From the NCBI GenBank assembly GCA_031275085.1, contig JAISPG010000041.1, positions 1 to 64,000 of the forward strand: a stretch of DNA of 64,000 nt, given 5' to 3'. Each line of letters opens with the position of its first letter. The first letter of the stretch is position 1. The position numbers and the translations under genes were made by a program. Below are positions 1 through 64,000 of this stretch, one piece after another. The notes beneath the pieces are model-generated. The model was not told where the DNA came from and did not search any database. It saw nothing but the letters and a program-made list of their open reading frames with translations. This DNA comes from Bacteroidales bacterium. GTDB taxonomy: Bacteria > Bacteroidota > Bacteroidia > Bacteroidales > ML635J-15.

Positions 1-99
1 GAATATTTTATCTGCTTTAACTGCATATTGCTTTTTCCCTAAGAAACCAGCTCTGAACATTAAGCATGTTTATGAACAACAACTTTTTTTAAGAAGTGC

Positions 100-264
100 T
101 TAAACCGAATTCAGGTTAATTTTAATATCATTTATAAGTTCTTCCTTATTTTCCGGATAAAACCTGCCTGCTACAACTGCTTTTCTATTCATGGCTTCAA
201 CTGTTTTTAATTTTTGAAGTAATAAATCATCATTATTGCAAGATACAAAAAATACTGATTTATT
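100..264 (-). pseudogene. Remnant of a MEMO-family (AmmeMemoRadiSam system protein B) lipoprotein gene
   Basis: Read on the minus strand, an ATG at 192 opens a 30-codon frame ending in TAA at 100-102. It contains VVAGRFYPENKEEL, which matches the conserved N-terminus of MEMO-like proteins (AVAGRFYP followed by an acidic helix). The frame stays open upstream to 264 and reads FFVSCNNDD, a plausible lipobox, so the ancestor was probably a lipoprotein form of this family. The frame stops far short of the usual length of about 270 residues. Bases 1-99 are broken on this strand, although a frame starting at 60 (RAGFLGKK) could be a worn HAGYxxSGxVAA motif. I read this as a decayed 5' end whose rest may lie, degraded, beyond the window edge. 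Chance similarity cannot be excluded. Confidence 0.45.
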
Positions 265-336
265 TTAGTTTTTATTATTAATATGATCGTATAATTATAA
301 GACACAGTCATATAACTATGTCATATTTCAAATAAA

Positions 337-359
337 AAAACTGCCCAAAAGGCAGTTTT
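337..359 (-). terminator. Rho-independent terminator of the 394-873 gene
   Basis: A 9-bp stem (AAAACTGCC / GGCAGTTTT) with loop CAAAA lies just past the stop of the minus-strand gene. A run of T follows on the minus strand (rc of 331-340). Confidence 0.8.
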
Positions 360-393
360 ACAATCTATAAATTATCTTATCTACTCCTTAATA

Positions 394-873
394 CTAAAAA
401 GTATATCTTACACCCAAAGCAAGCCCCCAACCAAAAGGATCAATATCATTAAAAATATTCCACATCGGGCGGGTATCTATACTTGCCAGTATCGGTACAC
501 CCAAAGTATTAAAATCATATTCGAGACCGATCTGTCCGCCGATCGCAAAATTAAAAAAATTGTCGTTTCCTTTTCTGCCGATTCCAAAACCTATTCCGGC
601 ACCAGGTCCCACATACCAATTCAAACCATGTACAATATTCCAGTCCCAATGAAAAGCGCCGATTACTCCCAGGCTATGATATTGGCTGTTCAGCCCGAAA
701 CCTAAATCTAATTCCAAACGGTTTCTGCTGTTAAAACCTTTCTGGTATGACACTTCCATACCGCTAATATAACCAGCATCCAGCCTTAATCCAATTGCAT
801 CATGATCCACCTGCGAAAAAGAATAAAAACTAATTCCCAAAATAAAAAACGTAAAAAAAATTAACTTTTTCAT
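394..873 (-). CDS. Small outer-membrane beta-barrel protein, function unknown
   Basis: 159 residues. An N-terminal signal peptide (K-K followed by a hydrophobic stretch ending near SFSQ, residues 1-21) precedes alternating short amphipathic strands rich in Gly and aromatics (GLRLDAGY, WYVGPGAG, GLALGVRY). The chain ends in Phe after VRYT, the usual C-terminal signature of a protein folded by the BAM machinery. This points to an 8-stranded porin-like or opacity-type barrel in the outer membrane. The gene stands alone: its own terminator follows, and the next gene diverges. No catalytic motif is visible, so the role (structural, adhesion or small-solute passage) is open. Confidence 0.75.
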   Translation of the reverse strand: MKKLIFFTFFILGISFYSFSQVDHDAIGLRLDAGYISGMEVSYQKGFNSRNRLELDLGFGLNSQYHSLGVIGAFHWDWNIVHGLNWYVGPGAGIGFGIGRKGNDNFFNFAIGGQIGLEYDFNTLGVPILASIDTRPMWNIFNDIDPFGWGLALGVRYTF

Positions 874-1050
874 AATATATAACTTTAAATTAAAATTTAT
901 TATTTCCTGATATCAACAAGACAAAATGTTCAGTAAATACCCCTATCCATATGTCTGTAAACAAAATAAATAACAAATATAAAACGCCTATTGTTTTAAA
1001 TTATATTATTTTTGAAACTTTAAATTTTTTTTAACTTTATGCTAAAAAAT

Positions 1051-1668
1051 ATGAAAAAGACGCATATCATTTTATCTTTCTTGCTAATAGCAATGTATTC
1101 GTGTAATAATCAAAAATCAACACAAGAAATTTTTTCAGATATTCTCCCGGGATCAAACGATGGAAGCCTCATCATTACGAACAAGATCATGTATGACGTT
1201 CCGGTTGTAAATGAACATATCGGCGACAGGTCAAAAAATAATCCCGACTGGTTCTGGGAAAACTTGCCAACTCCCGAAGGTGATAACTTTTTGAAGGAAT
1301 TATTAGAAGGAGCAAAAAGCGGGGAACTAAAAACCTATTATTATGATATGATGGGTGATTATGAAATTTTTGATGAAATTCCCAAAGACAGTCTAAAATC
1401 ATTTATGAATGAATATCTTACATTCCGGTTTGAAGTATTGGACACAACATCAGTATCGCATAAATTAAGACCGGTTGAAATCCATTTAGATCATACCAAT
1501 ATAAAAATGCTAAGATTTTTAGAAGAGTGGAGCATGAAAGACGGGCAATTTTGCAAGAAAGTTGTAGCCGTTGCACCCTTTTTCACAATTTATCATCCGG
1601 AAATGGAAAAAACCATAAACAGTATATATTTTTGGATACTGGTTCCATCCGGAGAAAAACAAAACTAA
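1051..1668 (+). CDS. Putative lipoprotein, family not recognised
   Basis: The frame opens at 1039, but the ATG at 1051 (MKKTHIILSF) puts the signal peptide right at the start, so I choose it; this gives 205 residues. The signal peptide ends in AMYSC|NN, a clear lipobox, with Asn residues after the Cys as is common for Bacteroidetes lipoproteins. The mature part is acidic and mixed alpha/beta (SDILPGSNDGS, WSMKDGQFCKK) with no motif I recognise. A TAnnTTTG -7 box (TATTTTTG, 1007-1014) lies 37 nt upstream of the ATG but without a good -33 element. A conserved hypothetical of unknown function is the safest description. Confidence 0.7.
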   Translation: MKKTHIILSFLLIAMYSCNNQKSTQEIFSDILPGSNDGSLIITNKIMYDVPVVNEHIGDRSKNNPDWFWENLPTPEGDNFLKELLEGAKSGELKTYYYDMMGDYEIFDEIPKDSLKSFMNEYLTFRFEVLDTTSVSHKLRPVEIHLDHTNIKMLRFLEEWSMKDGQFCKKVVAVAPFFTIYHPEMEKTINSIYFWILVPSGEKQN

Positions 1669-1773
1669 TTACTCCCATTTTCATAGGATATAAACAGCAA
1701 AATATTTATAACTTTAATACGTTAAAGTTAAACTTATATGTTGATTTAATATATTTGTACAATAATTATTTGA

Positions 1774-2301
1774 ATGGAAAATTATTCAGTTTTATATCAG
1801 AAAGAATCTATTGAATTTGTTACTGTAGCAAAAGAATATCTGGCTTTTATGGAATCTGCAAAAAATCTTTCGAAAGAAGATTTTATAGATAAATCCGTAA
1901 AAATACTTCCGTTACTTTACCTGAAAGGAGTACTTTTAACCCCGGTTGAAGTATTTGATGAAGATTATCTTGAAAAATTTGTTGATGAATCCGCATGGAC
2001 ATATATTCAACAGGTTGCAACGGCAAAACTTGATTCGGACGACACATATACACAATTACAGGACATAAGTGTTGTCAGCGATATGGATTATTTAAACATA
2101 GGGCTTTCTGAAATATATGCGGATCTTTACCAGGAAATGGGAGACCTGATAGGAGCGTACAGAACAGGTAATGACGAATCAATGCTTGCTGCAATGTATT
2201 ATTGCCAGGGAAATTTCGGCTCATACTGGGGAATAAGGCTTCTTGTATTATTAAAAAATCTGCATACCATAAAATATAATAATCAAAATATTGAAAATTG
2301 A
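1774..2301 (+). CDS. DUF5063 domain-containing protein
   Basis: 175 residues, all alpha-helical in character and without a signal peptide, so cytoplasmic. The opening (YQKESIEFVTVAKEYLAFME, then LPLLYLKGVLLTPVE) matches the DUF5063 family of Bacteroidetes. That family is typically encoded directly before a 3'-5' exonuclease, as it is here. The biochemical role is unknown. A -7 box TATATTTG lies at 1750-1757, about 16 nt before the ATG, so the gene is probably the first of an operon running to 5677. Its TGA overlaps the TTG start of the next gene (TTGA, 2298-2301), which suggests coupled translation. Confidence 0.85.
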   Translation: MENYSVLYQKESIEFVTVAKEYLAFMESAKNLSKEDFIDKSVKILPLLYLKGVLLTPVEVFDEDYLEKFVDESAWTYIQQVATAKLDSDDTYTQLQDISVVSDMDYLNIGLSEIYADLYQEMGDLIGAYRTGNDESMLAAMYYCQGNFGSYWGIRLLVLLKNLHTIKYNNQNIEN

Positions 2302-2903
2302 CATTTGAATCAAATATATCTGCCGAAGATCTTCAGCAACTTCCATTATATTCCTATGATGGCGAAGTTGTTGTTGTTGATTCTCTGGAAAAGTTCAACG
2401 AAATAAAATATGAACTTTTCTTAAACAGGATATGGGGATTTGATACAGAGACAAAACCATCTTTTAAAAAAGGAGTTTCCAATTCAAAAACAGTAGCTCT
2501 TCTACAGCTAAGCAGTACCGATAAAACCTATTTATTCCGGTTGAATAAAATACCTTTAAAACAAGAACTTATCAATTTTTTATCTTCATCAGATTATTTA
2601 AAAATCGGACTGGCTTTACGTGACGATCTTCGCTTTCTAAAAAAGATACATAACTTTGAACCTGCAGGATTTATTGATCTTCAGAATTTTGTAAAAGAAT
2701 ATGGAATTGAAGACATGAGCCTGAAAAAAATTGCTGCAATAGTCTTAAAAATAAGAATATCAAAATCGCAACAATTAAGCAACTGGGAAGCTGATATTTT
2801 AAATGAAAAACAAATAAAATATGCAGCAACAGACTCATGGATCAGCAGGGAAATATATATGAAACTTATAAATTCAGAAAAAAATGATAGTACAGGAATA
2901 TAA
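2298..2903 (+). CDS. 3'-5' exonuclease, RNase D-like (DEDDy family)
   Basis: 201 residues. The three exonuclease motifs are visible: FDTET (Asp49, Glu51), GLALRDDLRF (Asp109/110) and YAATDSW (Tyr175, Asp179). The Tyr in motif III places it in the DEDDy class, like RNase D and the WRN exonuclease domain; the family removes 3' nucleotides with two metal ions. There is no HRDC domain, so it is shorter than E. coli RNase D. Translation starts at TTG 2298, inside the stop codon of the DUF5063 gene, with no in-frame ATG nearby. The 3' end overlaps the thioesterase gene by 20 nt. Substrate (tRNA, other RNA or DNA) cannot be told from sequence. Confidence 0.9.
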   Translation: MTFESNISAEDLQQLPLYSYDGEVVVVDSLEKFNEIKYELFLNRIWGFDTETKPSFKKGVSNSKTVALLQLSSTDKTYLFRLNKIPLKQELINFLSSSDYLKIGLALRDDLRFLKKIHNFEPAGFIDLQNFVKEYGIEDMSLKKIAAIVLKIRISKSQQLSNWEADILNEKQIKYAATDSWISREIYMKLINSEKNDSTGI

Positions 2904-3297
2904 ACATCGCGTATTATACGCCGATACTGATGCAATGGGCGTTATGTATTATGCAAACTATTTAAGGATTTATGAAGGGGCAAGAGCTGATTTTCTGGAT
3001 AAAATAGATCTCTCGCTTACTGATATGATAAATTCTAATGTAATATGTCCTGTAATAAACGTAAATGCAGATTATCTAAGTTCTGCAAAATACGACTGGA
3101 TAGTAAGAGTAGTTTCGACAGTTGAAAAAGTACCATTGGCAAAACTTGTATTTTTACAGGAAATGTATAGTCCTGATAATATTCTTTTAAATAGGGCAAA
3201 AATTACACTCGGATTTGTTGATATGCAAAAATTTACAGCGATCAGATGCCCTGAATGGATAAAAGAAGGTTTTGAAAAACATTTTATAAAAAAGTAA
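2884..3297 (+). CDS. Acyl-CoA thioesterase, YbgC/4HBT hotdog family
   Basis: 137 residues, one hotdog domain. The signature [20 protein letters not shown] (residues 12-31) fits the 4HBT family pattern Y-x-DTD-x-x-G-x-VYHxxYL, with the catalytic Asp in DTD. Members hydrolyse acyl-CoA thioesters in the cytoplasm; in proteobacteria YbgC sits with the Tol-Pal genes, which is not the case here. The start overlaps the exonuclease gene by 20 nt, and one base separates its stop from the gmhA start, so it is translated within the 1774-5677 operon. The acyl chain preference is unknown. Confidence 0.88.
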
Positions 3298-3298
3298 T

Positions 3299-3862
3299 AT
3301 GAGTATCCGTGAAAATTTTGAAGAAGCTATAAAAGTATTACAGGAATTCCTGGAAAACGAAGTTAACTTAAAAAATATAGAAACAGCCGGAGCAATAATG
3401 GCTAACGCCATAAAAAACGGAGGAAAAATATTTAGTTGTGGCAACGGAGGCTCAATGTGCGATGCTATGCACTTTGCAGAAGAACTTACCGGAAGTTTCA
3501 GAGAAAAACGTAAAGCAATTCCTGCAATAGCAATAAGCGATCCTGCTCATATAACATGTACGGCTAATGATTTCGGATGGAATTATGTTTTTTCAAGATA
3601 TATTGAAGCTTTAGGAAAAAAAGAAGATGTTCTTTTAGCAATAAGTACCAGCGGAAACTCCGCCAATATAATAGAAGCTGCAAAAACAGCCGGGGAAAGA
3701 GGAATGAAAATTGTAGCTCTTACAGGTAAAGACGGAGGATTATTAAAAAACATGTGTGATGTGGAAATAAGAAGCCCTCAGTCAAAATATTCGGACCGGG
3801 TACAGGAAATACATATAAAAGTGATCCATAGTCTTATCGAATATATAGAACAAAATACCTGA
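3299..3862 (+). CDS. gmhA: Phosphoheptose isomerase (sedoheptulose 7-phosphate isomerase)
   Basis: 187 residues, close to the 192 of E. coli GmhA. The SIS domain shows [16 protein letters not shown] (phosphosugar loop), TSGNSANI (second Ser-rich loop) and the C-terminal [13 protein letters not shown] with the family's QE-H-H residues. The enzyme turns sedoheptulose 7-phosphate into D-glycero-D-manno-heptose 7-phosphate, the first step to ADP-heptose for the LPS core. It stands in an operon with mpl (a cell-wall enzyme), so the cluster mixes envelope and housekeeping functions. SIS isomerases are a broad family, but length and motifs favour GmhA. Confidence 0.9.
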
Positions 3863-3865
3863 ACA

Positions 3866-5218
3866 ATGAGAATTCATTTTATCGCAATTGGAGGAAGTGC
3901 AATGCACAATCTTGCTATAGCACTACATAAAAAAGGATATAAAGTTACAGGATCGGATGATGAAATTTTTGAACCTTCACGGTCAAGACTGGAAAAATAT
4001 GGTCTTTTACCTGTAAAACAAGGTTGGTTTCCTGAACAAATCAATGAAAATATAGATATAATAATTCTCGGAATGCATGCCAGGATAGACAATCCTGAAT
4101 TACTAAGAGCTCAGGAATTAAATCTAAAAATATATTCATACCCGGAATATTTGTTTGAACAGACAAAAAATAAAAAAAGAGTTGTTATAGGTGGCAGCCA
4201 CGGAAAAACCAGTATCACATCCATGATAATGCATGTTCTCAAACATAACAACATTAATTTTGATTACATGGTCGGAGCAAATATCAAAGGTTTTGATACT
4301 ATGGTTAACCTGGAAGAAAAAAATGATGTTGCAATATTTGAAGGAGACGAATACCTCTCTTCTCCTATCGATATGACACCAAAATTCCACTGGTATAAAC
4401 CACATATTGCTGTTCTGACAGGAATTGCATGGGATCATATAAATGTTTTTCCTACTTTTGAAAACTACGTAAAACAATTTGAAATATTTATAAAATCAAT
4501 TGAAAAAGGCGGAAAACTCTTCTGGTATGAAGATGATAAAGAACTAAAAAAAATAAATAAATCAAATAAAGATATTCAATCCATATCATATAACAATGCT
4601 GATTATTTCACAGATAAAGAAGGAAATTCCTGCATAAAGATAAATGACAAAATTTTTATCCTTTCAATTTTCGGGGATCATAATTTCCAGAATGCAAATG
4701 CAGCAAGACTTGTTTGTAATGAATTAGGCATAAATGATATGGAATTCTGGAACGCTATGCAAACTTTTGAAGGTGCGGCAAAAAGACTTCAATTAATACG
4801 TCAAAATAAAGAAACAGCATTTTATATTGATTTTGCACATGCTCCGTCAAAACTAAAAGCTACAATAAACGCACTGAAACAAAAATATCAGGACCGTAAA
4901 TTAATAGCATGTATAGAATTACATACATTCAGTAGTCTTCAGGCAAATTTCATACCACAATATAAAAATACAATGGAAAATGCCGACACTGCAATTGTTT
5001 ATTTTAACCCAGAAGTTATAAAACATAAAAGATTGCCTGAAATTTCCAGGGATTTTGTAAAAAGCTCATTCGGAGATAACGTAATGGTATTTACAGATAC
5101 GCTTGCACTTCAACAATTCCTGAAAAAAACAGACCTTAATAATACTAATATTTTAATGATGAGCAGTGGAAATTTTAATGGCATTGATTTTGCTGAATTT
5201 GCCGAAGAACTTATATAA
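3866..5218 (+). CDS. mpl: UDP-N-acetylmuramate:L-Ala-gamma-D-Glu-meso-DAP ligase, peptidoglycan recycling
   Basis: 450 residues, the length of Mpl. A Rossmann-like N-terminus (IHFIAIGGSAMHNLAIALHKKGYKVTGSDDEIFEPS) resembles MurC, followed by the ATP-binding GSHGKTS (residues 110-116), FEGDEY, and the AWDHINVFPTF metal/His motif. Mpl joins the recycled tripeptide L-Ala-gamma-D-Glu-meso-DAP to UDP-MurNAc, saving cell-wall material. Mpl differs from MurC in lacking the last part of the canonical N-terminal motif and in its MHARxDNPEL segment, which is seen here (GMHARIDNPEL). It lies three bases after gmhA in the same operon. Presence of Mpl implies meso-DAP peptidoglycan. Confidence 0.92.
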   Translation: MRIHFIAIGGSAMHNLAIALHKKGYKVTGSDDEIFEPSRSRLEKYGLLPVKQGWFPEQINENIDIIILGMHARIDNPELLRAQELNLKIYSYPEYLFEQTKNKKRVVIGGSHGKTSITSMIMHVLKHNNINFDYMVGANIKGFDTMVNLEEKNDVAIFEGDEYLSSPIDMTPKFHWYKPHIAVLTGIAWDHINVFPTFENYVKQFEIFIKSIEKGGKLFWYEDDKELKKINKSNKDIQSISYNNADYFTDKEGNSCIKINDKIFILSIFGDHNFQNANAARLVCNELGINDMEFWNAMQTFEGAAKRLQLIRQNKETAFYIDFAHAPSKLKATINALKQKYQDRKLIACIELHTFSSLQANFIPQYKNTMENADTAIVYFNPEVIKHKRLPEISRDFVKSSFGDNVMVFTDTLALQQFLKKTDLNNTNILMMSSGNFNGIDFAEFAEELI

Positions 5219-5224
5219 TATAAA

Positions 5225-5677
5225 ATGAAATATACCGGATTTATTCTATTATTAATTATCGTATCGTTATTGTTTTCATCCTGTGATGTTAAGGATGTAA
5301 CGGTAAACCCTCCCACTAATGTAGAAATTCAGGAAATCAGTCTTAAAAACGTAAAAATTAAGATCTATATTCCTATAGAAAATTATAACGATTTTTCATT
5401 TAAAATAAAAAAAGCAGACTTAAATTTATATGTTAATGGAAAATTTGCAGGCAAAATTGATAAAATCGATAAATTAAAAATAGAGTCAAACTCTAAAAAT
5501 GTATATCCCGTTTATTTTGAATTTAATCCTAAGGAAGCTTTGACAAATATTTTACCATTAATGAATGAACTACAACAAAAAAATGCAAAGTTTGAAGTTG
5601 ATGGATATATTAAAGTTTCTAAATTATTTATAACAAAAAAAATAAAAGTCAATCACAAGCAAGATTTTTCTTTCTAA
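5225..5677 (+). CDS. LEA14-like (WHy/LEA_2) lipoprotein
   Basis: 150 residues. The signal peptide ends LLFSSC|DV, a good lipobox. The mature chain (VEIQEISLKNVKIKIYIPIENYNDFSFKIKKADLNLYVNG) has the NPN-like fold pattern of LEA14/WHy domains, an immunoglobulin-like sandwich found in stress-related and envelope proteins; the ending KLFITKKIKVNHKQDF fits the last strands. It is the last gene of the operon, six bases after mpl, and is followed by a strong hairpin. It probably sits in the periplasm anchored to a membrane. The function of bacterial members is not settled. Confidence 0.65.
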   Translation: MKYTGFILLLIIVSLLFSSCDVKDVTVNPPTNVEIQEISLKNVKIKIYIPIENYNDFSFKIKKADLNLYVNGKFAGKIDKIDKLKIESNSKNVYPVYFEFNPKEALTNILPLMNELQQKNAKFEVDGYIKVSKLFITKKIKVNHKQDFSF

Positions 5678-5682
5678 AAAAC

Positions 5683-5718
5683 GTTGTCGGACGAGTTGTA
5701 AACAACTTGCCCGACAAC
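5683..5718. terminator. Hairpin between convergent operon and rubrerythrin gene
   Basis: The outer stem GTTGTCGG / CCGACAAC encloses an inner stem GAGTTGT / ACAACTT. On the minus strand it is followed by CGTTTTTT, so it should end rubrerythrin transcripts. On the plus strand it lies six bases after the lipoprotein stop but has no T-run. Confidence 0.7.
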
Positions 5719-5751
5719 AAAAATATAAACCATAAAAACTTAGTCTTTTAT

Positions 5752-6330
5752 TTAATAGTTAACAGAATGTATTTCGAAGAAAGCCATAGGATGTTTACAT
5801 GCGGGACACGCATTTAAAGCTTTTTTCCCTTTATGAACATATCCGCAATTACGACACATCCATTCAACTTCCTCATCTCTTTCAAAAACTTTATTATTTC
5901 TGACATTTTCCAAAAGTTTCAGATACCTTTTTTCATGTTCGACCTCAACTTTTGCCACCATCCTAAAAGAAGTTGCTATTTCCTTAAATCCTTCTTCTTC
6001 TGCCACTTGCGCAAATTCAGGATACATTTCGCCCCATTCTTCTCTTTCTCCTCTTGCTGCAGCTTCCAGATTTTCTTCAGTCGTTCCTATTTTTCCGGCA
6101 GGAAACATGGCTGTTATTTCAAGATTCTCTCCACTTTCCAGATATTTAAAAAATACTTTTGCATGTTGCAACTCTTGTTCTGCAGTTTCCATAAAAATAG
6201 CGGCGATCTGCTCATATCCTTCTGTTTTTGCCGCTTTTGCAAACATTGTATAACGACCTCTTGCCTGTGATTCTCCTGCAAAAGATTTCAATAAATTCTT
6301 TTCTGTTTTACTTCCTATTAATTTGCTCAT
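5752..6330 (-). CDS. rbr: Rubrerythrin
   Basis: 192 residues with the standard two-part layout. A ferritin-like four-helix domain carries the di-iron ligands (Glu20; Glu53 and His56 in EQELQH; EVEHE in the second pair). A C-terminal rubredoxin-like domain has the four iron-binding cysteines CRNC and CPAC (159, 162, 175, 178). Rubrerythrin reduces hydrogen peroxide in the cytoplasm of anaerobes using electrons from rubredoxin or NAD(P)H systems. The gene is single, convergent with the preceding operon, with a -7-like TATTTTTG at 6371-6378 upstream. Its presence suggests an oxygen-sensitive host. Confidence 0.96.
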
Positions 6331-6671
6331 AGTATTTATCTTTTATGATTATTAATCCATTTATCACTAACAAAAATAATTTAAAAATATAAAAATGACT
6401 AAAAGAATTAAGTATTTATTCAAATATTCGTAATAACTAATAATCAAGAATACTTGAATAAGTTCTCTAAATTATTATTTAGTGTCGAAAAAATTTTAAC
6501 AAAAATTTAAATATATCAAATAATTATCTAAAAATATATTATAGGTATTCTATCATACAATCATCAATTTAAAGACAAAAACGTGTTGATAAATATCTTT
6601 TAAAAAATACTTTTAAAAATTGAAATTAACACTTAATTAAGGAATGCTTAACTTTATAATAGTATAAATAT

Positions 6672-6703
6672 TTTGACAGAACGGCACTTTACAAATATCT
6701 TTG
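6672..6703 (+). promoter_or_regulatory. Bacteroidetes-type promoter for the ECF sigma gene
   Basis: TTTG (6672-6675), 20 nt, then TATCTTTG (6696-6703) matches the primary sigma consensus TTTG-N19-21-TAnnTTTG. Transcription should start near 6710, giving a leader of about 38 nt. The rest of 6331-6671 is AT-rich with no other feature seen. Confidence 0.75.
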
Positions 6704-6747
6704 CTATGAAAATATATTGATTATAAAAACACTAAAATATTACATCT

Positions 6748-7248
6748 ATGAACACACAAGATTTTAACACAAAATTATTATCATTTGAGAACAGCCTGAA
6801 TTATTTTGCCTTAAGTCTGACAAGAAATACTGAAGATGCAAAAGATCTCGTGCAGGAAACATTTTTAAAAGCCATTCAATACCAGGATAAATATACTACC
6901 GATAACAATATCAAAGCCTGGTTATTTACAATTTTGAAAAATACATATCTGAATCAGGTTACAAAATTGTCATCAAAAAATACAATAAACGACGAAACCG
7001 AAGACGAGTATATTTTAAAAAATACAATGTTTGACGATGAAAACGCCGAAACAGTTATTAATACACAAAATATCCGGGGAACCATTTCAGAATTGGATGA
7101 AGAATATAGAATTCCATTCCAAATGTTTGTGGACGGATATAAATATAAAGAAATAGCTGAAGAAATAAATCTTCCGATGGGAACCGTAAAAAGCAGAATA
7201 TTTTTTGCACGCAGGATTCTAATGGAAAATTTACAGGATTTCAGATAG
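6748..7248 (+). CDS. ECF RNA polymerase sigma factor
   Basis: 166 residues. Region 2 is seen in FALSLTRNTEDAKDLVQETFLKAIQ, and region 4 with its DNA-binding HTH in YKYKEIAEEINLPMGTVKSRIFFARRIL. There is no extra C-terminal domain and no anti-sigma gene next to it, unlike SusC/FecR-linked ECF factors. The gene has its own promoter and a strong terminator, so it is transcribed alone. It lies just before the two PorE-like genes. In Porphyromonas the T9SS genes are controlled by an orphan ECF factor (SigP); whether this is the counterpart is only an inference from neighbourhood and the unlinked anti-sigma. Confidence 0.92.
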   Translation: MNTQDFNTKLLSFENSLNYFALSLTRNTEDAKDLVQETFLKAIQYQDKYTTDNNIKAWLFTILKNTYLNQVTKLSSKNTINDETEDEYILKNTMFDDENAETVINTQNIRGTISELDEEYRIPFQMFVDGYKYKEIAEEINLPMGTVKSRIFFARRILMENLQDFR

Positions 7249-7290
7249 AAATTTATAAACACTCCTACTTATATAATTTATCAACTACAC

Positions 7291-7328
7291 AAAAAACAGG
7301 TTATCTTCCCCGGATAACCTGTTTTTTT
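7291..7328 (+). terminator. Rho-independent terminator after the sigma factor gene
   Basis: The stem AACAGGTTATC / GATAACCTGTT with loop TTCCCCG is flanked by A and T runs. It lies about 45 nt past the stop. Confidence 0.85.
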
Positions 7329-7385
7329 TATTATTACATTAAATTAAAACTTGTGTATGTTTAATAAATTTTCTTTTTTTACATT

Positions 7386-8942
7386 ATGAAAAGTTCAATG
7401 TACACAAGAATAATATGTATAATTATATTATCAACAATATCGTTGGCCTGTTTTCCGCAAAAAAAGTTGAAACAAGGGGATCAGGCTCTTGCACAGAAAC
7501 AATATTATCAGGCAATAATTTTTTTCACCGATTATATTGATAAAAAAAATATAAACAACACAAATTTTGCCGAAGCTGCGTTTAAAATAGGTTATTGTTA
7601 CAAAGAATTATCATATCCTGATCTGGCTGCCGAATATTTTAAACAAGCTATCGAAAAGAATTATGAAGATCCTATAGTGTATTACTATTATGGAGAAATG
7701 CTACAAATGACACAAAAATATGAACTTGCATTACAAAATTACGAGATTTTTAAAAACCTTGCTCCCAATCATGAATTTGCAGAAAAGGGAATTGAAAGCA
7801 TAAATTTCACTTATGCATCTTTAAATAATCCTACCAGATATGAAGTAAAAATTATAGGAGCTTTAAATTCCGGAGAATTTGACTTTTGTCCTTTTTTTGA
7901 AGCAAGAAATAATAAAAAATTATACTTCACATCTACACGTTATGCACCAAACCATATAACACTAAACAGTGAATCGGGAGATTTTTGCTCAAATTTATTT
8001 TATTCGGAACAAAATAAAGACGGAAGGTGGTCGGTACCTGCATTAGTACCCGGAATTATCAATACTACAGACGAGGAAGGAGCTGCTTGTTTAAACAGAA
8101 AATCAAGTAACATATATTTTACACGTTGTAAACACGAAAAAAATATTGACAAAGGATGTAGAATATATGTAGCAAGAAAAACCGGAAGTGCCTGGGGACA
8201 AGTACAGGAAGTTGAAATACGGGGAATTCCCGACAATATTTCCATAGGCCATCCTGCAATAAGTGACGACGAATTAACGTTATATTTTGTTGCAGACAGC
8301 TTATTGGGCGGTTATGGCGGTAAAGATATTTTTAAGGTTGTAAGAGAAAGAAAAAATCAACCGTTCAACCTACCGCAAAATATGGGACCACATATTAATA
8401 CAGAACAGGACGAAATCCATCCTTACATACGCAGTAACGGAGACCTGTATTTTTCATCAAACGGTCGCACAGGAATGGGTGGCTTTGATATTTTTTGCGC
8501 AAAACACATAGAAGGGACATTATATAAAGTTGAAAATTTAGGTAGCCCGCTGAATTCTTCACATGATGATTTTGGAATTGTATTTATGGGAATGCGGGAA
8601 GAAGGTTTTTTATCCTCATGGAGAACAGGAGGAATGGGAAAAACCGATCTTTTTCATTTTGTACTTCCGGAAATAAGATTTACCGTTTCAGGAAAAATAT
8701 GGAATAAAAATACTAACGAACCTATACCATTTGTAGATATACAGATCATGAATGACGAATATGTGCTTATGGATACGCAATCGGCAAATGAATCAGGAGA
8801 ATACGAAGTAGACCTGAAACCGGACAATAACTATATCATTTTTTATAAAGCAGAAGGATTTCCAATAAAAAAGGCAGAAGTTAATACTAAAAATTTAACA
8901 GATACAAAACATTTTACCAGAGATATATTTTTTGAAAAATAA
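7386..8942 (+). CDS. TPR and PD40 (TolB-like propeller) secreted/lipoprotein, PorE-related
   Basis: 518 residues. The signal sequence ends ISLAC|FPQ and may be a lipobox. Residues about 25-130 form TPR-like helices (AAFKIGYCYKELSYPDLAAEYFKQAI). They are followed by PD40 propeller strands (KKLYFTSTRYAPN, LTLYFVADSLLGGYGGKDIFKV, GDLYFSSNGRTGMGGFDIFC) and a C-terminal carboxypeptidase-regulatory-like beta domain (FTVSGKIWNKNTNEPIPFVDIQI). It matches the layout of the next gene but lacks the OmpA domain. The two probably arose by duplication. Such proteins link peptidoglycan or the periplasm to T9SS or gliding machinery in Bacteroidetes; this copy may be an accessory partner. Confidence 0.8.
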   Translation: MKSSMYTRIICIIILSTISLACFPQKKLKQGDQALAQKQYYQAIIFFTDYIDKKNINNTNFAEAAFKIGYCYKELSYPDLAAEYFKQAIEKNYEDPIVYYYYGEMLQMTQKYELALQNYEIFKNLAPNHEFAEKGIESINFTYASLNNPTRYEVKIIGALNSGEFDFCPFFEARNNKKLYFTSTRYAPNHITLNSESGDFCSNLFYSEQNKDGRWSVPALVPGIINTTDEEGAACLNRKSSNIYFTRCKHEKNIDKGCRIYVARKTGSAWGQVQEVEIRGIPDNISIGHPAISDDELTLYFVADSLLGGYGGKDIFKVVRERKNQPFNLPQNMGPHINTEQDEIHPYIRSNGDLYFSSNGRTGMGGFDIFCAKHIEGTLYKVENLGSPLNSSHDDFGIVFMGMREEGFLSSWRTGGMGKTDLFHFVLPEIRFTVSGKIWNKNTNEPIPFVDIQIMNDEYVLMDTQSANESGEYEVDLKPDNNYIIFYKAEGFPIKKAEVNTKNLTDTKHFTRDIFFEK

Positions 8943-8980
8943 TATTATATTTGACAAAGTTTTAATAAAAAGAAAAGGGT

Positions 8981-11059
8981 ATGAAAAAATTTCTTGGTTT
9001 ATTTTTAATAATTCTTACACCTGTTATAATGCATGCACAAAAAGCCTCTATTGCAAAAGGTGATGAATATTATTACTCTTATATGTACGACCTGGCTAAG
9101 GATTATTACGAAAAAGCATTAGGCAGTATATCCAATACTAATGAAAAAGCACAGGTCGGCTACAAGTTGGGATATTGTTACAAAATGCTTCATGATTCCG
9201 AAAAATCTGAAATATATTTCGGAATAGCAGTGAAAAACTATTCGCAAGGAGTAACTCCTCCCGATGTATTATTGTATTATGCGGATGCTTTACGAATGAA
9301 CGGTAAATATGAAGATGCAATAGACATATATAAAGAATATATCAGATTGGCACCTAGTGATTATCGCGGACAAAGCGGGCTGGAATCCAGCGAACTGGCT
9401 CCAAAATGGCTAAATAAACCAACCAGATACAAAGTTACAAACATTGCAAAATTCAATTCACAATATTTTGATTTTTCTCCTACCTGGGCAACTAAAGATT
9501 TTCGCACAATATATTTCACATCATCAAGGGACGGAACTCAGGGAGACCGTACAAACAGAAGATCGGGACAAAGATTTACCGACCTTTTCGAAATTACACA
9601 AGACAGAAAAGGAACATGGAGTGAACCCGTACCGATTGCAGGTGCTGTTAACACTCCCGATGACGAAGGTGCCGCAACTATTAATATGAAAGGTACTGAA
9701 ATGTTTTACACAAGATGTAAAGGTGGTAAAAATACAAATGAACCTTGTCGTATTTTTTACTCTACAAAAAAAGGTAATGCCTGGAGTGATGGAATTTGGG
9801 TTGACTTAGCCGGATTTTCCAATTATGAAGTAGGATATCCTGCATTATCGCCGGATGATAAAATATTATACTTTTCTGCAAGTACCCCTGACGGTTACGG
9901 CGGAATGGATCTATATATGGCAAAAAGAGTAGGAACATCAGGATATAAATTTGAAAACGCTGTAAACCTGGGCCCCATAATCAATACTGCAGGAGACGAA
10001 GTGTATCCTACTGTAAATTCCGATGGTACAATATATTTTGCATCAGACGGGCATAAAGGTATGGGAGGATTGGATATATACGAAATTAAAAAAGACAATA
10101 ATGGCAACATTATTTCCGTAGAAAATCTGAAACCACCTATCAATTCTTCTTTTGATGATTTTGGAATCATTTTCAAAGGTAAGGAAAACTCAGGGTATTT
10201 TTCATCAAACCGTAAAGGAGGAAAAGGCAGCGATGACATATACGGATTTTCAATGCCACCACTGGTAATAACGCTTAACGGAGTTATCAGAGATACTACT
10301 GATATGACTAAGGTAAGAATGGTAAGTGATGCTAAAATAAAAATAACAAATGATGCAGGTATTGCAGGAGAACTTATTTCCTCAGCTACAGGCAGTTTCA
10401 ATTTTAAACTTCAGGAAAATCAAAGTTATAAAATACTGGCTGACGGTGGCGACGATTATTTTTCCAGTTCAATATCATTCTCAACCCATAACGTAGAATA
10501 TGATACGGCAATTAATGTTGTAATAAATTTAGCCAGAATTCCCAGAATCATAACTTTACCTAACATAGAATATGAATATGACAAAGCCGATCTGAAACCG
10601 GAATCCACTGTCGCTCTCGACGATCTGGTTAAAACCCTTAACGATAACCCGAGACTAGTTATAGAGTTACGTGCGCATACCGATTACAGAGGAAACGATG
10701 ATTACAACATGAACTTATCATTAAGGCGTGCCCAATCTTGTGTTGATTATCTGATTTCAAAAGGAATAAAACCCGACAGACTAAAAGCAAGAGGTTTTGG
10801 CGAAACAGATCCTAAGGTTATTGACGAAGAATTAGCAAAAAATTATCCATACTTTAAAGTAAATGATGTTCTGGCCGAATCTTACATTTTAAAATTAACA
10901 CCTGCACAGCAAGAAGTTGCAAACCAGTTGAACAGGCGTACGGAATTCAGTGTAATATCAAAAGATTACGGAACAAAATCAGGAGAACCTATTGAAGATG
11001 AAAAACAGCCTAATACAGGAACAGCTATAATAAAAACTAACGACGACGGCGATTTCTAG
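8981..11059 (+). CDS. PorE-like OmpA family protein (TPR, PD40, CarboxypepD-reg, OmpA)
   Basis: 692 residues with a signal peptide (MKKFLGLFLIILTPVIMHAQ). In order: TPR helices to about residue 135; PD40 propeller blades (RTIYFTSSRDGTQGDR, KILYFSASTPDGYGGMDLYMAK, GTIYFASDGHKGMGGLDIYEI); a regulatory-like beta domain from about 430; and an OmpA domain from about 525 (IEYEYDKADLKPES, LRAHTDYRGNDDYNMNLSLRRAQ) with the peptidoglycan-binding Asp/Arg pattern. This is the layout of PorE, which anchors the T9SS to peptidoglycan. The tail after the OmpA domain has a family-type insertion (DEELAKNYPYF). Only 38 nt separate it from the paralogue upstream. Several T9SS cargo genes lie in the window. Paralogues of PorE are common, so the exact role is uncertain. 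Confidence 0.85.
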   Translation: MKKFLGLFLIILTPVIMHAQKASIAKGDEYYYSYMYDLAKDYYEKALGSISNTNEKAQVGYKLGYCYKMLHDSEKSEIYFGIAVKNYSQGVTPPDVLLYYADALRMNGKYEDAIDIYKEYIRLAPSDYRGQSGLESSELAPKWLNKPTRYKVTNIAKFNSQYFDFSPTWATKDFRTIYFTSSRDGTQGDRTNRRSGQRFTDLFEITQDRKGTWSEPVPIAGAVNTPDDEGAATINMKGTEMFYTRCKGGKNTNEPCRIFYSTKKGNAWSDGIWVDLAGFSNYEVGYPALSPDDKILYFSASTPDGYGGMDLYMAKRVGTSGYKFENAVNLGPIINTAGDEVYPTVNSDGTIYFASDGHKGMGGLDIYEIKKDNNGNIISVENLKPPINSSFDDFGIIFKGKENSGYFSSNRKGGKGSDDIYGFSMPPLVITLNGVIRDTTDMTKVRMVSDAKIKITNDAGIAGELISSATGSFNFKLQENQSYKILADGGDDYFSSSISFSTHNVEYDTAINVVINLARIPRIITLPNIEYEYDKADLKPESTVALDDLVKTLNDNPRLVIELRAHTDYRGNDDYNMNLSLRRAQSCVDYLISKGIKPDRLKARGFGETDPKVIDEELAKNYPYFKVNDVLAESYILKLTPAQQEVANQLNRRTEFSVISKDYGTKSGEPIEDEKQPNTGTAIIKTNDDGDF

Positions 11060-11071
11060 CGAAAATATTAT

Positions 11072-11115
11072 AAAAAGATAACAGCAGTTTTTATAAAAAC
11101 TGCTGTTATCTTTTT
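11072..11115 (+). terminator. Strong terminator after the PorE-like gene
   Basis: A 21-bp perfect palindrome (AAAAAGATAACAGCAGTTTTT and its complement) directly follows the stop and ends in TTTTT. It could work on both strands. Confidence 0.9.
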
Positions 11116-11152
11116 ATAAGTATCCGGTTTTAATTATTTTTGTACCCGATTT

Positions 11153-12322
11153 ATGACAGACAATTTAAGATATAGTGAACGTGGAGTTTCGGCCTCAAAA
11201 GAGGATGTTCACAACGCAATCAAAAACATTGACAAAGGCTTATATCCAAAAGCTTTTTGCAAGATTATTGAAGACATTCTCGGCAATGATAAAAATTATT
11301 GTAACATTATGCATGCCGATGGAGCCGGAACAAAATCTTCGCTGGCATATTTATACTGGCGCGAAACCGGCGATCTTTCTGTTTGGAAAGGCATTGCCAT
11401 AGATGCAATTGTAATGAATATTGACGACCTGCTTTGCGTAGGTGCAGATAATGATATTTTACTTTCATCAACCATAGGGAGAAATAAAAGACTGATTCCG
11501 GGAGAAGTTATCTCCACTATCATAAACGGAACTGAAGAATTCTGCGAAAAACTAAGGGATCTGGGTATAAATATAAAATTAACCGGTGGTGAAACTGCCG
11601 ATGTCGGAGACCTGGTACGTACAATAATCGTTGACTCTACTGTCACTTGCCGGATGAAGCGCAAAGATATTATCACAAACGAAAAAATAAGTGCAGGAAA
11701 TGTAATAGTCGGATTAGCTTCATATGGAAAAGCAACTTATGAAGATTTTTACAATTCAGGAATGGGAAGCAACGGTTTAACATCTGCCAGACATGATTTC
11801 TTTGCAAATTACATAGCCGCAAAATATCCGGAAAGTTATGATAATGGGATTCCGCAGGATTTAGTTTATACAGGGAAATATAAACTCACTCAAAAACTTG
11901 AGGAGCCATATACCGACACCGGAAAATTAGTCTTGTCTCCTACCCGTACATATGCTCCGGTAATAAAAGAAATACTGAAAAAATACAGGTATCAGATAAA
12001 TGGAATAATCCATTGCAGTGGCGGTGCTCAGACTAAAGTCCTGCATTTTGTGGATAATTTACATATTGTAAAAAACAATATGTTTGAAATTCCTTTATTA
12101 TTCAGATTAATTCAGGAACAAAGCGGGACTTCCTGGCAGGAAATGTATAAAGTCTTCAATATGGGACACAGAATGGAACTTTATGTAGAAAAAGATATTG
12201 CTGAAGATATAATTAATATTAGTAAAAGTTTCGGAATTGATGCTCAAATAATAGGTTATTGCGAAAACAGCGATACAAAAAAACTTACAATAATTTCTGA
12301 AAAAGGGAAATTCATATACTAA
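11153..12322 (+). CDS. purM: Phosphoribosylformylglycinamidine cyclo-ligase (AIR synthase)
   Basis: 389 residues, the longer form usual in Bacteroidetes. PurM/PurL-superfamily motifs are seen: MHADGAGTKSSLAY (ATP/Mg loop), DLLCVGADND, and KLTGGETADVGDLVR. It closes FGAM to AIR, the fifth step of purine synthesis, in the cytoplasm. A -7-like TATTTTTG lies at 11135-11142, so the leader would be very short (TSS near 11149, ATG 11153). prfA follows on the same strand, a pairing common in this phylum, but about 200 nt of repeat-like sequence separates them. Confidence 0.93.
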   Translation: MTDNLRYSERGVSASKEDVHNAIKNIDKGLYPKAFCKIIEDILGNDKNYCNIMHADGAGTKSSLAYLYWRETGDLSVWKGIAIDAIVMNIDDLLCVGADNDILLSSTIGRNKRLIPGEVISTIINGTEEFCEKLRDLGINIKLTGGETADVGDLVRTIIVDSTVTCRMKRKDIITNEKISAGNVIVGLASYGKATYEDFYNSGMGSNGLTSARHDFFANYIAAKYPESYDNGIPQDLVYTGKYKLTQKLEEPYTDTGKLVLSPTRTYAPVIKEILKKYRYQINGIIHCSGGAQTKVLHFVDNLHIVKNNMFEIPLLFRLIQEQSGTSWQEMYKVFNMGHRMELYVEKDIAEDIINISKSFGIDAQIIGYCENSDTKKLTIISEKGKFIY

Positions 12323-12515
12323 ATAATAAATAACAAATCTCAAATGACAAAATTCAAAATTCAAACCACATTTATCTGTAAACAAAGTTTGAAACTTATC
12401 TTTAGTGGCTTTATAAGTCTTGTTAGTAATTTAAGACATTTGAACTTTGGATTTATTTAAATTTTGTTATTCGGAATTTAGAATTTAATTAGGATTTATT
12501 TTTTAAGATTAGGAA
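12323..12515. repeat. AT-rich imperfect inverted-repeat intergenic element
   Basis: Starts AATAAATAACAAAT and TCAAATGACAAA, and ends with complementary stretches (TTGAACTTTGG, AATTTTGTTATT, GGAATTTAGAATTT). The same opening phrase (AAATAACAAAT, CAAATGACAAA) recurs at 37804 after ruvB. No coding frame is seen. It looks like a member of a dispersed, non-coding fold-back family common between Bacteroidetes genes. Confidence 0.5.
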
Positions 12516-12530
12516 TTTTAAATAAAATTT

Positions 12531-13616
12531 ATGGCAAATAATTTGATATTAGATAAACTTCAGGGAGTAAAGGCAAGATTTATAGAAGTAGGCAACCTTC
12601 TTACCGATTCGTCTATTATTTCTGATATGGATAAATATGTAAAACTCAATAAAGAATATAAAGATCTGGAGCCTATTATAGAAGCTTTTGATGAATACAG
12701 ACTGCTTATTTCAAATATTGATGATGCAAAAAGTATTTTAGCCACCGAAAAAGATGAAGAAATGAGAGAAATGGCTAAAATGGAACTTGATGATCTTGTT
12801 CACAGAGTTGATCCCATGGAAGAAAAAATAAAACTGCTTCTAATTCCTAAAGATCCTGAAGATGATAAAAATGCAATTCTTGAAATACGTGCCGGAACCG
12901 GTGGAGACGAAGCCAGTCTTTTTGCCGGAGAATTAGTTCGTATGTATGTAAAATACAGCGAAGGTAAAGGATGGAAAACTGAAGTCACAAGTGCTACTGA
13001 AGGAACTCAGGGTGGGTATAAGGAAATTGTATTAAATGTTACAGGACATGGTGTATATGGAATATTAAAGTATGAATCGGGAGTTCATCGTGTACAACGT
13101 GTTCCCCAAACCGAAACACAGGGAAGAGTCCATACTTCTGCGGCCTCCGTAGCAGTTCTACCAGAAGCTGATGAAGTCGATATAAAAATAAATCCGGCAG
13201 ATGTCAAACGTGACGAATTTTGCTCTTCAGGTCCCGGAGGACAATCTGTCAACACTACATATTCAGCTATTCGTTTGACACATATCCCTACAGGAATTGT
13301 TGTTACATGCCAGGATGAAAAATCAAAACTGAAAAACCTGGATTCTGCTATGAAAGAACTTCGTACCAGATTATATAATCTTGAATACCAGAAGTATCTC
13401 GATGAAATTTCAAAAAAACGTAAAACTATGGTCTCCACAGGTGACAGGTCTGCAAAAATCAGGACTTATAACTATCCTCAGGGCAGAGTTACAGACCATA
13501 GAGTTAATTATACAATGTATAACCTTCCGAACTTCCTGCAAGGAGAACTCGACGAAGTTATAGATCAGCTTATAATGGCTGAAAATGCTGAAAGATTGAA
13601 AGAAGCAAGTGAATAA
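12531..13616 (+). CDS. prfA: Peptide chain release factor 1
   Basis: 361 residues, normal for RF1. The catalytic GGQ (residues 236-238, in GPGGQSVNTTYSAIRLTH) is present, and the GTGGDEASLFAGEL segment marks domain 2. RF1 reads UAA and UAG through a PxT-type tripeptide; ETQGRVHTSAAS before the GGQ domain fits class I factors. It frees finished proteins on the ribosome. The gene follows purM on the same strand. Confidence 0.97.
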   Translation: MANNLILDKLQGVKARFIEVGNLLTDSSIISDMDKYVKLNKEYKDLEPIIEAFDEYRLLISNIDDAKSILATEKDEEMREMAKMELDDLVHRVDPMEEKIKLLLIPKDPEDDKNAILEIRAGTGGDEASLFAGELVRMYVKYSEGKGWKTEVTSATEGTQGGYKEIVLNVTGHGVYGILKYESGVHRVQRVPQTETQGRVHTSAASVAVLPEADEVDIKINPADVKRDEFCSSGPGGQSVNTTYSAIRLTHIPTGIVVTCQDEKSKLKNLDSAMKELRTRLYNLEYQKYLDEISKKRKTMVSTGDRSAKIRTYNYPQGRVTDHRVNYTMYNLPNFLQGELDEVIDQLIMAENAERLKEASE

Positions 13617-13728
13617 ATTTTCATATTTTTTTAATTACCTTGTAACATATTACTAAGGCTTTTCGTCATATTGAAAAATTAAGTTCTATATTTAGTTATC
13701 AATTTTTACGAAACAAAAATTATATTAC

Positions 13729-16035
13729 ATGAAAAAAATTTACTCTTTATCTTTAATTCTAGTGTTATTTTTTAGTTTGAGTTCTTATGCACAAAACTAT
13801 TATTGGGTCTTTTTTAAAGACAAGGCAAATACGGAATTCGATCCTTATGAGTATTTCGATTCAAAAGCAATTGAAAGACGTATAAAAAATAATATATCAC
13901 TTTACGATATCAGTGATTATCCTTTGAATTCCAGTTATGTGGATCAGGTTTCAGAATTATCAGATGAGTATATTGGAGAAACCCGCTGGTTTAATGCTAT
14001 CGCAATTTCAACATCAGAACATAACATTGAATACATACGCAATTTTGACTTTGTTAAAGAAGTGGTACATATCTATAGTGATATGCAACCTGCTCATTAT
14101 GAAGTGATTGATAATACTTTCTCTTATGAACTATCTAAAAATCTGAATAATGAAAATTTAATAATCACTCCACAAATTGAACGTTTTCAAGGTAGAAAAT
14201 TCAGGGAAGCCGGAATAGATGGTAAAGGATTACGAATTGCTGTTTTTGACGGAGGATTCCCAAATGTAGATAATCACGTAGCATTCAAACATTTACGAGA
14301 TAACAATCAAATTATAAAAACATGGAATTTTCCAAAAAAGCAAGAAAACGTATATGGATGGAATTCTCACGGCACATCGGTTCTCAGCTGTATAGCCGGA
14401 ATAAACCCTAATGGCGAACTACTTGGCTTGGCAACAGGTGCAGAATTTTTATTAGCACGAACAGAAGTCGGACCCGAACCTGGAAAAGAAGAAGTATGGT
14501 GGTTACAAGCTGTAGAATGGGCAGATAAAAATGGTGCCGATATAATAAACAGTTCTTTAGGTTATGGTATTGAACGCCACTATCCATACGAAATGGACGG
14601 AAAAACCACAATTGTAACCAAAGCTGCAAATATGGCTGCCTCAAAAGGAATATTAGTTTGTAATTCTGCCGGGAATGAAGGTTCTTCAAAAAACTGGCTT
14701 ATTATAGGTGCACCTGCTGATGCCGACAGTATTCTAAGCATCGGCGGCATAGCTACAGACGGATACAGAAAAATATACTTTTCATCTGTAGGCCCCACAG
14801 CAGACGGAAGAATGAAGCCAAATGTATGTGCATTCGGAGAAGCCAGGGTTGCAAACAAAAAAAATCCGATATTCGGATCAGCATCAGGTACATCTTTTTC
14901 AAGTCCTCTGGTTGCAGGCTTTGTAGCATGTGCATGGCAAACAAAAAGAGAATTAACCGCAATGGAAATGAAAAAAGAAATAGAAAAATCGGCTGATCTA
15001 TATCCGTATTTTGATTATTCTTTTGGATATGGAGTCCCTCAGGCTTCTTATTTCACAAACAATAAAGAAAAAGAAATAATAAAAACTTTTGACTTTGAAG
15101 TTGATTCGTTTTTAATTGCCATAAATACAATTAATAGAAATAATAAACTTTTATTTTATCATATTGAAAATTCAAATGGTGTCCTAGATTATTACACTCA
15201 AATCGATTTAGTTCCATGGACTGAAAATAATATAAAAATAAAAAAATCGGAATTATATCCTGATAAAACATTAACGGTTTTATATGATGGTTATGTAAGT
15301 TCTTATAAATTAGATGAAAAAGATATTACCGAAATAGAATACGCAAAAGATAATAATATTAAAAATCCAAGGTATATTTCAGGGAACAGAGCATTTTTAG
15401 CTACTGATGTCACAAATCAGACCCAATCGAGACATGGAGTAAATTCCAAATATTCATATAGTTTGTATATTTCTTACGGGATGATGTTACCTTCTAATAT
15501 TGATGAATATTCAGTAAAGTATGGAAAATCAAATAATTTTATTGTCGGATTGCGCTATAAATACAATATAAAGAAATGGTATAATTTAGGTTGCGCTCTG
15601 GAATATAACAAAACAAATTATTTTGTGAAAGATTTCCCCTCTACTGTTATTAATCCCGGTTTTCTCCAGTCTGATATGAATACTAACATTGATAAACAAA
15701 AATTCAATATCGGCGGATTAAATTTTGAAATATATCAGCGTTTCAGATTTTTAGCAGGCGGTATGCCCGGATTTGGTCTATATCTGGATACCGGAATATA
15801 TGGTAACTGGGCTTTTAAAAACGAATATACAGATTCTTACAAAGTATCGGATATTAAATATAACCGTAAAGCATTATTAAAATCAGGAGATTTCAATTGC
15901 GGAGCAAGAGTAAGACTTGGTTATGAAATTCTTGCTATATACGGACAATACAGGTTTACTGATATTTTGCAGGGTATAACAGATCTGCCTAAATTTAGTA
16001 TGGGATTAGAATTGACAATACCACTAGGTTCTTAA
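13729..16035 (+). CDS. Subtilisin-like (S8) serine peptidase with C-terminal outer-membrane barrel domain
   Basis: 768 residues. A signal peptide (to SSYAQ, about residue 22) and an N-terminal pro-region precede the S8 domain. The catalytic triad is Asp174 (IAVFDGG), His214 (NSHGTS) and Ser389 (GTSFSSP); SAGNEG supplies the oxyanion Asn. From about residue 560 the chain turns into alternating strands (SLYISYGMMLP, FIVGLRYKYNI, GARVRLGYEILAIYGQYRFTD, GLELTIPLGS), like a small Bacteroidetes outer-membrane barrel, rather than a T9SS sorting domain. This suggests a surface or periplasm-facing protease held in the outer membrane. The fusion is unusual; a frameshift is ruled out because it is one open frame. 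Confidence 0.88.
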   Translation: MKKIYSLSLILVLFFSLSSYAQNYYWVFFKDKANTEFDPYEYFDSKAIERRIKNNISLYDISDYPLNSSYVDQVSELSDEYIGETRWFNAIAISTSEHNIEYIRNFDFVKEVVHIYSDMQPAHYEVIDNTFSYELSKNLNNENLIITPQIERFQGRKFREAGIDGKGLRIAVFDGGFPNVDNHVAFKHLRDNNQIIKTWNFPKKQENVYGWNSHGTSVLSCIAGINPNGELLGLATGAEFLLARTEVGPEPGKEEVWWLQAVEWADKNGADIINSSLGYGIERHYPYEMDGKTTIVTKAANMAASKGILVCNSAGNEGSSKNWLIIGAPADADSILSIGGIATDGYRKIYFSSVGPTADGRMKPNVCAFGEARVANKKNPIFGSASGTSFSSPLVAGFVACAWQTKRELTAMEMKKEIEKSADLYPYFDYSFGYGVPQASYFTNNKEKEIIKTFDFEVDSFLIAINTINRNNKLLFYHIENSNGVLDYYTQIDLVPWTENNIKIKKSELYPDKTLTVLYDGYVSSYKLDEKDITEIEYAKDNNIKNPRYISGNRAFLATDVTNQTQSRHGVNSKYSYSLYISYGMMLPSNIDEYSVKYGKSNNFIVGLRYKYNIKKWYNLGCALEYNKTNYFVKDFPSTVINPGFLQSDMNTNIDKQKFNIGGLNFEIYQRFRFLAGGMPGFGLYLDTGIYGNWAFKNEYTDSYKVSDIKYNRKALLKSGDFNCGARVRLGYEILAIYGQYRFTDILQGITDLPKFSMGLELTIPLGS

Positions 16036-16055
16036 AATCATCAATAAAAAATAGT

Positions 16056-16101
16056 GAATAGGTAAATAAGATTCTTTTCAGCATATCTTATTTGCCTATT
16101 C
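16056..16101. terminator. Hairpin between convergent S8 peptidase and hepT genes
   Basis: Arms of 17 bp (GAATAGGTAAATAAGAT and ATCTTATTTGCCTATTC, one G-U pair) lie between two convergent stops. No strong T-run follows on either strand, so termination strength is uncertain. Confidence 0.55.
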
Positions 16102-16143
16102 ATATTTGCTCATTAATATCTCTTAACTTTTACTATTGTACTA

Positions 16144-16521
16144 TCAGTACTTTAATGACTCATGAAATCCGTAATTCACGTTATTTATTATTTTTTGAAT
16201 CATATTTTCCAGTTCTGTCAACTCATTTATAATGACATTCCATACTGCAGTAAGTTTAATATTAAAATATTCATGTGCAATTAAATTTCTGAAAGAACGA
16301 ACTTTGTACCACGGATATTCAAATTTATCCAATATTTCCCTGTCAACATGGTTTATTGCTTCACCTATCACACTAAACTGGTATAAAACAGCATCCTGAG
16401 TTATTTTATTTTCAAGAAAAGAAACTTCATCTAATTCTTCAGTATATAACCGGATAAGCCGGATCGAATTACTTATATGTTCCAATCTTGCCAGATTATC
16501 AATTTTATTATTTTTTTTCAT
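16144..16521 (-). CDS. hepT: HepT-like HEPN ribonuclease toxin (DUF86)
   Basis: 125 residues, all helical. The HEPN catalytic signature RNLIAHEY spans residues 78-85: Arg78, His83 and Tyr85 give the RX4HXY motif of HepT toxins. In the MntA/HepT family Arg and His cleave RNA, and the Tyr is the site AMPylated by the MNT antitoxin. YQFSVIGEAINHV matches the conserved helix of DUF86. The start overlaps the end of the antitoxin gene by 14 nt, as expected for a translationally coupled pair, with the antitoxin first. It sits between a protease gene and a secreted peptidase, away from other defence genes. Confidence 0.93.
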   Translation of the reverse strand: MKKNNKIDNLARLEHISNSIRLIRLYTEELDEVSFLENKITQDAVLYQFSVIGEAINHVDREILDKFEYPWYKVRSFRNLIAHEYFNIKLTAVWNVIINELTELENMIQKIINNVNYGFHESLKY

Positions 16522-17098
16522 AAATAAGTTTCAGATCCTGTCCTATATTTTTAAGTACATGAGGTTTTACAGAATCAATAAATCCAATATCTATTTTCCG
16601 TTTTAATTTTTTTTCCAGCTTATACTTAATTTCAGCCAGGTCAAAATAACTAAAACTATCTGTAACATCAATGGCAATATCTATATCGGAACTGTCATCA
16701 TCATCTTTACGGGAAAAGGAACCAAAAATCCATGCCTTCGTTACTTCGGGAAAATCTACCATTATTGATTTTATAATTTTTATATATCTTAAATGGTTTG
16801 TTTTTTCCGATATTTGATAGGCAACCTGCTCTTCTGCAAGCTGCAAAGCCTCAAGAGCAACATCTTCGCCTGAAAGTGTATATAAAATCCTATCAGATAA
16901 CCAATCTATTAAAAGTTCTTTTTCACTTACCTCAAAATATTCGGCAAGTTTTTTTACCTGTTCTTTAGTTGCTTTACGTGTTCCTCTTTCAATCTTACTC
17001 AAAATCGATTGGTCAATCTCAAGGATTGATGCTAGTTTTCGCAATGGAATTTCTTTACATTCCCTTAGTTCTCTTATTTTTTTACCTAAATTATTCAT
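16508..17098 (-). CDS. mntA: MntA-type nucleotidyltransferase antitoxin fused to an XRE-family HTH
   Basis: From the ATG at 17098 the protein has 196 residues; a longer frame from 17134 would translate the palindrome and is unlikely. Residues 5-60 are an XRE HTH (LRKLASILEIDQSILSKIERGTRKATKEQ). Residues 120-196 are a minimal nucleotidyltransferase with GSFSR (126-130) and the metal pair Asp138/Asp140 (SDIDIAID). MntA antitoxins AMPylate HepT to silence it. Most MntA proteins lack an HTH; here the fusion plus a palindrome over the start codon points to autoregulation. A tract of four Asp (132-135) lies inside the GS...DxD loop. Confidence 0.93.
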   Translation of the reverse strand: MNNLGKKIRELRECKEIPLRKLASILEIDQSILSKIERGTRKATKEQVKKLAEYFEVSEKELLIDWLSDRILYTLSGEDVALEALQLAEEQVAYQISEKTNHLRYIKIIKSIMVDFPEVTKAWIFGSFSRKDDDDSSDIDIAIDVTDSFSYFDLAEIKYKLEKKLKRKIDIGFIDSVKPHVLKNIGQDLKLIYEKK

Positions 17099-17134
17099 GA
17101 TGACTAAATTTGTCTTGACAAATTTAGTCATCAT
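17097..17134. promoter_or_regulatory. mntA: 38-bp perfect palindrome: likely operator of the MntA/HepT pair
   Basis: The half-site TGACTAAATTTGTC (17101-17114) and its exact complement (17117-17130) are separated by TT, and the match extends to 17097 and 17134, so each arm is 18 bp. It covers the antitoxin start codon and the region just upstream, the expected place for an operator bound by the protein's own HTH. TTTGTC within it could double as a -33 element. Confidence 0.75.
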
Positions 17135-17248
17135 TTTTTGAATAAAAAAATTTTTTATTCTTTTATTTATATATGTTCAAAAATTTCACCAAACATTATC
17201 ACCATAAATACTTTTTTCTTAACTTTACATTTTAGCAATTCCATTTTT

Positions 17249-20200
17249 ATGAAAAAAATATATTTAACATTAATCTTTGCAATAGCATCACAGTTTTTAT
17301 TTTCCCAGGTTTATAAAGGCAAAAGTGCTGAAAACCTGATATATGGTTCGGATATATTAAGATTTAAAGAATTTTCGGAAATTCCTGCATATATTCATTT
17401 TAAAAACGGATATAATATTGACGTAGAAAAATCACTGGAAGTAATTAATGAATTTATAAAAAATGATAATGCCAAATTAGAATTAAAAAATATTCAGAAA
17501 AATAAAGGAGATAATTTAACATACCGTTATATTCAAACAATAGACGGATTTCCTTTAGAATTTTCAGCATGGAATATCCATTTTAACGGAAGCCGTGTTT
17601 ATGCTGCCAATGGTGAAATTCTGGATAATCCTGTAGTAAGCAATAATTTTTCGATATCAGAAGAACAAGCTCTGGAATATGCATTAAATCACATAAATGC
17701 ACAAGTATATATGTGGCAAAATGAAAATGAAGAACAACTTTTAAAAACATTTAAAAAAGACAATAATGCAACATACTATCCTAAAACAGAAAAAGTAATT
17801 GTACCTGACAAAATATTATTTGAAAAATCAGATTTGAAAGCCGCATATAAATTTGATATTTTCTCGCTGCAACCTTATGGCAGAAAAGCTGTATATGTAG
17901 ATGCAGGAACCGGAGATATTTTATTCGACCTGCCATTGATCCATATTTCAAGTGCGACAGGAACCGCACATACCCAATATAGCGGAACTCAGCAAATAAC
18001 AACCGAATATCACGGTTCTTACTATACATTGGAAGATTATACACGCGGAAACGGAATAGTTACATTAAATGCAAATAACGGTATCGATTACTATTCAGCC
18101 ACAGACTTTACCGACAACGATAATATCTGGAATAATGTAAACGCACAACTTGATGAATATGCAACCGATGCTCATTTTGCAACCACAAAAACTTATGATT
18201 ATTATCTGAACATCCACAACAGGAACAGTCTGGACAATAACGGACATGAACTCTTATCATTTATCCATTTCAACTTAATTGAGTATGGCTATAGTTCCAA
18301 TGTAAATGCTTTTTGGAACGGCTACTGGATGACTTATGGAGATGGTGATATATATAATGGAATTACTCCACTCACAACAATTGACATATGCGGACATGAA
18401 GTAACCCATGGATTAACACAACATACTGCAGACTTAGTATATGCTTATGAATCCGGAGCTTTAAACGAAGCTTTCAGTGATATTTTCGGTGCTGCAATAG
18501 AATTTTATGCAGTGCCAGGTTTTGCAGACTGGACAATAGGAGAAGATATAGGTTATGTAATGCGTTCATTACAGAATCCGAAAGCTTACGGCGACCCAAA
18601 TACATACAAAGGTGATTATTGGAATTTCGGAGACTCAGACAATGGAGGCGTTCATACTAACAGCGGTCCTATGAATTATTGGTTTTATCTGTTATGCCAG
18701 GGTGGCAGCGGAGTAAATGATCTCGGAAATTCATATAATGTTTCTGCAATTCAAATAAATAAAGCAGAACAAATTGCATTCAAACTATTAACAGAATACC
18801 TTACACCAAATTCGAATTATTCTGATGCATACTTTTACGGACTTCAGGCAGCTGCCGACATATATGGAAACTGTTCGCCGGAAGTAGAAGCTGTTGGTAA
18901 TGCATTTTATGCAATTGGCGTAATTTTGGAACCATATGTAAACGAAGCTTTTGCTTCTTTCGAAGTCGCCGGATTAAGAGAAAGTTGTACTGTTCCTTTT
19001 ACAGTAGAATTTCTTAACACAAGTTACAACAGCGAAAATTACTTATGGGAATTTGGTGACGGCACAACTTCCAATGAAATAAATCCGACACACATCTATA
19101 CCGAATCAGGATTTTATAACGTAAAATTAACTACAAGCAGTTCCGGATGCGGTTCAGATTTTGAACTGAAAGAAGACTATATAATCATAAGTGAAGAATT
19201 AGAATGTGCCACACTAATGCCATATAACAGTCAAACATTAATAGAAAGTTGCAGCGGAACCATATATGACACCGGAGGTCCGGATGGAAATTATTTAGAA
19301 AATTCAACATCTGTACTTACAATACATTCTCCCGGAGCATCATCTATTGTTTTAAATATACTGGAATTTGATATCGAAGCAGGTGGGGCCAATTCGTGTG
19401 ATTATGATTACATAGCATTTTATAATGGAAATTCTACAAACTCCACACTGATAAACTCCACATACTATTGTAATACCACCGGAAACCCGGGAACTATCTC
19501 TTCTACGGGAGAATATATTACCATTGAATTTTTTAGCGATTCATACGTAAATCATTCAGGGTTCAAAATACAATATTCATGTGTCGGAAATCAGATTCCT
19601 CCAACTATATTTTTTACAGCTGACAAAACATATTCCTGCGACGGATTGATAAGTTTTACAGATAATTCTTATAATAATCCTGAATCATGGGAATGGAACT
19701 TTGGAGATGGTAATACCAGTACGGAACAAAACCCAGATCATCAATATGCTGCTAACGGTGTATATCCGGTAAGACTTTCAGCAACCAATAGCTTTGGCAC
19801 CAGAGCATTGTTAATGTCGGAATATATAACCGTCAATATGCCGGAAGCTCCTGAAATTGGAAATATTTTAGCTTGCAATAATCGCAACTTTGGAATAAAT
19901 GTAGAATTTGAAGGAGAAGCTCAATGGTACAGCGATATTAATGACCCGCTTCCTGTCTATTCCGGAAATTCATGGGTACATGCACCAATAAGCAACAATA
20001 CTGTTTATTATGTCAGAGAAACGTTTAATGAAGCTGAATATAATGTAGGACCTGTAAACAATACCAACAACGGAAGTTATTTCGGAAATTTAAACTCTAT
20101 CCATTACCTGGTGTTTGATGTCTATTCCGATTTTGTACTGGAATCTGTTTTAGTAAATGCCCAGGGTAATGGCAACAGAATTATTTCTATAAAAAATAAT

Positions 20201-20779
20201 ATTAACGAAATTATTGACCAGAAAACAATTTATATTCCTAACGGAGTTTCAAGAATTACATTAAATTTTGAGATACCCGAAGGAACAAATTATAAACTTG
20301 TAGGAGAAGGCGAACCATACTTGTTCAGATCGGATAATACTGCAAATTTAAACTATCCCTATAATATCGAAAATATTGTAAGCATAAAATATTCCAGTGC
20401 AATAGGGTACGAAACTTCTTATTATTATTACTTTTATGATTGGAAAATAAAAACCATAGCATGTAAATCCGAATTTACAACAGTTGAACTTAATCCGGTT
20501 GTATGTGAAGATGTATATATTGAAGATATTAATCCTGATACCGGGGATATCTCGGTTTTTCCTAATCCCGGAAACGGAATTTTCAAAATCTACGGTCTGG
20601 AAAACATCATAACCAATAATATAACCATAACTGATATCTCCGGTAGAATTATAACAGAATATAAAAATTTCTCAGGAAATATTATTGATCTTACAAATGT
20701 ACCGGAAGGATTATATTTTGTAAATATATATAATCCTGAAATTCATAAAACTATAAAAATTACTAACTTAAAACTATAA
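17249..20779 (+). CDS. Secreted M4 (thermolysin-like) metallopeptidase with PKD, CUB and T9SS sorting domains
   Basis: From ATG 17249 the product has 1176 residues; an upstream TTG at 17138 would precede the signal peptide and is rejected. Layout: signal peptide (to LFSQ); FTP/PepSY-like propeptide (about 40-210); M4 domain with HEVTH (383-387), ALNEAFSDIFGAAIEF (third Zn ligand Glu) and GGVHTNSGPMNYWF (catalytic His); PKD domain (LWEFGDGTTSNEINPTH); CUB domain (CATLMPYNSQ to IQYSC); a second PKD (WEWNFGDGNTSTEQNP); an Ig-like region; and a C-terminal T9SS type A domain (SVFPNPGNGIFKIYG ... ITNLKL). It should be exported across the outer membrane by T9SS and digest extracellular protein. The gene is monocistronic and divergent from mntA. 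Confidence 0.93.
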   Translation: MKKIYLTLIFAIASQFLFSQVYKGKSAENLIYGSDILRFKEFSEIPAYIHFKNGYNIDVEKSLEVINEFIKNDNAKLELKNIQKNKGDNLTYRYIQTIDGFPLEFSAWNIHFNGSRVYAANGEILDNPVVSNNFSISEEQALEYALNHINAQVYMWQNENEEQLLKTFKKDNNATYYPKTEKVIVPDKILFEKSDLKAAYKFDIFSLQPYGRKAVYVDAGTGDILFDLPLIHISSATGTAHTQYSGTQQITTEYHGSYYTLEDYTRGNGIVTLNANNGIDYYSATDFTDNDNIWNNVNAQLDEYATDAHFATTKTYDYYLNIHNRNSLDNNGHELLSFIHFNLIEYGYSSNVNAFWNGYWMTYGDGDIYNGITPLTTIDICGHEVTHGLTQHTADLVYAYESGALNEAFSDIFGAAIEFYAVPGFADWTIGEDIGYVMRSLQNPKAYGDPNTYKGDYWNFGDSDNGGVHTNSGPMNYWFYLLCQGGSGVNDLGNSYNVSAIQINKAEQIAFKLLTEYLTPNSNYSDAYFYGLQAAADIYGNCSPEVEAVGNAFYAIGVILEPYVNEAFASFEVAGLRESCTVPFTVEFLNTSYNSENYLWEFGDGTTSNEINPTHIYTESGFYNVKLTTSSSGCGSDFELKEDYIIISEELECATLMPYNSQTLIESCSGTIYDTGGPDGNYLENSTSVLTIHSPGASSIVLNILEFDIEAGGANSCDYDYIAFYNGNSTNSTLINSTYYCNTTGNPGTISSTGEYITIEFFSDSYVNHSGFKIQYSCVGNQIPPTIFFTADKTYSCDGLISFTDNSYNNPESWEWNFGDGNTSTEQNPDHQYAANGVYPVRLSATNSFGTRALLMSEYITVNMPEAPEIGNILACNNRNFGINVEFEGEAQWYSDINDPLPVYSGNSWVHAPISNNTVYYVRETFNEAEYNVGPVNNTNNGSYFGNLNSIHYLVFDVYSDFVLESVLVNAQGNGNRIISIKNNINEIIDQKTIYIPNGVSRITLNFEIPEGTNYKLVGEGEPYLFRSDNTANLNYPYNIENIVSIKYSSAIGYETSYYYYFYDWKIKTIACKSEFTTVELNPVVCEDVYIEDINPDTGDISVFPNPGNGIFKIYGLENIITNNITITDISGRIITEYKNFSGNIIDLTNVPEGLYFVNIYNPEIHKTIKITNLKL

Positions 20780-20860
20780 TAATTTCTAAAAAGTCCTAAA
20801 AATAATATTTTTTATATATTTATGATAATTAAAATCTGTTATTAATATCTAAAATATATC

Positions 20861-23365
20861 ATGAATTTTGATACAAACGAAAAAATAAATCTGGCATACG
20901 ATTTTGTTTTTAATACAAATAAAAATATTTTCCTTACAGGAAAAGCCGGTACGGGAAAAACAACGTTTTTAAAAAATCTTCGTACTTCGATCCCGAAAAG
21001 AATGGTAGTTGTCGCCCCTACCGGTGTTGCAGCCATAAATGCAGGAGGCGTTACTATTCATTCGTTTTTCCAGCTACCTTTCACTCCCTTTATTCCTAAA
21101 AATGTAATGCCTGCTATTGCAGAAGAAGATACAACTACAGAAAAAGAAAATACTTTCAGCAGGAATAAACTGAACCGTAACAAGATAAAAATCATAAAAA
21201 GCCTTGACTTGCTTGTAATAGATGAAATAAGTATGGTCAGATCCGACCTTCTGGATGCGATCGACGATGTTTTACGGACTTACAGGCGTAACAGTAAGCC
21301 TTTTGGCGGAGTTCAGCTACTTATGATAGGTGATTTACACCAGCTTGCTCCGGTAATTAAAGAAGATGAATGGAATATTATAAAAGATTTTTATAAAACT
21401 TCATATTTTTTCGGAAGTACTGCTTTGCAAAAAACAGATTTTGTTACAATAGAGTTAAAACACATTTATCGCCAGAGTGATGAGAAATTTATAAATCTGC
21501 TTGGCGAAATAAGAGAAAACAAACTTACATCTTCAGGTCTTGATACACTTAACAGCAGATATATCCCGGATTTTATCCCTAAAGAAAACGACGGTTATAT
21601 AACATTAACAACTCATAACAACTCGGCATCGAATATAAACGAAACACATCTAAATGCACTTGGAACTAAAAGTGTAAAATTAAAGGCAAATATTTATGAC
21701 GAATTTCCCGAATACATGTATCCTACTGAAAATGTTTTGATACTAAAACCGGGAGCACAGGTTATGTTCGTGAAAAACGATCCTTCATGCGACAAACTTT
21801 ATTATAATGGGAAAATCGGCAAGGTAACACGTATTGAAGACGATATTGTATATGTAAAATGTCCTGATGATTATTCAGAAATACCGGCAAAACCCGAAAC
21901 ATGGAATAATGTGAAATATAGCCTTAATGAAGAGACCAAAGAAATTGAAGAAATTATAATTGGACGTTTCGAGCAATTTCCTTTAAAACTTGCCTGGGCA
22001 ATAACAATACATAAAAGCCAGGGACTTACTTTTGATAAAGCAATTATAGATGTAAATGCTGCATTTGCATTCGGTCAGGTATATGTCGCACTTAGCAGAT
22101 GCCGGTCTCTGGAAGGTATAATCTTAATGTCTGAAATATCTCCATATGGTATAAAATCTGATATAACAATAAAAGAATTCAATGCCGAAGCGGAATCAAA
22201 TCCACCAACACAAGAACAACTTGATATCTCAAAATCCTTATATCAAAAAGATCTTATTATTGATCAGTTTGACTTTAACGAATTAAAGAAATACTTCTAT
22301 TATTTCAAAAAAATATTTAATGAAAATGCAAATAAATTTGAAAATACATTAAAAGAAGTTATTGATTTTATAGAAATTACTGCAAAAAAGGACATTTTTG
22401 AAATAAGCGACAAATTTATTGCTCAAATAAACTATCTGATAAACAGTAATAATACTTTACCACAGGAAAACAATGCTTTACAGGAAAGAATAAAAAAAGC
22501 CTCCGGTTATTACCTTGAAAAAATAGAAGAAATTTTTAATAAAAATTTCAGTAATGTTTATTTTGATTCCGACAATAAGGAAATAAGAAAGACTATTTCG
22601 GACGCTATAGAAAAACTTGAAAAGGCTATATATACTAAAAAGCAAAGCTTGTCAAAGTCTCTTGACGGTTTTGACACACAAATTTATTTAAAATCAGTAT
22701 CCGATGCAGATATTGATTTTAAACCTGTTTTCAACAAAAAAACCGTTCGTTCCGCATCAACATTCCAAACATCGGAACATTACGACCTGTATGCCGAAAT
22801 AAACGCATGGAGGAAATTAATTGCCGAAGAGTCCGGTATTCCGCTTTACATGGTATTACCACAAAAAACACTTAAAGAAATAATAGAAAAATTACCTTCC
22901 GATCTTAAACAACTGTCAAAGATCAAAGGATTTGGTAAAGTAAAACTCAACCAGTACGGTGAAGATATTCTGGAAATAATTGACAGTTATTGCGAAAGAA
23001 ATGATATACAACGAAACGAAACCGAAATTGAAGAGTTAAAACCTGAAAAAGCTCCGAAAGCAGATACAAAATTATTAAGCCTGGAAATGTTCAGAGAGGG
23101 AAAAAATATAAATGAAATAGCTGAAAGCAGGGGGCTCGTAGAGTCTACAATATTCGGACATTTGAGTTATTTTATTTCAAAAGGAGAACTGGAAATAACT
23201 TCGGTGTTGTCAAAAGAAAAAGTAGAGGAGATCACAAACTACCTGAACGAAAAGAAGCATACTTCCCTCCGTCAGTTATATGAAGAAGCTGACAGAAAAT
23301 ATTCATATAATGAATTGAAATTAGTTATCAATTATCTAAAGATAGATATTTATACAGAAAATTAA
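20861..23365 (+). CDS. PIF1-like/RecD-type helicase with HRDC and C-terminal HTH domains
   Basis: 834 residues. An SF1B helicase core has Walker A GKAGTGKTT (27-35), APTGVAAINAGGVTIHSFF (motif Ia), VIDEISMVRSDLLD (motif II), GDLHQLAPV (motif III) and the late WAITIHKSQGLTFDKAIIDV plus VYVALSRCRSLEGI (motifs V and VI). Residues about 625-690 form an HRDC domain (WRKLIAEESGIPLYMVLPQKTLKEI). A final helix-turn-helix (SLEMFREGKNINEIAESRGLVESTIFGHL) resembles the RecQ-associated HTH_40. This chromosomal form is common in Bacteroidetes and probably resolves DNA structures such as G-quadruplexes or forks. It lies next to the CRISPR array but is not a Cas protein. Confidence 0.92.
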   Translation: MNFDTNEKINLAYDFVFNTNKNIFLTGKAGTGKTTFLKNLRTSIPKRMVVVAPTGVAAINAGGVTIHSFFQLPFTPFIPKNVMPAIAEEDTTTEKENTFSRNKLNRNKIKIIKSLDLLVIDEISMVRSDLLDAIDDVLRTYRRNSKPFGGVQLLMIGDLHQLAPVIKEDEWNIIKDFYKTSYFFGSTALQKTDFVTIELKHIYRQSDEKFINLLGEIRENKLTSSGLDTLNSRYIPDFIPKENDGYITLTTHNNSASNINETHLNALGTKSVKLKANIYDEFPEYMYPTENVLILKPGAQVMFVKNDPSCDKLYYNGKIGKVTRIEDDIVYVKCPDDYSEIPAKPETWNNVKYSLNEETKEIEEIIIGRFEQFPLKLAWAITIHKSQGLTFDKAIIDVNAAFAFGQVYVALSRCRSLEGIILMSEISPYGIKSDITIKEFNAEAESNPPTQEQLDISKSLYQKDLIIDQFDFNELKKYFYYFKKIFNENANKFENTLKEVIDFIEITAKKDIFEISDKFIAQINYLINSNNTLPQENNALQERIKKASGYYLEKIEEIFNKNFSNVYFDSDNKEIRKTISDAIEKLEKAIYTKKQSLSKSLDGFDTQIYLKSVSDADIDFKPVFNKKTVRSASTFQTSEHYDLYAEINAWRKLIAEESGIPLYMVLPQKTLKEIIEKLPSDLKQLSKIKGFGKVKLNQYGEDILEIIDSYCERNDIQRNETEIEELKPEKAPKADTKLLSLEMFREGKNINEIAESRGLVESTIFGHLSYFISKGELEITSVLSKEKVEEITNYLNEKKHTSLRQLYEEADRKYSYNELKLVINYLKIDIYTEN

Positions 23366-23429
23366 TTATTTTTCAATATTCTATGATTAAAAGTTTCTGC
23401 CGGTTAAATTGTTCGGCGTGTTTTTCCTG

Positions 23430-24969
23430 TTTTCAATACAAATATTGTTCAATTAAAAGTGTATCTGAGGAAGTAGCAAAAGATAAACTTCTTGCGTTTC
23501 AATTCAATCATTGTTCAATTAAAAGGGTGTTATTACGTTAATGTAATCTTTTTTTATATCGTTTCAATTCAATCATTGTTCAATTAAAAGAGTTCTGCAA
23601 ATTCCGAATCTCCCAATGTGTATGGATGTTTCAATTCAATCATTGTTCAATTAAAAGGATTCTTATGCCCTTTTACGATGCCTCCGTCAACAGTTTCAAT
23701 TCAATCATTGTTCAATTAAAAGGTAATGTAGTTAGCTATTATATTAATTCTCCTACGTTTCAATTCAATCATTGTTCAATTAAAAGATATAAGCAAGCAT
23801 CGGATCAGAGCGTGTTTCCTTTGTTTCAATTCAATCATTGTTCAATTAAAAGCTTGCAAAAACTGTAAACATTCGCTAATTGTTTTTTGTTTCAATTCAA
23901 GCATTGTTCGATTAAAAGAATGGGAATATTCCGAAAAAAAACACATTTTCTGGAGTTTCAATTCAATCATTGTTCAATTAAAAGTTGCTCTTGTTCAGAT
24001 ACATTATTATCAAGTCATGTTTCAATTCAATCATTGTTCAATTAAAAGAGGAAAGTGAATATATAAATACAGGATCTGTTAATTCGTTTCAATTCAATCA
24101 TTGTTCAATTAAAAGAAATATTTAATGTTTGGAATGGTAAGGAATATTCGTTTCAATTCAATCATTGTTCAATTAAAAGCCCTGCTTCAGATGTGGAAAA
24201 CTGGCATGAAATCAAGTTTCAATTCAATCATTGTTCAATTAAAAGTTCTTTAATTGCTGTTTATTTTTTATTTAAGCAATGTTTCAATTCAATCATTGTT
24301 CAATTAAAAGTGCAAATGAGTATTCAACCGTTTTATTTGTATTGTAGTTTCAATTCAATCATTGTTCAATTAAAAGGGTTTTTTTCTATGAATGTGGTAT
24401 ATAGTTCTGTGGTTTCAATTCAATCATTGTTCAATTAAAAGACACCTCTAATTCGCCAGGTAATAACGGTACGTTCGTTTCAATTCAATCATTGTTCAAT
24501 TAAAATATTACTATTAATATTCCAACATTCGTGAGTAATTCGTTTCAATTCAATCATTGTTCAATTAAAAGTGATTGACGATCGGTTCCACTCCCGGCAA
24601 TTTGTCAAGTTTCAATTCAATCATTGTTCAATTAAAAGGTTGGTTGGCAGCTGAGTTTGTTCAGCTTAATAGTGTTTCAATTCAATCATTGTTCAATTAA
24701 AAGGACCTATTATTTTGTCTTTTATGAAGTCTCAGAATAAGTTTCAATTCAATCATTGTTCAATTAAAAGAAAGGATATACAGAAGATACCTTCCACTTC
24801 GGCTCGAGTTTCAATTCAATCATTGTTCAATTAAAAGATTTTATAAACGTACGCTTTTAGATCTAAAATATTCGTTTCAATTCAATCATTGTTCAATTAA
24901 AAGTGGAGGAGGTACAGGGTATGAGGTGTTCACTACGAGGTTTCAATTCAATCATTGTTCAATTAAAAG
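23430..24969 (-). CRISPR. CRISPR array, 24 repeats and 23 spacers, no cas genes in the window
   Basis: On the plus strand the 30-bp repeat begins GTTTCAATTC and ends CAATTAAAAG; spacers are 34-37 bp. Repeat starts: 23430, 23496, 23561, 23628, 23693, 23757, 23823, 23889, 23955, 24019, 24086, 24150, 24216, 24281, 24347, 24412, 24477, 24542, 24609, 24674, 24741, 24808, 24874, 24940. The first copy has four changes, the one at 23889 has two, and the one at 24477 ends in T. Read on the minus strand, the repeat ends ATTGAAAC, the usual 8-nt crRNA handle of type I-B and III systems. With the decayed copy at the low-coordinate end, this makes the minus strand the crRNA strand and the high-coordinate end the leader. 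The repeat lacks a stable hairpin, fitting Cas6 processing. All Cas proteins must come from elsewhere in the genome. Confidence 0.98.
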
Positions 24970-25044
24970 CCGTAAAAACGGCAAAATTATATAACTCTTT
25001 ATCAATATGTTATATCTCCAAAATTATATTTTTTTTATTAAAAA
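24970..25044 (-). promoter_or_regulatory. Probable CRISPR leader
   Basis: 75 nt of AT-rich DNA between the hisS terminator and the first intact repeat on the minus strand. It contains a -7-like TAATTTTG (rc of 24982-24989) and a small hairpin CCGT/ACGG abutting the repeat (24970-24981). No ideal -33 element is spaced to it. Assigned as leader from repeat orientation only. Confidence 0.55.
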
Positions 25045-25090
25045 AGTTGTCGATGTCCAATAATATATTTTTTCCCGGAGATCGACAACT
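25045..25090 (-). terminator. hisS: Terminator of hisS
   Basis: A 10-bp stem AGTTGTCGAT / ATCGACAACT with a 26-nt loop is followed on the minus strand by TTTTTAATAAAAAAAA. It lies about 88 nt past the hisS stop and separates hisS transcription from the array. Confidence 0.6.
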
Positions 25091-25177
25091 ATATTATAGA
25101 TCGTTTTCAATATGTCAAAGATCAGCAAAACAGTTTTTTGCAAATATCATCATTAAGTATTGTGCAAAAATAAATTC

Positions 25178-26551
25178 TTAAGCCGTACCTGTACTAAAAT
25201 ATTCTAAAAATTTGTCAATGGATATTTTTTCCTGAACTCCGTTTATCATATTTTTTACAGATAATGTATTATTTTTCAATTCTTCTTCACCAATAATGAC
25301 CACAAATTTTATATTTTTATTATCGGCATATTTGAATTGTTTATCAAATTTTGCTTTATCCGGATAAATCTCACAGCTTATTCCCGCTTCTCTCAACCTT
25401 TTTGCGTGCTTTATACATTGTCTTTCCTCTTCTTTTCCAAAATTTACAAATAATATATCTGTAAACTTTTGTGCTTCTTCGGGAAAAAGTTCTAACTGTG
25501 TCATTACATCATATATACGGTCAGCTCCAAAAGATATTCCAACTCCTGAAATGTCCTTTAATCCGAAAATTGCAGTAAGGTCATCATATCTTCCGCCACC
25601 ACAAATACTTCCTATCTCAACATCGTTAGCTTTTACTTCAAATATTGTTCCGGTATAATAATTTAATCCTCTTGCCAGATTAAGGTCAAATTCTACTTTT
25701 GTGTTTAATTTATTTTCTTCCAGATATTCAAAAATTGTTTTTATTTCTTCAATTCCTTTTTTTCCGGTTTCACTGTTTTCAAACATTTTTTCTATAAACG
25801 GAATATTTTCATGAATATTTTTTGTAAGCTCCAGTACTGGTATCAGCTTTTCAATAGCATCCACCGGCAAACCGCTATTTTCCAGTTCTTTAACTACATT
25901 ATCCAGACCTATTTTCTCTAATTTGTCAATAGCAACAGTTACAGCCATAAATTTATCAGGGACTCCGGCCGATTCTGCCAGTCCAAATAATATTTTCCGG
26001 TTGTTTAATTTTACTGTTACATTAATATTCAGTTTATCAAAAACTTCATCAATTATTTGCAATAATTCAAATTCATTTAAAAGTGAATTTGATCCTATAA
26101 CATCTACATCACATTGGTAAAATTCACGGTATCTGCCTTTTTGTGGTCTGTCGGCACGCCAGACAGGTTGCATCTGGTACCTTTTAAATGGAAAATGTAT
26201 CTCATTCCGGTGTTGTACAACAAATCTTGCAAAAGGAACAGTAAGGTCATAGCGTAATCCTTTTTCGGAAATAATCCCGGTAACTTTTGAAAGGTTGTCG
26301 GCAGTTAAATTCTCTTTATCCAATTTTTCCAGATAATTCCCGGAATTTAATATTTTAAATAATAGTTTATCTCCTTCATCACCATATTTTCCCAAAAGTG
26401 TAGAAAGATTTTCCATAGCAGGGGTTTCAATAGGAGAATATCCATATTTCCGAAATACTGATTTTATGTTATCAAAAATATAATTCCTGCGTATCATTTC
26501 TTTTTGTCCGAAATCACGTGTACCTTTTGGTATAGATATTTGTTGTGCCAT
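25178..26551 (-). CDS. hisS: Histidine-tRNA ligase
   Basis: 457 residues, class II. Motif 1 region KGTRDF near the start, motif 2 (YQMQPVWRADRPQKGRYREFYQCDVDVIG), the histidine A/B motifs (LARGLNYYTGTIFE, CGGGRYDDL) and motif 3 (GVGISFGADRIYDVM) are all present, followed by the anticodon-binding domain. It charges tRNA-His in the cytoplasm. It is co-oriented with ychF, 58 nt downstream of it, with a GC-rich repeat in the gap. Its 3' flank holds a terminator and then the CRISPR leader. Confidence 0.98.
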   Translation of the reverse strand: MAQQISIPKGTRDFGQKEMIRRNYIFDNIKSVFRKYGYSPIETPAMENLSTLLGKYGDEGDKLLFKILNSGNYLEKLDKENLTADNLSKVTGIISEKGLRYDLTVPFARFVVQHRNEIHFPFKRYQMQPVWRADRPQKGRYREFYQCDVDVIGSNSLLNEFELLQIIDEVFDKLNINVTVKLNNRKILFGLAESAGVPDKFMAVTVAIDKLEKIGLDNVVKELENSGLPVDAIEKLIPVLELTKNIHENIPFIEKMFENSETGKKGIEEIKTIFEYLEENKLNTKVEFDLNLARGLNYYTGTIFEVKANDVEIGSICGGGRYDDLTAIFGLKDISGVGISFGADRIYDVMTQLELFPEEAQKFTDILFVNFGKEEERQCIKHAKRLREAGISCEIYPDKAKFDKQFKYADNKNIKFVVIIGEEELKNNTLSVKNMINGVQEKISIDKFLEYFSTGTA

Positions 26552-26574
26552 TTTTTTTATTTTTTCACTTTACA

Positions 26575-26605
26575 CCGGTGGCTGAGCGAAGCCGAAGCCA
26601 CCATC
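26575..26605. repeat. GC-rich REP-like hairpin, copy 1
   Basis: GGTGGCT and AGCCACC form a 7-bp stem around GAGCGAAGCCGA, standing out in the AT-rich gap between ychF and hisS. A near-identical element in the same orientation lies at 32065-32096. Confidence 0.65.
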
Positions 26606-26609
26606 TCAT

Positions 26610-27707
26610 TTAAACATTAAACCTGATATGTATTATATCGCCATCCTGAACTATGTAAGTTTTTCCTTCAACATGAAATTTACCTGCATTTTTAACAGCA
26701 TTTTCTGATCCAAGGTTTATAAAATCTTCATATTTCATAACTTCAGCCCTTATAAAACCTCTTTGCAAATCGCTATGTATCGCACCTGCTGCTTCGGGAG
26801 CCGTCATTCCTTTTTTTATGGTCCAGGCTTTTATTTCTTTTGGTCCGACTGTAAAAAAGGACTGCAAATTCAATAAATCGTAAGCTTCCCGTATTATAAG
26901 GTTAACACTTGGTTCAGTAAGACCATAATCATTTAGGAACTCCTGTTTTTCTTCATCTGTTTCAAGTTCGGCAATTTCTGATTCCAAAGCTGCCGCTACG
27001 GTAAGTACTTTTATATTATCTTCGGTAATCGCATTTTTTACAGCTTCAACATATTTGTTTCCTGTCATTAAAGAACTTTCATCAATGTTACAAACAAACA
27101 TTACAGGTTTGGCAGTCAGTAAAAAAAGATCCGAAATATATTTTTTATCGTCTTCCTTAACCGGAGCAGTACGGGCGTTTTGCATATTTTCCAGGTGATC
27201 CTGATAAACTTTCAAAACTTCAATAGCTTGTTTGGCTTCTTTATCTCCCACCTTCACAAGTTTTTCCATTCTCTGGATTTTTTTATTAACGGATTCCAGA
27301 TCTTTTACCTGCAATTCGAGGTCAATAGTTTCCATATCCCTTACCGGATCAACAGAGCCATCGATATGCGGCAGGTTGTCATCGTCAAAACACCTTAAAA
27401 CATGAATTAATGCATCTGAATTACGTATATCAGCCAGAAACTGGTTCCCCACTCCTTCTCCATGGCTTGAACCTTTTGCAAGCCCGGGAATATCCACAAC
27501 ATCAACAGTAGCATGAACCAGTTTTTCTGTCGGTTGTAGTCTTTCCAGCTCTTTAAGCCTGGAATCAGGAACATTTATAACTCCTATATTTGATTTATTA
27601 CTTGAAAATGCAAAACTTGTTGTCTCTGCTTTTGTGCTCGACATGCAATTAAACAAAGTTGTCTTTCCGCTATTGGCAATCCCAATGATTCCGCAATGTA
27701 ATCCCAT
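26610..27707 (-). CDS. ychF: Redox-regulated P-loop ATPase YchF (OLA1 family)
   Basis: 365 residues, normal for YchF. The N-terminal G domain has IANSGKTTLFN (G1), DIPGLAKGSSHGEGVGNQFL (G3) and CNIDES in place of the GTPase NKxD. The altered G4 is what gives the family its preference for ATP. A coiled-coil insertion (about 130-170) and the C-terminal TGS domain (GAIHSDLQRGFIRAEVM) complete it. YchF binds ribosomes and affects the oxidative stress response in other bacteria. A -7-like box (CAAAAATA on the plus strand, 27740-27747) lies upstream. It is followed by hisS. Confidence 0.96.
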   Translation of the reverse strand: MGLHCGIIGIANSGKTTLFNCMSSTKAETTSFAFSSNKSNIGVINVPDSRLKELERLQPTEKLVHATVDVVDIPGLAKGSSHGEGVGNQFLADIRNSDALIHVLRCFDDDNLPHIDGSVDPVRDMETIDLELQVKDLESVNKKIQRMEKLVKVGDKEAKQAIEVLKVYQDHLENMQNARTAPVKEDDKKYISDLFLLTAKPVMFVCNIDESSLMTGNKYVEAVKNAITEDNIKVLTVAAALESEIAELETDEEKQEFLNDYGLTEPSVNLIIREAYDLLNLQSFFTVGPKEIKAWTIKKGMTAPEAAGAIHSDLQRGFIRAEVMKYEDFINLGSENAVKNAGKFHVEGKTYIVQDGDIIHIRFNV

Positions 27708-27794
27708 TTTTGTTTTTATTTTTTATTTATTATCCAATACAAAAATAATCTTTTTATGGTATATATTTTAATTTTTAAACAGTACATAAAAAAA

Positions 27795-27821
27795 CACTCT
27801 TCACACAGAAGGTGAAGAGTG
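27795..27821 (-). terminator. Terminator of the Omp28/T9SS gene
   Basis: The perfect 10-bp stem CACTCTTCAC / GTGAAGAGTG with loop ACAGAAG is followed on the minus strand by TTTTTTTTAT. Confidence 0.88.
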
Positions 27822-27845
27822 CCGAATATAAAAGTATTTTTTTAA

Positions 27846-29723
27846 TTATTGAATTGTTATTTTATGGTTTGTTATTTTATCTGCAGAGTATATTTTTACA
27901 AAATAAATTCCACTATTATAACCGGAAGTGTTCAAAATGTAATTATCTGCATTAGGATTAGCAATATCAACTGTTTGACCTGTAATATTTACAACTTCAA
28001 TTTTATCAATGTTATTCTCTGATGCAATATTAAGAATATCATCAGCCGGGTTTGGATACACCTGTATAGCTGCAAAATTTTGTTCTTCAGCAGCTGTAGA
28101 AGAAGATAATTTATTTTTACTAACCTGTAATATCTCACTACTTTCACTATTCATTAATTGAACGAAAGTAACTAATTCACATTTATTAACATCAGATCCC
28201 GAAGGGATAGTTACTTGAACTGTCCTGTTTATAACAGATTCTGTAGAAAAATCCAAAGGGCTACCATTTGCATTAGGATATACATTTCTTACAACAAAAT
28301 TAACTTCGGATAATGTCTGCCAGTTTTCTGCAATATTTGTTTCAGTAAGCACAACAAATAATTTTATATCACCTGAATAATAACTTGCTAATTCTTCTAT
28401 TTCAATATTCAGATCAAATGTGTATGGGAAGCTCCCTGTTAATTCAATATCTGTATCTAACCTGTATATAGATGATTTAGGTTTAATTACACTGTAAAGA
28501 GCATCATAATAACTTTTTTGATCTGCCACTGTTGGGAGAGCTCCTGACGATACATACATTCCACTAGTAATTGAAGCCGGATAGCCAATATCAATACTAA
28601 ATGCATTAGAATAAAAAGCTTCGCGAATTGATGTTGCATTAGTTTGATATGAATCGCCACCATGATATTCTATTATTGCAACATCCATATCAGAGTTTGC
28701 TGCAACCTGGTCAATTGCACGTGCTGCTATAGGACAATATTGGCACCATGTACCTGTAAATATTTCATAAAGAACATAATTTCTTGCAATACTTCCGGGA
28801 ATTACAACATCTACGGTTGCACTATTATCTGAACTTCCCAATGCTCCATAGTTAGCATAAACAGTATAGAGATAAGAATCAGGATAAACATGTACATCTG
28901 TATATGTTAATGTTGTGTTATCTACTGTAGCAACTTCGATACCTCCGCGGGAAATAATATAACTTTCGGGAGTTTCTGTCTCCGGAGCTTCCCATGTTAG
29001 TTTCACATCAAAATTATTTTCCAGAACATAACTTAAGTTTAAAGGAGCCGGTGGTGCATCAATTTCAGTTACAACAATATCATCAATATAATATTCCGGA
29101 GTCCCGCCTTCGTCCCATGCATAAAAATTAACAGCATCCAATCTGTTTATACTTGTGCCTTCATCAAAACATCCTTTACTCCATTGATAAGCATGAAAAC
29201 GTTGATCGTTAACATATACTTCGATCCAATCGCTGTCCAGATCCACTACAAGCTGGAATTTTATCCATTCGGTTTGCGTATAAGTAGTTGATGCTGCCGC
29301 ACTTCCGGCACCATCAATTGTAACTGTTCCGTTTTTAATATACAGCTGGGTTCCCCATATTGTTCCGACTCCGGATACTGTAAATTTTTGTAAAAGATTA
29401 AAATATGCCTGTCTTCCGCTTGGAACAAACATATAAAATTCGACAAAATATCGTCCTTCCGAACGATCGTTTAATTTGATAACAGCATCGTTGGTACCCG
29501 AAATTTTTAATGATTTTGTTCCGCCATTTGCATAAGCATCAGAAATTACAGGGTCTTCACTCCCACCTGCAGCACCGCTCCATGTGTTCCAATCAGAGGA
29601 TTGTGCAGCTACTCCCTGTCCGATTGTATAAGATTCAAAATCATCTGAGATAAACTCTTGTGCATTTGTATTATATGTTAAAACTAATGCAAATGAAATT
29701 AATAATAGTAGTGTTCTTTTCAT
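27846..29723 (-). CDS. T9SS-exported protein with LamG-like, Fn3 and Omp28/thioredoxin-like domains
   Basis: 625 residues. A signal peptide (to NTNAQ) is followed by a concanavalin-like domain (DDFESYTIGQG, RYFVEFYMFVPSG, WIEVYVNDQRFHAYQW, about 25-215) and an Fn3 domain (PLNLSYVLENNFDVKLTWEAPETET). Next comes an Omp28-like thioredoxin fold with the CxxC of TGTWCQYCPIAARAIDQVA (about 330). The C-terminus is a T9SS type A sorting domain (IQVYPNPADDILNIA, GIYFVKIYSADK). It should be surface-exposed or released. The CQYC pair could be redox-active or structural; Omp28 proteins have no proven enzyme activity. The gene is monocistronic with its own promoter and terminator. Confidence 0.88.
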   Translation of the reverse strand: MKRTLLLLISFALVLTYNTNAQEFISDDFESYTIGQGVAAQSSDWNTWSGAAGGSEDPVISDAYANGGTKSLKISGTNDAVIKLNDRSEGRYFVEFYMFVPSGRQAYFNLLQKFTVSGVGTIWGTQLYIKNGTVTIDGAGSAAASTTYTQTEWIKFQLVVDLDSDWIEVYVNDQRFHAYQWSKGCFDEGTSINRLDAVNFYAWDEGGTPEYYIDDIVVTEIDAPPAPLNLSYVLENNFDVKLTWEAPETETPESYIISRGGIEVATVDNTTLTYTDVHVYPDSYLYTVYANYGALGSSDNSATVDVVIPGSIARNYVLYEIFTGTWCQYCPIAARAIDQVAANSDMDVAIIEYHGGDSYQTNATSIREAFYSNAFSIDIGYPASITSGMYVSSGALPTVADQKSYYDALYSVIKPKSSIYRLDTDIELTGSFPYTFDLNIEIEELASYYSGDIKLFVVLTETNIAENWQTLSEVNFVVRNVYPNANGSPLDFSTESVINRTVQVTIPSGSDVNKCELVTFVQLMNSESSEILQVSKNKLSSSTAAEEQNFAAIQVYPNPADDILNIASENNIDKIEVVNITGQTVDIANPNADNYILNTSGYNSGIYFVKIYSADKITNHKITIQ

Positions 29724-29752
29724 AAGTATATTTTTTATAATTTAGTACTAAT

Positions 29753-29783
29753 CAAATTTACAATAATATTTCAAACTAGCAAA
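29753..29783 (-). promoter_or_regulatory. Promoter of the Omp28/T9SS gene
   Basis: On the minus strand TTTG (29780-29783), 19 nt, then TAAATTTG (29753-29760), matching the Bacteroidetes consensus, 30 nt upstream of the start codon. Confidence 0.65.
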
Positions 29784-29821
29784 ATTATTCTGAAAATATT
29801 GATCTCCTTAATTTAGAGGGA

Positions 29822-31885
29822 TTAATCTCTTGAAGCTATTCTCTGGCGTGCAATCATAATATTTTGTTTTACCTGTTCATTTTGAGGATCTAGCTTATAT
29901 GCTTTTTCAAAATATTCTAATGCTTTTATATCGTCGTTTTCAATACCATAAGATATTCCAAGATATCTGTATACTTCAGCATCTTCTTTTATTCCTGAGG
30001 CTAACAACAGATTAGCCCTTGCATTTTCAAAATTTCCTGTATTTCCGTAATTAATCCCAAGATAATATAATACATCAAAATTTGAAGGATTCAGTTTTTT
30101 TGCTTTTTCATAATAATATATTGCAGAGTCCGGTTTTGGTTCCGAAACAAAATAGTATAAATTTCCCATATGAAAAAAAGATTCATATCTCGACGGGGAT
30201 AATTCCATATAGTCAAGCCATAGTTGTTTTTCGTAATCAGGATCGTCTATATTGTAAGTCAGAACACCAATTGTATTTGACCAGACATCTGCTTGTAAAG
30301 GATAATAACTTAATGTTTTTTTATAATATTCGAACATTTTATGATAATCTCCATACATCCTGTAATATATATTTCCCAATCCTACAAGCGATTCGTCATA
30401 AGCCGGATATATTTCCACTGCTTTTTCGAAATACGGTAAAGCTTCTTTCAAATACTTATTCCGTGTAATTGTATCACCAGCCTCTTCCGCATCTTCCGAA
30501 AGTTTATACAACTCACTGGCATAAGAACTGTTTCCTTTAGCACTATTTGAACTTATTTTAATATCATGTGAGAATAAGGTAAGATTATTTTCCCAGACTT
30601 TATTACGTGAAATAGTTTTTACTGAATATGTCAATAAAATAATAGTACAAACTGTAATTCCGACAGTACAGTATTTTTTGATGTCCGGCATTAACCCGGG
30701 TAATTTTTCTGATAAAAGATAAGCTATTATTATGCAGAATCCAAGCAGTGAAACATATACAAATCTTTCACTCATAAAAGCTCCTATATTAAAGAAAACA
30801 TTAGATGTTATCGATAATGTTGCCGCATAAATAATTATACCATATGAATATACTGTTTTCTTTTTTATCCCGTAAATTGCTACAACAGCTAATCCTAAAT
30901 GAATTAAGACACTTAAAATTACCCAGATATTCGACCAGCCAACTATAGAAATATGATACGGATAATAATCCCAGGTAAGCGGATGAGGAAATATAAGAAG
31001 TTTCAGGTAAATTAACAATGTAAGGGCTATTGTTGCATAACGTTGCCCTTTTGTTGCTTCCAGAAAAGGGTTATTCATAAGATTGGCAGATTCTATTGAT
31101 GTGGCATTTCCTATCACAATATTCCTTATTATAAGATATAATATAACTCCTGAAAATAGCGGGATCATACTGATCGCATATTTTTTTAAAGGTTGTTTAT
31201 CTCTGAAGAAATAAATACTTAATGGGATGACTGCAAGAAATGTAATGCTTATTTCCTTAGACATTGCTCCAAGAAAAATAAAAATAAAAGAATTTACCAG
31301 TTCCAGCTTGTTATTTTTATCAAAATAATTGATTATAGAATTAAGTGCAGCAATACTGAACAAAAATGCCAGTATCTCGTCACGACCTTTTATGTTGGCA
31401 ACAACTTCCGTATGTAACGGGTGTGCTGCAAAAAGCATTGTTACAATAAAAGGAATACTTAAAAACTCATATTTGGGTTTATAATTCCTAAATAGTTTTT
31501 TCAACACAGTAAACAGAATTAACAAAGAAATACAATATAAAAGAATATTGTTTAAATGACTTATCATGGGATTTCCTATGAAACTTTCTCTGGCTGCCAC
31601 ATCAGTAGTTTCTTTTCCAAAAAGCTCAACTTCTAGAGCAAAAGTTATTAATGACAATGGCCTGTATCTGCCGCCCTCCAGATCCCTGGATTCTTTTCCG
31701 AACATTCCGGCCATAGAATCATATGAAAGAATATCTCTGATCCCATTTATTCCATTTTGAGTAAATTTATTATTCCAGATAGTCATTTTATCATCAAGTG
31801 CATACTGATGACCTAAAGTATTATTATAAAGAATAAATGTAAAGACAACTATTATTATCTGATAGGTATAACTTTTAAGTTTCAT
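29822..31885 (-). CDS. TMTC-like GT-C membrane protein with C-terminal TPR repeats
   Basis: 687 residues. The first 420 hold about ten hydrophobic segments. A first-loop acidic pair YALDD fits the GT-C catalytic loop. HPLHTEVVANIKGRDEILAF and FPHPLTWDYYPYH are close to conserved stretches of TMTC O-mannosyltransferases. The rest is at least five TPR units (YPAYDESLVGLGNIYYRM, PSNFDVLYYLGINYGNTGNF, EVYRYLGISYGIENDDIKALEYFEKAYKLDPQ). It probably moves a sugar from a polyprenyl-phosphate donor to a protein or glycan on the periplasmic side. Many T9SS Bacteroidetes glycosylate surface proteins, but the target is unknown. It stands between two single genes. Confidence 0.8.
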   Translation of the reverse strand: MKLKSYTYQIIIVVFTFILYNNTLGHQYALDDKMTIWNNKFTQNGINGIRDILSYDSMAGMFGKESRDLEGGRYRPLSLITFALEVELFGKETTDVAARESFIGNPMISHLNNILLYCISLLILFTVLKKLFRNYKPKYEFLSIPFIVTMLFAAHPLHTEVVANIKGRDEILAFLFSIAALNSIINYFDKNNKLELVNSFIFIFLGAMSKEISITFLAVIPLSIYFFRDKQPLKKYAISMIPLFSGVILYLIIRNIVIGNATSIESANLMNNPFLEATKGQRYATIALTLLIYLKLLIFPHPLTWDYYPYHISIVGWSNIWVILSVLIHLGLAVVAIYGIKKKTVYSYGIIIYAATLSITSNVFFNIGAFMSERFVYVSLLGFCIIIAYLLSEKLPGLMPDIKKYCTVGITVCTIILLTYSVKTISRNKVWENNLTLFSHDIKISSNSAKGNSSYASELYKLSEDAEEAGDTITRNKYLKEALPYFEKAVEIYPAYDESLVGLGNIYYRMYGDYHKMFEYYKKTLSYYPLQADVWSNTIGVLTYNIDDPDYEKQLWLDYMELSPSRYESFFHMGNLYYFVSEPKPDSAIYYYEKAKKLNPSNFDVLYYLGINYGNTGNFENARANLLLASGIKEDAEVYRYLGISYGIENDDIKALEYFEKAYKLDPQNEQVKQNIMIARQRIASRD

Positions 31886-32064
31886 TGCTGTAGTTTTACA
31901 GCGTGAATATATTATTATTTAGTAAAAAAACAAAAGAATTAAAGTTTAAAAAATGATTGAAGAATTGTTATGATATCTACACAATAAAGCAACTACTATT
32001 AAATATATGTCAGAGTTTTATGTCTTAATTACTTTATTATTCACTATGAGATAATCATAACATT

Positions 32065-32096
32065 CCGGAGGCTGAGCGCAGCCGAAGCCCCCTCTG
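32065..32096. repeat. GC-rich REP-like hairpin, copy 2
   Basis: CCGGAGGCTGAGCGCAGCCG followed by AAGCCCCC matches copy 1 at 26575 in all but a few bases. It is the only distinct element in the gap 31886-32132, which is otherwise AT-rich and non-coding. Confidence 0.6.
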
Positions 32097-32132
32097 CTTC
32101 CGGTACATAAAATTTATTCAATTAAATTTTAT

Positions 32133-32666
32133 TTATTTGGAGCCTTCTCCGACAAAACTATCAGATTTATTTTTGAACAGGATATTAAATGATGTCAGAC
32201 TACCATACGACCTGGTAATATATTGCTGAAGAACTATTTTTTCTTCATCGCTTATATTACTGGTATTTATTTTTTGTTCCAACACTCTGAGCCTGTCTCT
32301 TATCATTATTATTTTATTGAAAAAAGTAGAAATAGGCATTTCATAAGGTTTAAGATCCGGATTTGATGGTTTTAAAATCAATGTGCCACCAGTCCATTTG
32401 TCGGCAATAGGCACTGTTTCCTGAATATCTGAAAAATTTCGCAAGATCTTTATCAAAGTTTGTTCTATCATTTCAAAACTTACAAGATCTTCTTCCGGCT
32501 CAAGTAAGTCAATAATTTCAAATCCGTCATAATTTCTGGAAATTTCTCTGTTACCATAATCCACAAAAGTTATGAGATAACTGGAAGATTTAACTTGAAT
32601 AACAACACCTATACCATATTCTTTATGTTTTACCCTTGAGCCTATACCTAAAACTTCATTTTCCAT
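32133..32666 (-). CDS. Conserved hypothetical with an N-terminal CarD/Tudor-like beta motif
   Basis: 177 residues from the ATG at 32666; a TTG two codons earlier is a less likely start. Residues 5-45 (GIGSRVKHKEYGIGVVIQVKSSSYLITFVDYGNREIS) look like the small SH3/Tudor-like fold found in CarD, TRCF and UvrD C-termini. The rest is helical (FEMIEQTLIKILRNFSD, TFFNKIIMIRDRLRVLEQKINTS). It has no signal peptide, so it is cytoplasmic, and may bind RNA polymerase or nucleic acid, but this is an inference from the fold only. DUF721 lies 21 nt upstream, and the two are probably co-transcribed. Confidence 0.7.
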   Translation of the reverse strand: MENEVLGIGSRVKHKEYGIGVVIQVKSSSYLITFVDYGNREISRNYDGFEIIDLLEPEEDLVSFEMIEQTLIKILRNFSDIQETVPIADKWTGGTLILKPSNPDLKPYEMPISTFFNKIIMIRDRLRVLEQKINTSNISDEEKIVLQQYITRSYGSLTSFNILFKNKSDSFVGEGSK

Positions 32667-32687
32667 AATCAATAATTTTTATAAATT

Positions 32688-32981
32688 TTATCTTAAAATG
32701 ATTTCCGAAACAAAATTACGACCTATTTCATAGTTAATTCTTTTTACTAATTCACTTCTTATCAGCAGAATCTCTCCTCTTATTATTGAAGACGAAACAG
32801 CAATAACAAGTGATTTATCAGAAACATATATTTCCTTTGTTGCTTTGAAGATATGTTCTCCTGCAACATTCTTCCAGATTGCTTTTATCCTTACATTATC
32901 AATTCCGTCTTCAAGTTTGGAATTTTGCTTTATGCAAAGTTTCAGTAATTCGTTTATCGGTAATGTTTCTGACCTGCGCAT
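32688..32981 (-). CDS. DUF721 (DciA-like) protein
   Basis: 97 residues. IKAIWKNVAGEHIFKATKEIYVSDKSLVIAVSSSIIRGEILLIRSELVKRIN fits DUF721, with the W-x-x-V-x-G and the following L-x-V strand typical of the family. In proteobacteria DciA loads the replicative helicase; the short Bacteroidetes forms keep the KH-like N-terminal domain only and their role is less clear. It is encoded just before the CarD-like gene on the minus strand. No signal peptide is present. Confidence 0.85.
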   Translation of the reverse strand: MRRSETLPINELLKLCIKQNSKLEDGIDNVRIKAIWKNVAGEHIFKATKEIYVSDKSLVIAVSSSIIRGEILLIRSELVKRINYEIGRNFVSEIILR

Positions 32982-33070
32982 TTATCTCAAATATTATACA
33001 CAAAGATGAAAAAAAGATCGGAATGAAAAAAATCTAAGCTTATTTTTTATGATAATTTAATCAATAAAGC

Positions 33071-33454
33071 TCAGGAATTCTGATCCGGAAGATTAACTGT
33101 TTTTATAACAAATCCCATAATAATTGTACCTATCAGTCCTACTGTAAGAACAATGATTTTTACATAAAATATTTTTATAAAAAATATAACCGAACAACTT
33201 ATCATTACCCACATAAGTATTATTGAGTAAATTTTTGTTTTTTTGGTTATTCCTTTATTTTTACGATAATTATATATATATTTTCCTAATATTTTATGAT
33301 TGATAAGTTTATTATACAATTTATCGGAAGAACGAACATATAAGCTTGCTGCCAAAAGTAAAAATGGGGTTGTGGGTAATCCGGGAATAAAAATCCCTAA
33401 TATTCCAAGAGAAATACATATTGTTCCTAATATTATTAAAAATATCTTCAGCAA
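33071..33454 (-). CDS. YbaN/DUF454 family inner-membrane protein
   Basis: 127 residues with a clear DUF454 start: LGTICISLGILGIFIPGLPTTPFLLLAASLYVRSSDKLY. The phrase G-x-x-x-P-x-LPTTPF-x-LLA is diagnostic. Three to four hydrophobic segments are visible, so it is an integral inner-membrane protein. The function of the family is unknown. A -7-like box (rc of 33483-33490, TATATTTG) lies just upstream, giving it its own transcript. The neighbour YitT is also a membrane protein on the same strand. Confidence 0.88.
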   Translation of the reverse strand: MLKIFLIILGTICISLGILGIFIPGLPTTPFLLLAASLYVRSSDKLYNKLINHKILGKYIYNYRKNKGITKKTKIYSIILMWVMISCSVIFFIKIFYVKIIVLTVGLIGTIIMGFVIKTVNLPDQNS

Positions 33455-33571
33455 ACTTAAGTTTTTCTTATTTTATTTATTGCAAATATAAAATAATCAT
33501 AATAATTATGATTATTAAATTCATAATAAGATTAAATCTACTAAAGATCCTGTAACTAAATTTTGATGAAA

Positions 33572-34471
33572 TTATGTATTATCAGAAACCGATTCTTTTA
33601 AGGATTTAAATCCTTCTCCCAGTATTTCATTTGTATCCATTACCGAAATAAATGCACGCGGATCAATTTCATATATATAATCCTTTAATACCTGCAATTC
33701 CCGTCTGCTGACTATTGAGAATATGATCTTTTTTTCTTCATTACTGTACATGCCTTTACCATTCAGAATAGTTCCGCTTCTGTTCAAATCATCAATAATT
33801 TTTACTTTTATTTCTTCATATTTATCGGAAATAATAAATAATGCTTTATCATAGCTTGCTCCTTCAAGGATCATATCTACAACTTTACCGACAATAAAAA
33901 TCACTACCCACGAATAAAGCGGTATTTTCCAGTCTTTAAAAGCTACAAGACCGATTAATACAATTACAGAATCTACATATATCATTAATTGTCCCAAAGA
34001 TATCTTTGTATATTTATTTAATATCATTGCTATTAAATCAGTTCCTCCCGAAGTTGCTTTAGATTTAAAAACCAAACCCAGACCAACACCGATTGCCAAA
34101 CCTCCAAAAATTGAAGATAGTAAAGCATCTCCTTCCACTAACGGATTATCTCCCTGAAAGTAAGACAACAAATCGACAAAAATAGCCATTGATACAAATC
34201 CAAGAATTGTTTTCCATCCGAATCTCGGACCCAATATCCTTATTCCTAAAATAGTTAACGGGATATCTATGCATAAAGATACCATCCCCATGGGAAATCC
34301 GAATTCGTGGTGTAAAACAATTGCAATACCATAAATTCCACCGGGAACTATTTTATAAGGTGAAATAAAATACACATAGCCTACTGCCATTATAAAAGTT
34401 CCGCTTAAAATAAGCAACACTGCTCTGAACCATTTGCCAGAAAACAGTTTTTCTTTTGTTAAGAAACTCAT
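33572..34471 (-). CDS. YitT family membrane protein (DUF161 plus DUF2179)
   Basis: 299 residues. Five hydrophobic segments include YFISPYKIVPGGIYGIAIVLH, GGLAIGVGLGLVFKSKATSGGTDLIA and IVGKVVDMILEGASYDKALFIIS, typical of YitT. The cytoplasmic C-terminal DUF2179 domain follows (RSGTILNGKGMYSNEEKKIIFSIVSRREL). Some members affect membrane transport or stress, but none is well characterised. The gene is single. The 333-nt gap to the macrodomain gene (34472-34804) is AT-rich, with a -7-like TACTTTTG (rc of 34500-34507) for this gene and nothing else obvious. Confidence 0.92.
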   Translation of the reverse strand: MSFLTKEKLFSGKWFRAVLLILSGTFIMAVGYVYFISPYKIVPGGIYGIAIVLHHEFGFPMGMVSLCIDIPLTILGIRILGPRFGWKTILGFVSMAIFVDLLSYFQGDNPLVEGDALLSSIFGGLAIGVGLGLVFKSKATSGGTDLIAMILNKYTKISLGQLMIYVDSVIVLIGLVAFKDWKIPLYSWVVIFIVGKVVDMILEGASYDKALFIISDKYEEIKVKIIDDLNRSGTILNGKGMYSNEEKKIIFSIVSRRELQVLKDYIYEIDPRAFISVMDTNEILGEGFKSLKESVSDNT

Positions 34472-34804
34472 ATCTAAAAAATTAAAAACTTTTGACCGGC
34501 AAAAGTATTATATTTTTTGATATATTTAACCTAATCAAAGTCATTTTGTTTGAAAGAACTTAAAAGGATGAAAAACAAAATTCATCCATAAAATAAAACG
34601 ATCATTATAATTATTATTAAATATTTTACATTAAACGCTATTTATTTTATATAAAAATATCAAATTATTCAATTTAAATCTTATTTTACTGATACATCTA
34701 TGTCAGGTCTGAATTCTATATAACATTTCCTGATATCCTTATTTCCATTTTTATAAATTTCCATATAGTAAAAAACATTCCATTTTTTTATCTTTGAAAA
34801 AAAC

Positions 34805-35326
34805 ATGAATATGAAAACAAAGTTTGAAATATATAAAGGCGATATAACGAAATTACATGTTGATGTAATAGTTAATGCTGCAAATAAAACTTTACTGGGC
34901 GGCGGCGGAGTTGACGGAGCAATACATAATGCTGCCGGAAAAGATCTTTTAAACGAATGCTCCAAACTTGGCGGGTGTGAAACCGGTGAAGCAAAAATTA
35001 CAAAAGGCTATAATCTGCCTGCAAAATTTGTGATACATACTGTCGGACCTGTATGGCACGGAGGAAACAATAACGAACCTGAACTCCTGGCAAATGCATA
35101 CAGGAATTCTTTACAAACAGCTATGGAAAATAACCTGAAAACTATAGCATTTCCTTCAATAAGTACGGGAGTTTATGCTTATCCTGTTAAAGAGGCAAGC
35201 ACAATTGCCATTGATGAGTGTTTAAAATTTGTAAAAGAAAATGATGTTTTTGATAAAATTATTTTTGTCTGTTTTGATGAAAAAACGGAAAATATTTACA
35301 AAAATGAATTAAAAATTAAGAGTTAA
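34805..35326 (+). CDS. Macrodomain protein, O-acetyl-ADP-ribose deacetylase family
   Basis: 173 residues from the first ATG; a second ATG two codons on (34811) is equally possible. Macrodomain motifs: GDITKLHVDVIVNAANKTLLGGGGVDGAIH and PSISTGVYAYP, matching the YmdB/MacroD type that removes acetyl from O-acetyl-ADP-ribose and can release mono-ADP-ribose from proteins. A -7 box TATCTTTG (34789-34796) would start transcription only a few bases before the ATG, so the mRNA is almost leaderless. It may reverse ADP-ribosylation; a possible ART-like toxin module sits about 16 kb away, but no link is shown. Confidence 0.94.
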   Translation: MNMKTKFEIYKGDITKLHVDVIVNAANKTLLGGGGVDGAIHNAAGKDLLNECSKLGGCETGEAKITKGYNLPAKFVIHTVGPVWHGGNNNEPELLANAYRNSLQTAMENNLKTIAFPSISTGVYAYPVKEASTIAIDECLKFVKENDVFDKIIFVCFDEKTENIYKNELKIKS

Positions 35327-35390
35327 AAATTAAGAATTGGCTACGCAGTTTATTTTTTTAATTTTTCATTCTTAATTTTTAACTCTTAAT
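35315..35390. terminator. Long perfect inverted repeat acting as bidirectional terminator
   Basis: Arms of 23 bp (ATTAAGAGTTAAAAATTAAG plus AAT, and the exact complement at 35368-35390) enclose 30 nt. It lies between convergent genes; the left arm starts inside the last codons of the macrodomain gene. Confidence 0.7.
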
Positions 35391-35402
35391 TTCCCAATTT
35401 AA

Positions 35403-36584
35403 TTATATCAGTTTCAACGCGTTTTCAAGATCTGTAATAATATCATCACAATCTTCGATTCCTACGGAAAATCTTACTAACCCGTCACTTATACCTGCTT
35501 CTTCGCGGGCTTCTTTTGATAATCCTGCATGAGTCATTGACGCCGGATGTTGTATTAAAGTTTCCACTCCGCCTAATGATACTGCCAGTAAACACAGTTT
35601 TACATTATCCATTAATATTTCACCTGCCTTAAATCCTCCTTTAAGTCCGAAACTTATCATTGCACCAAAACCAGACATTTGTTTCTTTGCAAGTTCATGC
35701 TGAGGATGTGATTTTAATCCGGGATATTTTACCCATTCTACTTTTGAATGATTTTCAAGCCACTCTGCAATAACTCTTGCCGATTGCTCAGACTTTTCCA
35801 TCCTGAGAGACAGCGTTTTAACACCACGACTTACCATATATGCCTGGTGCGGATCCATATTTCCACCCATATAAACCATTGTCTGACGCAATCTTTTATA
35901 CACTTCCGGATCTTTTGCAATAATTGCACCACCTACTATATCGGCATGGCCATTTATAAACTTCGTTATCGAATGTAATACTATATCAGCGCCTAAATCC
36001 AAAGGTTTCTGCAAATATGGCGAACAGAAAGTATTATCAACACAAACCAGAATATTATTCTTATGTGCAAGTTCACAAACTGCTTTTATATCCGTAATAG
36101 CTATTGTCGGGTTTGTCGGAGTTTCAATATACAATAACTTTGTATTTGGTTTTATTACTTTTTTAATTTGTTCAATATCTGATGTATCAACAAAATCGGC
36201 TTCCACACCAAAACGTGAAAAATCTCTTTCCAGAACTCCGCGGCTTGGACCATACATTGCATCAGTAGTAATTACATGTAATCCCTGTCCCAGAAGTGCC
36301 ATATAAACTGTAGTTACAGCTGCCATTCCGCTTGCAACAGCAATACCTCTGTATCCGTTCTCAAGTTCTGCAAGTTTATCCTCAAGAGAATTTATCGTAG
36401 GATTTCCGATTCTGGTATAGATATATCCCGGTTCTTTTCCTGCAAAAAGATCGGCACCATGTTTTGAATTCCTGAATTTAAAAGTAGATGTCTGATAAAT
36501 CGGCATTACCGCACTTCCCAAACAATCTTCATAATCACCGGCATGAACCAGTTTAGTGTTAAATCCGCTATTTTTTGTTTCCAT
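35403..36584 (-). CDS. Cys/Met-metabolism PLP enzyme (cystathionine gamma-synthase / gamma-lyase / Met gamma-lyase group)
   Basis: 393 residues. Fold-type I PLP enzyme with GIAVASGMAAV (phosphate loop), YIETPTNP, VDNTFCSPYLQKPLDLGADIVLHS, and the PLP lysine in ITKFINGHADIVGG. The C-terminal SLGGVETLIQHPASMTHA with conserved Ser-Leu-Gly-Gly and Thr-His is typical of the whole group. The sequence alone does not settle whether it makes cystathionine from an acyl-homoserine or cleaves cystathionine or methionine. The opening LVHAGDYEDCLGSAVMPIYQTSTF resembles Bacteroidetes enzymes annotated as methionine or cystathionine gamma-lyase. It has its own promoter at 36617-36648. Confidence 0.9.
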   Translation of the reverse strand: METKNSGFNTKLVHAGDYEDCLGSAVMPIYQTSTFKFRNSKHGADLFAGKEPGYIYTRIGNPTINSLEDKLAELENGYRGIAVASGMAAVTTVYMALLGQGLHVITTDAMYGPSRGVLERDFSRFGVEADFVDTSDIEQIKKVIKPNTKLLYIETPTNPTIAITDIKAVCELAHKNNILVCVDNTFCSPYLQKPLDLGADIVLHSITKFINGHADIVGGAIIAKDPEVYKRLRQTMVYMGGNMDPHQAYMVSRGVKTLSLRMEKSEQSARVIAEWLENHSKVEWVKYPGLKSHPQHELAKKQMSGFGAMISFGLKGGFKAGEILMDNVKLCLLAVSLGGVETLIQHPASMTHAGLSKEAREEAGISDGLVRFSVGIEDCDDIITDLENALKLI

Positions 36585-36616
36585 TATAAATGACTGTTAA
36601 TTTAATAAATGAACTA

Positions 36617-36648
36617 CAAAAATAAGTTTTATTATTTGTAATAACAAA
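36617..36648 (-). promoter_or_regulatory. Promoter of the Cys/Met PLP enzyme gene
   Basis: On the minus strand TTTG (36645-36648), 20 nt, then TATTTTTG (36617-36624), an exact fit to TTTG-N19-21-TAnnTTTG, about 32 nt before the ATG. Confidence 0.75.
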
Positions 36649-36780
36649 GCCTTATTTTTGATGCCGTTCCAAATCCTGCTTATGATATAGAAAAAATTTC
36701 AATAAATGATTTATTTAAATCTTGATATCAAAAATGTAATCTTTATTCAAATTTATTAACTTTGTGCAAATTTAGAGTTG

Positions 36781-37803
36781 ATGGATAATTATTTAAGAGC
36801 TGATTCTGAAAATTTGTCAAATTCCGATAAGGAACTCGAAAAGATATTACGGCCACTTGAATTTTATGATTTTAGCGGGCAGGATAATATTGTTGAGAAC
36901 CTGAAAATTTTCGTAAAAGCTGCAAATATGCGTAATGAAGCTCTTGACCATGTGCTTTTACATGGTCCTCCGGGTCTTGGTAAAACTACCCTTGCAAATA
37001 TTATTGCAAATGAACTTAATGTAGGGTTTAAAATTTCTTCAGGACCGGTACTTGATAAACCCGGAGATCTTGCAGGTTTATTAACAAGCCTTGATAAAAA
37101 CGATGTTCTTTTTATTGATGAAATACACAGGTTGAATCCGATTGTTGAAGAATACCTGTATTCGGCAATGGAAGATTACCGTATAGATATTTTAATTGAT
37201 AAAGGACCTGCTGCCCGTTCGGTACAAATTCCACTGGAACCATTTACGTTAATAGGAGCAACAACCAGATCCGGCTTACTGACCAGTCCGTTAAGAGCAA
37301 GATTCGGAATAAATTGTCATTTAAAATATTATACTGCAGAAGTTCTCTGTAAGATAATTATAAGATCGGCTGGCATACTTAAAGTTCCGATAAATGCTGA
37401 TGCTGCAAGTGAAATTTCACGCAGAAGCCGGGGAACTCCTCGTATTGCCAATGCATTACTCAGAAGAGTACGCGACTTTGCCCAGGTTATAGGTACCGGT
37501 GTGATAGATTTAAAAATTGCAAAACACTCTTTGGAAGCTTTAAATATTGATAAATATGGACTGGACGAAATGGATAATAAAATACTCCTTACTATTGTGG
37601 ATAAATTCTCAGGCGGACCTGTAGGTTTAAAAACAATAGCTACAGCAGTGGGCGAAGACGAAGGTACAATAGAAGAGGTTTATGAACCTTTTTTAATAAT
37701 GGAAGGATTTATTAAGAGAACTCCAAGAGGACGCGAAGCTACCGAAAAAGCTTATTATCATTTAAACAAAATAAATCCTAATACTCAGCAAACACTATTT
37801 TGA
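36781..37803 (+). CDS. ruvB: Holliday junction branch migration helicase subunit RuvB
   Basis: 340 residues from ATG 36781; a TTG codon just before it would add one residue and is not needed. Walker A GPPGLGKT (62-69), Walker [12 protein letters not shown], the sensor region [20 protein letters not shown] and the C-terminal winged-helix ([16 protein letters not shown]) are all present. RuvB is the hexameric motor that drives branch migration with RuvA. ruvA and ruvC are not in the window. A -7 box TAACTTTG lies at 36757-36764. A fold-back repeat follows the stop. Confidence 0.98.
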
Positions 37804-37970
37804 AATAAATAACAAATGACAAATAATAAAATACAAATAAATTCCAAAATACGATTTTCAAAACTCCAAAAGGCATTTGGTGTACAGAATGCATTTGAAA
37901 TTTGGAATTTAACCTATTGGTGCTTATTTGGAATTTATTGTTTGGGTTTTAGATTTTATTAAAAATTTAG
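37804..37970. repeat. AT-rich fold-back intergenic element, relative of 12323-12515
   Basis: AAATAAATAACAAATGACAA and ATAAATTCCAAAAT on the left oppose ATTTGGAATTTATTGTTTGG on the right. It shares its opening phrase with the element after purM. No open frame is visible. Confidence 0.5.
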
Positions 37971-37980
37971 TATTTATTTT

Positions 37981-40326
37981 ATGAAACATATATATATAAT
38001 TATATTATTACTTTTGTGGATAAATAACACTTATTCCCAGGAATCATACAGCAACATAATTGATGTGCAACACTACAATATCGTTCTTGATTTCACAGAT
38101 ATGGATAATTCCCGGATCAAAGGACATACTGAAGTCAACTTAAAACTCGTAAATGAGAACACTAATATTGTAAAACTTGATCTGCTGAAACTGGAAATAG
38201 ATTCAATAACCTGTATTCAAAGCGGACTTTCTTATAATTATAATGATACTACAATAAGCATTTCCCTCTCCGGACATTTTAGTGCTGAAGATATAATCGG
38301 TATTAAAGTTTATTATCATGGAACCCCTTTAATAGACCCCTCAGGGTTCGGAGGTTTTTATTTTTCAGGGGGATATGCTTTTAATATGGGCGTCGGTATT
38401 TTAGATATTCCTCATAACTATGGAAAAACATGGTTTCCATGTAACGATGATTTTACAGACAGGGCTTCTTATAAGTTCACTATTACAACAAAACCGGAAC
38501 ATACTGCGGTATGCAACGGAGAACTTTTGTCTGTAACCGAAAATACAGAAAATAATGTAAAAACATTTGAGTGGCAATTACATGAAACTATTCCAACATA
38601 TCTGGCTTCTGTTTCGGTCGGCCCGTATTTCTGTTATGAATCTTCTTACAACGGACAAAACGGTGAAATCCCTGTAAGCATATATGTATATCCCGGAGAT
38701 AGTGCCAAAACCGCACAGTCTTTTGCGAACTTAAATTCAGCGCTATCTATTTTTGAGAACAAATTCGGTCCGTATAAATGGAACCGAATTGGATATGTTG
38801 CTATACCGTTCAATGGCGGAGCTATGGAACATGCTACAAATATCGCTATAGGGCGTTCATATATAAATGGTTCTCTGACTTATGAAGACCTTTTTTATCA
38901 TGAACTCGCTCATCATTGGTTTGGTGACCTTATCACATGTTCCAGCGCAGAAGATATGTGGCTCAACGAAGGATGGGCAACATATTGCGAAACAATTTTC
39001 AGGGAGTTTATGTACAGCAGGGAAAATGCCTTAACCTACAGACGTAATTCTCATTTAAGTGTAATCAAGGATTTTAATGTAACAGAAGGAGGTTTTCATG
39101 CCCTCTACCCTATGGATCAGTCATTAACATATTCAAGTACTGTATATGAAAAAGGCGGAAGTGTTACTCATGCTTTAAGAGGGTATATTGGAGATGATAT
39201 ATTTTTTCCTGCAATAAAAGAGTTTTTACAGCGAAATTCTTATTCTGCAGTTTCATCTTACAACCTGAGGGATTTTCTTACAGAATATACCGGTATTGAT
39301 ATGACAGATTTTTTCAACGACTGGGTGTTTACCGGAGGATTTGTACACTATTCAATTGATTCTGCATGCATAACAAAACTCAATAATGATTATGAAATAA
39401 CTGTATATATGAAACAGAAACTGAGAGGACGGACTAATTTTGCAAATTCAAACAGGGTTGAAGTTTCATTTCTCGACAGAAATTTTAATGTGATAACTAA
39501 AATCATGGAATTTGATGGAGAATACGGGGAGCAGACATTCCTGATTCCGTTCGAACCTATATTAATATTATGTGATTATAACGAAGTTTTGTCAGATGCT
39601 ACTACTGATATTTCAAAAATATTCACTACACCTCAAAATTCTGTTAATTATACTTCAACATATTTCAAAACAAATATTATTTCTGCAGTTGAAGAAGAAC
39701 CTGCCTTACTAAGAATTACACATAACTTTGTTGCCCCCGATAAGTTGAAGGAAAACATTCCTGGCTTAATCATAGCTGACCACAGATATTGGACGGTTGA
39801 AGGAAATTTTCCTGATTCTTTCCGTGCAAACGGTGAATTTTCATATGATAATAGCAGCAGATCATATTTAGACAATAATTTTATAACAAATAGTCTGGAT
39901 TCTTTAGTTTTGTTATACCGCAATGACAGGTCTGGCAACTGGGAAATACTGAATGCGGCCAATATCAAATTGTCTAAGAAGTTTACGGTCGACACATTAA
40001 GAGCAGGCGAATATTCATTGGGAATCTTTGACTGGGAAAAATATATAAATACAAATTCCATAAACTCTGCATCGTTTTGCGATAATATAACTATTTTTCC
40101 AAATCCAAATAATGGAAATTTCCTGATAAATACAGAAAACACGTTCAAAGGAAATATAAACATTTACAATATCTACGGACAGATGGTTTTTCAAAAAAAA
40201 TACGATGATTATTCTAACAATATAAAAATAGAAACCAATAATCTCAAACCAGGCTTATATATTCTGGAATTAAGAGATATAGCCAATAATAAACTGATAA
40301 ATAAAAAAATAATAATTCAAAATTGA
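37981..40326 (+). CDS. M1 family metallo-aminopeptidase with T9SS sorting domain
   Basis: 781 residues, signal peptide (to NTYSQ). The M1 site is complete: GGAMEH (280-284, a variant of GAMEN), HELAHH from His307, and 18 residues later NEGWATY with the third zinc ligand Glu. The N-terminal beta domain ([27 protein letters not shown]) binds the substrate side. After a beta-rich region comes the T9SS type A signal ([25 protein letters not shown]), so the enzyme should be exported to the surface, unlike cytosolic PepN. It probably trims peptides outside the cell. tyrS starts 7 nt after its stop and may share the transcript. Confidence 0.93.
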
Positions 40327-40333
40327 AAAGGGA

Positions 40334-41626
40334 ATGAATTTTGTAAATGAACTTAAATGGAGAGGTATGATACATAATATCATGCCTGGGACAGAAGAGC
40401 TGTTTGAAAAAGAAACCGTTACCGCATATGTAGGGATCGACCCTACCGCCGATTCTTTACATATCGGACACTTAGTCAGTGTTATGATGTTAAAGCACTT
40501 ACAGCACAGCGGGCACAAACCTATTCTGCTACTTGGAGGCGCTACGGGAATGATCGGAGATCCTTCGATGAAATCTTCAGAAAGAAATCTCCTCGACGAA
40601 GCTACTCTTCTTCATAATCAGAATTCAATAAAAAATCAATTATCAAAATTTCTGGATTTTGACGATAATTCTGCAACTTCTGCCGAATTGGTAAACAATT
40701 ATGACTGGATGAAAAATTATTCTTTCCTTAATTTCATCCGGGACATAGGTAAACATCTTACTGTTAACTACATGATGGCAAAAGATTCTGTAAAAAAACG
40801 CCTGAATGGTGAATTCAATGAAGGAATGTCATTTACAGAATTTTCTTATCAGTTGCTACAAGGTTATGATTATTTGCATTTATACGAAACAAAAAATTGT
40901 AAAGTTCAGATGGGAGGCTCCGACCAGTGGGGTAATATAACTACCGGAACAGAATTAATACGCCGTAAAGCAGGCGGAGAAGCATTCGGTTTGGTATGTC
41001 CTCTGATAACAAAAGCAGACGGCGGTAAATTCGGAAAGACAGAAACAGGTAATATATGGCTGGATCCGGAAAGAACAAGCCCTTATGCTTTTTACCAATT
41101 CTGGCTGAATGTTTCTGATGACGATGCAAAAAAATATATAAAAATATTTACAATATTAGACCAGAAAACCATTGACGATCTGATAGGTCAACATTCGGAA
41201 GCTCCTCATCTTCGTATTCTGCAAAAAAGACTGGCTGCGGAAATTACAACAACGGTACATTCTGCAAAAGATATGGAAGATGCTATTGAAGCTTCCAATA
41301 TACTTTTCGGAAATTCCACAAGTGAAAGTTTACAAAAACTGGATGAAAAAACTTTGTTAAGTATTTTTGATGGCGTTCCAATATATAAAATAAGTAAAAA
41401 TGAAATTATAAACGGAATTCCCGTACTGGATCTTTTAACTGAAAAAACAGATATATTCCCGTCTAAAGGAGAACTGAGACGTACGATAAAAGGAAACGGA
41501 CTAAGTATAAACAAAGAAAAATATACTGAAGAAGAAGGTACAATAAATAAGGAATTTCTTATAAAAGATAAATATATCCTGATACAGAAAGGAAAGAAAA
41601 ATTATTATTTGATAATTGTTGAGTAA
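40334..41626 (+). CDS. tyrS: Tyrosine-tRNA ligase
   Basis: 430 residues, class I. The HIGH motif (residues 43-46, in [21 protein letters not shown]) and KMSKS-equivalent KFGKT (232-236) are present, with [13 protein letters not shown] and the tyrosine-binding region [10 protein letters not shown]-terminal S4-type RNA-binding segment ([23 protein letters not shown]) ends the protein. It charges tRNA-Tyr. It starts 7 nt after the M1 peptidase gene, and an AT-rich gap with a MITE-like repeat follows. Confidence 0.98.
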
Positions 41627-41671
41627 GAAGATTTTATTATCTTATCGATTTTATCCATAAAATCAAATAGT

Positions 41672-41782
41672 TGAGGCTGTCCCAAAAGTAGGTCATTAAT
41701 CCCTTAGAATCGAATATTTGAATTTGATGCTGTATAGGGATACGAATAAAACAATGACAAAAACACTTTTGGGACAGCCTCA
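41672..41782. mobile_element. MITE-like element with 18-bp perfect terminal inverted repeats
   Basis: TGAGGCTGTCCCAAAAGT (41672-41689) and its exact complement (41765-41782) bound 111 bp with no coding capacity. The outer sequence resembles the ends of several IS families (GAGGCTGTCCC...), so it is likely an IS-derived miniature element. It may also end tyrS transcripts, since TTTTTT follows. No target-site duplication is clear. Confidence 0.65.
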
Positions 41783-41912
41783 TTTTTTATACCGAATTAC
41801 TTGAGTAAACATTATGAAATAAATGTATATCAAGCAAAAAATGTCTTAATCATTAAAAATAAAACATTTACAGAAAATAAACATAAATCAATGTAACTTT
41901 TTTGTAAAAAAA

Positions 41913-41945
41913 CTTGACTTTATAAATAAAAAATATATAAATTTG
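41913..41945 (+). promoter_or_regulatory. Promoter of the RHS operon
   Basis: CTTG (41913-41916), 21 nt, then TAAATTTG (41938-41945). Transcription should start near 41952, about 67 nt before the ATG at 42019. The rest of the gap 41783-41912 shows nothing specific. Confidence 0.6.
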
Positions 41946-42018
41946 CCCTCATTAATATTATTATCTTTTAAAACATAAGAAATTAAGCTTGTATAAAAAA
42001 ACATAAACTTCATTCATT

Positions 42019-43389
42019 ATGAAACGAATATCATTACTTTTCATTAGTATTTTTTGTATCAGTATTTTGTTGCATTCACAAACAACCGGTTATATCCCGA
42101 GATATACAAACACATCGGGAACAACAGGGAACAGTATTGTTTACCAGTCGTCGGGATCGCCTTATAAAATAGGCATAGGTACAATAGCTCCGGAAGGATT
42201 ATTCAGTGTGTATTCTACTACAAATTCCTATCCTATAGCCAGATTTAGTTTTTCCACCACAACATCAATAGATATTGCCGGTGCGACTAATGAAGGAATA
42301 ATAAAGAATTCTGCAACCGGTAAGGGGTTAATGTTAGGAACACATAATACATCAGGAGATCTTAACACTAATCAGCTATATCTCAACACTAACGGCCGTG
42401 TTGGAATAGGCATAGCAAGCCCTGCTGCAAAGCTGGATATTAATAGTGCAACAGGAGAAACACCCTTATATATCCGTGTAAATAATACCGGTAAATTAAT
42501 TGTAGGTTCCAATGGCGGTGTTAGCATAGGTTCAAATACTTCAGCACCATCAAACGGACTTTATGTAAATGGTAATACCGGATTAGGAACGGTATCGCCA
42601 ATAGCAAAACTGCATGTGAACGGAAGTACTTATATTCCGGTAGGTAACGGATATTACATAGGTTCTACTTCCGAATCAGGGAAAAGGCTACGTATATTTC
42701 ATGATAGCTCCTGGTCTGTAATTGATTTTGATTTTATATTAAGATTTATGGGAGGTAGCGTGATTTTTGGCGGGGAAATGTGTTCCAATGCAAAAGTGAC
42801 AATACAAAGCAGAAATGCCACCACAACATCAAACGAATGGAGTAATGATTCTCCATTTATAATATGGACAGGGTGGGAAAATGATGATTTTGCTCTTATT
42901 ATGGGAGCAGATAAAAGCCAATCCTGTTCGTATATAAACTCAAAACAGTGTAATACAGGTAATGCCACTCTTGCTCTTAATCCGCACGGAGGTTCTGTTA
43001 CAATCGGCACAGTAGACCCTAAAGGATACCGCTTTGCTGTTGCCGGAAAAATGATAGCTGAAGAAATTGTATGCAAAACGAAAGCATATTGGCCCGATTA
43101 TGTATTTGAAGAAAATTATGACTTATTATCATTAACCGAACTTGAAGAATTTATCAACAAAAACAATCACCTTCCAAAAGTTCCAAAAGCAGATGAAATC
43201 GAAGAAAAAGGTATCAATCTGGGAGATATGGATAATATTCTTCTGGAAAAAATCGAAGAATTGACATTATATACGATACAACAACAGAAACTGATCGATG
43301 AGCAGCAAAAACTTTTAAAAGATCTGGAAAAAGCATCTCAGCTGCAGCAAAAAATGATAGAAGAATTACATGATAAACTCAACAAATAA
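42019..43389 (+). CDS. Secreted adhesin-like protein with tail-fibre-type repeats and C-terminal coiled coil
   Basis: 456 residues with a signal peptide (to LLHSQ). The body is Gly/Ser/Thr/Asn-rich with repeated phrases (NGRVGIGIASPAAKLDINS, NGNTGLGTVSPIAKLHVNG, SVTIGTVDPKGYRFAVAGK), as in Bacteroidetes tail-fibre-like proteins. A conserved end module follows (KAYWPDYVFEENYDLLSLTELEEF, NNHLPKVPKADEIEEKGINLGDM) and a final coiled coil from about residue 410 rich in Gln/Lys/Glu. Phage tail fibres with S74 chaperones share this look, but the coiled end carries no recognised peptidase motif. As first gene of the RHS operon it may be a surface structure or carrier. Its exact role is unknown. Confidence 0.72.
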   Translation: MKRISLLFISIFCISILLHSQTTGYIPRYTNTSGTTGNSIVYQSSGSPYKIGIGTIAPEGLFSVYSTTNSYPIARFSFSTTTSIDIAGATNEGIIKNSATGKGLMLGTHNTSGDLNTNQLYLNTNGRVGIGIASPAAKLDINSATGETPLYIRVNNTGKLIVGSNGGVSIGSNTSAPSNGLYVNGNTGLGTVSPIAKLHVNGSTYIPVGNGYYIGSTSESGKRLRIFHDSSWSVIDFDFILRFMGGSVIFGGEMCSNAKVTIQSRNATTTSNEWSNDSPFIIWTGWENDDFALIMGADKSQSCSYINSKQCNTGNATLALNPHGGSVTIGTVDPKGYRFAVAGKMIAEEIVCKTKAYWPDYVFEENYDLLSLTELEEFINKNNHLPKVPKADEIEEKGINLGDMDNILLEKIEELTLYTIQQQKLIDEQQKLLKDLEKASQLQQKMIEELHDKLNK

Positions 43390-43400
43390 AAATAAATGTT

Positions 43401-43940
43401 ATGAAAACTATAAAAATATTTTTTTCATTCATATTTTTAATAATTATACACTTAAGTTCATACAGTCAGCAAATCTCGGTAGAATATTTTTATGATGCGA
43501 TAGGAAACAGGACATCAAGAACAGTATTCTTATTAAAAAAGCAAGCTCTTCCTGAAGGAGATTCTATAAATATTGAAACAATCGGCGAAATTATAGCAGA
43601 ATACACTGATCCTGCAGACGATATTGAAAATATCTTTCAGGAAACCGATGAAACTGAAACCGAAGTAAAAAAAGAAAGTGTTGAAATAATCTCAGACGAA
43701 TTAATTATAAATATTTATCCGAACCCGGTAAAAGAAATACTTCATTTTGAAATCGAGGGGATAAACAATTCGGAAAATATAAATTATGAAATTTCCGATA
43801 TAAATGGCAGAATAACTGAAAAAAGGCTACTACAATCATCTGCTTCTGAAATAAATTTCACCAATTCTCCTCCGGGAATGTATTTTCTGAGAGTATATAT
43901 TAATAATGAGTTCTATGATTATAAGATCATAAAAGAATAG
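43401..43940 (+). CDS. Small protein joining a YD-repeat-like motif to a T9SS sorting domain
   Basis: 179 residues. The signal peptide (to SYSQ) is followed at once by VEYFYDAIGNRTSRTVFL, which is very like a single RHS YD repeat (Y-D-x-x-G-N-R-x-x-R). After an acidic linker (about 50-100, rich in Glu/Asp/Thr), a complete T9SS type A domain ends the chain (NIYPNPVKEILHFEI ... GMYFLRVYINNEF). It lies 11 nt after the adhesin-like gene and 9 nt before the RHS gene. The RHS protein itself lacks a T9SS signal, so this gene could supply one in trans; that is an inference from context. Confidence 0.75.
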   Translation: MKTIKIFFSFIFLIIIHLSSYSQQISVEYFYDAIGNRTSRTVFLLKKQALPEGDSINIETIGEIIAEYTDPADDIENIFQETDETETEVKKESVEIISDELIINIYPNPVKEILHFEIEGINNSENINYEISDINGRITEKRLLQSSASEINFTNSPPGMYFLRVYINNEFYDYKIIKE

Positions 43941-43949
43941 CATAAAAAT

Positions 43950-46900
43950 ATGAAAAAAAATATCTATATATCGTTATTAATCCTGATTTACCTACTATTA
44001 TCTGAAAATCCTTTCTATGGTCAGAATAGTTGTGATCCTTTAATAAAAACAAATCAACATTCAGGAAATAGTTTCGACTATGTTTCAAAAGAGAATGTAC
44101 ACTTTAAACATGGATTTTCTTATAAACCTACCGGTTCAAATTCGCTAAAGGCATCTACAGATCCGTATCAGATATGCGAACTTAACAGCCAACATATAGT
44201 TAATGGTTATAATTCGCAAAATCAGTATCAACACAATAATAGCCTTCCGGTAGGGAGTATTCCCGGGATTGCCGACGTATCAGCTACCGGTGCTGCAACA
44301 TATACAATTCCTATTTATGCAAGTCCAGGAACTGCAGGAATGGAGCCATCAATTTCTGTAACTTACAACAGCCAGTCAGGAAATGGTATCCTTGGAATGG
44401 GATGGCATATAACCGGTCTATCAGCTATATCTCTTACTTCAAATTCGTACTATAATGACGGATATTTTGAAGCAGTAAAATTCAATAATGCCTCCACTCC
44501 CAAAGACAGATATAGCATAAGATATGCACTTGACGGCAACAGGCTTGTACGTACAGGCGGAACATACGGACAAAGCGGTTCGGTATACAGGACCGAAATT
44601 GAAACTTTTGCCAGAATTAATTATGATAATGATATATTTAAAGTTTACAGCAAAAACGGATATATTTCACATTATGGAAATAATAATAATTCCAGATATA
44701 AAATAACATCGGGGAATAATTCAAAAACACTGAACTGGCTGATAAATAAGATAGAGGACAGAAACGGTAATTATATAAATTATGAATATTATGAAATCGG
44801 CGGAGAAAGGCAGATAAAGAAAATATCATATACCGGAACCACAAATTTCGGACCTTATAATTCTATTGAGTTTTTTTATTCGGAACGCGATGATGTATCA
44901 ACAGCTTATGTAAGCGGCACAGAAATAAAACAATCTGTACTGTTAAACAGGATCGATATAAAACATAACGGATTTCTGGTAAAAAAATATGTTTTCAAAT
45001 ATATGCTGGAAGACGGCTATCCGGCAAAACTAAGTGAAATCACAGAATATGACAGTGACGGTAACTACCTGAATTCTACCGTAATAGAATGGAATTCTAA
45101 AGGTACGGCTTCTATTAATACTATCGGTGCGGAATATGATTTTCTGCAAAGCCCGATAACTTCAGGTCCTTTTATCAGTTGGGTATCCGGTGATTTTAAC
45201 GGTAACGGATTAAGAGATTTTGCCGCTGTTATCAATTATGCTTATACATCATTTGGAGAGCCTATTAAGAATTCATGGTTTATTGCTTACCTGAATAATG
45301 GGAACGGTACTTTCAGTAAAGAACAAAGGTGTTTAAGCGAGGATAATTTCTATGGGATATATTCCGGCGATTTTAATAATGACGGGTTAGATGAAATACT
45401 ATTGACAGACCAGAAAAACGGCAAAACTGACAGGCTTTATATTGACCTTGATTATAATAGTTATTTATGGTCATCCGAAAATTATATGGCTCAATCATCC
45501 GCAGAAGGAATAAAAAGAATATTTTTATCGGGGAATTTCTACGGTAATGGTAAAAAAAGTATGTTCTTTATGCAAAAGGATAAAATAGGAAACTCATTTA
45601 TATCCGAAACTATTTTAACAACCTATGATTCTATTGGTAATATTATTGACGGCATACCTGCAACAAAAATTTATAATTATTCAGAAAATAAGTTGTCATA
45701 TAATCCTGTAAGTCTTGATTTTGACGGTGATGGAATTACTGATTTTATCAATATTGATAATAACTCATTAAAAATATATGAATTTAATCTCACTACAAGA
45801 ATATTGGATGTTTTATATGAAATTCCAGGTTCAATAATTAATTTCGATAATTTCTTATTGCCCGAATCATATAAAAATTTTAAATTTGGTGATATTAATG
45901 GTGACGGAAAAACTGATTTAATGGTTAAACAAGCCGGGACAAAAGTAAATACATGGAAAGTATATATATCTGACGGTACAAAATATATTGAAAAAGGAAC
46001 ATTTTATCCTGATACATACTATTCGGTAATTTACCTGGCAGATATGAACGGTGACGGTATGGCAGACATTATAGATACTTACGATATCAATCCTATGAAA
46101 ATACGGATAAATCTTTCTTATGGGGATGGAACGTTCAAAGCTTTGAATGTTATTAATGCCAGCGGGAACGGAGATATTGTATGTCCCCTGGGATTCGACG
46201 ATTTTGACGGCGACGGCATAACCGATATTGTTTACGGAAAAACACGACCATCAATCTGTTATCACAATAAAAACGATAAAAGCCGTATGGTAAAAAAAAT
46301 AACCGATGGTTTTAAAAATATAAATGAATTTACATATACAACTATAGCAAAACATAACCGAGAAATAAATTTCCCCGTAAGTTCCAACTTTAATATGGCA
46401 GATACTTACCTGCTTACAGGTCCCTTAAATGTAGTGAGTATTTTTAAACAATCAACAGGATTAAACAGTACTACTTTGTCTCAAACTTCCTATCAATATA
46501 GAAACGGAAGAATACATTACTATGGAAAAGGATTTTTGGGATTCGGTGAGATTATTGCAAAAAATACAACTTCAAATTTGTATAAGACCATACAGAATAC
46601 ATTTAACTATGAACATTACGTAATATCAACCACAAGAATAACAACAGGTACCGGAACTATTCCATACAGCGGCACGATCATTTCAGTACAATCTTCCCAA
46701 ATGCTTATAAAACAAATGGATATATCAGCATATCCGGCATGGCTGGCTATGCTTCCACAGACTCAAACAGAGACAGACTATTCCGGATACTGCGAAAACT
46801 ATGTAAGAACAACCTACAATTATATGAATTTAAATTCGGGAACTTTCTTAGGAAATCCCGAATCAATAAAAGTAGATTATGCCGGCGTTCATGAAGTTAC

Positions 46901-49900
46901 AACCAATTTCAGCGGATATTCTTCAGCTGGGTCCTGGTGTGCATCAAAGCCGTCAGTCATAAAGGAAACACGAAAACTAACCGGGTATAATGATAATTTT
47001 GTAACTAAAAAAACTATTTCATATAACTCCAACGGAACAATATATCAAATTATTTCGGACTCCGATCCTTCTGGAGAAAAACCATTGACGGAAAGATTTA
47101 CTTATGACAATCATGGTAATATTACAAATAAACTTACAATCGGACGCGACGGGGAAAGCACCACAACAGCACAAAGATCGGTAAGTTTTGAATATGACAG
47201 ATATAAGCGTTTTGTAACCGTAAGTACAAATGATAATACGGGATTATCCGAAACAATGGCTTATGATCCCTTATACGGAAATATTATCAAGCACACCGAT
47301 GATTATGGAAATTTAACAAGATATGAATACGACGGATTCGGAAATATTATAAAAATACATTCACCTACAGGTCATACAACAGATATAGAACGCGCCTGGG
47401 AAAACAGTGTGCAGAACAATGTGGCATATTCGGTCACGACCACAAGCCCCGGAAGACCTCAAACCAAAGTATGGTACGATATTCTCGGCAGGGAAATAAA
47501 ATCAAGTACTGATTTTTACAACCAGACTATTGTTACCGAAAAACAGTATAATCCCGACGGTACATTATATAAAGAAAGCCTTCCTTATTTCTCTACAGGT
47601 TCAGCTTCCAGATGGAAAACATATTCTTATAATGCCTCAAAAAGACCTGTAAGCATATCTTCATTAAACCTTACAACACAATATTCGTACGGAACAAAAT
47701 CGGAAACAATCACATATCCCGACGGAACATATTATACAATAAACACCAACAATGCCGGACAAACGACTAATGTAACATCTTCGGAAGGCAGTATCAACTA
47801 TCTGTACCATTCCACAGGACAACCAAAAAAAATAACAGCCAATGGAATTGTAACAGATATGGAATACGACGAGTATGGCAGGCAGTCGGCATTAATTGAC
47901 GCAAATTCAGGAAGAACCGAATATGAATATAATGCTTTCGGAGAATTAATAAAACAGACCGATGCTAAACAAAGTTACTTTAAATTTGTATATGATAATG
48001 CAGGACGTTTAATTAACGAAACATGCAATAATATTACATTCAGTAAAACTTATACATATTATACTTCGGGAGATTCAAAAGGCATGCTTCAAAAAGAAAG
48101 TATGAACAACAATACATACAGGGAATATACCTACGACAATTACGGTAATATCACTTATATAAAGGAATATATAGGCGGAAACACTTTTAACCATTATTAT
48201 ACATACGACCAGTACAATAATCCTGAAACTTACACATATCCTTCAGGGTTTAAAATAAATAAAACATACAATCCCTGCGGTTACCTTACAAAAGTATCGG
48301 AAGAAAGCACTTCAACAGGGGCAGTATGGCAGGTATCCGGTTCTGGTTATATAAATGAAGCCGGGCAATTGCTGAACTACAAGCTGGGCCCCAACAATAT
48401 AAATACTACATATTCATACAATACTTATTATGAACTTACACGCATAACAAGCGGTAACTTTTTTGATTATTCATACTCTTTCAATCATACCAAAGGGACT
48501 TTAACATCGCGTACCGATAATAAAACAGGGAAATATGAAAGTTTTACATATGATAATACGAACAGGCTCAAGACCTGGCAGGTTTCCGGACAAACACAGC
48601 AAAGCATTACATATGATATAAACTCAGGAAATAAAGGCAATATTACCGAAAAGTCGGATGTAGGGACTTATGTTTACAAGGGCGACAAGCCTCATGCAGT
48701 AAGTGAAGTATACGGCAATAATGTATTCGGATTACAAAGTGTAAACAATCAGTATGTGACATTCAACCCCTTGCATAAGGCTTCGCAGATAAGGGAAGGA
48801 ACAAATATTTACAAATGTGATATAATATATGGTGCCGATTCCCAAAGGAAAAGAACACTGTTATACCAGAACAATGCATTAAAAGTTACAAAATATTATT
48901 CCGGTCTTTACGAAAAAGAAATAACAGCAGGGGGCGATACCAGGGAGATCCACTATATTCCAGGAGGCGACGGCATTGCAGCAGTACATATTATCACAAA
49001 CGGGAACTCACAGTCAGGTGTTACTTACTATCTGGCAAAGGATCATCTTGGTTCCGTAATGGCTGTAACCGACAAAGACCAGAATATAGTACGATCCCAC
49101 AGTTATGATGCCTGGGGCAATATGAGGGATTATACAACCTGGAGTTATGATAATGTAAATACTGATTTTATAGTAAACAGAGGGTTTACAGGGCATGAAA
49201 TGTTACCTGAATTCGGATTAATAAATATGAACGGACGTTTATATGATCCGGTAATTGCAATGGTGATCAGCCCCGATAATTATGTGCAGGCTCCGGGGAA
49301 TGCGTATAATTATAACAGGTATTCGTATTGTTTGAATAATCCGTTGAAGTATACAGACCCTAGTGGAGAGCTTATCTTTGGATTCTTAAGAAGCGTTGTT
49401 GATGCCATAAAACATGGTGATATTTCACGTATGGACCCCACATTAAAAGGTACGGCAATAAATAATTCGATCAGGATTTGGGGAGGACTGTTTATTACTG
49501 ATCCTAATAAACAAGGTAACGGAGGAAGAATATGGGAATTTGTTTCAAGATTTACTTGGCAAGCTCCTAATACTTTGGCAGGTTTTTTTACAGGACATTT
49601 TACAAATACTTTCAAAGATGTGTATAGTGTAGATTATTTTGGAGGAGCAACAGTATTAGAAACATCTTGGAAAAAAGGAAGTTTCAGTTTGGGTTCTTAT
49701 ATCCAATTAAGTAAATATCATAGTATCTATGAAAGTTACTTAGACCCAATAAGCGGAGAAGAAAAAGAAGGATTAGGTGCAACTTTCATACATGAATACG
49801 GACATTATATCCAAAGTCAAAAAGTAGGACCATTTTATGCCATAAAGTATGCCTTACCGAGTGTTTTTACAAATAATTATACAAAACCTGAAACAGACGC

Positions 49901-50111
49901 AAATATGAGGGCATACGGATATTTTTCTAAATATTATTCTCATAAAATGCCAGTATATGAGAAATATATATTCAATCCTGACACAGGAACTTATGATAGG
50001 AAAATATCCGATTGGAATAACGATAGGTATCCTAAAAGCCACAATAATCTCAAATGGTGGGAAGCATTAATACCACCTTTATGGCCATTTATGCCTTTAT
50101 GGAATTATTAA
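43950..50111 (+). CDS. RHS/YD-repeat polymorphic toxin with SpvB and FG-GAP domains and an HExxH C-terminus
   Basis: 2053 residues. Signal peptide (to FYGQ); SpvB-like domain (LPVGSIPGIADVSATGAATY, GILGMGWHITGLSAIS, about 100-260); FG-GAP/VCBS repeats (GDFNGNGLRDF, LDFDGDGITDF, GDINGDGKTDLM, ADMNGDGMADII, about 415-760); YD repeats from about 1000; and the RHS core (YLAKDHLGSVMAVTDKD, SYDAWGNMRDY, FTGHEMLPEFGLINMNGRLYDPVI, DPSGE ending at 1807). The variable tail (1808-2053) has HEYGH (1948-1952) in FIHEYGHYIQSQKVG, then KPETDANMRAYGYFSK, suggesting a zinc-metallopeptidase-like effector. The core should form a cocoon around the tail. The layout resembles fused TcB/TcC toxins. It is the third gene of its operon, followed by candidate immunity and cassette genes. 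Confidence 0.93.
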   Translation: MKKNIYISLLILIYLLLSENPFYGQNSCDPLIKTNQHSGNSFDYVSKENVHFKHGFSYKPTGSNSLKASTDPYQICELNSQHIVNGYNSQNQYQHNNSLPVGSIPGIADVSATGAATYTIPIYASPGTAGMEPSISVTYNSQSGNGILGMGWHITGLSAISLTSNSYYNDGYFEAVKFNNASTPKDRYSIRYALDGNRLVRTGGTYGQSGSVYRTEIETFARINYDNDIFKVYSKNGYISHYGNNNNSRYKITSGNNSKTLNWLINKIEDRNGNYINYEYYEIGGERQIKKISYTGTTNFGPYNSIEFFYSERDDVSTAYVSGTEIKQSVLLNRIDIKHNGFLVKKYVFKYMLEDGYPAKLSEITEYDSDGNYLNSTVIEWNSKGTASINTIGAEYDFLQSPITSGPFISWVSGDFNGNGLRDFAAVINYAYTSFGEPIKNSWFIAYLNNGNGTFSKEQRCLSEDNFYGIYSGDFNNDGLDEILLTDQKNGKTDRLYIDLDYNSYLWSSENYMAQSSAEGIKRIFLSGNFYGNGKKSMFFMQKDKIGNSFISETILTTYDSIGNIIDGIPATKIYNYSENKLSYNPVSLDFDGDGITDFINIDNNSLKIYEFNLTTRILDVLYEIPGSIINFDNFLLPESYKNFKFGDINGDGKTDLMVKQAGTKVNTWKVYISDGTKYIEKGTFYPDTYYSVIYLADMNGDGMADIIDTYDINPMKIRINLSYGDGTFKALNVINASGNGDIVCPLGFDDFDGDGITDIVYGKTRPSICYHNKNDKSRMVKKITDGFKNINEFTYTTIAKHNREINFPVSSNFNMADTYLLTGPLNVVSIFKQSTGLNSTTLSQTSYQYRNGRIHYYGKGFLGFGEIIAKNTTSNLYKTIQNTFNYEHYVISTTRITTGTGTIPYSGTIISVQSSQMLIKQMDISAYPAWLAMLPQTQTETDYSGYCENYVRTTYNYMNLNSGTFLGNPESIKVDYAGVHEVTTNFSGYSSAGSWCASKPSVIKETRKLTGYNDNFVTKKTISYNSNGTIYQIISDSDPSGEKPLTERFTYDNHGNITNKLTIGRDGESTTTAQRSVSFEYDRYKRFVTVSTNDNTGLSETMAYDPLYGNIIKHTDDYGNLTRYEYDGFGNIIKIHSPTGHTTDIERAWENSVQNNVAYSVTTTSPGRPQTKVWYDILGREIKSSTDFYNQTIVTEKQYNPDGTLYKESLPYFSTGSASRWKTYSYNASKRPVSISSLNLTTQYSYGTKSETITYPDGTYYTINTNNAGQTTNVTSSEGSINYLYHSTGQPKKITANGIVTDMEYDEYGRQSALIDANSGRTEYEYNAFGELIKQTDAKQSYFKFVYDNAGRLINETCNNITFSKTYTYYTSGDSKGMLQKESMNNNTYREYTYDNYGNITYIKEYIGGNTFNHYYTYDQYNNPETYTYPSGFKINKTYNPCGYLTKVSEESTSTGAVWQVSGSGYINEAGQLLNYKLGPNNINTTYSYNTYYELTRITSGNFFDYSYSFNHTKGTLTSRTDNKTGKYESFTYDNTNRLKTWQVSGQTQQSITYDINSGNKGNITEKSDVGTYVYKGDKPHAVSEVYGNNVFGLQSVNNQYVTFNPLHKASQIREGTNIYKCDIIYGADSQRKRTLLYQNNALKVTKYYSGLYEKEITAGGDTREIHYIPGGDGIAAVHIITNGNSQSGVTYYLAKDHLGSVMAVTDKDQNIVRSHSYDAWGNMRDYTTWSYDNVNTDFIVNRGFTGHEMLPEFGLINMNGRLYDPVIAMVISPDNYVQAPGNAYNYNRYSYCLNNPLKYTDPSGELIFGFLRSVVDAIKHGDISRMDPTLKGTAINNSIRIWGGLFITDPNKQGNGGRIWEFVSRFTWQAPNTLAGFFTGHFTNTFKDVYSVDYFGGATVLETSWKKGSFSLGSYIQLSKYHSIYESYLDPISGEEKEGLGATFIHEYGHYIQSQKVGPFYAIKYALPSVFTNNYTKPETDANMRAYGYFSKYYSHKMPVYEKYIFNPDTGTYDRKISDWNNDRYPKSHNNLKWWEALIPPLWPFMPLWNY
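49222..49370 (+). repeat. RHS core-end homology block, main copy
   Basis: 149 bp coding the NMNGRLYDP to DPSGE part of the core. The first ~100 bp differ from the block at 52288-52436 at only three positions; then the two drift apart. Equal length and frame would let recombination swap the toxin tail. Confidence 0.9.
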
Positions 50112-50130
50112 TAATAAATTTTTTAAAATT

Positions 50131-50535
50131 ATGAAAATTATAAGAATAGTAATATTGTTTTTTATATGTTTAATTTTAATGAGTTCTCAATGTACAAAAT
50201 ATATGGATTGTAGAACCATTCTTATAAATAATACGGACGAGACTTTGTGGTTTTGTTTTCAATGTTTAGTCTATCCGGATAGTATAAAATGGACAGGAAA
50301 TTGCTTAGAAGATAAGGTATCTCCTAATAGTAAAAAGGAGGTATGTACCAATGATACATGGGAGGAACGTTTTGGCTCATATCCTACAGGCATGGTTAGA
50401 TTATTGATTATTAGTTCCGATACAACAAAACTTTACAATATGACAGAAATAATTGAAAGAGAAAAATATTATAGAAAAGTAGACTTATCTAAGGAAGATT
50501 TAGAGAATATGAGTTGGACTATATCATATCCATAA
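50131..50535 (+). CDS. Small lipoprotein, candidate immunity protein for the RHS HExxH tail
   Basis: 134 residues. The signal peptide ends ILMSSQC|TK, a workable lipobox. The mature part has several cysteines (MDCRTI, WFCFQCLVYP, GNCLEDK, KEVCTND) and no known domain. The gene follows the RHS stop by 19 nt on the same strand, where polymorphic toxins keep their cognate immunity gene. A lipoprotein location would suit a toxin acting in the periplasm or on the envelope. Assignment as immunity rests on position only. Confidence 0.55.
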   Translation: MKIIRIVILFFICLILMSSQCTKYMDCRTILINNTDETLWFCFQCLVYPDSIKWTGNCLEDKVSPNSKKEVCTNDTWEERFGSYPTGMVRLLIISSDTTKLYNMTEIIEREKYYRKVDLSKEDLENMSWTISYP

Positions 50536-50547
50536 TTTTTTATATAG

Positions 50548-51342
50548 CATGTAGGTTCAAACAGCTCCATTATAAATTTATTCGGGAAATATTATAATCC
50601 ATACCGGGGAATAAATGCCTCAACTTGGGGAAGCAACGCCCTAAATAGGAAATTAAATAATGTTGATTGGGGACAATTTGGATTAAATACAGTTGTCGGG
50701 GGAGTTTCTGGAGTTGCCGGTTATTATGGAGGACAGTGGGCAGGTAAACATTTAGGAGGAGTTGTAATAAACGGATTTAAAATAAATAGTCCTGTTTTAC
50801 AAGGAGCGGTTACCGGAGCTGCAGGGGGAGCTGCCGGAGGCTATGCAGGTGGTTTTACCGGAGGTTTATTGATGACCGGTGATGCTAATTTGGCTCATCA
50901 ATCAGGAATGAGCGGATTAAAAATGGGGGCTGGAATTGGGGTTACAACAGGTTTTGCAGGTGGGTATTATGGTGCAAAACAAACAGGAATAAATCCGTGG
51001 ACGGGAAAAAGTTTAACTCAAAAGTTAAATTTGTTAGACTATGATTTTTCTCCTGATGCAAATGGAAATAATGTAAAGATGTATAGAGGAATAACCGGAC
51101 ATGAAAATTCAAATAAACCTTTATTTTTAGCAGACTCTCCAGAATATGCACGTAGTTATAGTGCAGATGTTGTTGAAATTACGATAAATAAGACAGCTTA
51201 TTATGAGCTTAGAAACTCTTCTCTTCCTGGTATTGAAACAAACGTTGGTATTAATTATTCTAATGGAGTTCGAGGAGGAGAATATGTTATTCACAATCAA
51301 CAATTAAAAATATATATAATCAAAATAATACAAAACAGATGA
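50548..51342 (+). pseudogene. Displaced RHS C-terminal cassette with ADP-ribosyltransferase-like domain, no start codon
   Basis: The frame is open from 50548 (after TAG) to the TGA at 51342, but the first ATG is at 50869, in the middle of a Gly/Ala-rich stretch (GAAGGAAGGYAGGF) typical of the part just behind an RHS core. The C-terminal ~90 residues (KMYRGITGHE, PLFLADSPEYARSYSADVVEI, GVRGGEYVI) follow the R...S/F...E pattern of ART-like toxins. There is no RHS core and no signal sequence, so the module is not expected to be delivered as it stands. A product from 50869 (157 residues) could still be made. Its stop overlaps the ATG of the next gene (ATGA). Probably a tail moved aside by an earlier cassette exchange. 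Confidence 0.65.
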
Positions 51343-51650
51343 TTGATAAAAATTTAAAATATTGTTGTGATTTTTTTGAATCAAGACATCGTTCGTACAA
51401 TCATTCTTGGCCTAATATTATGATAGTAAAATATACTCATGATTTTTTTATAAACACTAATCTTTCTAAAAATAAAATTAATAGCCCATACCGATTTTGG
51501 ATAACATTTGGTCATGAAGTTTTTAGCTTAGACAACGTAATGATTAATATTACATATTGTCCATTTTGTGGGAAAAATTTATTTGAATTTTATGACTCTG
51601 ATGAATATGTAAATGAGATTGAAGGAAAAACATTTTCAATGATTAAATAA
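51339..51650 (+). CDS. CPFCG zinc-ribbon-like protein, candidate immunity protein A
   Basis: 103 residues, no signal peptide. A two-part Cys pattern, KYCCDFF near the start and TYCPFCGKNLFEFY near residue 80, could form a small zinc site. A conserved middle (SPYRFWITFGHEVFSLDNVMI) and end (SDEYVNEIEGKTF) recur in the next gene. The start ATG overlaps the TGA of the ART-like cassette, so the two were probably translated together. That position fits the immunity partner of the cassette. The family has no function I can name. Confidence 0.65.
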   Translation: MIDKNLKYCCDFFESRHRSYNHSWPNIMIVKYTHDFFINTNLSKNKINSPYRFWITFGHEVFSLDNVMINITYCPFCGKNLFEFYDSDEYVNEIEGKTFSMIK

Positions 51651-51672
51651 ATTTTGTATAAAAAATTACTGA

Positions 51673-51963
51673 ATGAAAACCAATAAAATTCAATATTGCT
51701 GTGATCGATTTAGTATTTATCATCAGGCACATAAACGAACATTTCCAAATATTAGAATAATAAAATATAAGTCTAAATTTTTAATAAATGGAGATAATCC
51801 TTACAGATTCTGGATAACAACTGGTTACGAAAAGTTTGATTTAGATAACGTTATGATACAAATTGTCTATTGTCCATTTTGTGGACAGGATTTATATAAA
51901 TTTTATAAATCAGATGAATATGCAAACGAAATAGAGGGAGTAACATTTCCGTTTGTGAAATAA
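51673..51963 (+). CDS. CPFCG protein, paralogue of the preceding gene, candidate immunity protein B
   Basis: 96 residues and clearly a paralogue of 51339-51650: both share YCCD near the start, PNIxIxKY, NPYRFWIT (SPYRFWIT), LDNVMIxI, YCPFCG and SDEYxNEIEGxTF. It has a one-codon-type deletion (FLINGDNPYRF) relative to its neighbour. Tandem paralogues of immunity genes are common behind polymorphic toxins, where one may guard against a related toxin of competitors. It lies 22 nt after the first copy. AT-rich sequence with no gene follows to 52130. Confidence 0.62.
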   Translation: MKTNKIQYCCDRFSIYHQAHKRTFPNIRIIKYKSKFLINGDNPYRFWITTGYEKFDLDNVMIQIVYCPFCGQDLYKFYKSDEYANEIEGVTFPFVK

Positions 51964-52130
51964 TCAAAAAGAAGTCTTTAGTGCCTTGTCTAAAAATAAG
52001 TTTACACAAAAAAGGAATAATTTTAAGTACGATACAATTATTTTTATCTTATTTTTTATAAAATAATACTGTTTTTTTATTAGTAGTATATAATTTTTTC
52101 TAACTTTATGCTTGTAAAAATTAATACTTA

Positions 52131-53312
52131 ATGGTATCTGTTTATGATCATACTGCCTTACCGCTGTTTTTCCATAATATAGAAGATGGTAAAACTGTGG
52201 AAAACTTTTATGATTTTGAAATAACCATAATTTATACGGCTGATATATCCTCAAACTGTTTTAATGAAAGTTCATATAGTGGTTTGCTAAATATGAACGG
52301 ACGTTTATATGATCCGGTAATTGCAATGGTGATCAGTCCCGATAATTATGTGCAGGCTCCGGGTAATGCATATAATTATAACAGGTACACTTATTGTTTT
52401 AACAACCCACTCAGTTATACAGATCCTAGCGGGGAAGTAGCCTGGTTTGTACCTGTGATTATTGGAACTGTAATAGATACATACTCAGGTGGTATTATTG
52501 CAAACGAAGGACAATATAACCCCGGAAAATGGAATTGGGGATCAATGCAAACCTGGGGTTTTATGTATGGAGGCAGTATAATTGGTGCTATAAGCAGATA
52601 TGCAGGTTCGTCGATAGCAGGTTCAGGTATTCCAATGGCGAACACTGCTGCGATAGCAGGATCTTCGTCAATTTACTCGGTGGGGGTTTGGGCTTATACA
52701 GGCGGACAAATGCCAATCTCAATTAGTTTAGGTGTTGCTTCTTATGATTTCACGAATGGAATTTTTGGCTATCTTGGAAAAAAAGGTAACAAATGGTATC
52801 AAAATATAGCTTATGGTTTTGGCACTTTAGCGAATTTATCTGATGTTGTATCTTTATTTGGAGGAGGAACGGATTATAATATTAATGCTTCCAAAACAAA
52901 AACCGAGTGGTGGGGACATTCATCTGGAACAGGTGGTGATATAGATATATCTGTAGGGCCAAGTCCCAATAACCATTTATCTAAAATGAATTTTTTCAAA
53001 ATAATAAATGGAGAAAAATGGTCTAATTATGCTAATGATAAAGGAACATGGACACTGAAATTGAATAATGATAATAAGAAAATTTTGCAAAATATGACCA
53101 CTAATATACAAAATGACAAAGGGCTTCTATGGGGCGATTTAAAATGGAATTTAGTTGGATATAGTTGTGTTAACCATGTATCTCTTTCTTTATGGGCAGT
53201 CGGAGTTCCAACATTACCAATCAATTTACATCCTTACATTTTAAATACTCAATTATTAATTAGACAATTGGGGATATATTCATCACCATATTTATACAAC
53301 CATCCGTATTAA
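52131..53312 (+). CDS. Orphan RHS tail: core-end fragment plus a distinct C-terminal effector domain
   Basis: 393 residues from ATG 52131. The first ~50 residues are unrelated to RHS; then NMNGRLYDPVIAMVISPDNY to DPSGE (residues 53-102) repeat the end of the main RHS core almost exactly. The tail (103-393) has a Gly/Ala/Ser-rich hydrophobic part followed by WWGHSSGTGGDIDISVGPSP and the ending GYSCVNHVSLSLWAVGVPTLPINLHPYILNTQL. Cys346 and His349, and the later HP, are reminiscent of papain-like or NlpC-type folds seen in RHS tails, but this is tentative. No signal peptide and no full core, so delivery is unlikely without recombination into the main gene. Confidence 0.7.
   Translation: MVSVYDHTALPLFFHNIEDGKTVENFYDFEITIIYTADISSNCFNESSYSGLLNMNGRLYDPVIAMVISPDNYVQAPGNAYNYNRYTYCFNNPLSYTDPSGEVAWFVPVIIGTVIDTYSGGIIANEGQYNPGKWNWGSMQTWGFMYGGSIIGAISRYAGSSIAGSGIPMANTAAIAGSSSIYSVGVWAYTGGQMPISISLGVASYDFTNGIFGYLGKKGNKWYQNIAYGFGTLANLSDVVSLFGGGTDYNINASKTKTEWWGHSSGTGGDIDISVGPSPNNHLSKMNFFKIINGEKWSNYANDKGTWTLKLNNDNKKILQNMTTNIQNDKGLLWGDLKWNLVGYSCVNHVSLSLWAVGVPTLPINLHPYILNTQLLIRQLGIYSSPYLYNHPY
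52288..52436 (+). repeat. RHS core-end homology block, orphan copy
   Basis: Same 149-bp length and frame as 49222-49370; the first ~100 bp are nearly identical. It starts abruptly at TAAATATGAACGG, which suggests a recombination junction. Confidence 0.9.
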
Positions 53313-53319
53313 TTTAAAT

Positions 53320-53742
53320 ATGAAATATATGCAATTATTAATTTTATTATTATTAATACAGTATACAAATATGAATAATCCACACGAAGACATGAAAAAT
53401 GGATTATATTATGGGCAAAATAAAGGATTTTTTCCTCAAATATCTGTATTTATTCATATTAAAGATTCCGTTGCATTCGCGGAAGGCTTTTATCTATTAA
53501 AAGGAATGTTATTCGCTACATTTACGGACACGCTTTATTATTCCATAGAAAAAAATATTTTTGACAACAAAAAATCGTCAATATGTTAAAAAAATGGAAA
53601 ATTATATTTTGAAAGAAATGATTCTGTATTAGCCTTTCGAGTTAAAAAAGTCAAATTAAAGCATGAGCAAAGTAATGGAAATAAATATGATTCTTTTAAA
53701 GAGAAAGCAATTCCCTATTCTTCTTTTTGGAATCAAGAATAA
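53320..53742 (+). pseudogene. Candidate immunity gene interrupted by an in-frame TAA
   Basis: The frame from ATG 53320 stops at TAA 53587-53589 after 89 codons, but the same frame continues without a break for 50 more codons (KNGKLYFERNDSVLAFRVKKVKL ... YSSFWNQE) to TAA at 53742. Amino-acid composition does not change across the stop, so a nonsense mutation in a 140-codon gene is likely. The start, MKYMQLLILLLLIQ, looks like a short signal or membrane segment. It lies 7 nt after the orphan RHS tail, the usual place for an immunity gene. A sequencing error is the main alternative. 53743-53904 shows no gene. Confidence 0.6.
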
Positions 53743-53904
53743 TTTTACACTAAATAATCTACGTAACTAGTATCAAATTTTACTAATCCACTACCATTAT
53801 ACCAGTATAAATTGCGTTCCAAAATAATTAGAACAGGAAAATATTGTTGCACTGAGCCAACATTATTGAATTAAGGTTTTGTGCAAAACCGTATATTATG
53901 GGGC

Positions 53905-55263
53905 TTATTTGTAAGATTCTTTGTGATTATCTATTGCAATTATTTCGCTTTTCAGGTTTAAACCTTTTTTCATATGTTGGTTTGGAAATGCTCCATAATA
54001 GTCTGAAATTTCAGAAGATTTTATCCAACCGGAATCAGGCAGTACAGGAACTTTTATTGTATCGCGACTTTCAATATTTTCGGATATAAAATACATTCGA
54101 TTGTCATAAGCGTTTGAATATACACTACATACTTTAAATTGATAAACAAAACATGATAACTGAATTAATAAACCTGTAGTTAAAAATATTTTAATATATT
54201 TTTTAAAGAATGAAAACGAATTCAAAATGATATATACGACTACAAAAAACAAAGAACTTATTGGCAACAAAGCTCTTAAAACAGATATATCCTGTGTTTT
54301 GTAAGTAACAGGCAATTGAAAAATGTATAAAATAATGAAAAACATTAAAATAATTGCAAAATTAAAATTTCTCGTATTTACCTGTTTATAAATATTTTTA
54401 TTAATTGGTAAAATAACAGATAGGATAATTGCCGACAATAAAACAATTGGAATTTTTGGCAGTAATTTTTTTATAAATATAATTCCACTCATTTTTATAT
54501 TAAGAATCATACCATTAAAAACAGATATCTTATCAAAGAAAGCTTCCCTATAGTTATTTCCTTCTCCTAAAATTAAAATAGTTAAAGTCAAAGCTATTGA
54601 TAATACTGCAATACTCAGTTTAATTATTTGCCAACAGGAAATATTCATCTTTTTATAGAAAAAAAGAATCAATATCATTGAACAAACTACAAATACAGAT
54701 AAAATTTCATTAAGACCTCCTATCAGCAAAAATATCAGGCATATAAGAAAACATTCATAATATTTACGCTCTGGTTTGATTATTAAAGCAATTCCAATAA
54801 TTAACAAAGCAAAACTCAAAGTGTAAGCACTATTAGCTGACAACCAAAACCACGTTTCACCAATATCAATGGTCGAATAAAACAAGGCAGAGAATGTAAA
54901 TACGGATATGTTTAAAATTGTTAAATTTGAATGATCATTAAGTATATTCCTGTATAATAGAAAAATTGCAAATAAAAATAATGCAAATAGAAATGTATTA
55001 AATAAAAAATATTTTGAAGCAATTGGAACGGAAGTAACCAGAAAACTTATAAAAACACCTATAAATCGTGTACACCAATTATTATATTGAAATAAAGTAC
55101 CTTCTACAATTCCCATTTCACGAACCACAAACATCGAATAAAAATCATCATGTGCAGGTCTGTTAAAATAATTTATAATGAAAAAAACTGCAATAAAAAT
55201 TAAATTATTGAAAAACAGTAGTTGATTTTTTGTCAATATTATTGAACATACAACTTGCCTCAT
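53905..55263 (-). CDS. DUF6056-like polytopic membrane protein
   Basis: 452 residues with about ten hydrophobic segments. The N-terminal loop NRPAHDDFYSMFVVREMGIVEGTLFQYNNWCTRF, with its DD pair and W-x-x-R, matches DUF6056 proteins, which resemble GT-C glycosyltransferases. A few soluble residues form the C-terminus (VPVLPDSGWIKSSEISDYYGAFPNQHMKKGLNLKSE). These proteins are frequent near surface-polysaccharide and accessory loci of Bacteroidetes. It runs opposite to its neighbours. Function unknown; a sugar transferase role is a guess from the DD loop. Confidence 0.75.
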   Translation of the reverse strand: MRQVVCSIILTKNQLLFFNNLIFIAVFFIINYFNRPAHDDFYSMFVVREMGIVEGTLFQYNNWCTRFIGVFISFLVTSVPIASKYFLFNTFLFALFLFAIFLLYRNILNDHSNLTILNISVFTFSALFYSTIDIGETWFWLSANSAYTLSFALLIIGIALIIKPERKYYECFLICLIFLLIGGLNEILSVFVVCSMILILFFYKKMNISCWQIIKLSIAVLSIALTLTILILGEGNNYREAFFDKISVFNGMILNIKMSGIIFIKKLLPKIPIVLLSAIILSVILPINKNIYKQVNTRNFNFAIILMFFIILYIFQLPVTYKTQDISVLRALLPISSLFFVVVYIILNSFSFFKKYIKIFLTTGLLIQLSCFVYQFKVCSVYSNAYDNRMYFISENIESRDTIKVPVLPDSGWIKSSEISDYYGAFPNQHMKKGLNLKSEIIAIDNHKESYK

Positions 55264-55841
55264 CTGGAGATTAATTCAGTAAATTCATAATTATTTTGTT
55301 ATACTGATTTTACAAAAATAAACAATTTAGACAAAACATTGAGTAACAATTAATTTTTATTAATTTGGTTTCAATATCAGCAAAGTATTATTTTAGCCCT
55401 CAAAATAGGCTTATTTCTTACTTATAGATTTATTAAATCGAAATCTTATAGTAATGATTAACAGAATATGTAATTTTTTTCTTATTAGTATTAATATGCG
55501 AATCAATTATTTGCCATTTGTTGTTTATAAAATTATTTTCCTTATCATGACATAGTTTTGCATTTAACGATAGGGGCATGTTTTGAAATATAAAATACAT
55601 AATATACCTATGTCTTATCAAATTTGCAATATGTTAACTATTATATTATCAAGAATTGTTTTCTGAAATAAACACAAAAACTTCTCAAAAAAGTTGAATT
55701 AACTACAAAAATTTAAACAAGATTATAAAATTTTATACAATTAATAAAATTCTGACAATGAAGTCATCTCGATTTTTTACATTAATACTAAAAACAATAA
55801 AACAATCAATATATTGAAATAATTGATATCAAATATTAACT
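55264..55841. other. Long AT-rich intergenic stretch
   Basis: No convincing gene. A 62-codon minus frame at 55433-55621 (QNMPLSLNAKLCHDKENN) might be a gene remnant but has no ribosome site or relatives I know. The stretch marks the edge of the duplicated module. Confidence 0.4.
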
Positions 55842-55960
55842 GGAAGAGAATATTTCTGTAACTATAAATTATTTTTATAGCAATGTCGATAATAAAGAAA
55901 AAAATAGTATATTTGTAAAGAGGTCATTTAAAAAATCATTACTAATTAAGTTTTATTTTT

Positions 55961-56260
55961 ATGAAAAAATTATTTTTAATTTTATCAACTGTAATTCTAC
56001 TGGTACTTTTTGGCTTTACTGAATCTAAAAGTCCGGAATTAAAAAACGATGCTGAACTTTCTATTGTTTCTTTGGACAATGTAGAAAGATCAGGTGATAG
56101 CTGGAGATGGGTTCAAGTAACATGTCCAGGTGGGAGTATAGGATGGAGCTGCCTGTTTTGTTTTTATCCTCATTGCTTGAAATGTACAGATTATCAAAAA
56201 CGGATTGGTACTACATGCGTTATTCCTATGACTCCTGAACCATTTGATCCTAACTTATAG
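55961..56260 (+). CDS. Small secreted Cys-rich peptide, NVEALA-like, copy 1
   Basis: 99 residues. A signal peptide (MKKLFLILSTVILLVLFGFTES) precedes ELSIVSLDNVERSGDSWRW. LDNVER followed by Ser-Gly-Asp resembles the N-V-E-A-L-A core that defines a family of small secreted Bacteroidetes proteins. The mature part has six cysteines (VTCPGG, WSC, LFCF, HC, KC, TTC). The fate of such peptides is unknown; they are usually encoded beside beta-propeller lipoproteins, as here. A -7 box TATATTTG (55908-55915) lies upstream, and the same region is copied before copy 2. Cysteine-rich with few basic residues, so not obviously a cationic antimicrobial. Confidence 0.75.
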   Translation: MKKLFLILSTVILLVLFGFTESKSPELKNDAELSIVSLDNVERSGDSWRWVQVTCPGGSIGWSCLFCFYPHCLKCTDYQKRIGTTCVIPMTPEPFDPNL

Positions 56261-56287
56261 TTATTAAGAGTGGTTTGATTATTAAAG

Positions 56288-56346
56288 ATAAGGTTACCCT
56301 ATCCTATAAGTATAATAAAAATAGTTTGGATAGCCTTATTTTTTAT
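56288..56346 (+). terminator. Terminator/attenuator after peptide copy 1
   Basis: ATAAGG (56288) and CTATCC pair with GGATAGCCTTAT (56328-56339), with mismatches in the left arm, followed by TTTTTTTA. It corresponds to the stem behind copy 2. Confidence 0.65.
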
Positions 56347-56373
56347 TTATAAAATTTGGAATAAAAATAAATA

Positions 56374-56640
56374 ACGAGCAAAAAATTTGTAGGTATAGGA
56401 ATTATTATCAGTTTATTTTATATCATTTTATTATTTTCTTTCAGCACTAAAAATCAAAATTCAGGTTGTAATTTGCAAAATATAAGTTTTATTACAGTTT
56501 CTATATTATCCGATAATATAGAAACAATCACAGACCTGAGAATAATTGAACACAATGATAGTCTATTCATATACATTATGGGCGACAGTAAAATAATTGT
56601 TTTAAACTATAAGCCGGAAGAAAAATTTCTGCAACAATAA
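56374..56640 (+). pseudogene. Truncated 5' copy of the DUF4221-like lipoprotein gene
   Basis: Aligned codon by codon with the gene at 57151, the start ATG has become ACG (56374-56376) and the lipobox Cys has become Ser (FSFSTKNQN instead of FSCNTKDQN). The frame then follows the intact gene (SGCNLQNISFI, NIETITDLRIIEHNDSLFIYIMGDSKIIVLNYKP) until the duplication junction adds EEKFLQQ and a stop at 56640. It has no start or anchor and should be non-functional. Confidence 0.9.
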
Positions 56641-56733
56641 ATTATTTTTATATAAATGTCCATAATAAAGAAAAAAATAGTATATTTGTAATGAGGTTAT
56701 TTAAAAAATCATTACTAATTAAATTTTATTTCT

Positions 56734-57033
56734 ATGAAAAATTTATTTTTAATTTTATCAACTGTAATTCTACTGGTACTTTTTGGCTTTACTGAATCTA
56801 AAAGTCCGGAATTAAAAAACGATGCTGATCTTTCTATTGTTTCTTTGGACAATGTAGAAAGAGCAGGTGATGGTTGGAGATGGGTTGAGGTAACATGTCC
56901 AAGTGGAGAAAAAGGATGGAGTTGCCTGATTGGTTTTTATCCTTTTTATTCATATTGCACAGATTATCAAAAACGGATTGGTACTACGTGCATTATTCCT
57001 ATGAATCCTGATCCATTTGATCCTAATTTATAA
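56734..57033 (+). CDS. Small secreted Cys-rich peptide, NVEALA-like, copy 2
   Basis: 99 residues, the tandem paralogue of 55961-56260. The signal peptide, LDNVERAGDGWRW, TDYQKRIGTTC and the end PFDPNL are nearly unchanged. The middle differs sharply: copy 1 reads CLFCFYPHCLKC, copy 2 CLIGFYPFYSYC, so this copy has four cysteines instead of six. Differences gathered in one loop suggest selection on that surface or relaxed pairing. It is followed by a perfect-stem terminator and then the intact lipoprotein gene. Role unknown; possibly secreted and handled by the partner lipoprotein. Confidence 0.75.
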   Translation: MKNLFLILSTVILLVLFGFTESKSPELKNDADLSIVSLDNVERAGDGWRWVEVTCPSGEKGWSCLIGFYPFYSYCTDYQKRIGTTCIIPMNPDPFDPNL

Positions 57034-57055
57034 TAGGATTTATTTTTATAAGATT

Positions 57056-57108
57056 ATAAGGCTATCCTGATTATATAATGAAGAATAAATATTAGGATAG
57101 CCTTATTT
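57056..57108 (+). terminator. Terminator/attenuator between peptide copy 2 and the lipoprotein gene
   Basis: The perfect 13-bp stem ATAAGGCTATCCT / AGGATAGCCTTAT with a long AT loop is followed by TTT. It sits between two genes of one module, so partial read-through may set a high peptide to lipoprotein ratio. Confidence 0.75.
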
Positions 57109-57150
57109 TAACTACCAAACCTGGCAATAAAAAATCAATACTAATAAGAA

Positions 57151-58323
57151 ATGAAAGGAAAATCAATTAATACAGGAATTATTATCGGTTTATTTAGTAT
57201 TACTTTATTGTTTTCTTGTAATACTAAAGATCAGAATTCAGGTTGTAGTTTACAAAACATAAGTTTTATTATAGATTCCATATTACCCGATAATATAAAA
57301 ACAATCACAGACCTGAGAATAATTGAACATAGTGATAGTGTATTCATATACATTATGGACGACAGTAAAATAATTGTTTTAAACTATAAACCCAATGATA
57401 TATCATTATATGATAGTATATATATCCCGAATGAAATAAGTGAATGTTTAAATTCTGGAGATTATAAATTTGAAACATTTTATCCCATTTCCCCAAATAA
57501 TATTATTTTATTCTATTCAAAATTACATATAGCCCAGAATGAAAGTTTAATTATAAACTATCACAGACCCGATAAAAAATTTGACACCTTACTGCATCTC
57601 AAGAATATGAATGTAATTTTATATTCAGATTTATCATATGAATCAAATGCAGTAAAATACGACTCTGAAAATGACAATCTTTATATAAGATGTCAATATA
57701 AAAATATTGATCAGGATGATAATAATTTGTATTATTTATCAAAACTAAATATACCAACAAAAGAGTTTAAAGTTCTTCCTATATCATATCCAAATGAATT
57801 TGAAAATTATAAAAATATGGCTACATATCATAACCTGGAATTTGATGTTTTTGATGAAAAGGTCATAACTTCTTTTTCATTTCCACATACTGTACTTATT
57901 TATAATACAAAAGAAAATACTACCTTCTTTAAGAAAATGGATACAAAAAATTGTGATGATATTCCTGTTTTTTCTGATAATGATTTGGAAAATTCTCCGG
58001 AATTACAACATGAAGCTTCAAAATTACATTTCAAGTATACTTCAATTTTATTTGATAAGTATAAAAATAATTATTTACGATTTTATGAAGCCAGTCAAAA
58101 TGAGATCAATGAGAATGGCGAATATTCTACTTTCAAAGATAAAAAAATAGGTTTTGCTTTATTTAATAATTCTTACAAAAAAACCTCAGATTGTATACTA
58201 GGAACAAAAAGAGAACTTAATCCATTATATAAAACATTTACCGTAACAAGTTATGGCATTTTATATTTTAGTACATACAAGTATGACACAAATCGTTTAT
58301 ATTTTACATTAATAAATTATTAA
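57151..58323 (+). CDS. DUF4221-like (six-bladed propeller) lipoprotein
   Basis: 390 residues. The signal sequence ends LLFSC|NTKD, a clear lipobox. The mature protein is made of repeating beta-strand units (VFIYIMDDSKIIVLNY, NIILFYSKLHI, NLYIRCQYKNI, VITSFSFPHTVLIYNTKENTT, NYLRFYEASQN, GILYFSTYKYDTNRLYFTLINY) consistent with a propeller. Its place behind an NVEALA-like gene matches the association of DUF4221/BF3164-type lipoproteins with such peptides. It probably sits on the outer membrane and may bind or guide the peptide. The partial copy upstream shows it was part of the duplicated module. The next gene starts one base after its stop. Confidence 0.75.
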   Translation: MKGKSINTGIIIGLFSITLLFSCNTKDQNSGCSLQNISFIIDSILPDNIKTITDLRIIEHSDSVFIYIMDDSKIIVLNYKPNDISLYDSIYIPNEISECLNSGDYKFETFYPISPNNIILFYSKLHIAQNESLIINYHRPDKKFDTLLHLKNMNVILYSDLSYESNAVKYDSENDNLYIRCQYKNIDQDDNNLYYLSKLNIPTKEFKVLPISYPNEFENYKNMATYHNLEFDVFDEKVITSFSFPHTVLIYNTKENTTFFKKMDTKNCDDIPVFSDNDLENSPELQHEASKLHFKYTSILFDKYKNNYLRFYEASQNEINENGEYSTFKDKKIGFALFNNSYKKTSDCILGTKRELNPLYKTFTVTSYGILYFSTYKYDTNRLYFTLINY

Positions 58324-58324
58324 G

Positions 58325-58774
58325 ATGAATCATATAAATAAATTTCTTATTCTATTCCTGTTAACTATTTTTATTTTATCTTGTAATAATAAAGATAAAA
58401 ATAAAGTTGGAAATGATTATGATAGAGAAAGCCATCTTATAAGTTTTCTTGATAAGAAAGATATTGGAATAAATATGCAAGACTATATCACTTCTATTTT
58501 AATAAATAGGCAGACATGTGACTGTGGAGACCCTGTTGATTCAAAAAAAACAGACAGATTTGATGAAATAAATAAAGAATATCTACCAGATAATAAAATA
58601 ATACTTTATGAAATAAAAGATACTAAAAATATAAAACATAACTTTGAAAATGCAGATAAGTATTATTATATCTTTGACGATTCGGAATCATTAGACAAAG
58701 CCGGCATAAGAAAAATTAGCTACATATTTGTTATAAAAAATAAAAAGATAATTTATTGGGAAGCTATACGTTAA
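58325..58774 (+). CDS. Small lipoprotein downstream of the DUF4221-like gene
   Basis: 149 residues with a good lipobox (IFILSC|NNKD). The mature part contains NRQTCDCGDPVDSKKTDRF, with a Cys-x-Cys, and a beta-rich end (KYYYIFDDSESL, ISYIFVIKNKKIIYWEAIR). I do not recognise the family. It is separated by one base from the upstream lipoprotein gene and surely shares its mRNA, so it should belong to the same peptide/propeller module. The Cys pair might act in disulfide handling for the Cys-rich peptides, but this is speculation. Confidence 0.65.
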   Translation: MNHINKFLILFLLTIFILSCNNKDKNKVGNDYDRESHLISFLDKKDIGINMQDYITSILINRQTCDCGDPVDSKKTDRFDEINKEYLPDNKIILYEIKDTKNIKHNFENADKYYYIFDDSESLDKAGIRKISYIFVIKNKKIIYWEAIR

Positions 58775-59089
58775 AACTTATCTCTTTGTTGAACTATCAC
58801 ACAATAAAAATAAAAGTAACAAAAAGAAGTTAAGGATGAACTAGTACTTTGTTGCTACTTGCAGTTTTTACTGATTCACTACTACCATTATAACATTAGC
58901 AATTATATTCCTAAATAAATACAAAAACTTAGACAGGTTAATAATATTTATCTATAAAATTCACCTGTTTTTTTGAATAAATTCAAGCAAAAATATCTGA
59001 CAATTGAATAACAATAATATAAAGATAATTAAATTCTTTAATAAAGAATAATATTTATTTAATTTTACACATCGAAAAAATAATTTAAT
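58775..59089. other. Intergenic stretch with a worn repeat
   Basis: 315 nt, no gene. Bases 58865-58935 (TTTTTACTGATTCACTACTA, CCATTATAAC, TTAGACAGG) resemble 53777-53836 (TTTTACTAATCCACTA, CCATTATACC, TTAGAACAGG). The two copies flank the DUF6056 and peptide modules. Confidence 0.35.
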
Positions 59090-59434
59090 ATGCATTTAAC
59101 AGAAGATATCCTTAAACAACTTCCATTTGCGGTAACGGCATGCGATACCGAAGGAATCATAATATATATGAATGACAGATCAATTCAAACTTTTCAGAAA
59201 AGTGAGAATGAAAAACTTATTGGTAAACCTTTGTTTGATTGTCATAGTCCGCAATCTGCCGAAAAAATAAGATCTTTACTGTCAACCGGTGGTACAAATT
59301 CCTATACCATTGAAAAAAACGGACAAAAGAAGCTCATATATCAATGTCCCTGGTACAAAAATAATAAAATCGCAGGACTTGCAGAGATATCGTTACCAAT
59401 ACCTGCAGAAATGCCTAATTATATCCGTAAATAA
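59090..59434 (+). CDS. Single-domain PAS protein
   Basis: 114 residues, one PAS domain and nothing else. TEDILKQLPFAVTACDTEGIIIYMNDRSIQTF is the PAS core start. LIGKPLFDCHSPQSAEKI, YTIEKNGQKKLIYQCPWYKNNKIAGLAEISLPIPAEMP and the closing YIRK match a compact PAS family of anaerobes that carries CH-P-x-S and Q-x-PWY motifs. It may bind a small ligand or cofactor and work by partner contact. No output domain is encoded nearby. The following small gene (83 nt on) could be the partner. Confidence 0.85.
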   Translation: MHLTEDILKQLPFAVTACDTEGIIIYMNDRSIQTFQKSENEKLIGKPLFDCHSPQSAEKIRSLLSTGGTNSYTIEKNGQKKLIYQCPWYKNNKIAGLAEISLPIPAEMPNYIRK

Positions 59435-59516
59435 AGCTATTAATAGCTATTCTTTCTTAAAACATTTTATCATCATTCATGTTTCTACATAAACTAAACA
59501 TTTTAAATTTTATATT

Positions 59517-59870
59517 ATGATAGAAATTGATAATGAAAAAAACCTTCGTAAAATACAGGAAGTAAGAGAAGAATTGGTAAGACAATCAAAAGTTGCCCAA
59601 CGTTTAAAAGATTCTCAATATTCTGAAGAAAATCTTTCTACAGTAGAAAAAATATATAAATATGCTGCAGATCATATGGGAACACTGGGTTGTGCTTGTG
59701 AAAAACAAAATTTTGATGATCATCTTCATAAAAGATTAAACGAATTAAAAAATATTGATAACGAAGCAAAATATGAAGCTTCAAAAGAGGTTTTACCATT
59801 AGATTTAAAAACCTGTATAAATAATTGTGACGCCCTCACAAATGAATTAAAAGAAAAAAAGAATAGCTAA
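59517..59870 (+). CDS. Conserved hypothetical, helical, Cys-containing
   Basis: 117 residues, helical and highly charged, no signal peptide. Four cysteines are seen: TLGCACEK in the middle and KTCINNC near the end, with YKYAADHMG and DHLHKRLNEL giving His residues between them. A metal site is possible. I do not know the family. It follows the PAS gene on the same strand. Its last codons and stop form the left arm of a bidirectional terminator shared with the AsmA-like gene. Confidence 0.65.
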   Translation: MIEIDNEKNLRKIQEVREELVRQSKVAQRLKDSQYSEENLSTVEKIYKYAADHMGTLGCACEKQNFDDHLHKRLNELKNIDNEAKYEASKEVLPLDLKTCINNCDALTNELKEKKNS

Positions 59871-59884
59871 GCTATTCTTTTTTT
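59854..59884. terminator. Bidirectional terminator between convergent genes
   Basis: AAAAAAAGAATAGC, loop TAA, GCTATTCTTTTTTT. The loop is the stop codon of the plus-strand gene, and the right arm contains the end of the minus-strand gene, so both coding ends are built into the hairpin. Confidence 0.88.
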
Positions 59885-61701
59885 CCTGCATTCTTTATTT
59901 TATTTACATTCCTTTTACGTATATTTTTTCTTTTTTGCCGTTCTTCCTTATTTTTAAGACGTTCATCATTTTTATCATTAAATTTATTTATGGTTTCATT
60001 AACTGTTTGTTGATCAATTTTTTTCTTATTATCGTTATTTTTCTGGAAATTACTGATAAGGGCTTGTTTTTGAGCTGTAAATCCTATAGATTCTTTTATT
60101 CCCTCAAACAAAGCAATCCATAAATAATTAAAATGTGCCAGATAAAAATTACGCTTAACAGATGCTCTAACATTACGTTCTACTCCCTTACTATCAGGAT
60201 TCCTTCCCTCAAGTACAAGACCATTTGCCAATTCAGATAATACCCACTTTTTGCGTGTATTATCCCCAGTCATTAAGGCAATTGCAAAATCATCATATAA
60301 CATAAGCATATCTATAGATGCATTTGTATTATTTCCGTTCATATTAAAATAAAGATTATTCACTTTACCGGATGTAATACTTATATTCGCTGCAGGTTCT
60401 GTTATTGTATTTACCTCTGCCATATTCAGATCAGACAAATGTCCTTTTATCGTAAAAAGCTCATTTTCAGGATCAACAGGAAGCAGTAATGAAATGCTTA
60501 CATTTCCTGTTTTCATTAATACTCCTTCACCTTCAAATGTAAAGTACTGGTCAGGCTCAGATATTATATTTGTTAAGTCTTTGATCTGTGCATTCATATT
60601 ACTGAACTCAATATATCCTGATTGGGTACGTCCCAGAGCCAGTTCTTCATGCCTGGCATAAGCATTATTTACATTTATCAATGGGATGTCTATTTTTATA
60701 GGTAATTGTTGTATTATATGTTGGAATAAGGGCTTCACTTTAGGCGTAGGCGGAATATTTTTATTTTTATAACTGTTCACAACTATATTATAAATATTTA
60801 TACTGTCAGCCGACAATAATTTATTATATGCTAATTCCTTAAAATCAAAATTTGCGACATCTATGTCATTACATACTAATTCTACTCTTGCAGGAACTTT
60901 CGCTATATATGCAAACTCTGTTTTTGCATAGTGAGGTATTACATTTACCGTATCAATGTGAAGAGACGAATCAGCAAGATCAAGCGAAATATTCTTAAAA
61001 GCCAGGTCATAATTGACTAATTCATAATTAAATTTTCCAAGATTTAGTATAAACTCATCAAATTCCGGTAATTTCTTATGAATATTGGTAGTCGAATCAA
61101 GTCTTAGTTTTTTTATATCCAACCTACAATTTTCTATAGTATAGTGTATTGTATCATTTTCCTTCATATATGCATAACCAAGATTGAAATTTTTTACTAA
61201 AACATTATCAAAAGACAATTTATGTATAAAATCCGGTAATAATTTATCAAAAGTACGGATAGTGTCCTTATCAGCATCTTTCACATCATTCTTAAAAATA
61301 TCCAAATCGGGTTTATCAACAGTGAAGTAATGGATATCGTAAGCTCTGCGGCGTATAGCATCCATGATATTATTTACCTGAATATCTATTTGCCTAACTT
61401 TAAGATCATATATAAAAGCAGGTTCTGCATTTTGATTTTTTAAGGAATCTAAAACTTTTTCGTCATAACTAAACTTTACATCATATAGTTTGATCTTTTT
61501 TTCAAATATCCTTATCTTCATATTGCCAATCTCAAGATGATACAGTCCTTTACTGCTTTTTTCCACTTCTTCAGCCAGAAAAGCATATGCTTTGTTTTCA
61601 ATATTATTAAAAAGGTAACTAATAATACCAAATGCGATTAACAGTACAAACAGGAATATACTTCCTGCTATTATCCATATTTTTTTGTGTTTTGACAACA
61701 T
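59872..61701 (-). CDS. AsmA/DUF748-like membrane-anchored protein
   Basis: 609 residues. One N-terminal transmembrane segment (IWIIAGSIFLFVLLIAFGIIS, 9-29) is followed by a long beta-rich periplasmic part with AsmA-like phrases (YHLEIGNMKIRIFEKKIKLYDVKFSYDEKVL, LDLADSSLHIDTVNVIPHYA, FTIKGHLSDLNMAEVNTITEPAANISITSGKVNNLYFNMNGN). The C-terminus (about 545-609) is a very basic, Lys/Asn-rich tail. AsmA-like proteins help keep lipid or outer-membrane balance between the membranes. It is a single gene with a -7-like box (rc of 61781-61788) upstream. Family assignment is by pattern, not by a signature motif. Confidence 0.65.
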   Translation of the reverse strand: MLSKHKKIWIIAGSIFLFVLLIAFGIISYLFNNIENKAYAFLAEEVEKSSKGLYHLEIGNMKIRIFEKKIKLYDVKFSYDEKVLDSLKNQNAEPAFIYDLKVRQIDIQVNNIMDAIRRRAYDIHYFTVDKPDLDIFKNDVKDADKDTIRTFDKLLPDFIHKLSFDNVLVKNFNLGYAYMKENDTIHYTIENCRLDIKKLRLDSTTNIHKKLPEFDEFILNLGKFNYELVNYDLAFKNISLDLADSSLHIDTVNVIPHYAKTEFAYIAKVPARVELVCNDIDVANFDFKELAYNKLLSADSINIYNIVVNSYKNKNIPPTPKVKPLFQHIIQQLPIKIDIPLINVNNAYARHEELALGRTQSGYIEFSNMNAQIKDLTNIISEPDQYFTFEGEGVLMKTGNVSISLLLPVDPENELFTIKGHLSDLNMAEVNTITEPAANISITSGKVNNLYFNMNGNNTNASIDMLMLYDDFAIALMTGDNTRKKWVLSELANGLVLEGRNPDSKGVERNVRASVKRNFYLAHFNYLWIALFEGIKESIGFTAQKQALISNFQKNNDNKKKIDQQTVNETINKFNDKNDERLKNKEERQKRKNIRKRNVNKIKNAGKKE

Positions 61702-61856
61702 CTTACATATAGTTTTCTTAAAATCTTAAAAATTAAAAGATGTAACAGATCAATTGTGATTTAGTTCTTATTATAGCTAACAAACTTAAAAAAATTTAAT
61801 TATTTATTACATTCCGGTTTTATATTTATTTTAATTTTGCGAAAAAGAATAATTTT

Positions 61857-62312
61857 ATGGAAAAGAGAATAATAGAGCCTAAATATACAAGTAGCATACG
61901 ACTGGTAAAAAGTGAAGATCTGAATCATCATGGAACTCTATTTGCAGGCAGATCGGCAGAATGGTTTGTAGAATCCGGATTTATTGCTGCAGCATCATTA
62001 TTGAATCCTAAAAATATTGTATGCCTGAAAATTCACGGGATGCAATTTTCAAATCCTGTTCAGGCAGGAGAGATATTAAAATTCAGCTCAAAAATAGTTT
62101 ATACCGGACGAACAAGCCTTATTGCATATATAAATGTAACTAAAGAAGGTGAAGATAAAATCTTTGTTGAAGGATTCATTACTTTTATCCATGTAAATGA
62201 AAATACTTCGCCAACTATTCATAACATAGAAATTCAGCCGAAAACCGAAGAAGATCTAAAATTGTTCAAACAGGCATCCGGACTAAAAAAAGATATTATT
62301 ACCAGTTTATAA
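61857..62312 (+). CDS. Acyl-CoA thioesterase, YciA/hotdog family
   Basis: 151 residues. A hotdog domain with NHHGTLFAGRSAEWFVESGFIAA, the N-x-x-G-T-x-x-G-G-like signature of YciA/BACH-type thioesterases (here LFAG), and a following VEGFITFIHVNEN strand. It hydrolyses acyl-CoA in the cytoplasm. It differs from the YbgC-type enzyme at 2884 in lacking the Y-x-DTD motif. A -7 box TAATTTTG lies at 61832-61839, 18 nt before the ATG. Its 3' end overlaps the convergent T9SS gene by 14 nt. Confidence 0.88.
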   Translation: MEKRIIEPKYTSSIRLVKSEDLNHHGTLFAGRSAEWFVESGFIAAASLLNPKNIVCLKIHGMQFSNPVQAGEILKFSSKIVYTGRTSLIAYINVTKEGEDKIFVEGFITFIHVNENTSPTIHNIEIQPKTEEDLKLFKQASGLKKDIITSL

Positions 62313-63744
62313 TTAATTTTTCTGTAGAAATAATATCACCTGCCAATAATCTTATAATATAAACCCCTGAGTTTATATTGCTTATGTTAATATATTTATT
62401 ATTCTTTTCCGAAATAAGGATTTGTCCCTGATTGTTTATAATTTGTATTTCAAAATCATTAAGATATGTGCTGAGCTCAATCCATCCTCCGGTAGCAGGA
62501 TTAGGATATACTGAAAAATTGTCCGATTCTGTAATTATAACATTTCTTATTGGAGAATAAGTAAAGTTTCCATCATAATCCGACTGTTTCAATCTATAAT
62601 AATAAACTGTATTTTTATTAACGTCATTATCTGTATAGTTATATCTTATTTCAGTATTGGAATTTCCGGCTCCTGATATTGTTGCTATATTTTTAAAATC
62701 TACAGCATTTTCACTTCTTTCAATATCAAACCTGTCGTTATTTAACTCACTGGCTGTTATCCATTCAATATTTACAGAGCCCGACAGCGGTTCAACAAAA
62801 AATGAAAGCAGCTCTATCGGTAAAGGAGTATCAATCTTATTTGTTGAGGCAAAAGTAAAATATCCTAATTCATTTATAACTCCTGTATTTGATATATCAC
62901 CTCTTTCTTCATCTCCATTTATAATTACAGATTCTTCCAGCTTTACCCATTCCGAACCATTATAACGTGCAATAGCCAGATTTGAAACGTCTCCTATCCC
63001 GCTATAATTACCATCATCCCAATATAAAGAAACAGAAAGGCCTGAATATGAACCTGATCTGTTATTTACAGACCAATACTCCATTTGGCTTATAGTTGAA
63101 ATGTTATCTCTGTCGAAATTATTCCAGTTTTCATGAGCATTCTTATAGTATCTGACTGTAAATGCTGTTTCAGTATCAGTATTTTTTACATTATTCAAAC
63201 TTATCCGTGCAAACTTATCTTTGTCCCCTGCCGGAAATATAAAGTCATTATTTGCCGATCCGAATATTTTACTGATATTACCATCAATAAAACTCCGGTC
63301 GCTTCCGTGTGTCCATGTTGCCAAAGCGTCAAAAATAAATTCACTATCATCCTTCATACTGATAATTCCCTTACTTAAATCTATATTACCAGTAAGTTTT
63401 AATGATGTATCAGCATAAATGGCATTGGAATTAACTAAAACATTAGAAAACTTAACAGGGCTTACACTATATATATTTTGCTCTTCAATACCGTTAAATT
63501 CAATTAGCCCGTCTCCAATAAATACGTCCTGCCTGCTTAGATTACTAAAATTTCCACTTATAGTAATAGTTCCATTCAGATAATATTTTCCATTATCATT
63601 ATTTCGTATATTATTTAATATCAGTACGGTTCCCTGATTTATTACAGTACTGCCTTCATTCACCCAATAGGTCTGGGCATTTAAGGAAATACTTATCAAT
63701 ATAAATAATAATGATTTTAATATATATACTATCATTTTTTCCAT
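62299..63744 (-). CDS. T9SS-exported protein, adhesin-like
   Basis: 481 residues. A signal peptide (to SLNAQ) is followed by beta-helix-like strands (GTVLILNNIRNNDNGKYYLNGTITISGNFSN, SDSxxFIDGNISKIFGSANNDFIFPAGDKDKF) and a linker region (LPIELLSFFVEPLSGSVNIEWITASELNNDRFDIERSENAVDF), a very common Fn3-type module before the T9SS signal. The C-terminus is a type A sorting domain (FSVYPNPATGGWIEL, GVYIIRLLAGDIIS). It should be surface-attached. No enzyme motif is visible. The stop lies inside the 3' end of the thioesterase gene (convergent overlap). Confidence 0.82.
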   Translation of the reverse strand: MEKMIVYILKSLLFILISISLNAQTYWVNEGSTVINQGTVLILNNIRNNDNGKYYLNGTITISGNFSNLSRQDVFIGDGLIEFNGIEEQNIYSVSPVKFSNVLVNSNAIYADTSLKLTGNIDLSKGIISMKDDSEFIFDALATWTHGSDRSFIDGNISKIFGSANNDFIFPAGDKDKFARISLNNVKNTDTETAFTVRYYKNAHENWNNFDRDNISTISQMEYWSVNNRSGSYSGLSVSLYWDDGNYSGIGDVSNLAIARYNGSEWVKLEESVIINGDEERGDISNTGVINELGYFTFASTNKIDTPLPIELLSFFVEPLSGSVNIEWITASELNNDRFDIERSENAVDFKNIATISGAGNSNTEIRYNYTDNDVNKNTVYYYRLKQSDYDGNFTYSPIRNVIITESDNFSVYPNPATGGWIELSTYLNDFEIQIINNQGQILISEKNNKYINISNINSGVYIIRLLAGDIISTEKLIINW

Positions 63745-63789
63745 AATAATTTCCTTTAAGACTTTTTAATTTTACTATAGTATATCATT

Positions 63790-64000
63790 CTATTTGCTTT
63801 CAGTCATTTTTACATGCATAAAAACCTTTGTATTCCCAAAATTTGTTCCGCTATAATCAACAACCATGAACTCACAGAAATAAAAATATTTTTCATCAGG
63901 ATCGGTACTCATAAGGGTATATTGCCTTTTTTCAATATCGTTCCTTGTTTCAATTCCAGCTCCTCCCCAACCGTACCAGACATCTCGTTGTAAAACATTT
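63790..64000 (-). CDS. 3' end of an unidentified gene, cut by the window edge
   Basis: An open minus frame enters from 64000 and ends at TAG 63790-63792, giving the last 69 residues. They include RDVWYGWGGAGIETRNDIEK, YTLMSTDPDEKYFYFCEF and TKVFMHVKMTESK, which has the look of a folded beta-rich protein. It is followed after 45 nt by the T9SS gene on the same strand, so they may be co-transcribed. I do not recognise the family from this part. Confidence 0.65.
   Translation of the reverse strand, partial: NVLQRDVWYGWGGAGIETRNDIEKRQYTLMSTDPDEKYFYFCEFMVVDYSGTNFGNTKVFMHVKMTESK

Follow-up and report, generated by a model that had tools for sequence, protein, structure and literature searches.

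On the forward strand of the window, the 64,000-nucleotide stretch of DNA from a Bacteroidales bacterium that we analyzed, a module of about 774 bp is repeated head to tail in two copies, as the first-pass annotation had described. Self-alignment of the window DNA placed repeat unit 1 at positions 55842 to 56614 and repeat unit 2 at 56615 to 57390 (junction at about 56614 and end at about 57390), with 83.8% identity over 764 aligned columns and 20 gap columns; the local matches between the units were 300 nucleotides (nt) at 92% and 267 nt at 83%. Within each unit, a TATATTTG box and a gene for a peptide of 99 amino acids are followed by a hairpin and by the 5′ portion of a lipoprotein gene; only the second lipoprotein gene is complete, running past the end of its unit. 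Both peptide genes are intact open reading frames (ORFs), as had been stated, with six cysteines encoded in peptide 1 (55961 to 56260) and four in peptide 2 (56734 to 57033). The complete lipoprotein gene (57151 to 58323; 390 amino acids) has a Pfam match to the beta-propeller family DUF4221 and is followed by a third operon gene, absent from the earlier annotation, for a thioredoxin-like lipoprotein of 149 amino acids with a CxC motif (58325 to 58774). The copy of the lipoprotein 5′ end in unit 1 (56374 to 56613) starts with ACG where the intact copy has ATG and is cut at the junction, after codon 80, both as first reported. Its lipid-anchor cysteine had been read as serine; in the codon alignment, this lipobox residue is phenylalanine (TGT to TTC), and it is the adjoining asparagine that is serine.

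A terminator had been assigned to each unit. The intercistronic terminator-like hairpin of unit 2 (57056 to 57106) is clear (z of −3.4, and −3.5 in a second analysis), and the spacer hairpin of unit 1 (56283 to 56344) is weak (z of −1.2). The TATATTTG boxes, located at 55908 to 55915 and at 56681 to 56688, occupy the same position within their units and resemble the Bacteroidota −7 promoter box, which has the consensus TAnnTTTG. Boxes of this type are not commoner than chance (11 matches in 4.2 kb versus 8.2 expected), so it is their kept position that argues for reading them as promoters.

The window lies on a contig of 210 kb from a genome that is 89% complete. The HisRS of this genome has at most 65% identity to the matches listed (80 named), all from Bacteroidales or other Bacteroidota. 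The lowest G+C contents were found in the 4-kb bins from 52001 (0.27) and 56001 (0.26), compared to 0.317 for the whole window. Upstream of the peptide operon lies a gene for a 2,053-amino-acid protein with RHS-repeat, SpvB, and FG-GAP matches (43950 to 50111); beyond it come small genes and an ORF that copies late RHS-core sequence of this protein (52131 to 53312), an arrangement that looks like a polymorphic-toxin-type locus. Among the small genes, 51339 to 51650 and 51673 to 51963 encode tandem related proteins (170 nt at 74% identity) with weak DUF6980 similarity under the cutoff; they may be immunity genes belonging to that locus. Searches of the peptide locus gave no family match in NCBIfam and no match in PHROGs. 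PADLOC gave no match for peptide 2 and a single weak match for peptide 1 (PDC-M06A; 15.3 bits, E value of 0.0043), which we took as chance. Close relatives of peptide 2 were absent from the collection of genome contigs, from the other 25 genomes of the genus, and from plasmids, and close relatives of the lipoprotein were absent from 60 other genomes and viral contigs. The two repeat copies were compared unpolarized, with no close relative as an outgroup.

The leaders of the two peptides point to the NVEALA family (PF14055). The Pfam model matched neither window peptide at E values up to 1, and we therefore do not assign them to the family; profile alignment of the window leader with hhalign scored 93.8% for NVEALA (E value of 1.8e-7), with two other profiles scoring 2.1% and 37.8%. 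The window leader aligns with the NVEALA leader as far as NVE, and ALA is absent, the window peptides having NVERSG or NVERAG instead of NVEALA. An LxN[VI]E motif within residues 26 to 65 occurred in none of 180 other signal-bearing ORFs. From this likeness, we call the window peptides a putative NVEALA-like variant. A double-glycine leader was also considered for them and was rejected, as the leader contains no GG.

The 390-amino-acid lipoprotein is a member of DUF4221 (PF13970), scoring 31.5 bits against a gathering cutoff of 23.4. The family profile matched the solved structure PDB 3s9j at an E value of 2.8e-56, and the protein's own sequence matched it at only 0.0047; its predicted model (pLDDT of 61) matched the same structure at 9.9e-12 in a fold search. 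The gene for the thioredoxin-like lipoprotein begins one base after the propeller gene. Its signal and both of its cysteines align with those of its counterparts encoded behind other DUF4221 genes, the window protein having CxC where the counterparts have CxxC. The family profile of these thioredoxin-like lipoproteins matched 8t4c, a thioredoxin oxidoreductase structure, at an E value of 8.2e-6, and the window protein alone matched no solved structure. Its predicted model (pLDDT of 58) was too low in confidence to be used for a fold comparison; taken together, the two models are of low to modest confidence.

The duplication had been called recent, and selection had been proposed to keep two peptides with one lipoprotein. 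The first of these is only partly right, as the divergence is a mosaic: the unit alignment contains an 86-nt identical run, a length reached by none of 20,000 shuffles, but the spacer is only 61% identical between the units and has four gap events (best of 100 shuffles, 58.6%). Codons 1 to 43 of the peptide genes, which encode the leader, have 2 changes in 129 bases and no synonymous change in 29 sites, and codons 44 to 73 have 20 changes in 90 bases, with about 6 synonymous changes in 18 sites. The lipoprotein sequence has 27 changes in the 108 bases of codons 1 to 36 and 10 in the 132 bases of codons 37 to 80. Such uneven divergence implies either that gene conversion has homogenized tracts or that the repeat represents an older module pair. 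The dN/dS ratio was 0.59 for the peptides (0.48 for residues 44 to 99) and 0.48 for the dead lipoprotein fragment; since the ratio for the peptides is no lower than that for the fragment, selection for two peptides is not demonstrated.

These similar ratios would also be expected if the second peptide had no adaptive value, peptide 1 simply not having decayed yet after a partial duplication, and that both frames are open is within what chance allows (a probability of about 0.13 to 0.36). We hold this explanation at less than even odds. Against it, gap events are distributed unevenly, with four in 108 aligned columns of the spacer and none in 240 of the lipoprotein fragment (P = 0.009), and the cysteine count of the cores differs by two (six in peptide 1 and four in peptide 2) and is even in both. 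A fragment with no gap in 240 bases and a dN/dS of 0.48 was probably constrained for a time, which suggests that lipoprotein 1 functioned as a gene for some time before it was truncated. Decayed-looking peptide copies, a type of evidence that the first-pass annotation had counted against selective retention, are present in relatives, at the loci L149, L150, and L037.

Parts of the module recur elsewhere. Two further contigs of the same genome, both short (5.5 and 7.3 kb), also carry DUF4221 genes, and on one of these, a peptide gene with a weak NVEALA match lies directly upstream of the DUF4221 gene and a CxxC lipoprotein gene lies downstream. In a class-wide sample of 396 genomes, DUF4221 was detected in 24 (E values up to 1e-10) and NVEALA in 9 (E values up to 0.001), 6 of them above the cutoff. 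There were at least 66 distinct DUF4221 places, with the best five or fewer candidates per genome scored in the class-wide sample, and 55 were examined; those left out were five weak places in the genus (G002, G005 twice, G009, and G020) and six further weak places (G177, G230, G268, G365, G404, and G474). A gene for an exported cysteine-containing peptide lay upstream in 18 of the 55 DUF4221 cases and in 7 of the 98 controls (P = 7e-5); one for a CxxC protein lay downstream in 18 and 1, respectively (P = 2e-8). The controls were other genes of at least 250 amino acids in the same loci. One match in each set of 18 looks spurious (L046 among the peptides and L088 among the CxxC proteins), and two peptides escape the upstream criterion, one with a double-glycine leader in L099 and one of the NVEALA family in L108. 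The association of DUF4221 with the peptide and CxxC genes is strong, yet it is limited to about one-third of the genes: by the criterion used, 37 of the 55, tandem arrays included, have no exported cysteine-containing peptide upstream. In L099, the cysteine-rich peptide before DUF4221 has a double-glycine leader and a C39 peptidase ORF is nearby (3896 to 4189), so the propeller also pairs with another leader type.

Starting from the peptides, we scanned 21 of the 26 proteins encoded behind NVEALA genes (omitting the repeats L031, L141, and L144 and the incomplete L023 and L136), and 19 of them belong to propeller families (DUF5128, 10; TolB_like, 8, with one protein matching both; DUF4221, 2). 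The remaining two had no family match (L120) or matched DUF1573 (L125). Multiple peptide genes also occur in these loci: in L157, two consecutive peptide genes precede two propeller genes, and L159 (4774 to 5277) has two tandem cysteine-rich peptide genes with similar cores, followed by one DUF5128 propeller gene present as two ORFs. The number of cysteines is even in 25 of 29 cysteine-bearing NVEALA-type peptides and in 17 of the 18 peptides upstream of DUF4221. A hairpin with a z of −2.4 or lower was found in 10 of 14 spacers tested, counting the spurious-looking L046, and a loose terminator scan was positive behind 18 of 22 NVEALA genes but also behind 70 of 143 control genes.

The proposal that the peptide is the varied part of the system was borne out for its core in relatives. 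Among 92 pairs of NVEALA-type peptides, each pair from within one genome, 87 had higher identity in the leader than in the core (mean identities of 0.57 and 0.19; 31 peptides from six genomes), a difference that is partly built in because the leader-end motif was used to find the peptides; 12 of 104 pairs had been dropped, as one core was shorter than 10 residues. The window pair follows the same leader/core trend in a milder form, with identities of 87% upstream, 98% in the leader, 83% in the core, and 53% in the spacer. The clearest case is the L157 pair, with identities of 1.00 over the upstream 120 nt, 0.98 in the leader, 0.36 in the core, and 0.28 over the next 300 nt, the last two at the level of single shuffles (0.34 and 0.39). 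The promoter-leader segments of this pair are thus near-identical and the core and downstream DNA appear unrelated, as in cassette exchange. A weaker form of this pattern is seen in the L145 pair. Three observations do not fit cassette exchange: the L150 genes at 9743 and 13952 are alike in both core DNA (0.75) and downstream DNA (0.71), many pairs in genome G468 have the leader in common but not the upstream bases, and the identities of the L145 pair in the core (0.41) and downstream DNA (0.42) are above its single shuffles (0.16 and 0.26). One peptide of this L150 pair lacks cysteine and may be frame-shifted, that is, a decayed copy.

Export-type genes accompany some of the NVEALA modules in relatives. 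Around the 26 NVEALA/propeller loci, phmmer detected signal peptidase I at 9, RND at 8, O-antigen-ligase-like proteins at 7, HlyD at 6, and TolC at 3, compared to 0 of 20 for each in control regions of similar total length drawn from eight genomes. Seed proteins came from four of the 26 loci (L036, L038, L158, and L159), and exclusion of seed loci left signal peptidase at 7 of 24 (without L036 and L038) and RND at 7 of 25 (without L158); one L153 ORF was matched by two seeds. A C39 peptidase was found at none of the 26 loci in this search. In L155, the gene order is peptide, propeller, CxxC lipoprotein, signal peptidase, and O-antigen-ligase-like protein, and L148 has the same genes in identical order with others interspersed. 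In the window, phmmer detected no RND, TolC, HlyD, signal peptidase, or O-antigen-ligase-like gene, and no peptidase-containing ABC transporter was recognized in the ORF list around the operon.

What we observed is how the operon is built, that this arrangement recurs in some of the relatives, and that leaders are more constant than cores; we hold the anatomy and family assignments with high confidence. Judging from the anatomy, the leader would direct the peptide through the inner membrane, disulfide formation in the peptide would be aided by the thioredoxin-like lipoprotein, the hairpin after the peptide gene would leave the peptide in excess over the lipoprotein, and the propeller would be the cognate surface partner of the peptide, either as immunity protein or as receptor. 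Recombination at the promoter-leader may have altered the cores. The two modules of the window would have diverged, lipoprotein 1 being cut by a later deletion or never whole, with two peptides for one propeller as the outcome. We slightly favor this account, in which two NVEALA-like cysteine-containing peptides, the DUF4221 propeller lipoprotein, and the thioredoxin-like lipoprotein form a three-part operon with these roles. More tentatively, NVEALA-type modules in general may constitute a polymorphic secreted-peptide system of Bacteroidota in which a promoter-leader cassette is reused, the disulfide core and propeller are exchanged together, and a dedicated signal peptidase and RND exporter serve secretion, with the window as an intermediate where a single propeller is shared by two cores that are diverging.

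As to its putative role, antagonism between related bacteria is the most likely, although we put it below even odds, and signaling is the second choice. For signaling, the peptide would act like a pheromone and be sensed at the surface by the propeller lipoprotein, with varied cores giving strain-specific signaling. The adjoining peptide and propeller genes and the greater constancy of the leaders are consistent with such a role, as is a LuxR-type regulator (labeled from reading) upstream of the NVEALA gene in L036, but no regulator gene was seen in the ORF list for the three-gene operon (a PAS-domain ORF lies elsewhere in the window, at 59090 to 59434), and we consider this reading rather unlikely. 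Least probable, and quite improbable, is metal or cofactor uptake with the peptide as a secreted carrier and the propeller as its surface receptor: in the portion of PMC10434189 consulted, the six-bladed propeller BT0664 of Bacteroides thetaiotaomicron is in the iron table (−4.2-fold, P = 0.353) and is near by number to the O-antigen-ligase gene BT0662 and lepB (BT0667), and the cobalamin-binding lipoprotein BT2095 ranks 13th among the fold matches of the propeller model, but cores vary greatly between paralogs and cysteine numbers are mostly even, fitting disulfides.

The first-pass annotation had called the system undescribed. We found no explanatory publication on the NVEALA or propeller families in a search that scarcely reached subscription journals and included no bioRxiv preprints, but the parts found in relatives are Pfam families already annotated in Bacteroidota, and the module resembles a wider, little-studied family. 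If the constant leader and exchanged core hold, this would be a competition or signaling system of Bacteroidota, and the pairing of core and propeller offers a direct binding test.

Three known systems can be compared with the locus. BVU_1028, the DUF4221 protein of PDB 3s9j, on which our literature search found no publication, has its family and fold in common with the window lipoprotein, at 17% identity over the aligned model. NVEALA peptides (PF14055), which are accompanied by propeller lipoproteins (PF15869, PF17170, and PF13970), share with the window peptides a hydrophobic N terminus, an LxNVE motif about 40 residues in, and a cysteine-containing core. A propeller lipoprotein gene follows them, as it does peptide 2, with peptide 1 preceding the cut copy; some of their loci have signal peptidase or exporter genes nearby, and the window has none. 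The nearest experimentally tested parallel that we met, by analogy, is that of the bacteroidetocins, whose loci, in the sections of the source consulted, pair a 4-cysteine peptide with a thiol oxidoreductase (PMC6671954). As in the window, a small multicysteine peptide (four cysteines there; four and six here) adjoins a thiol-redox-type gene. According to the same sections, bacteroidetocins have a 15-residue double-glycine leader, a peptidase-domain ABC transporter, and no obvious immunity protein, whereas the leader in the window is longer and hydrophobic and the operon includes a propeller lipoprotein.
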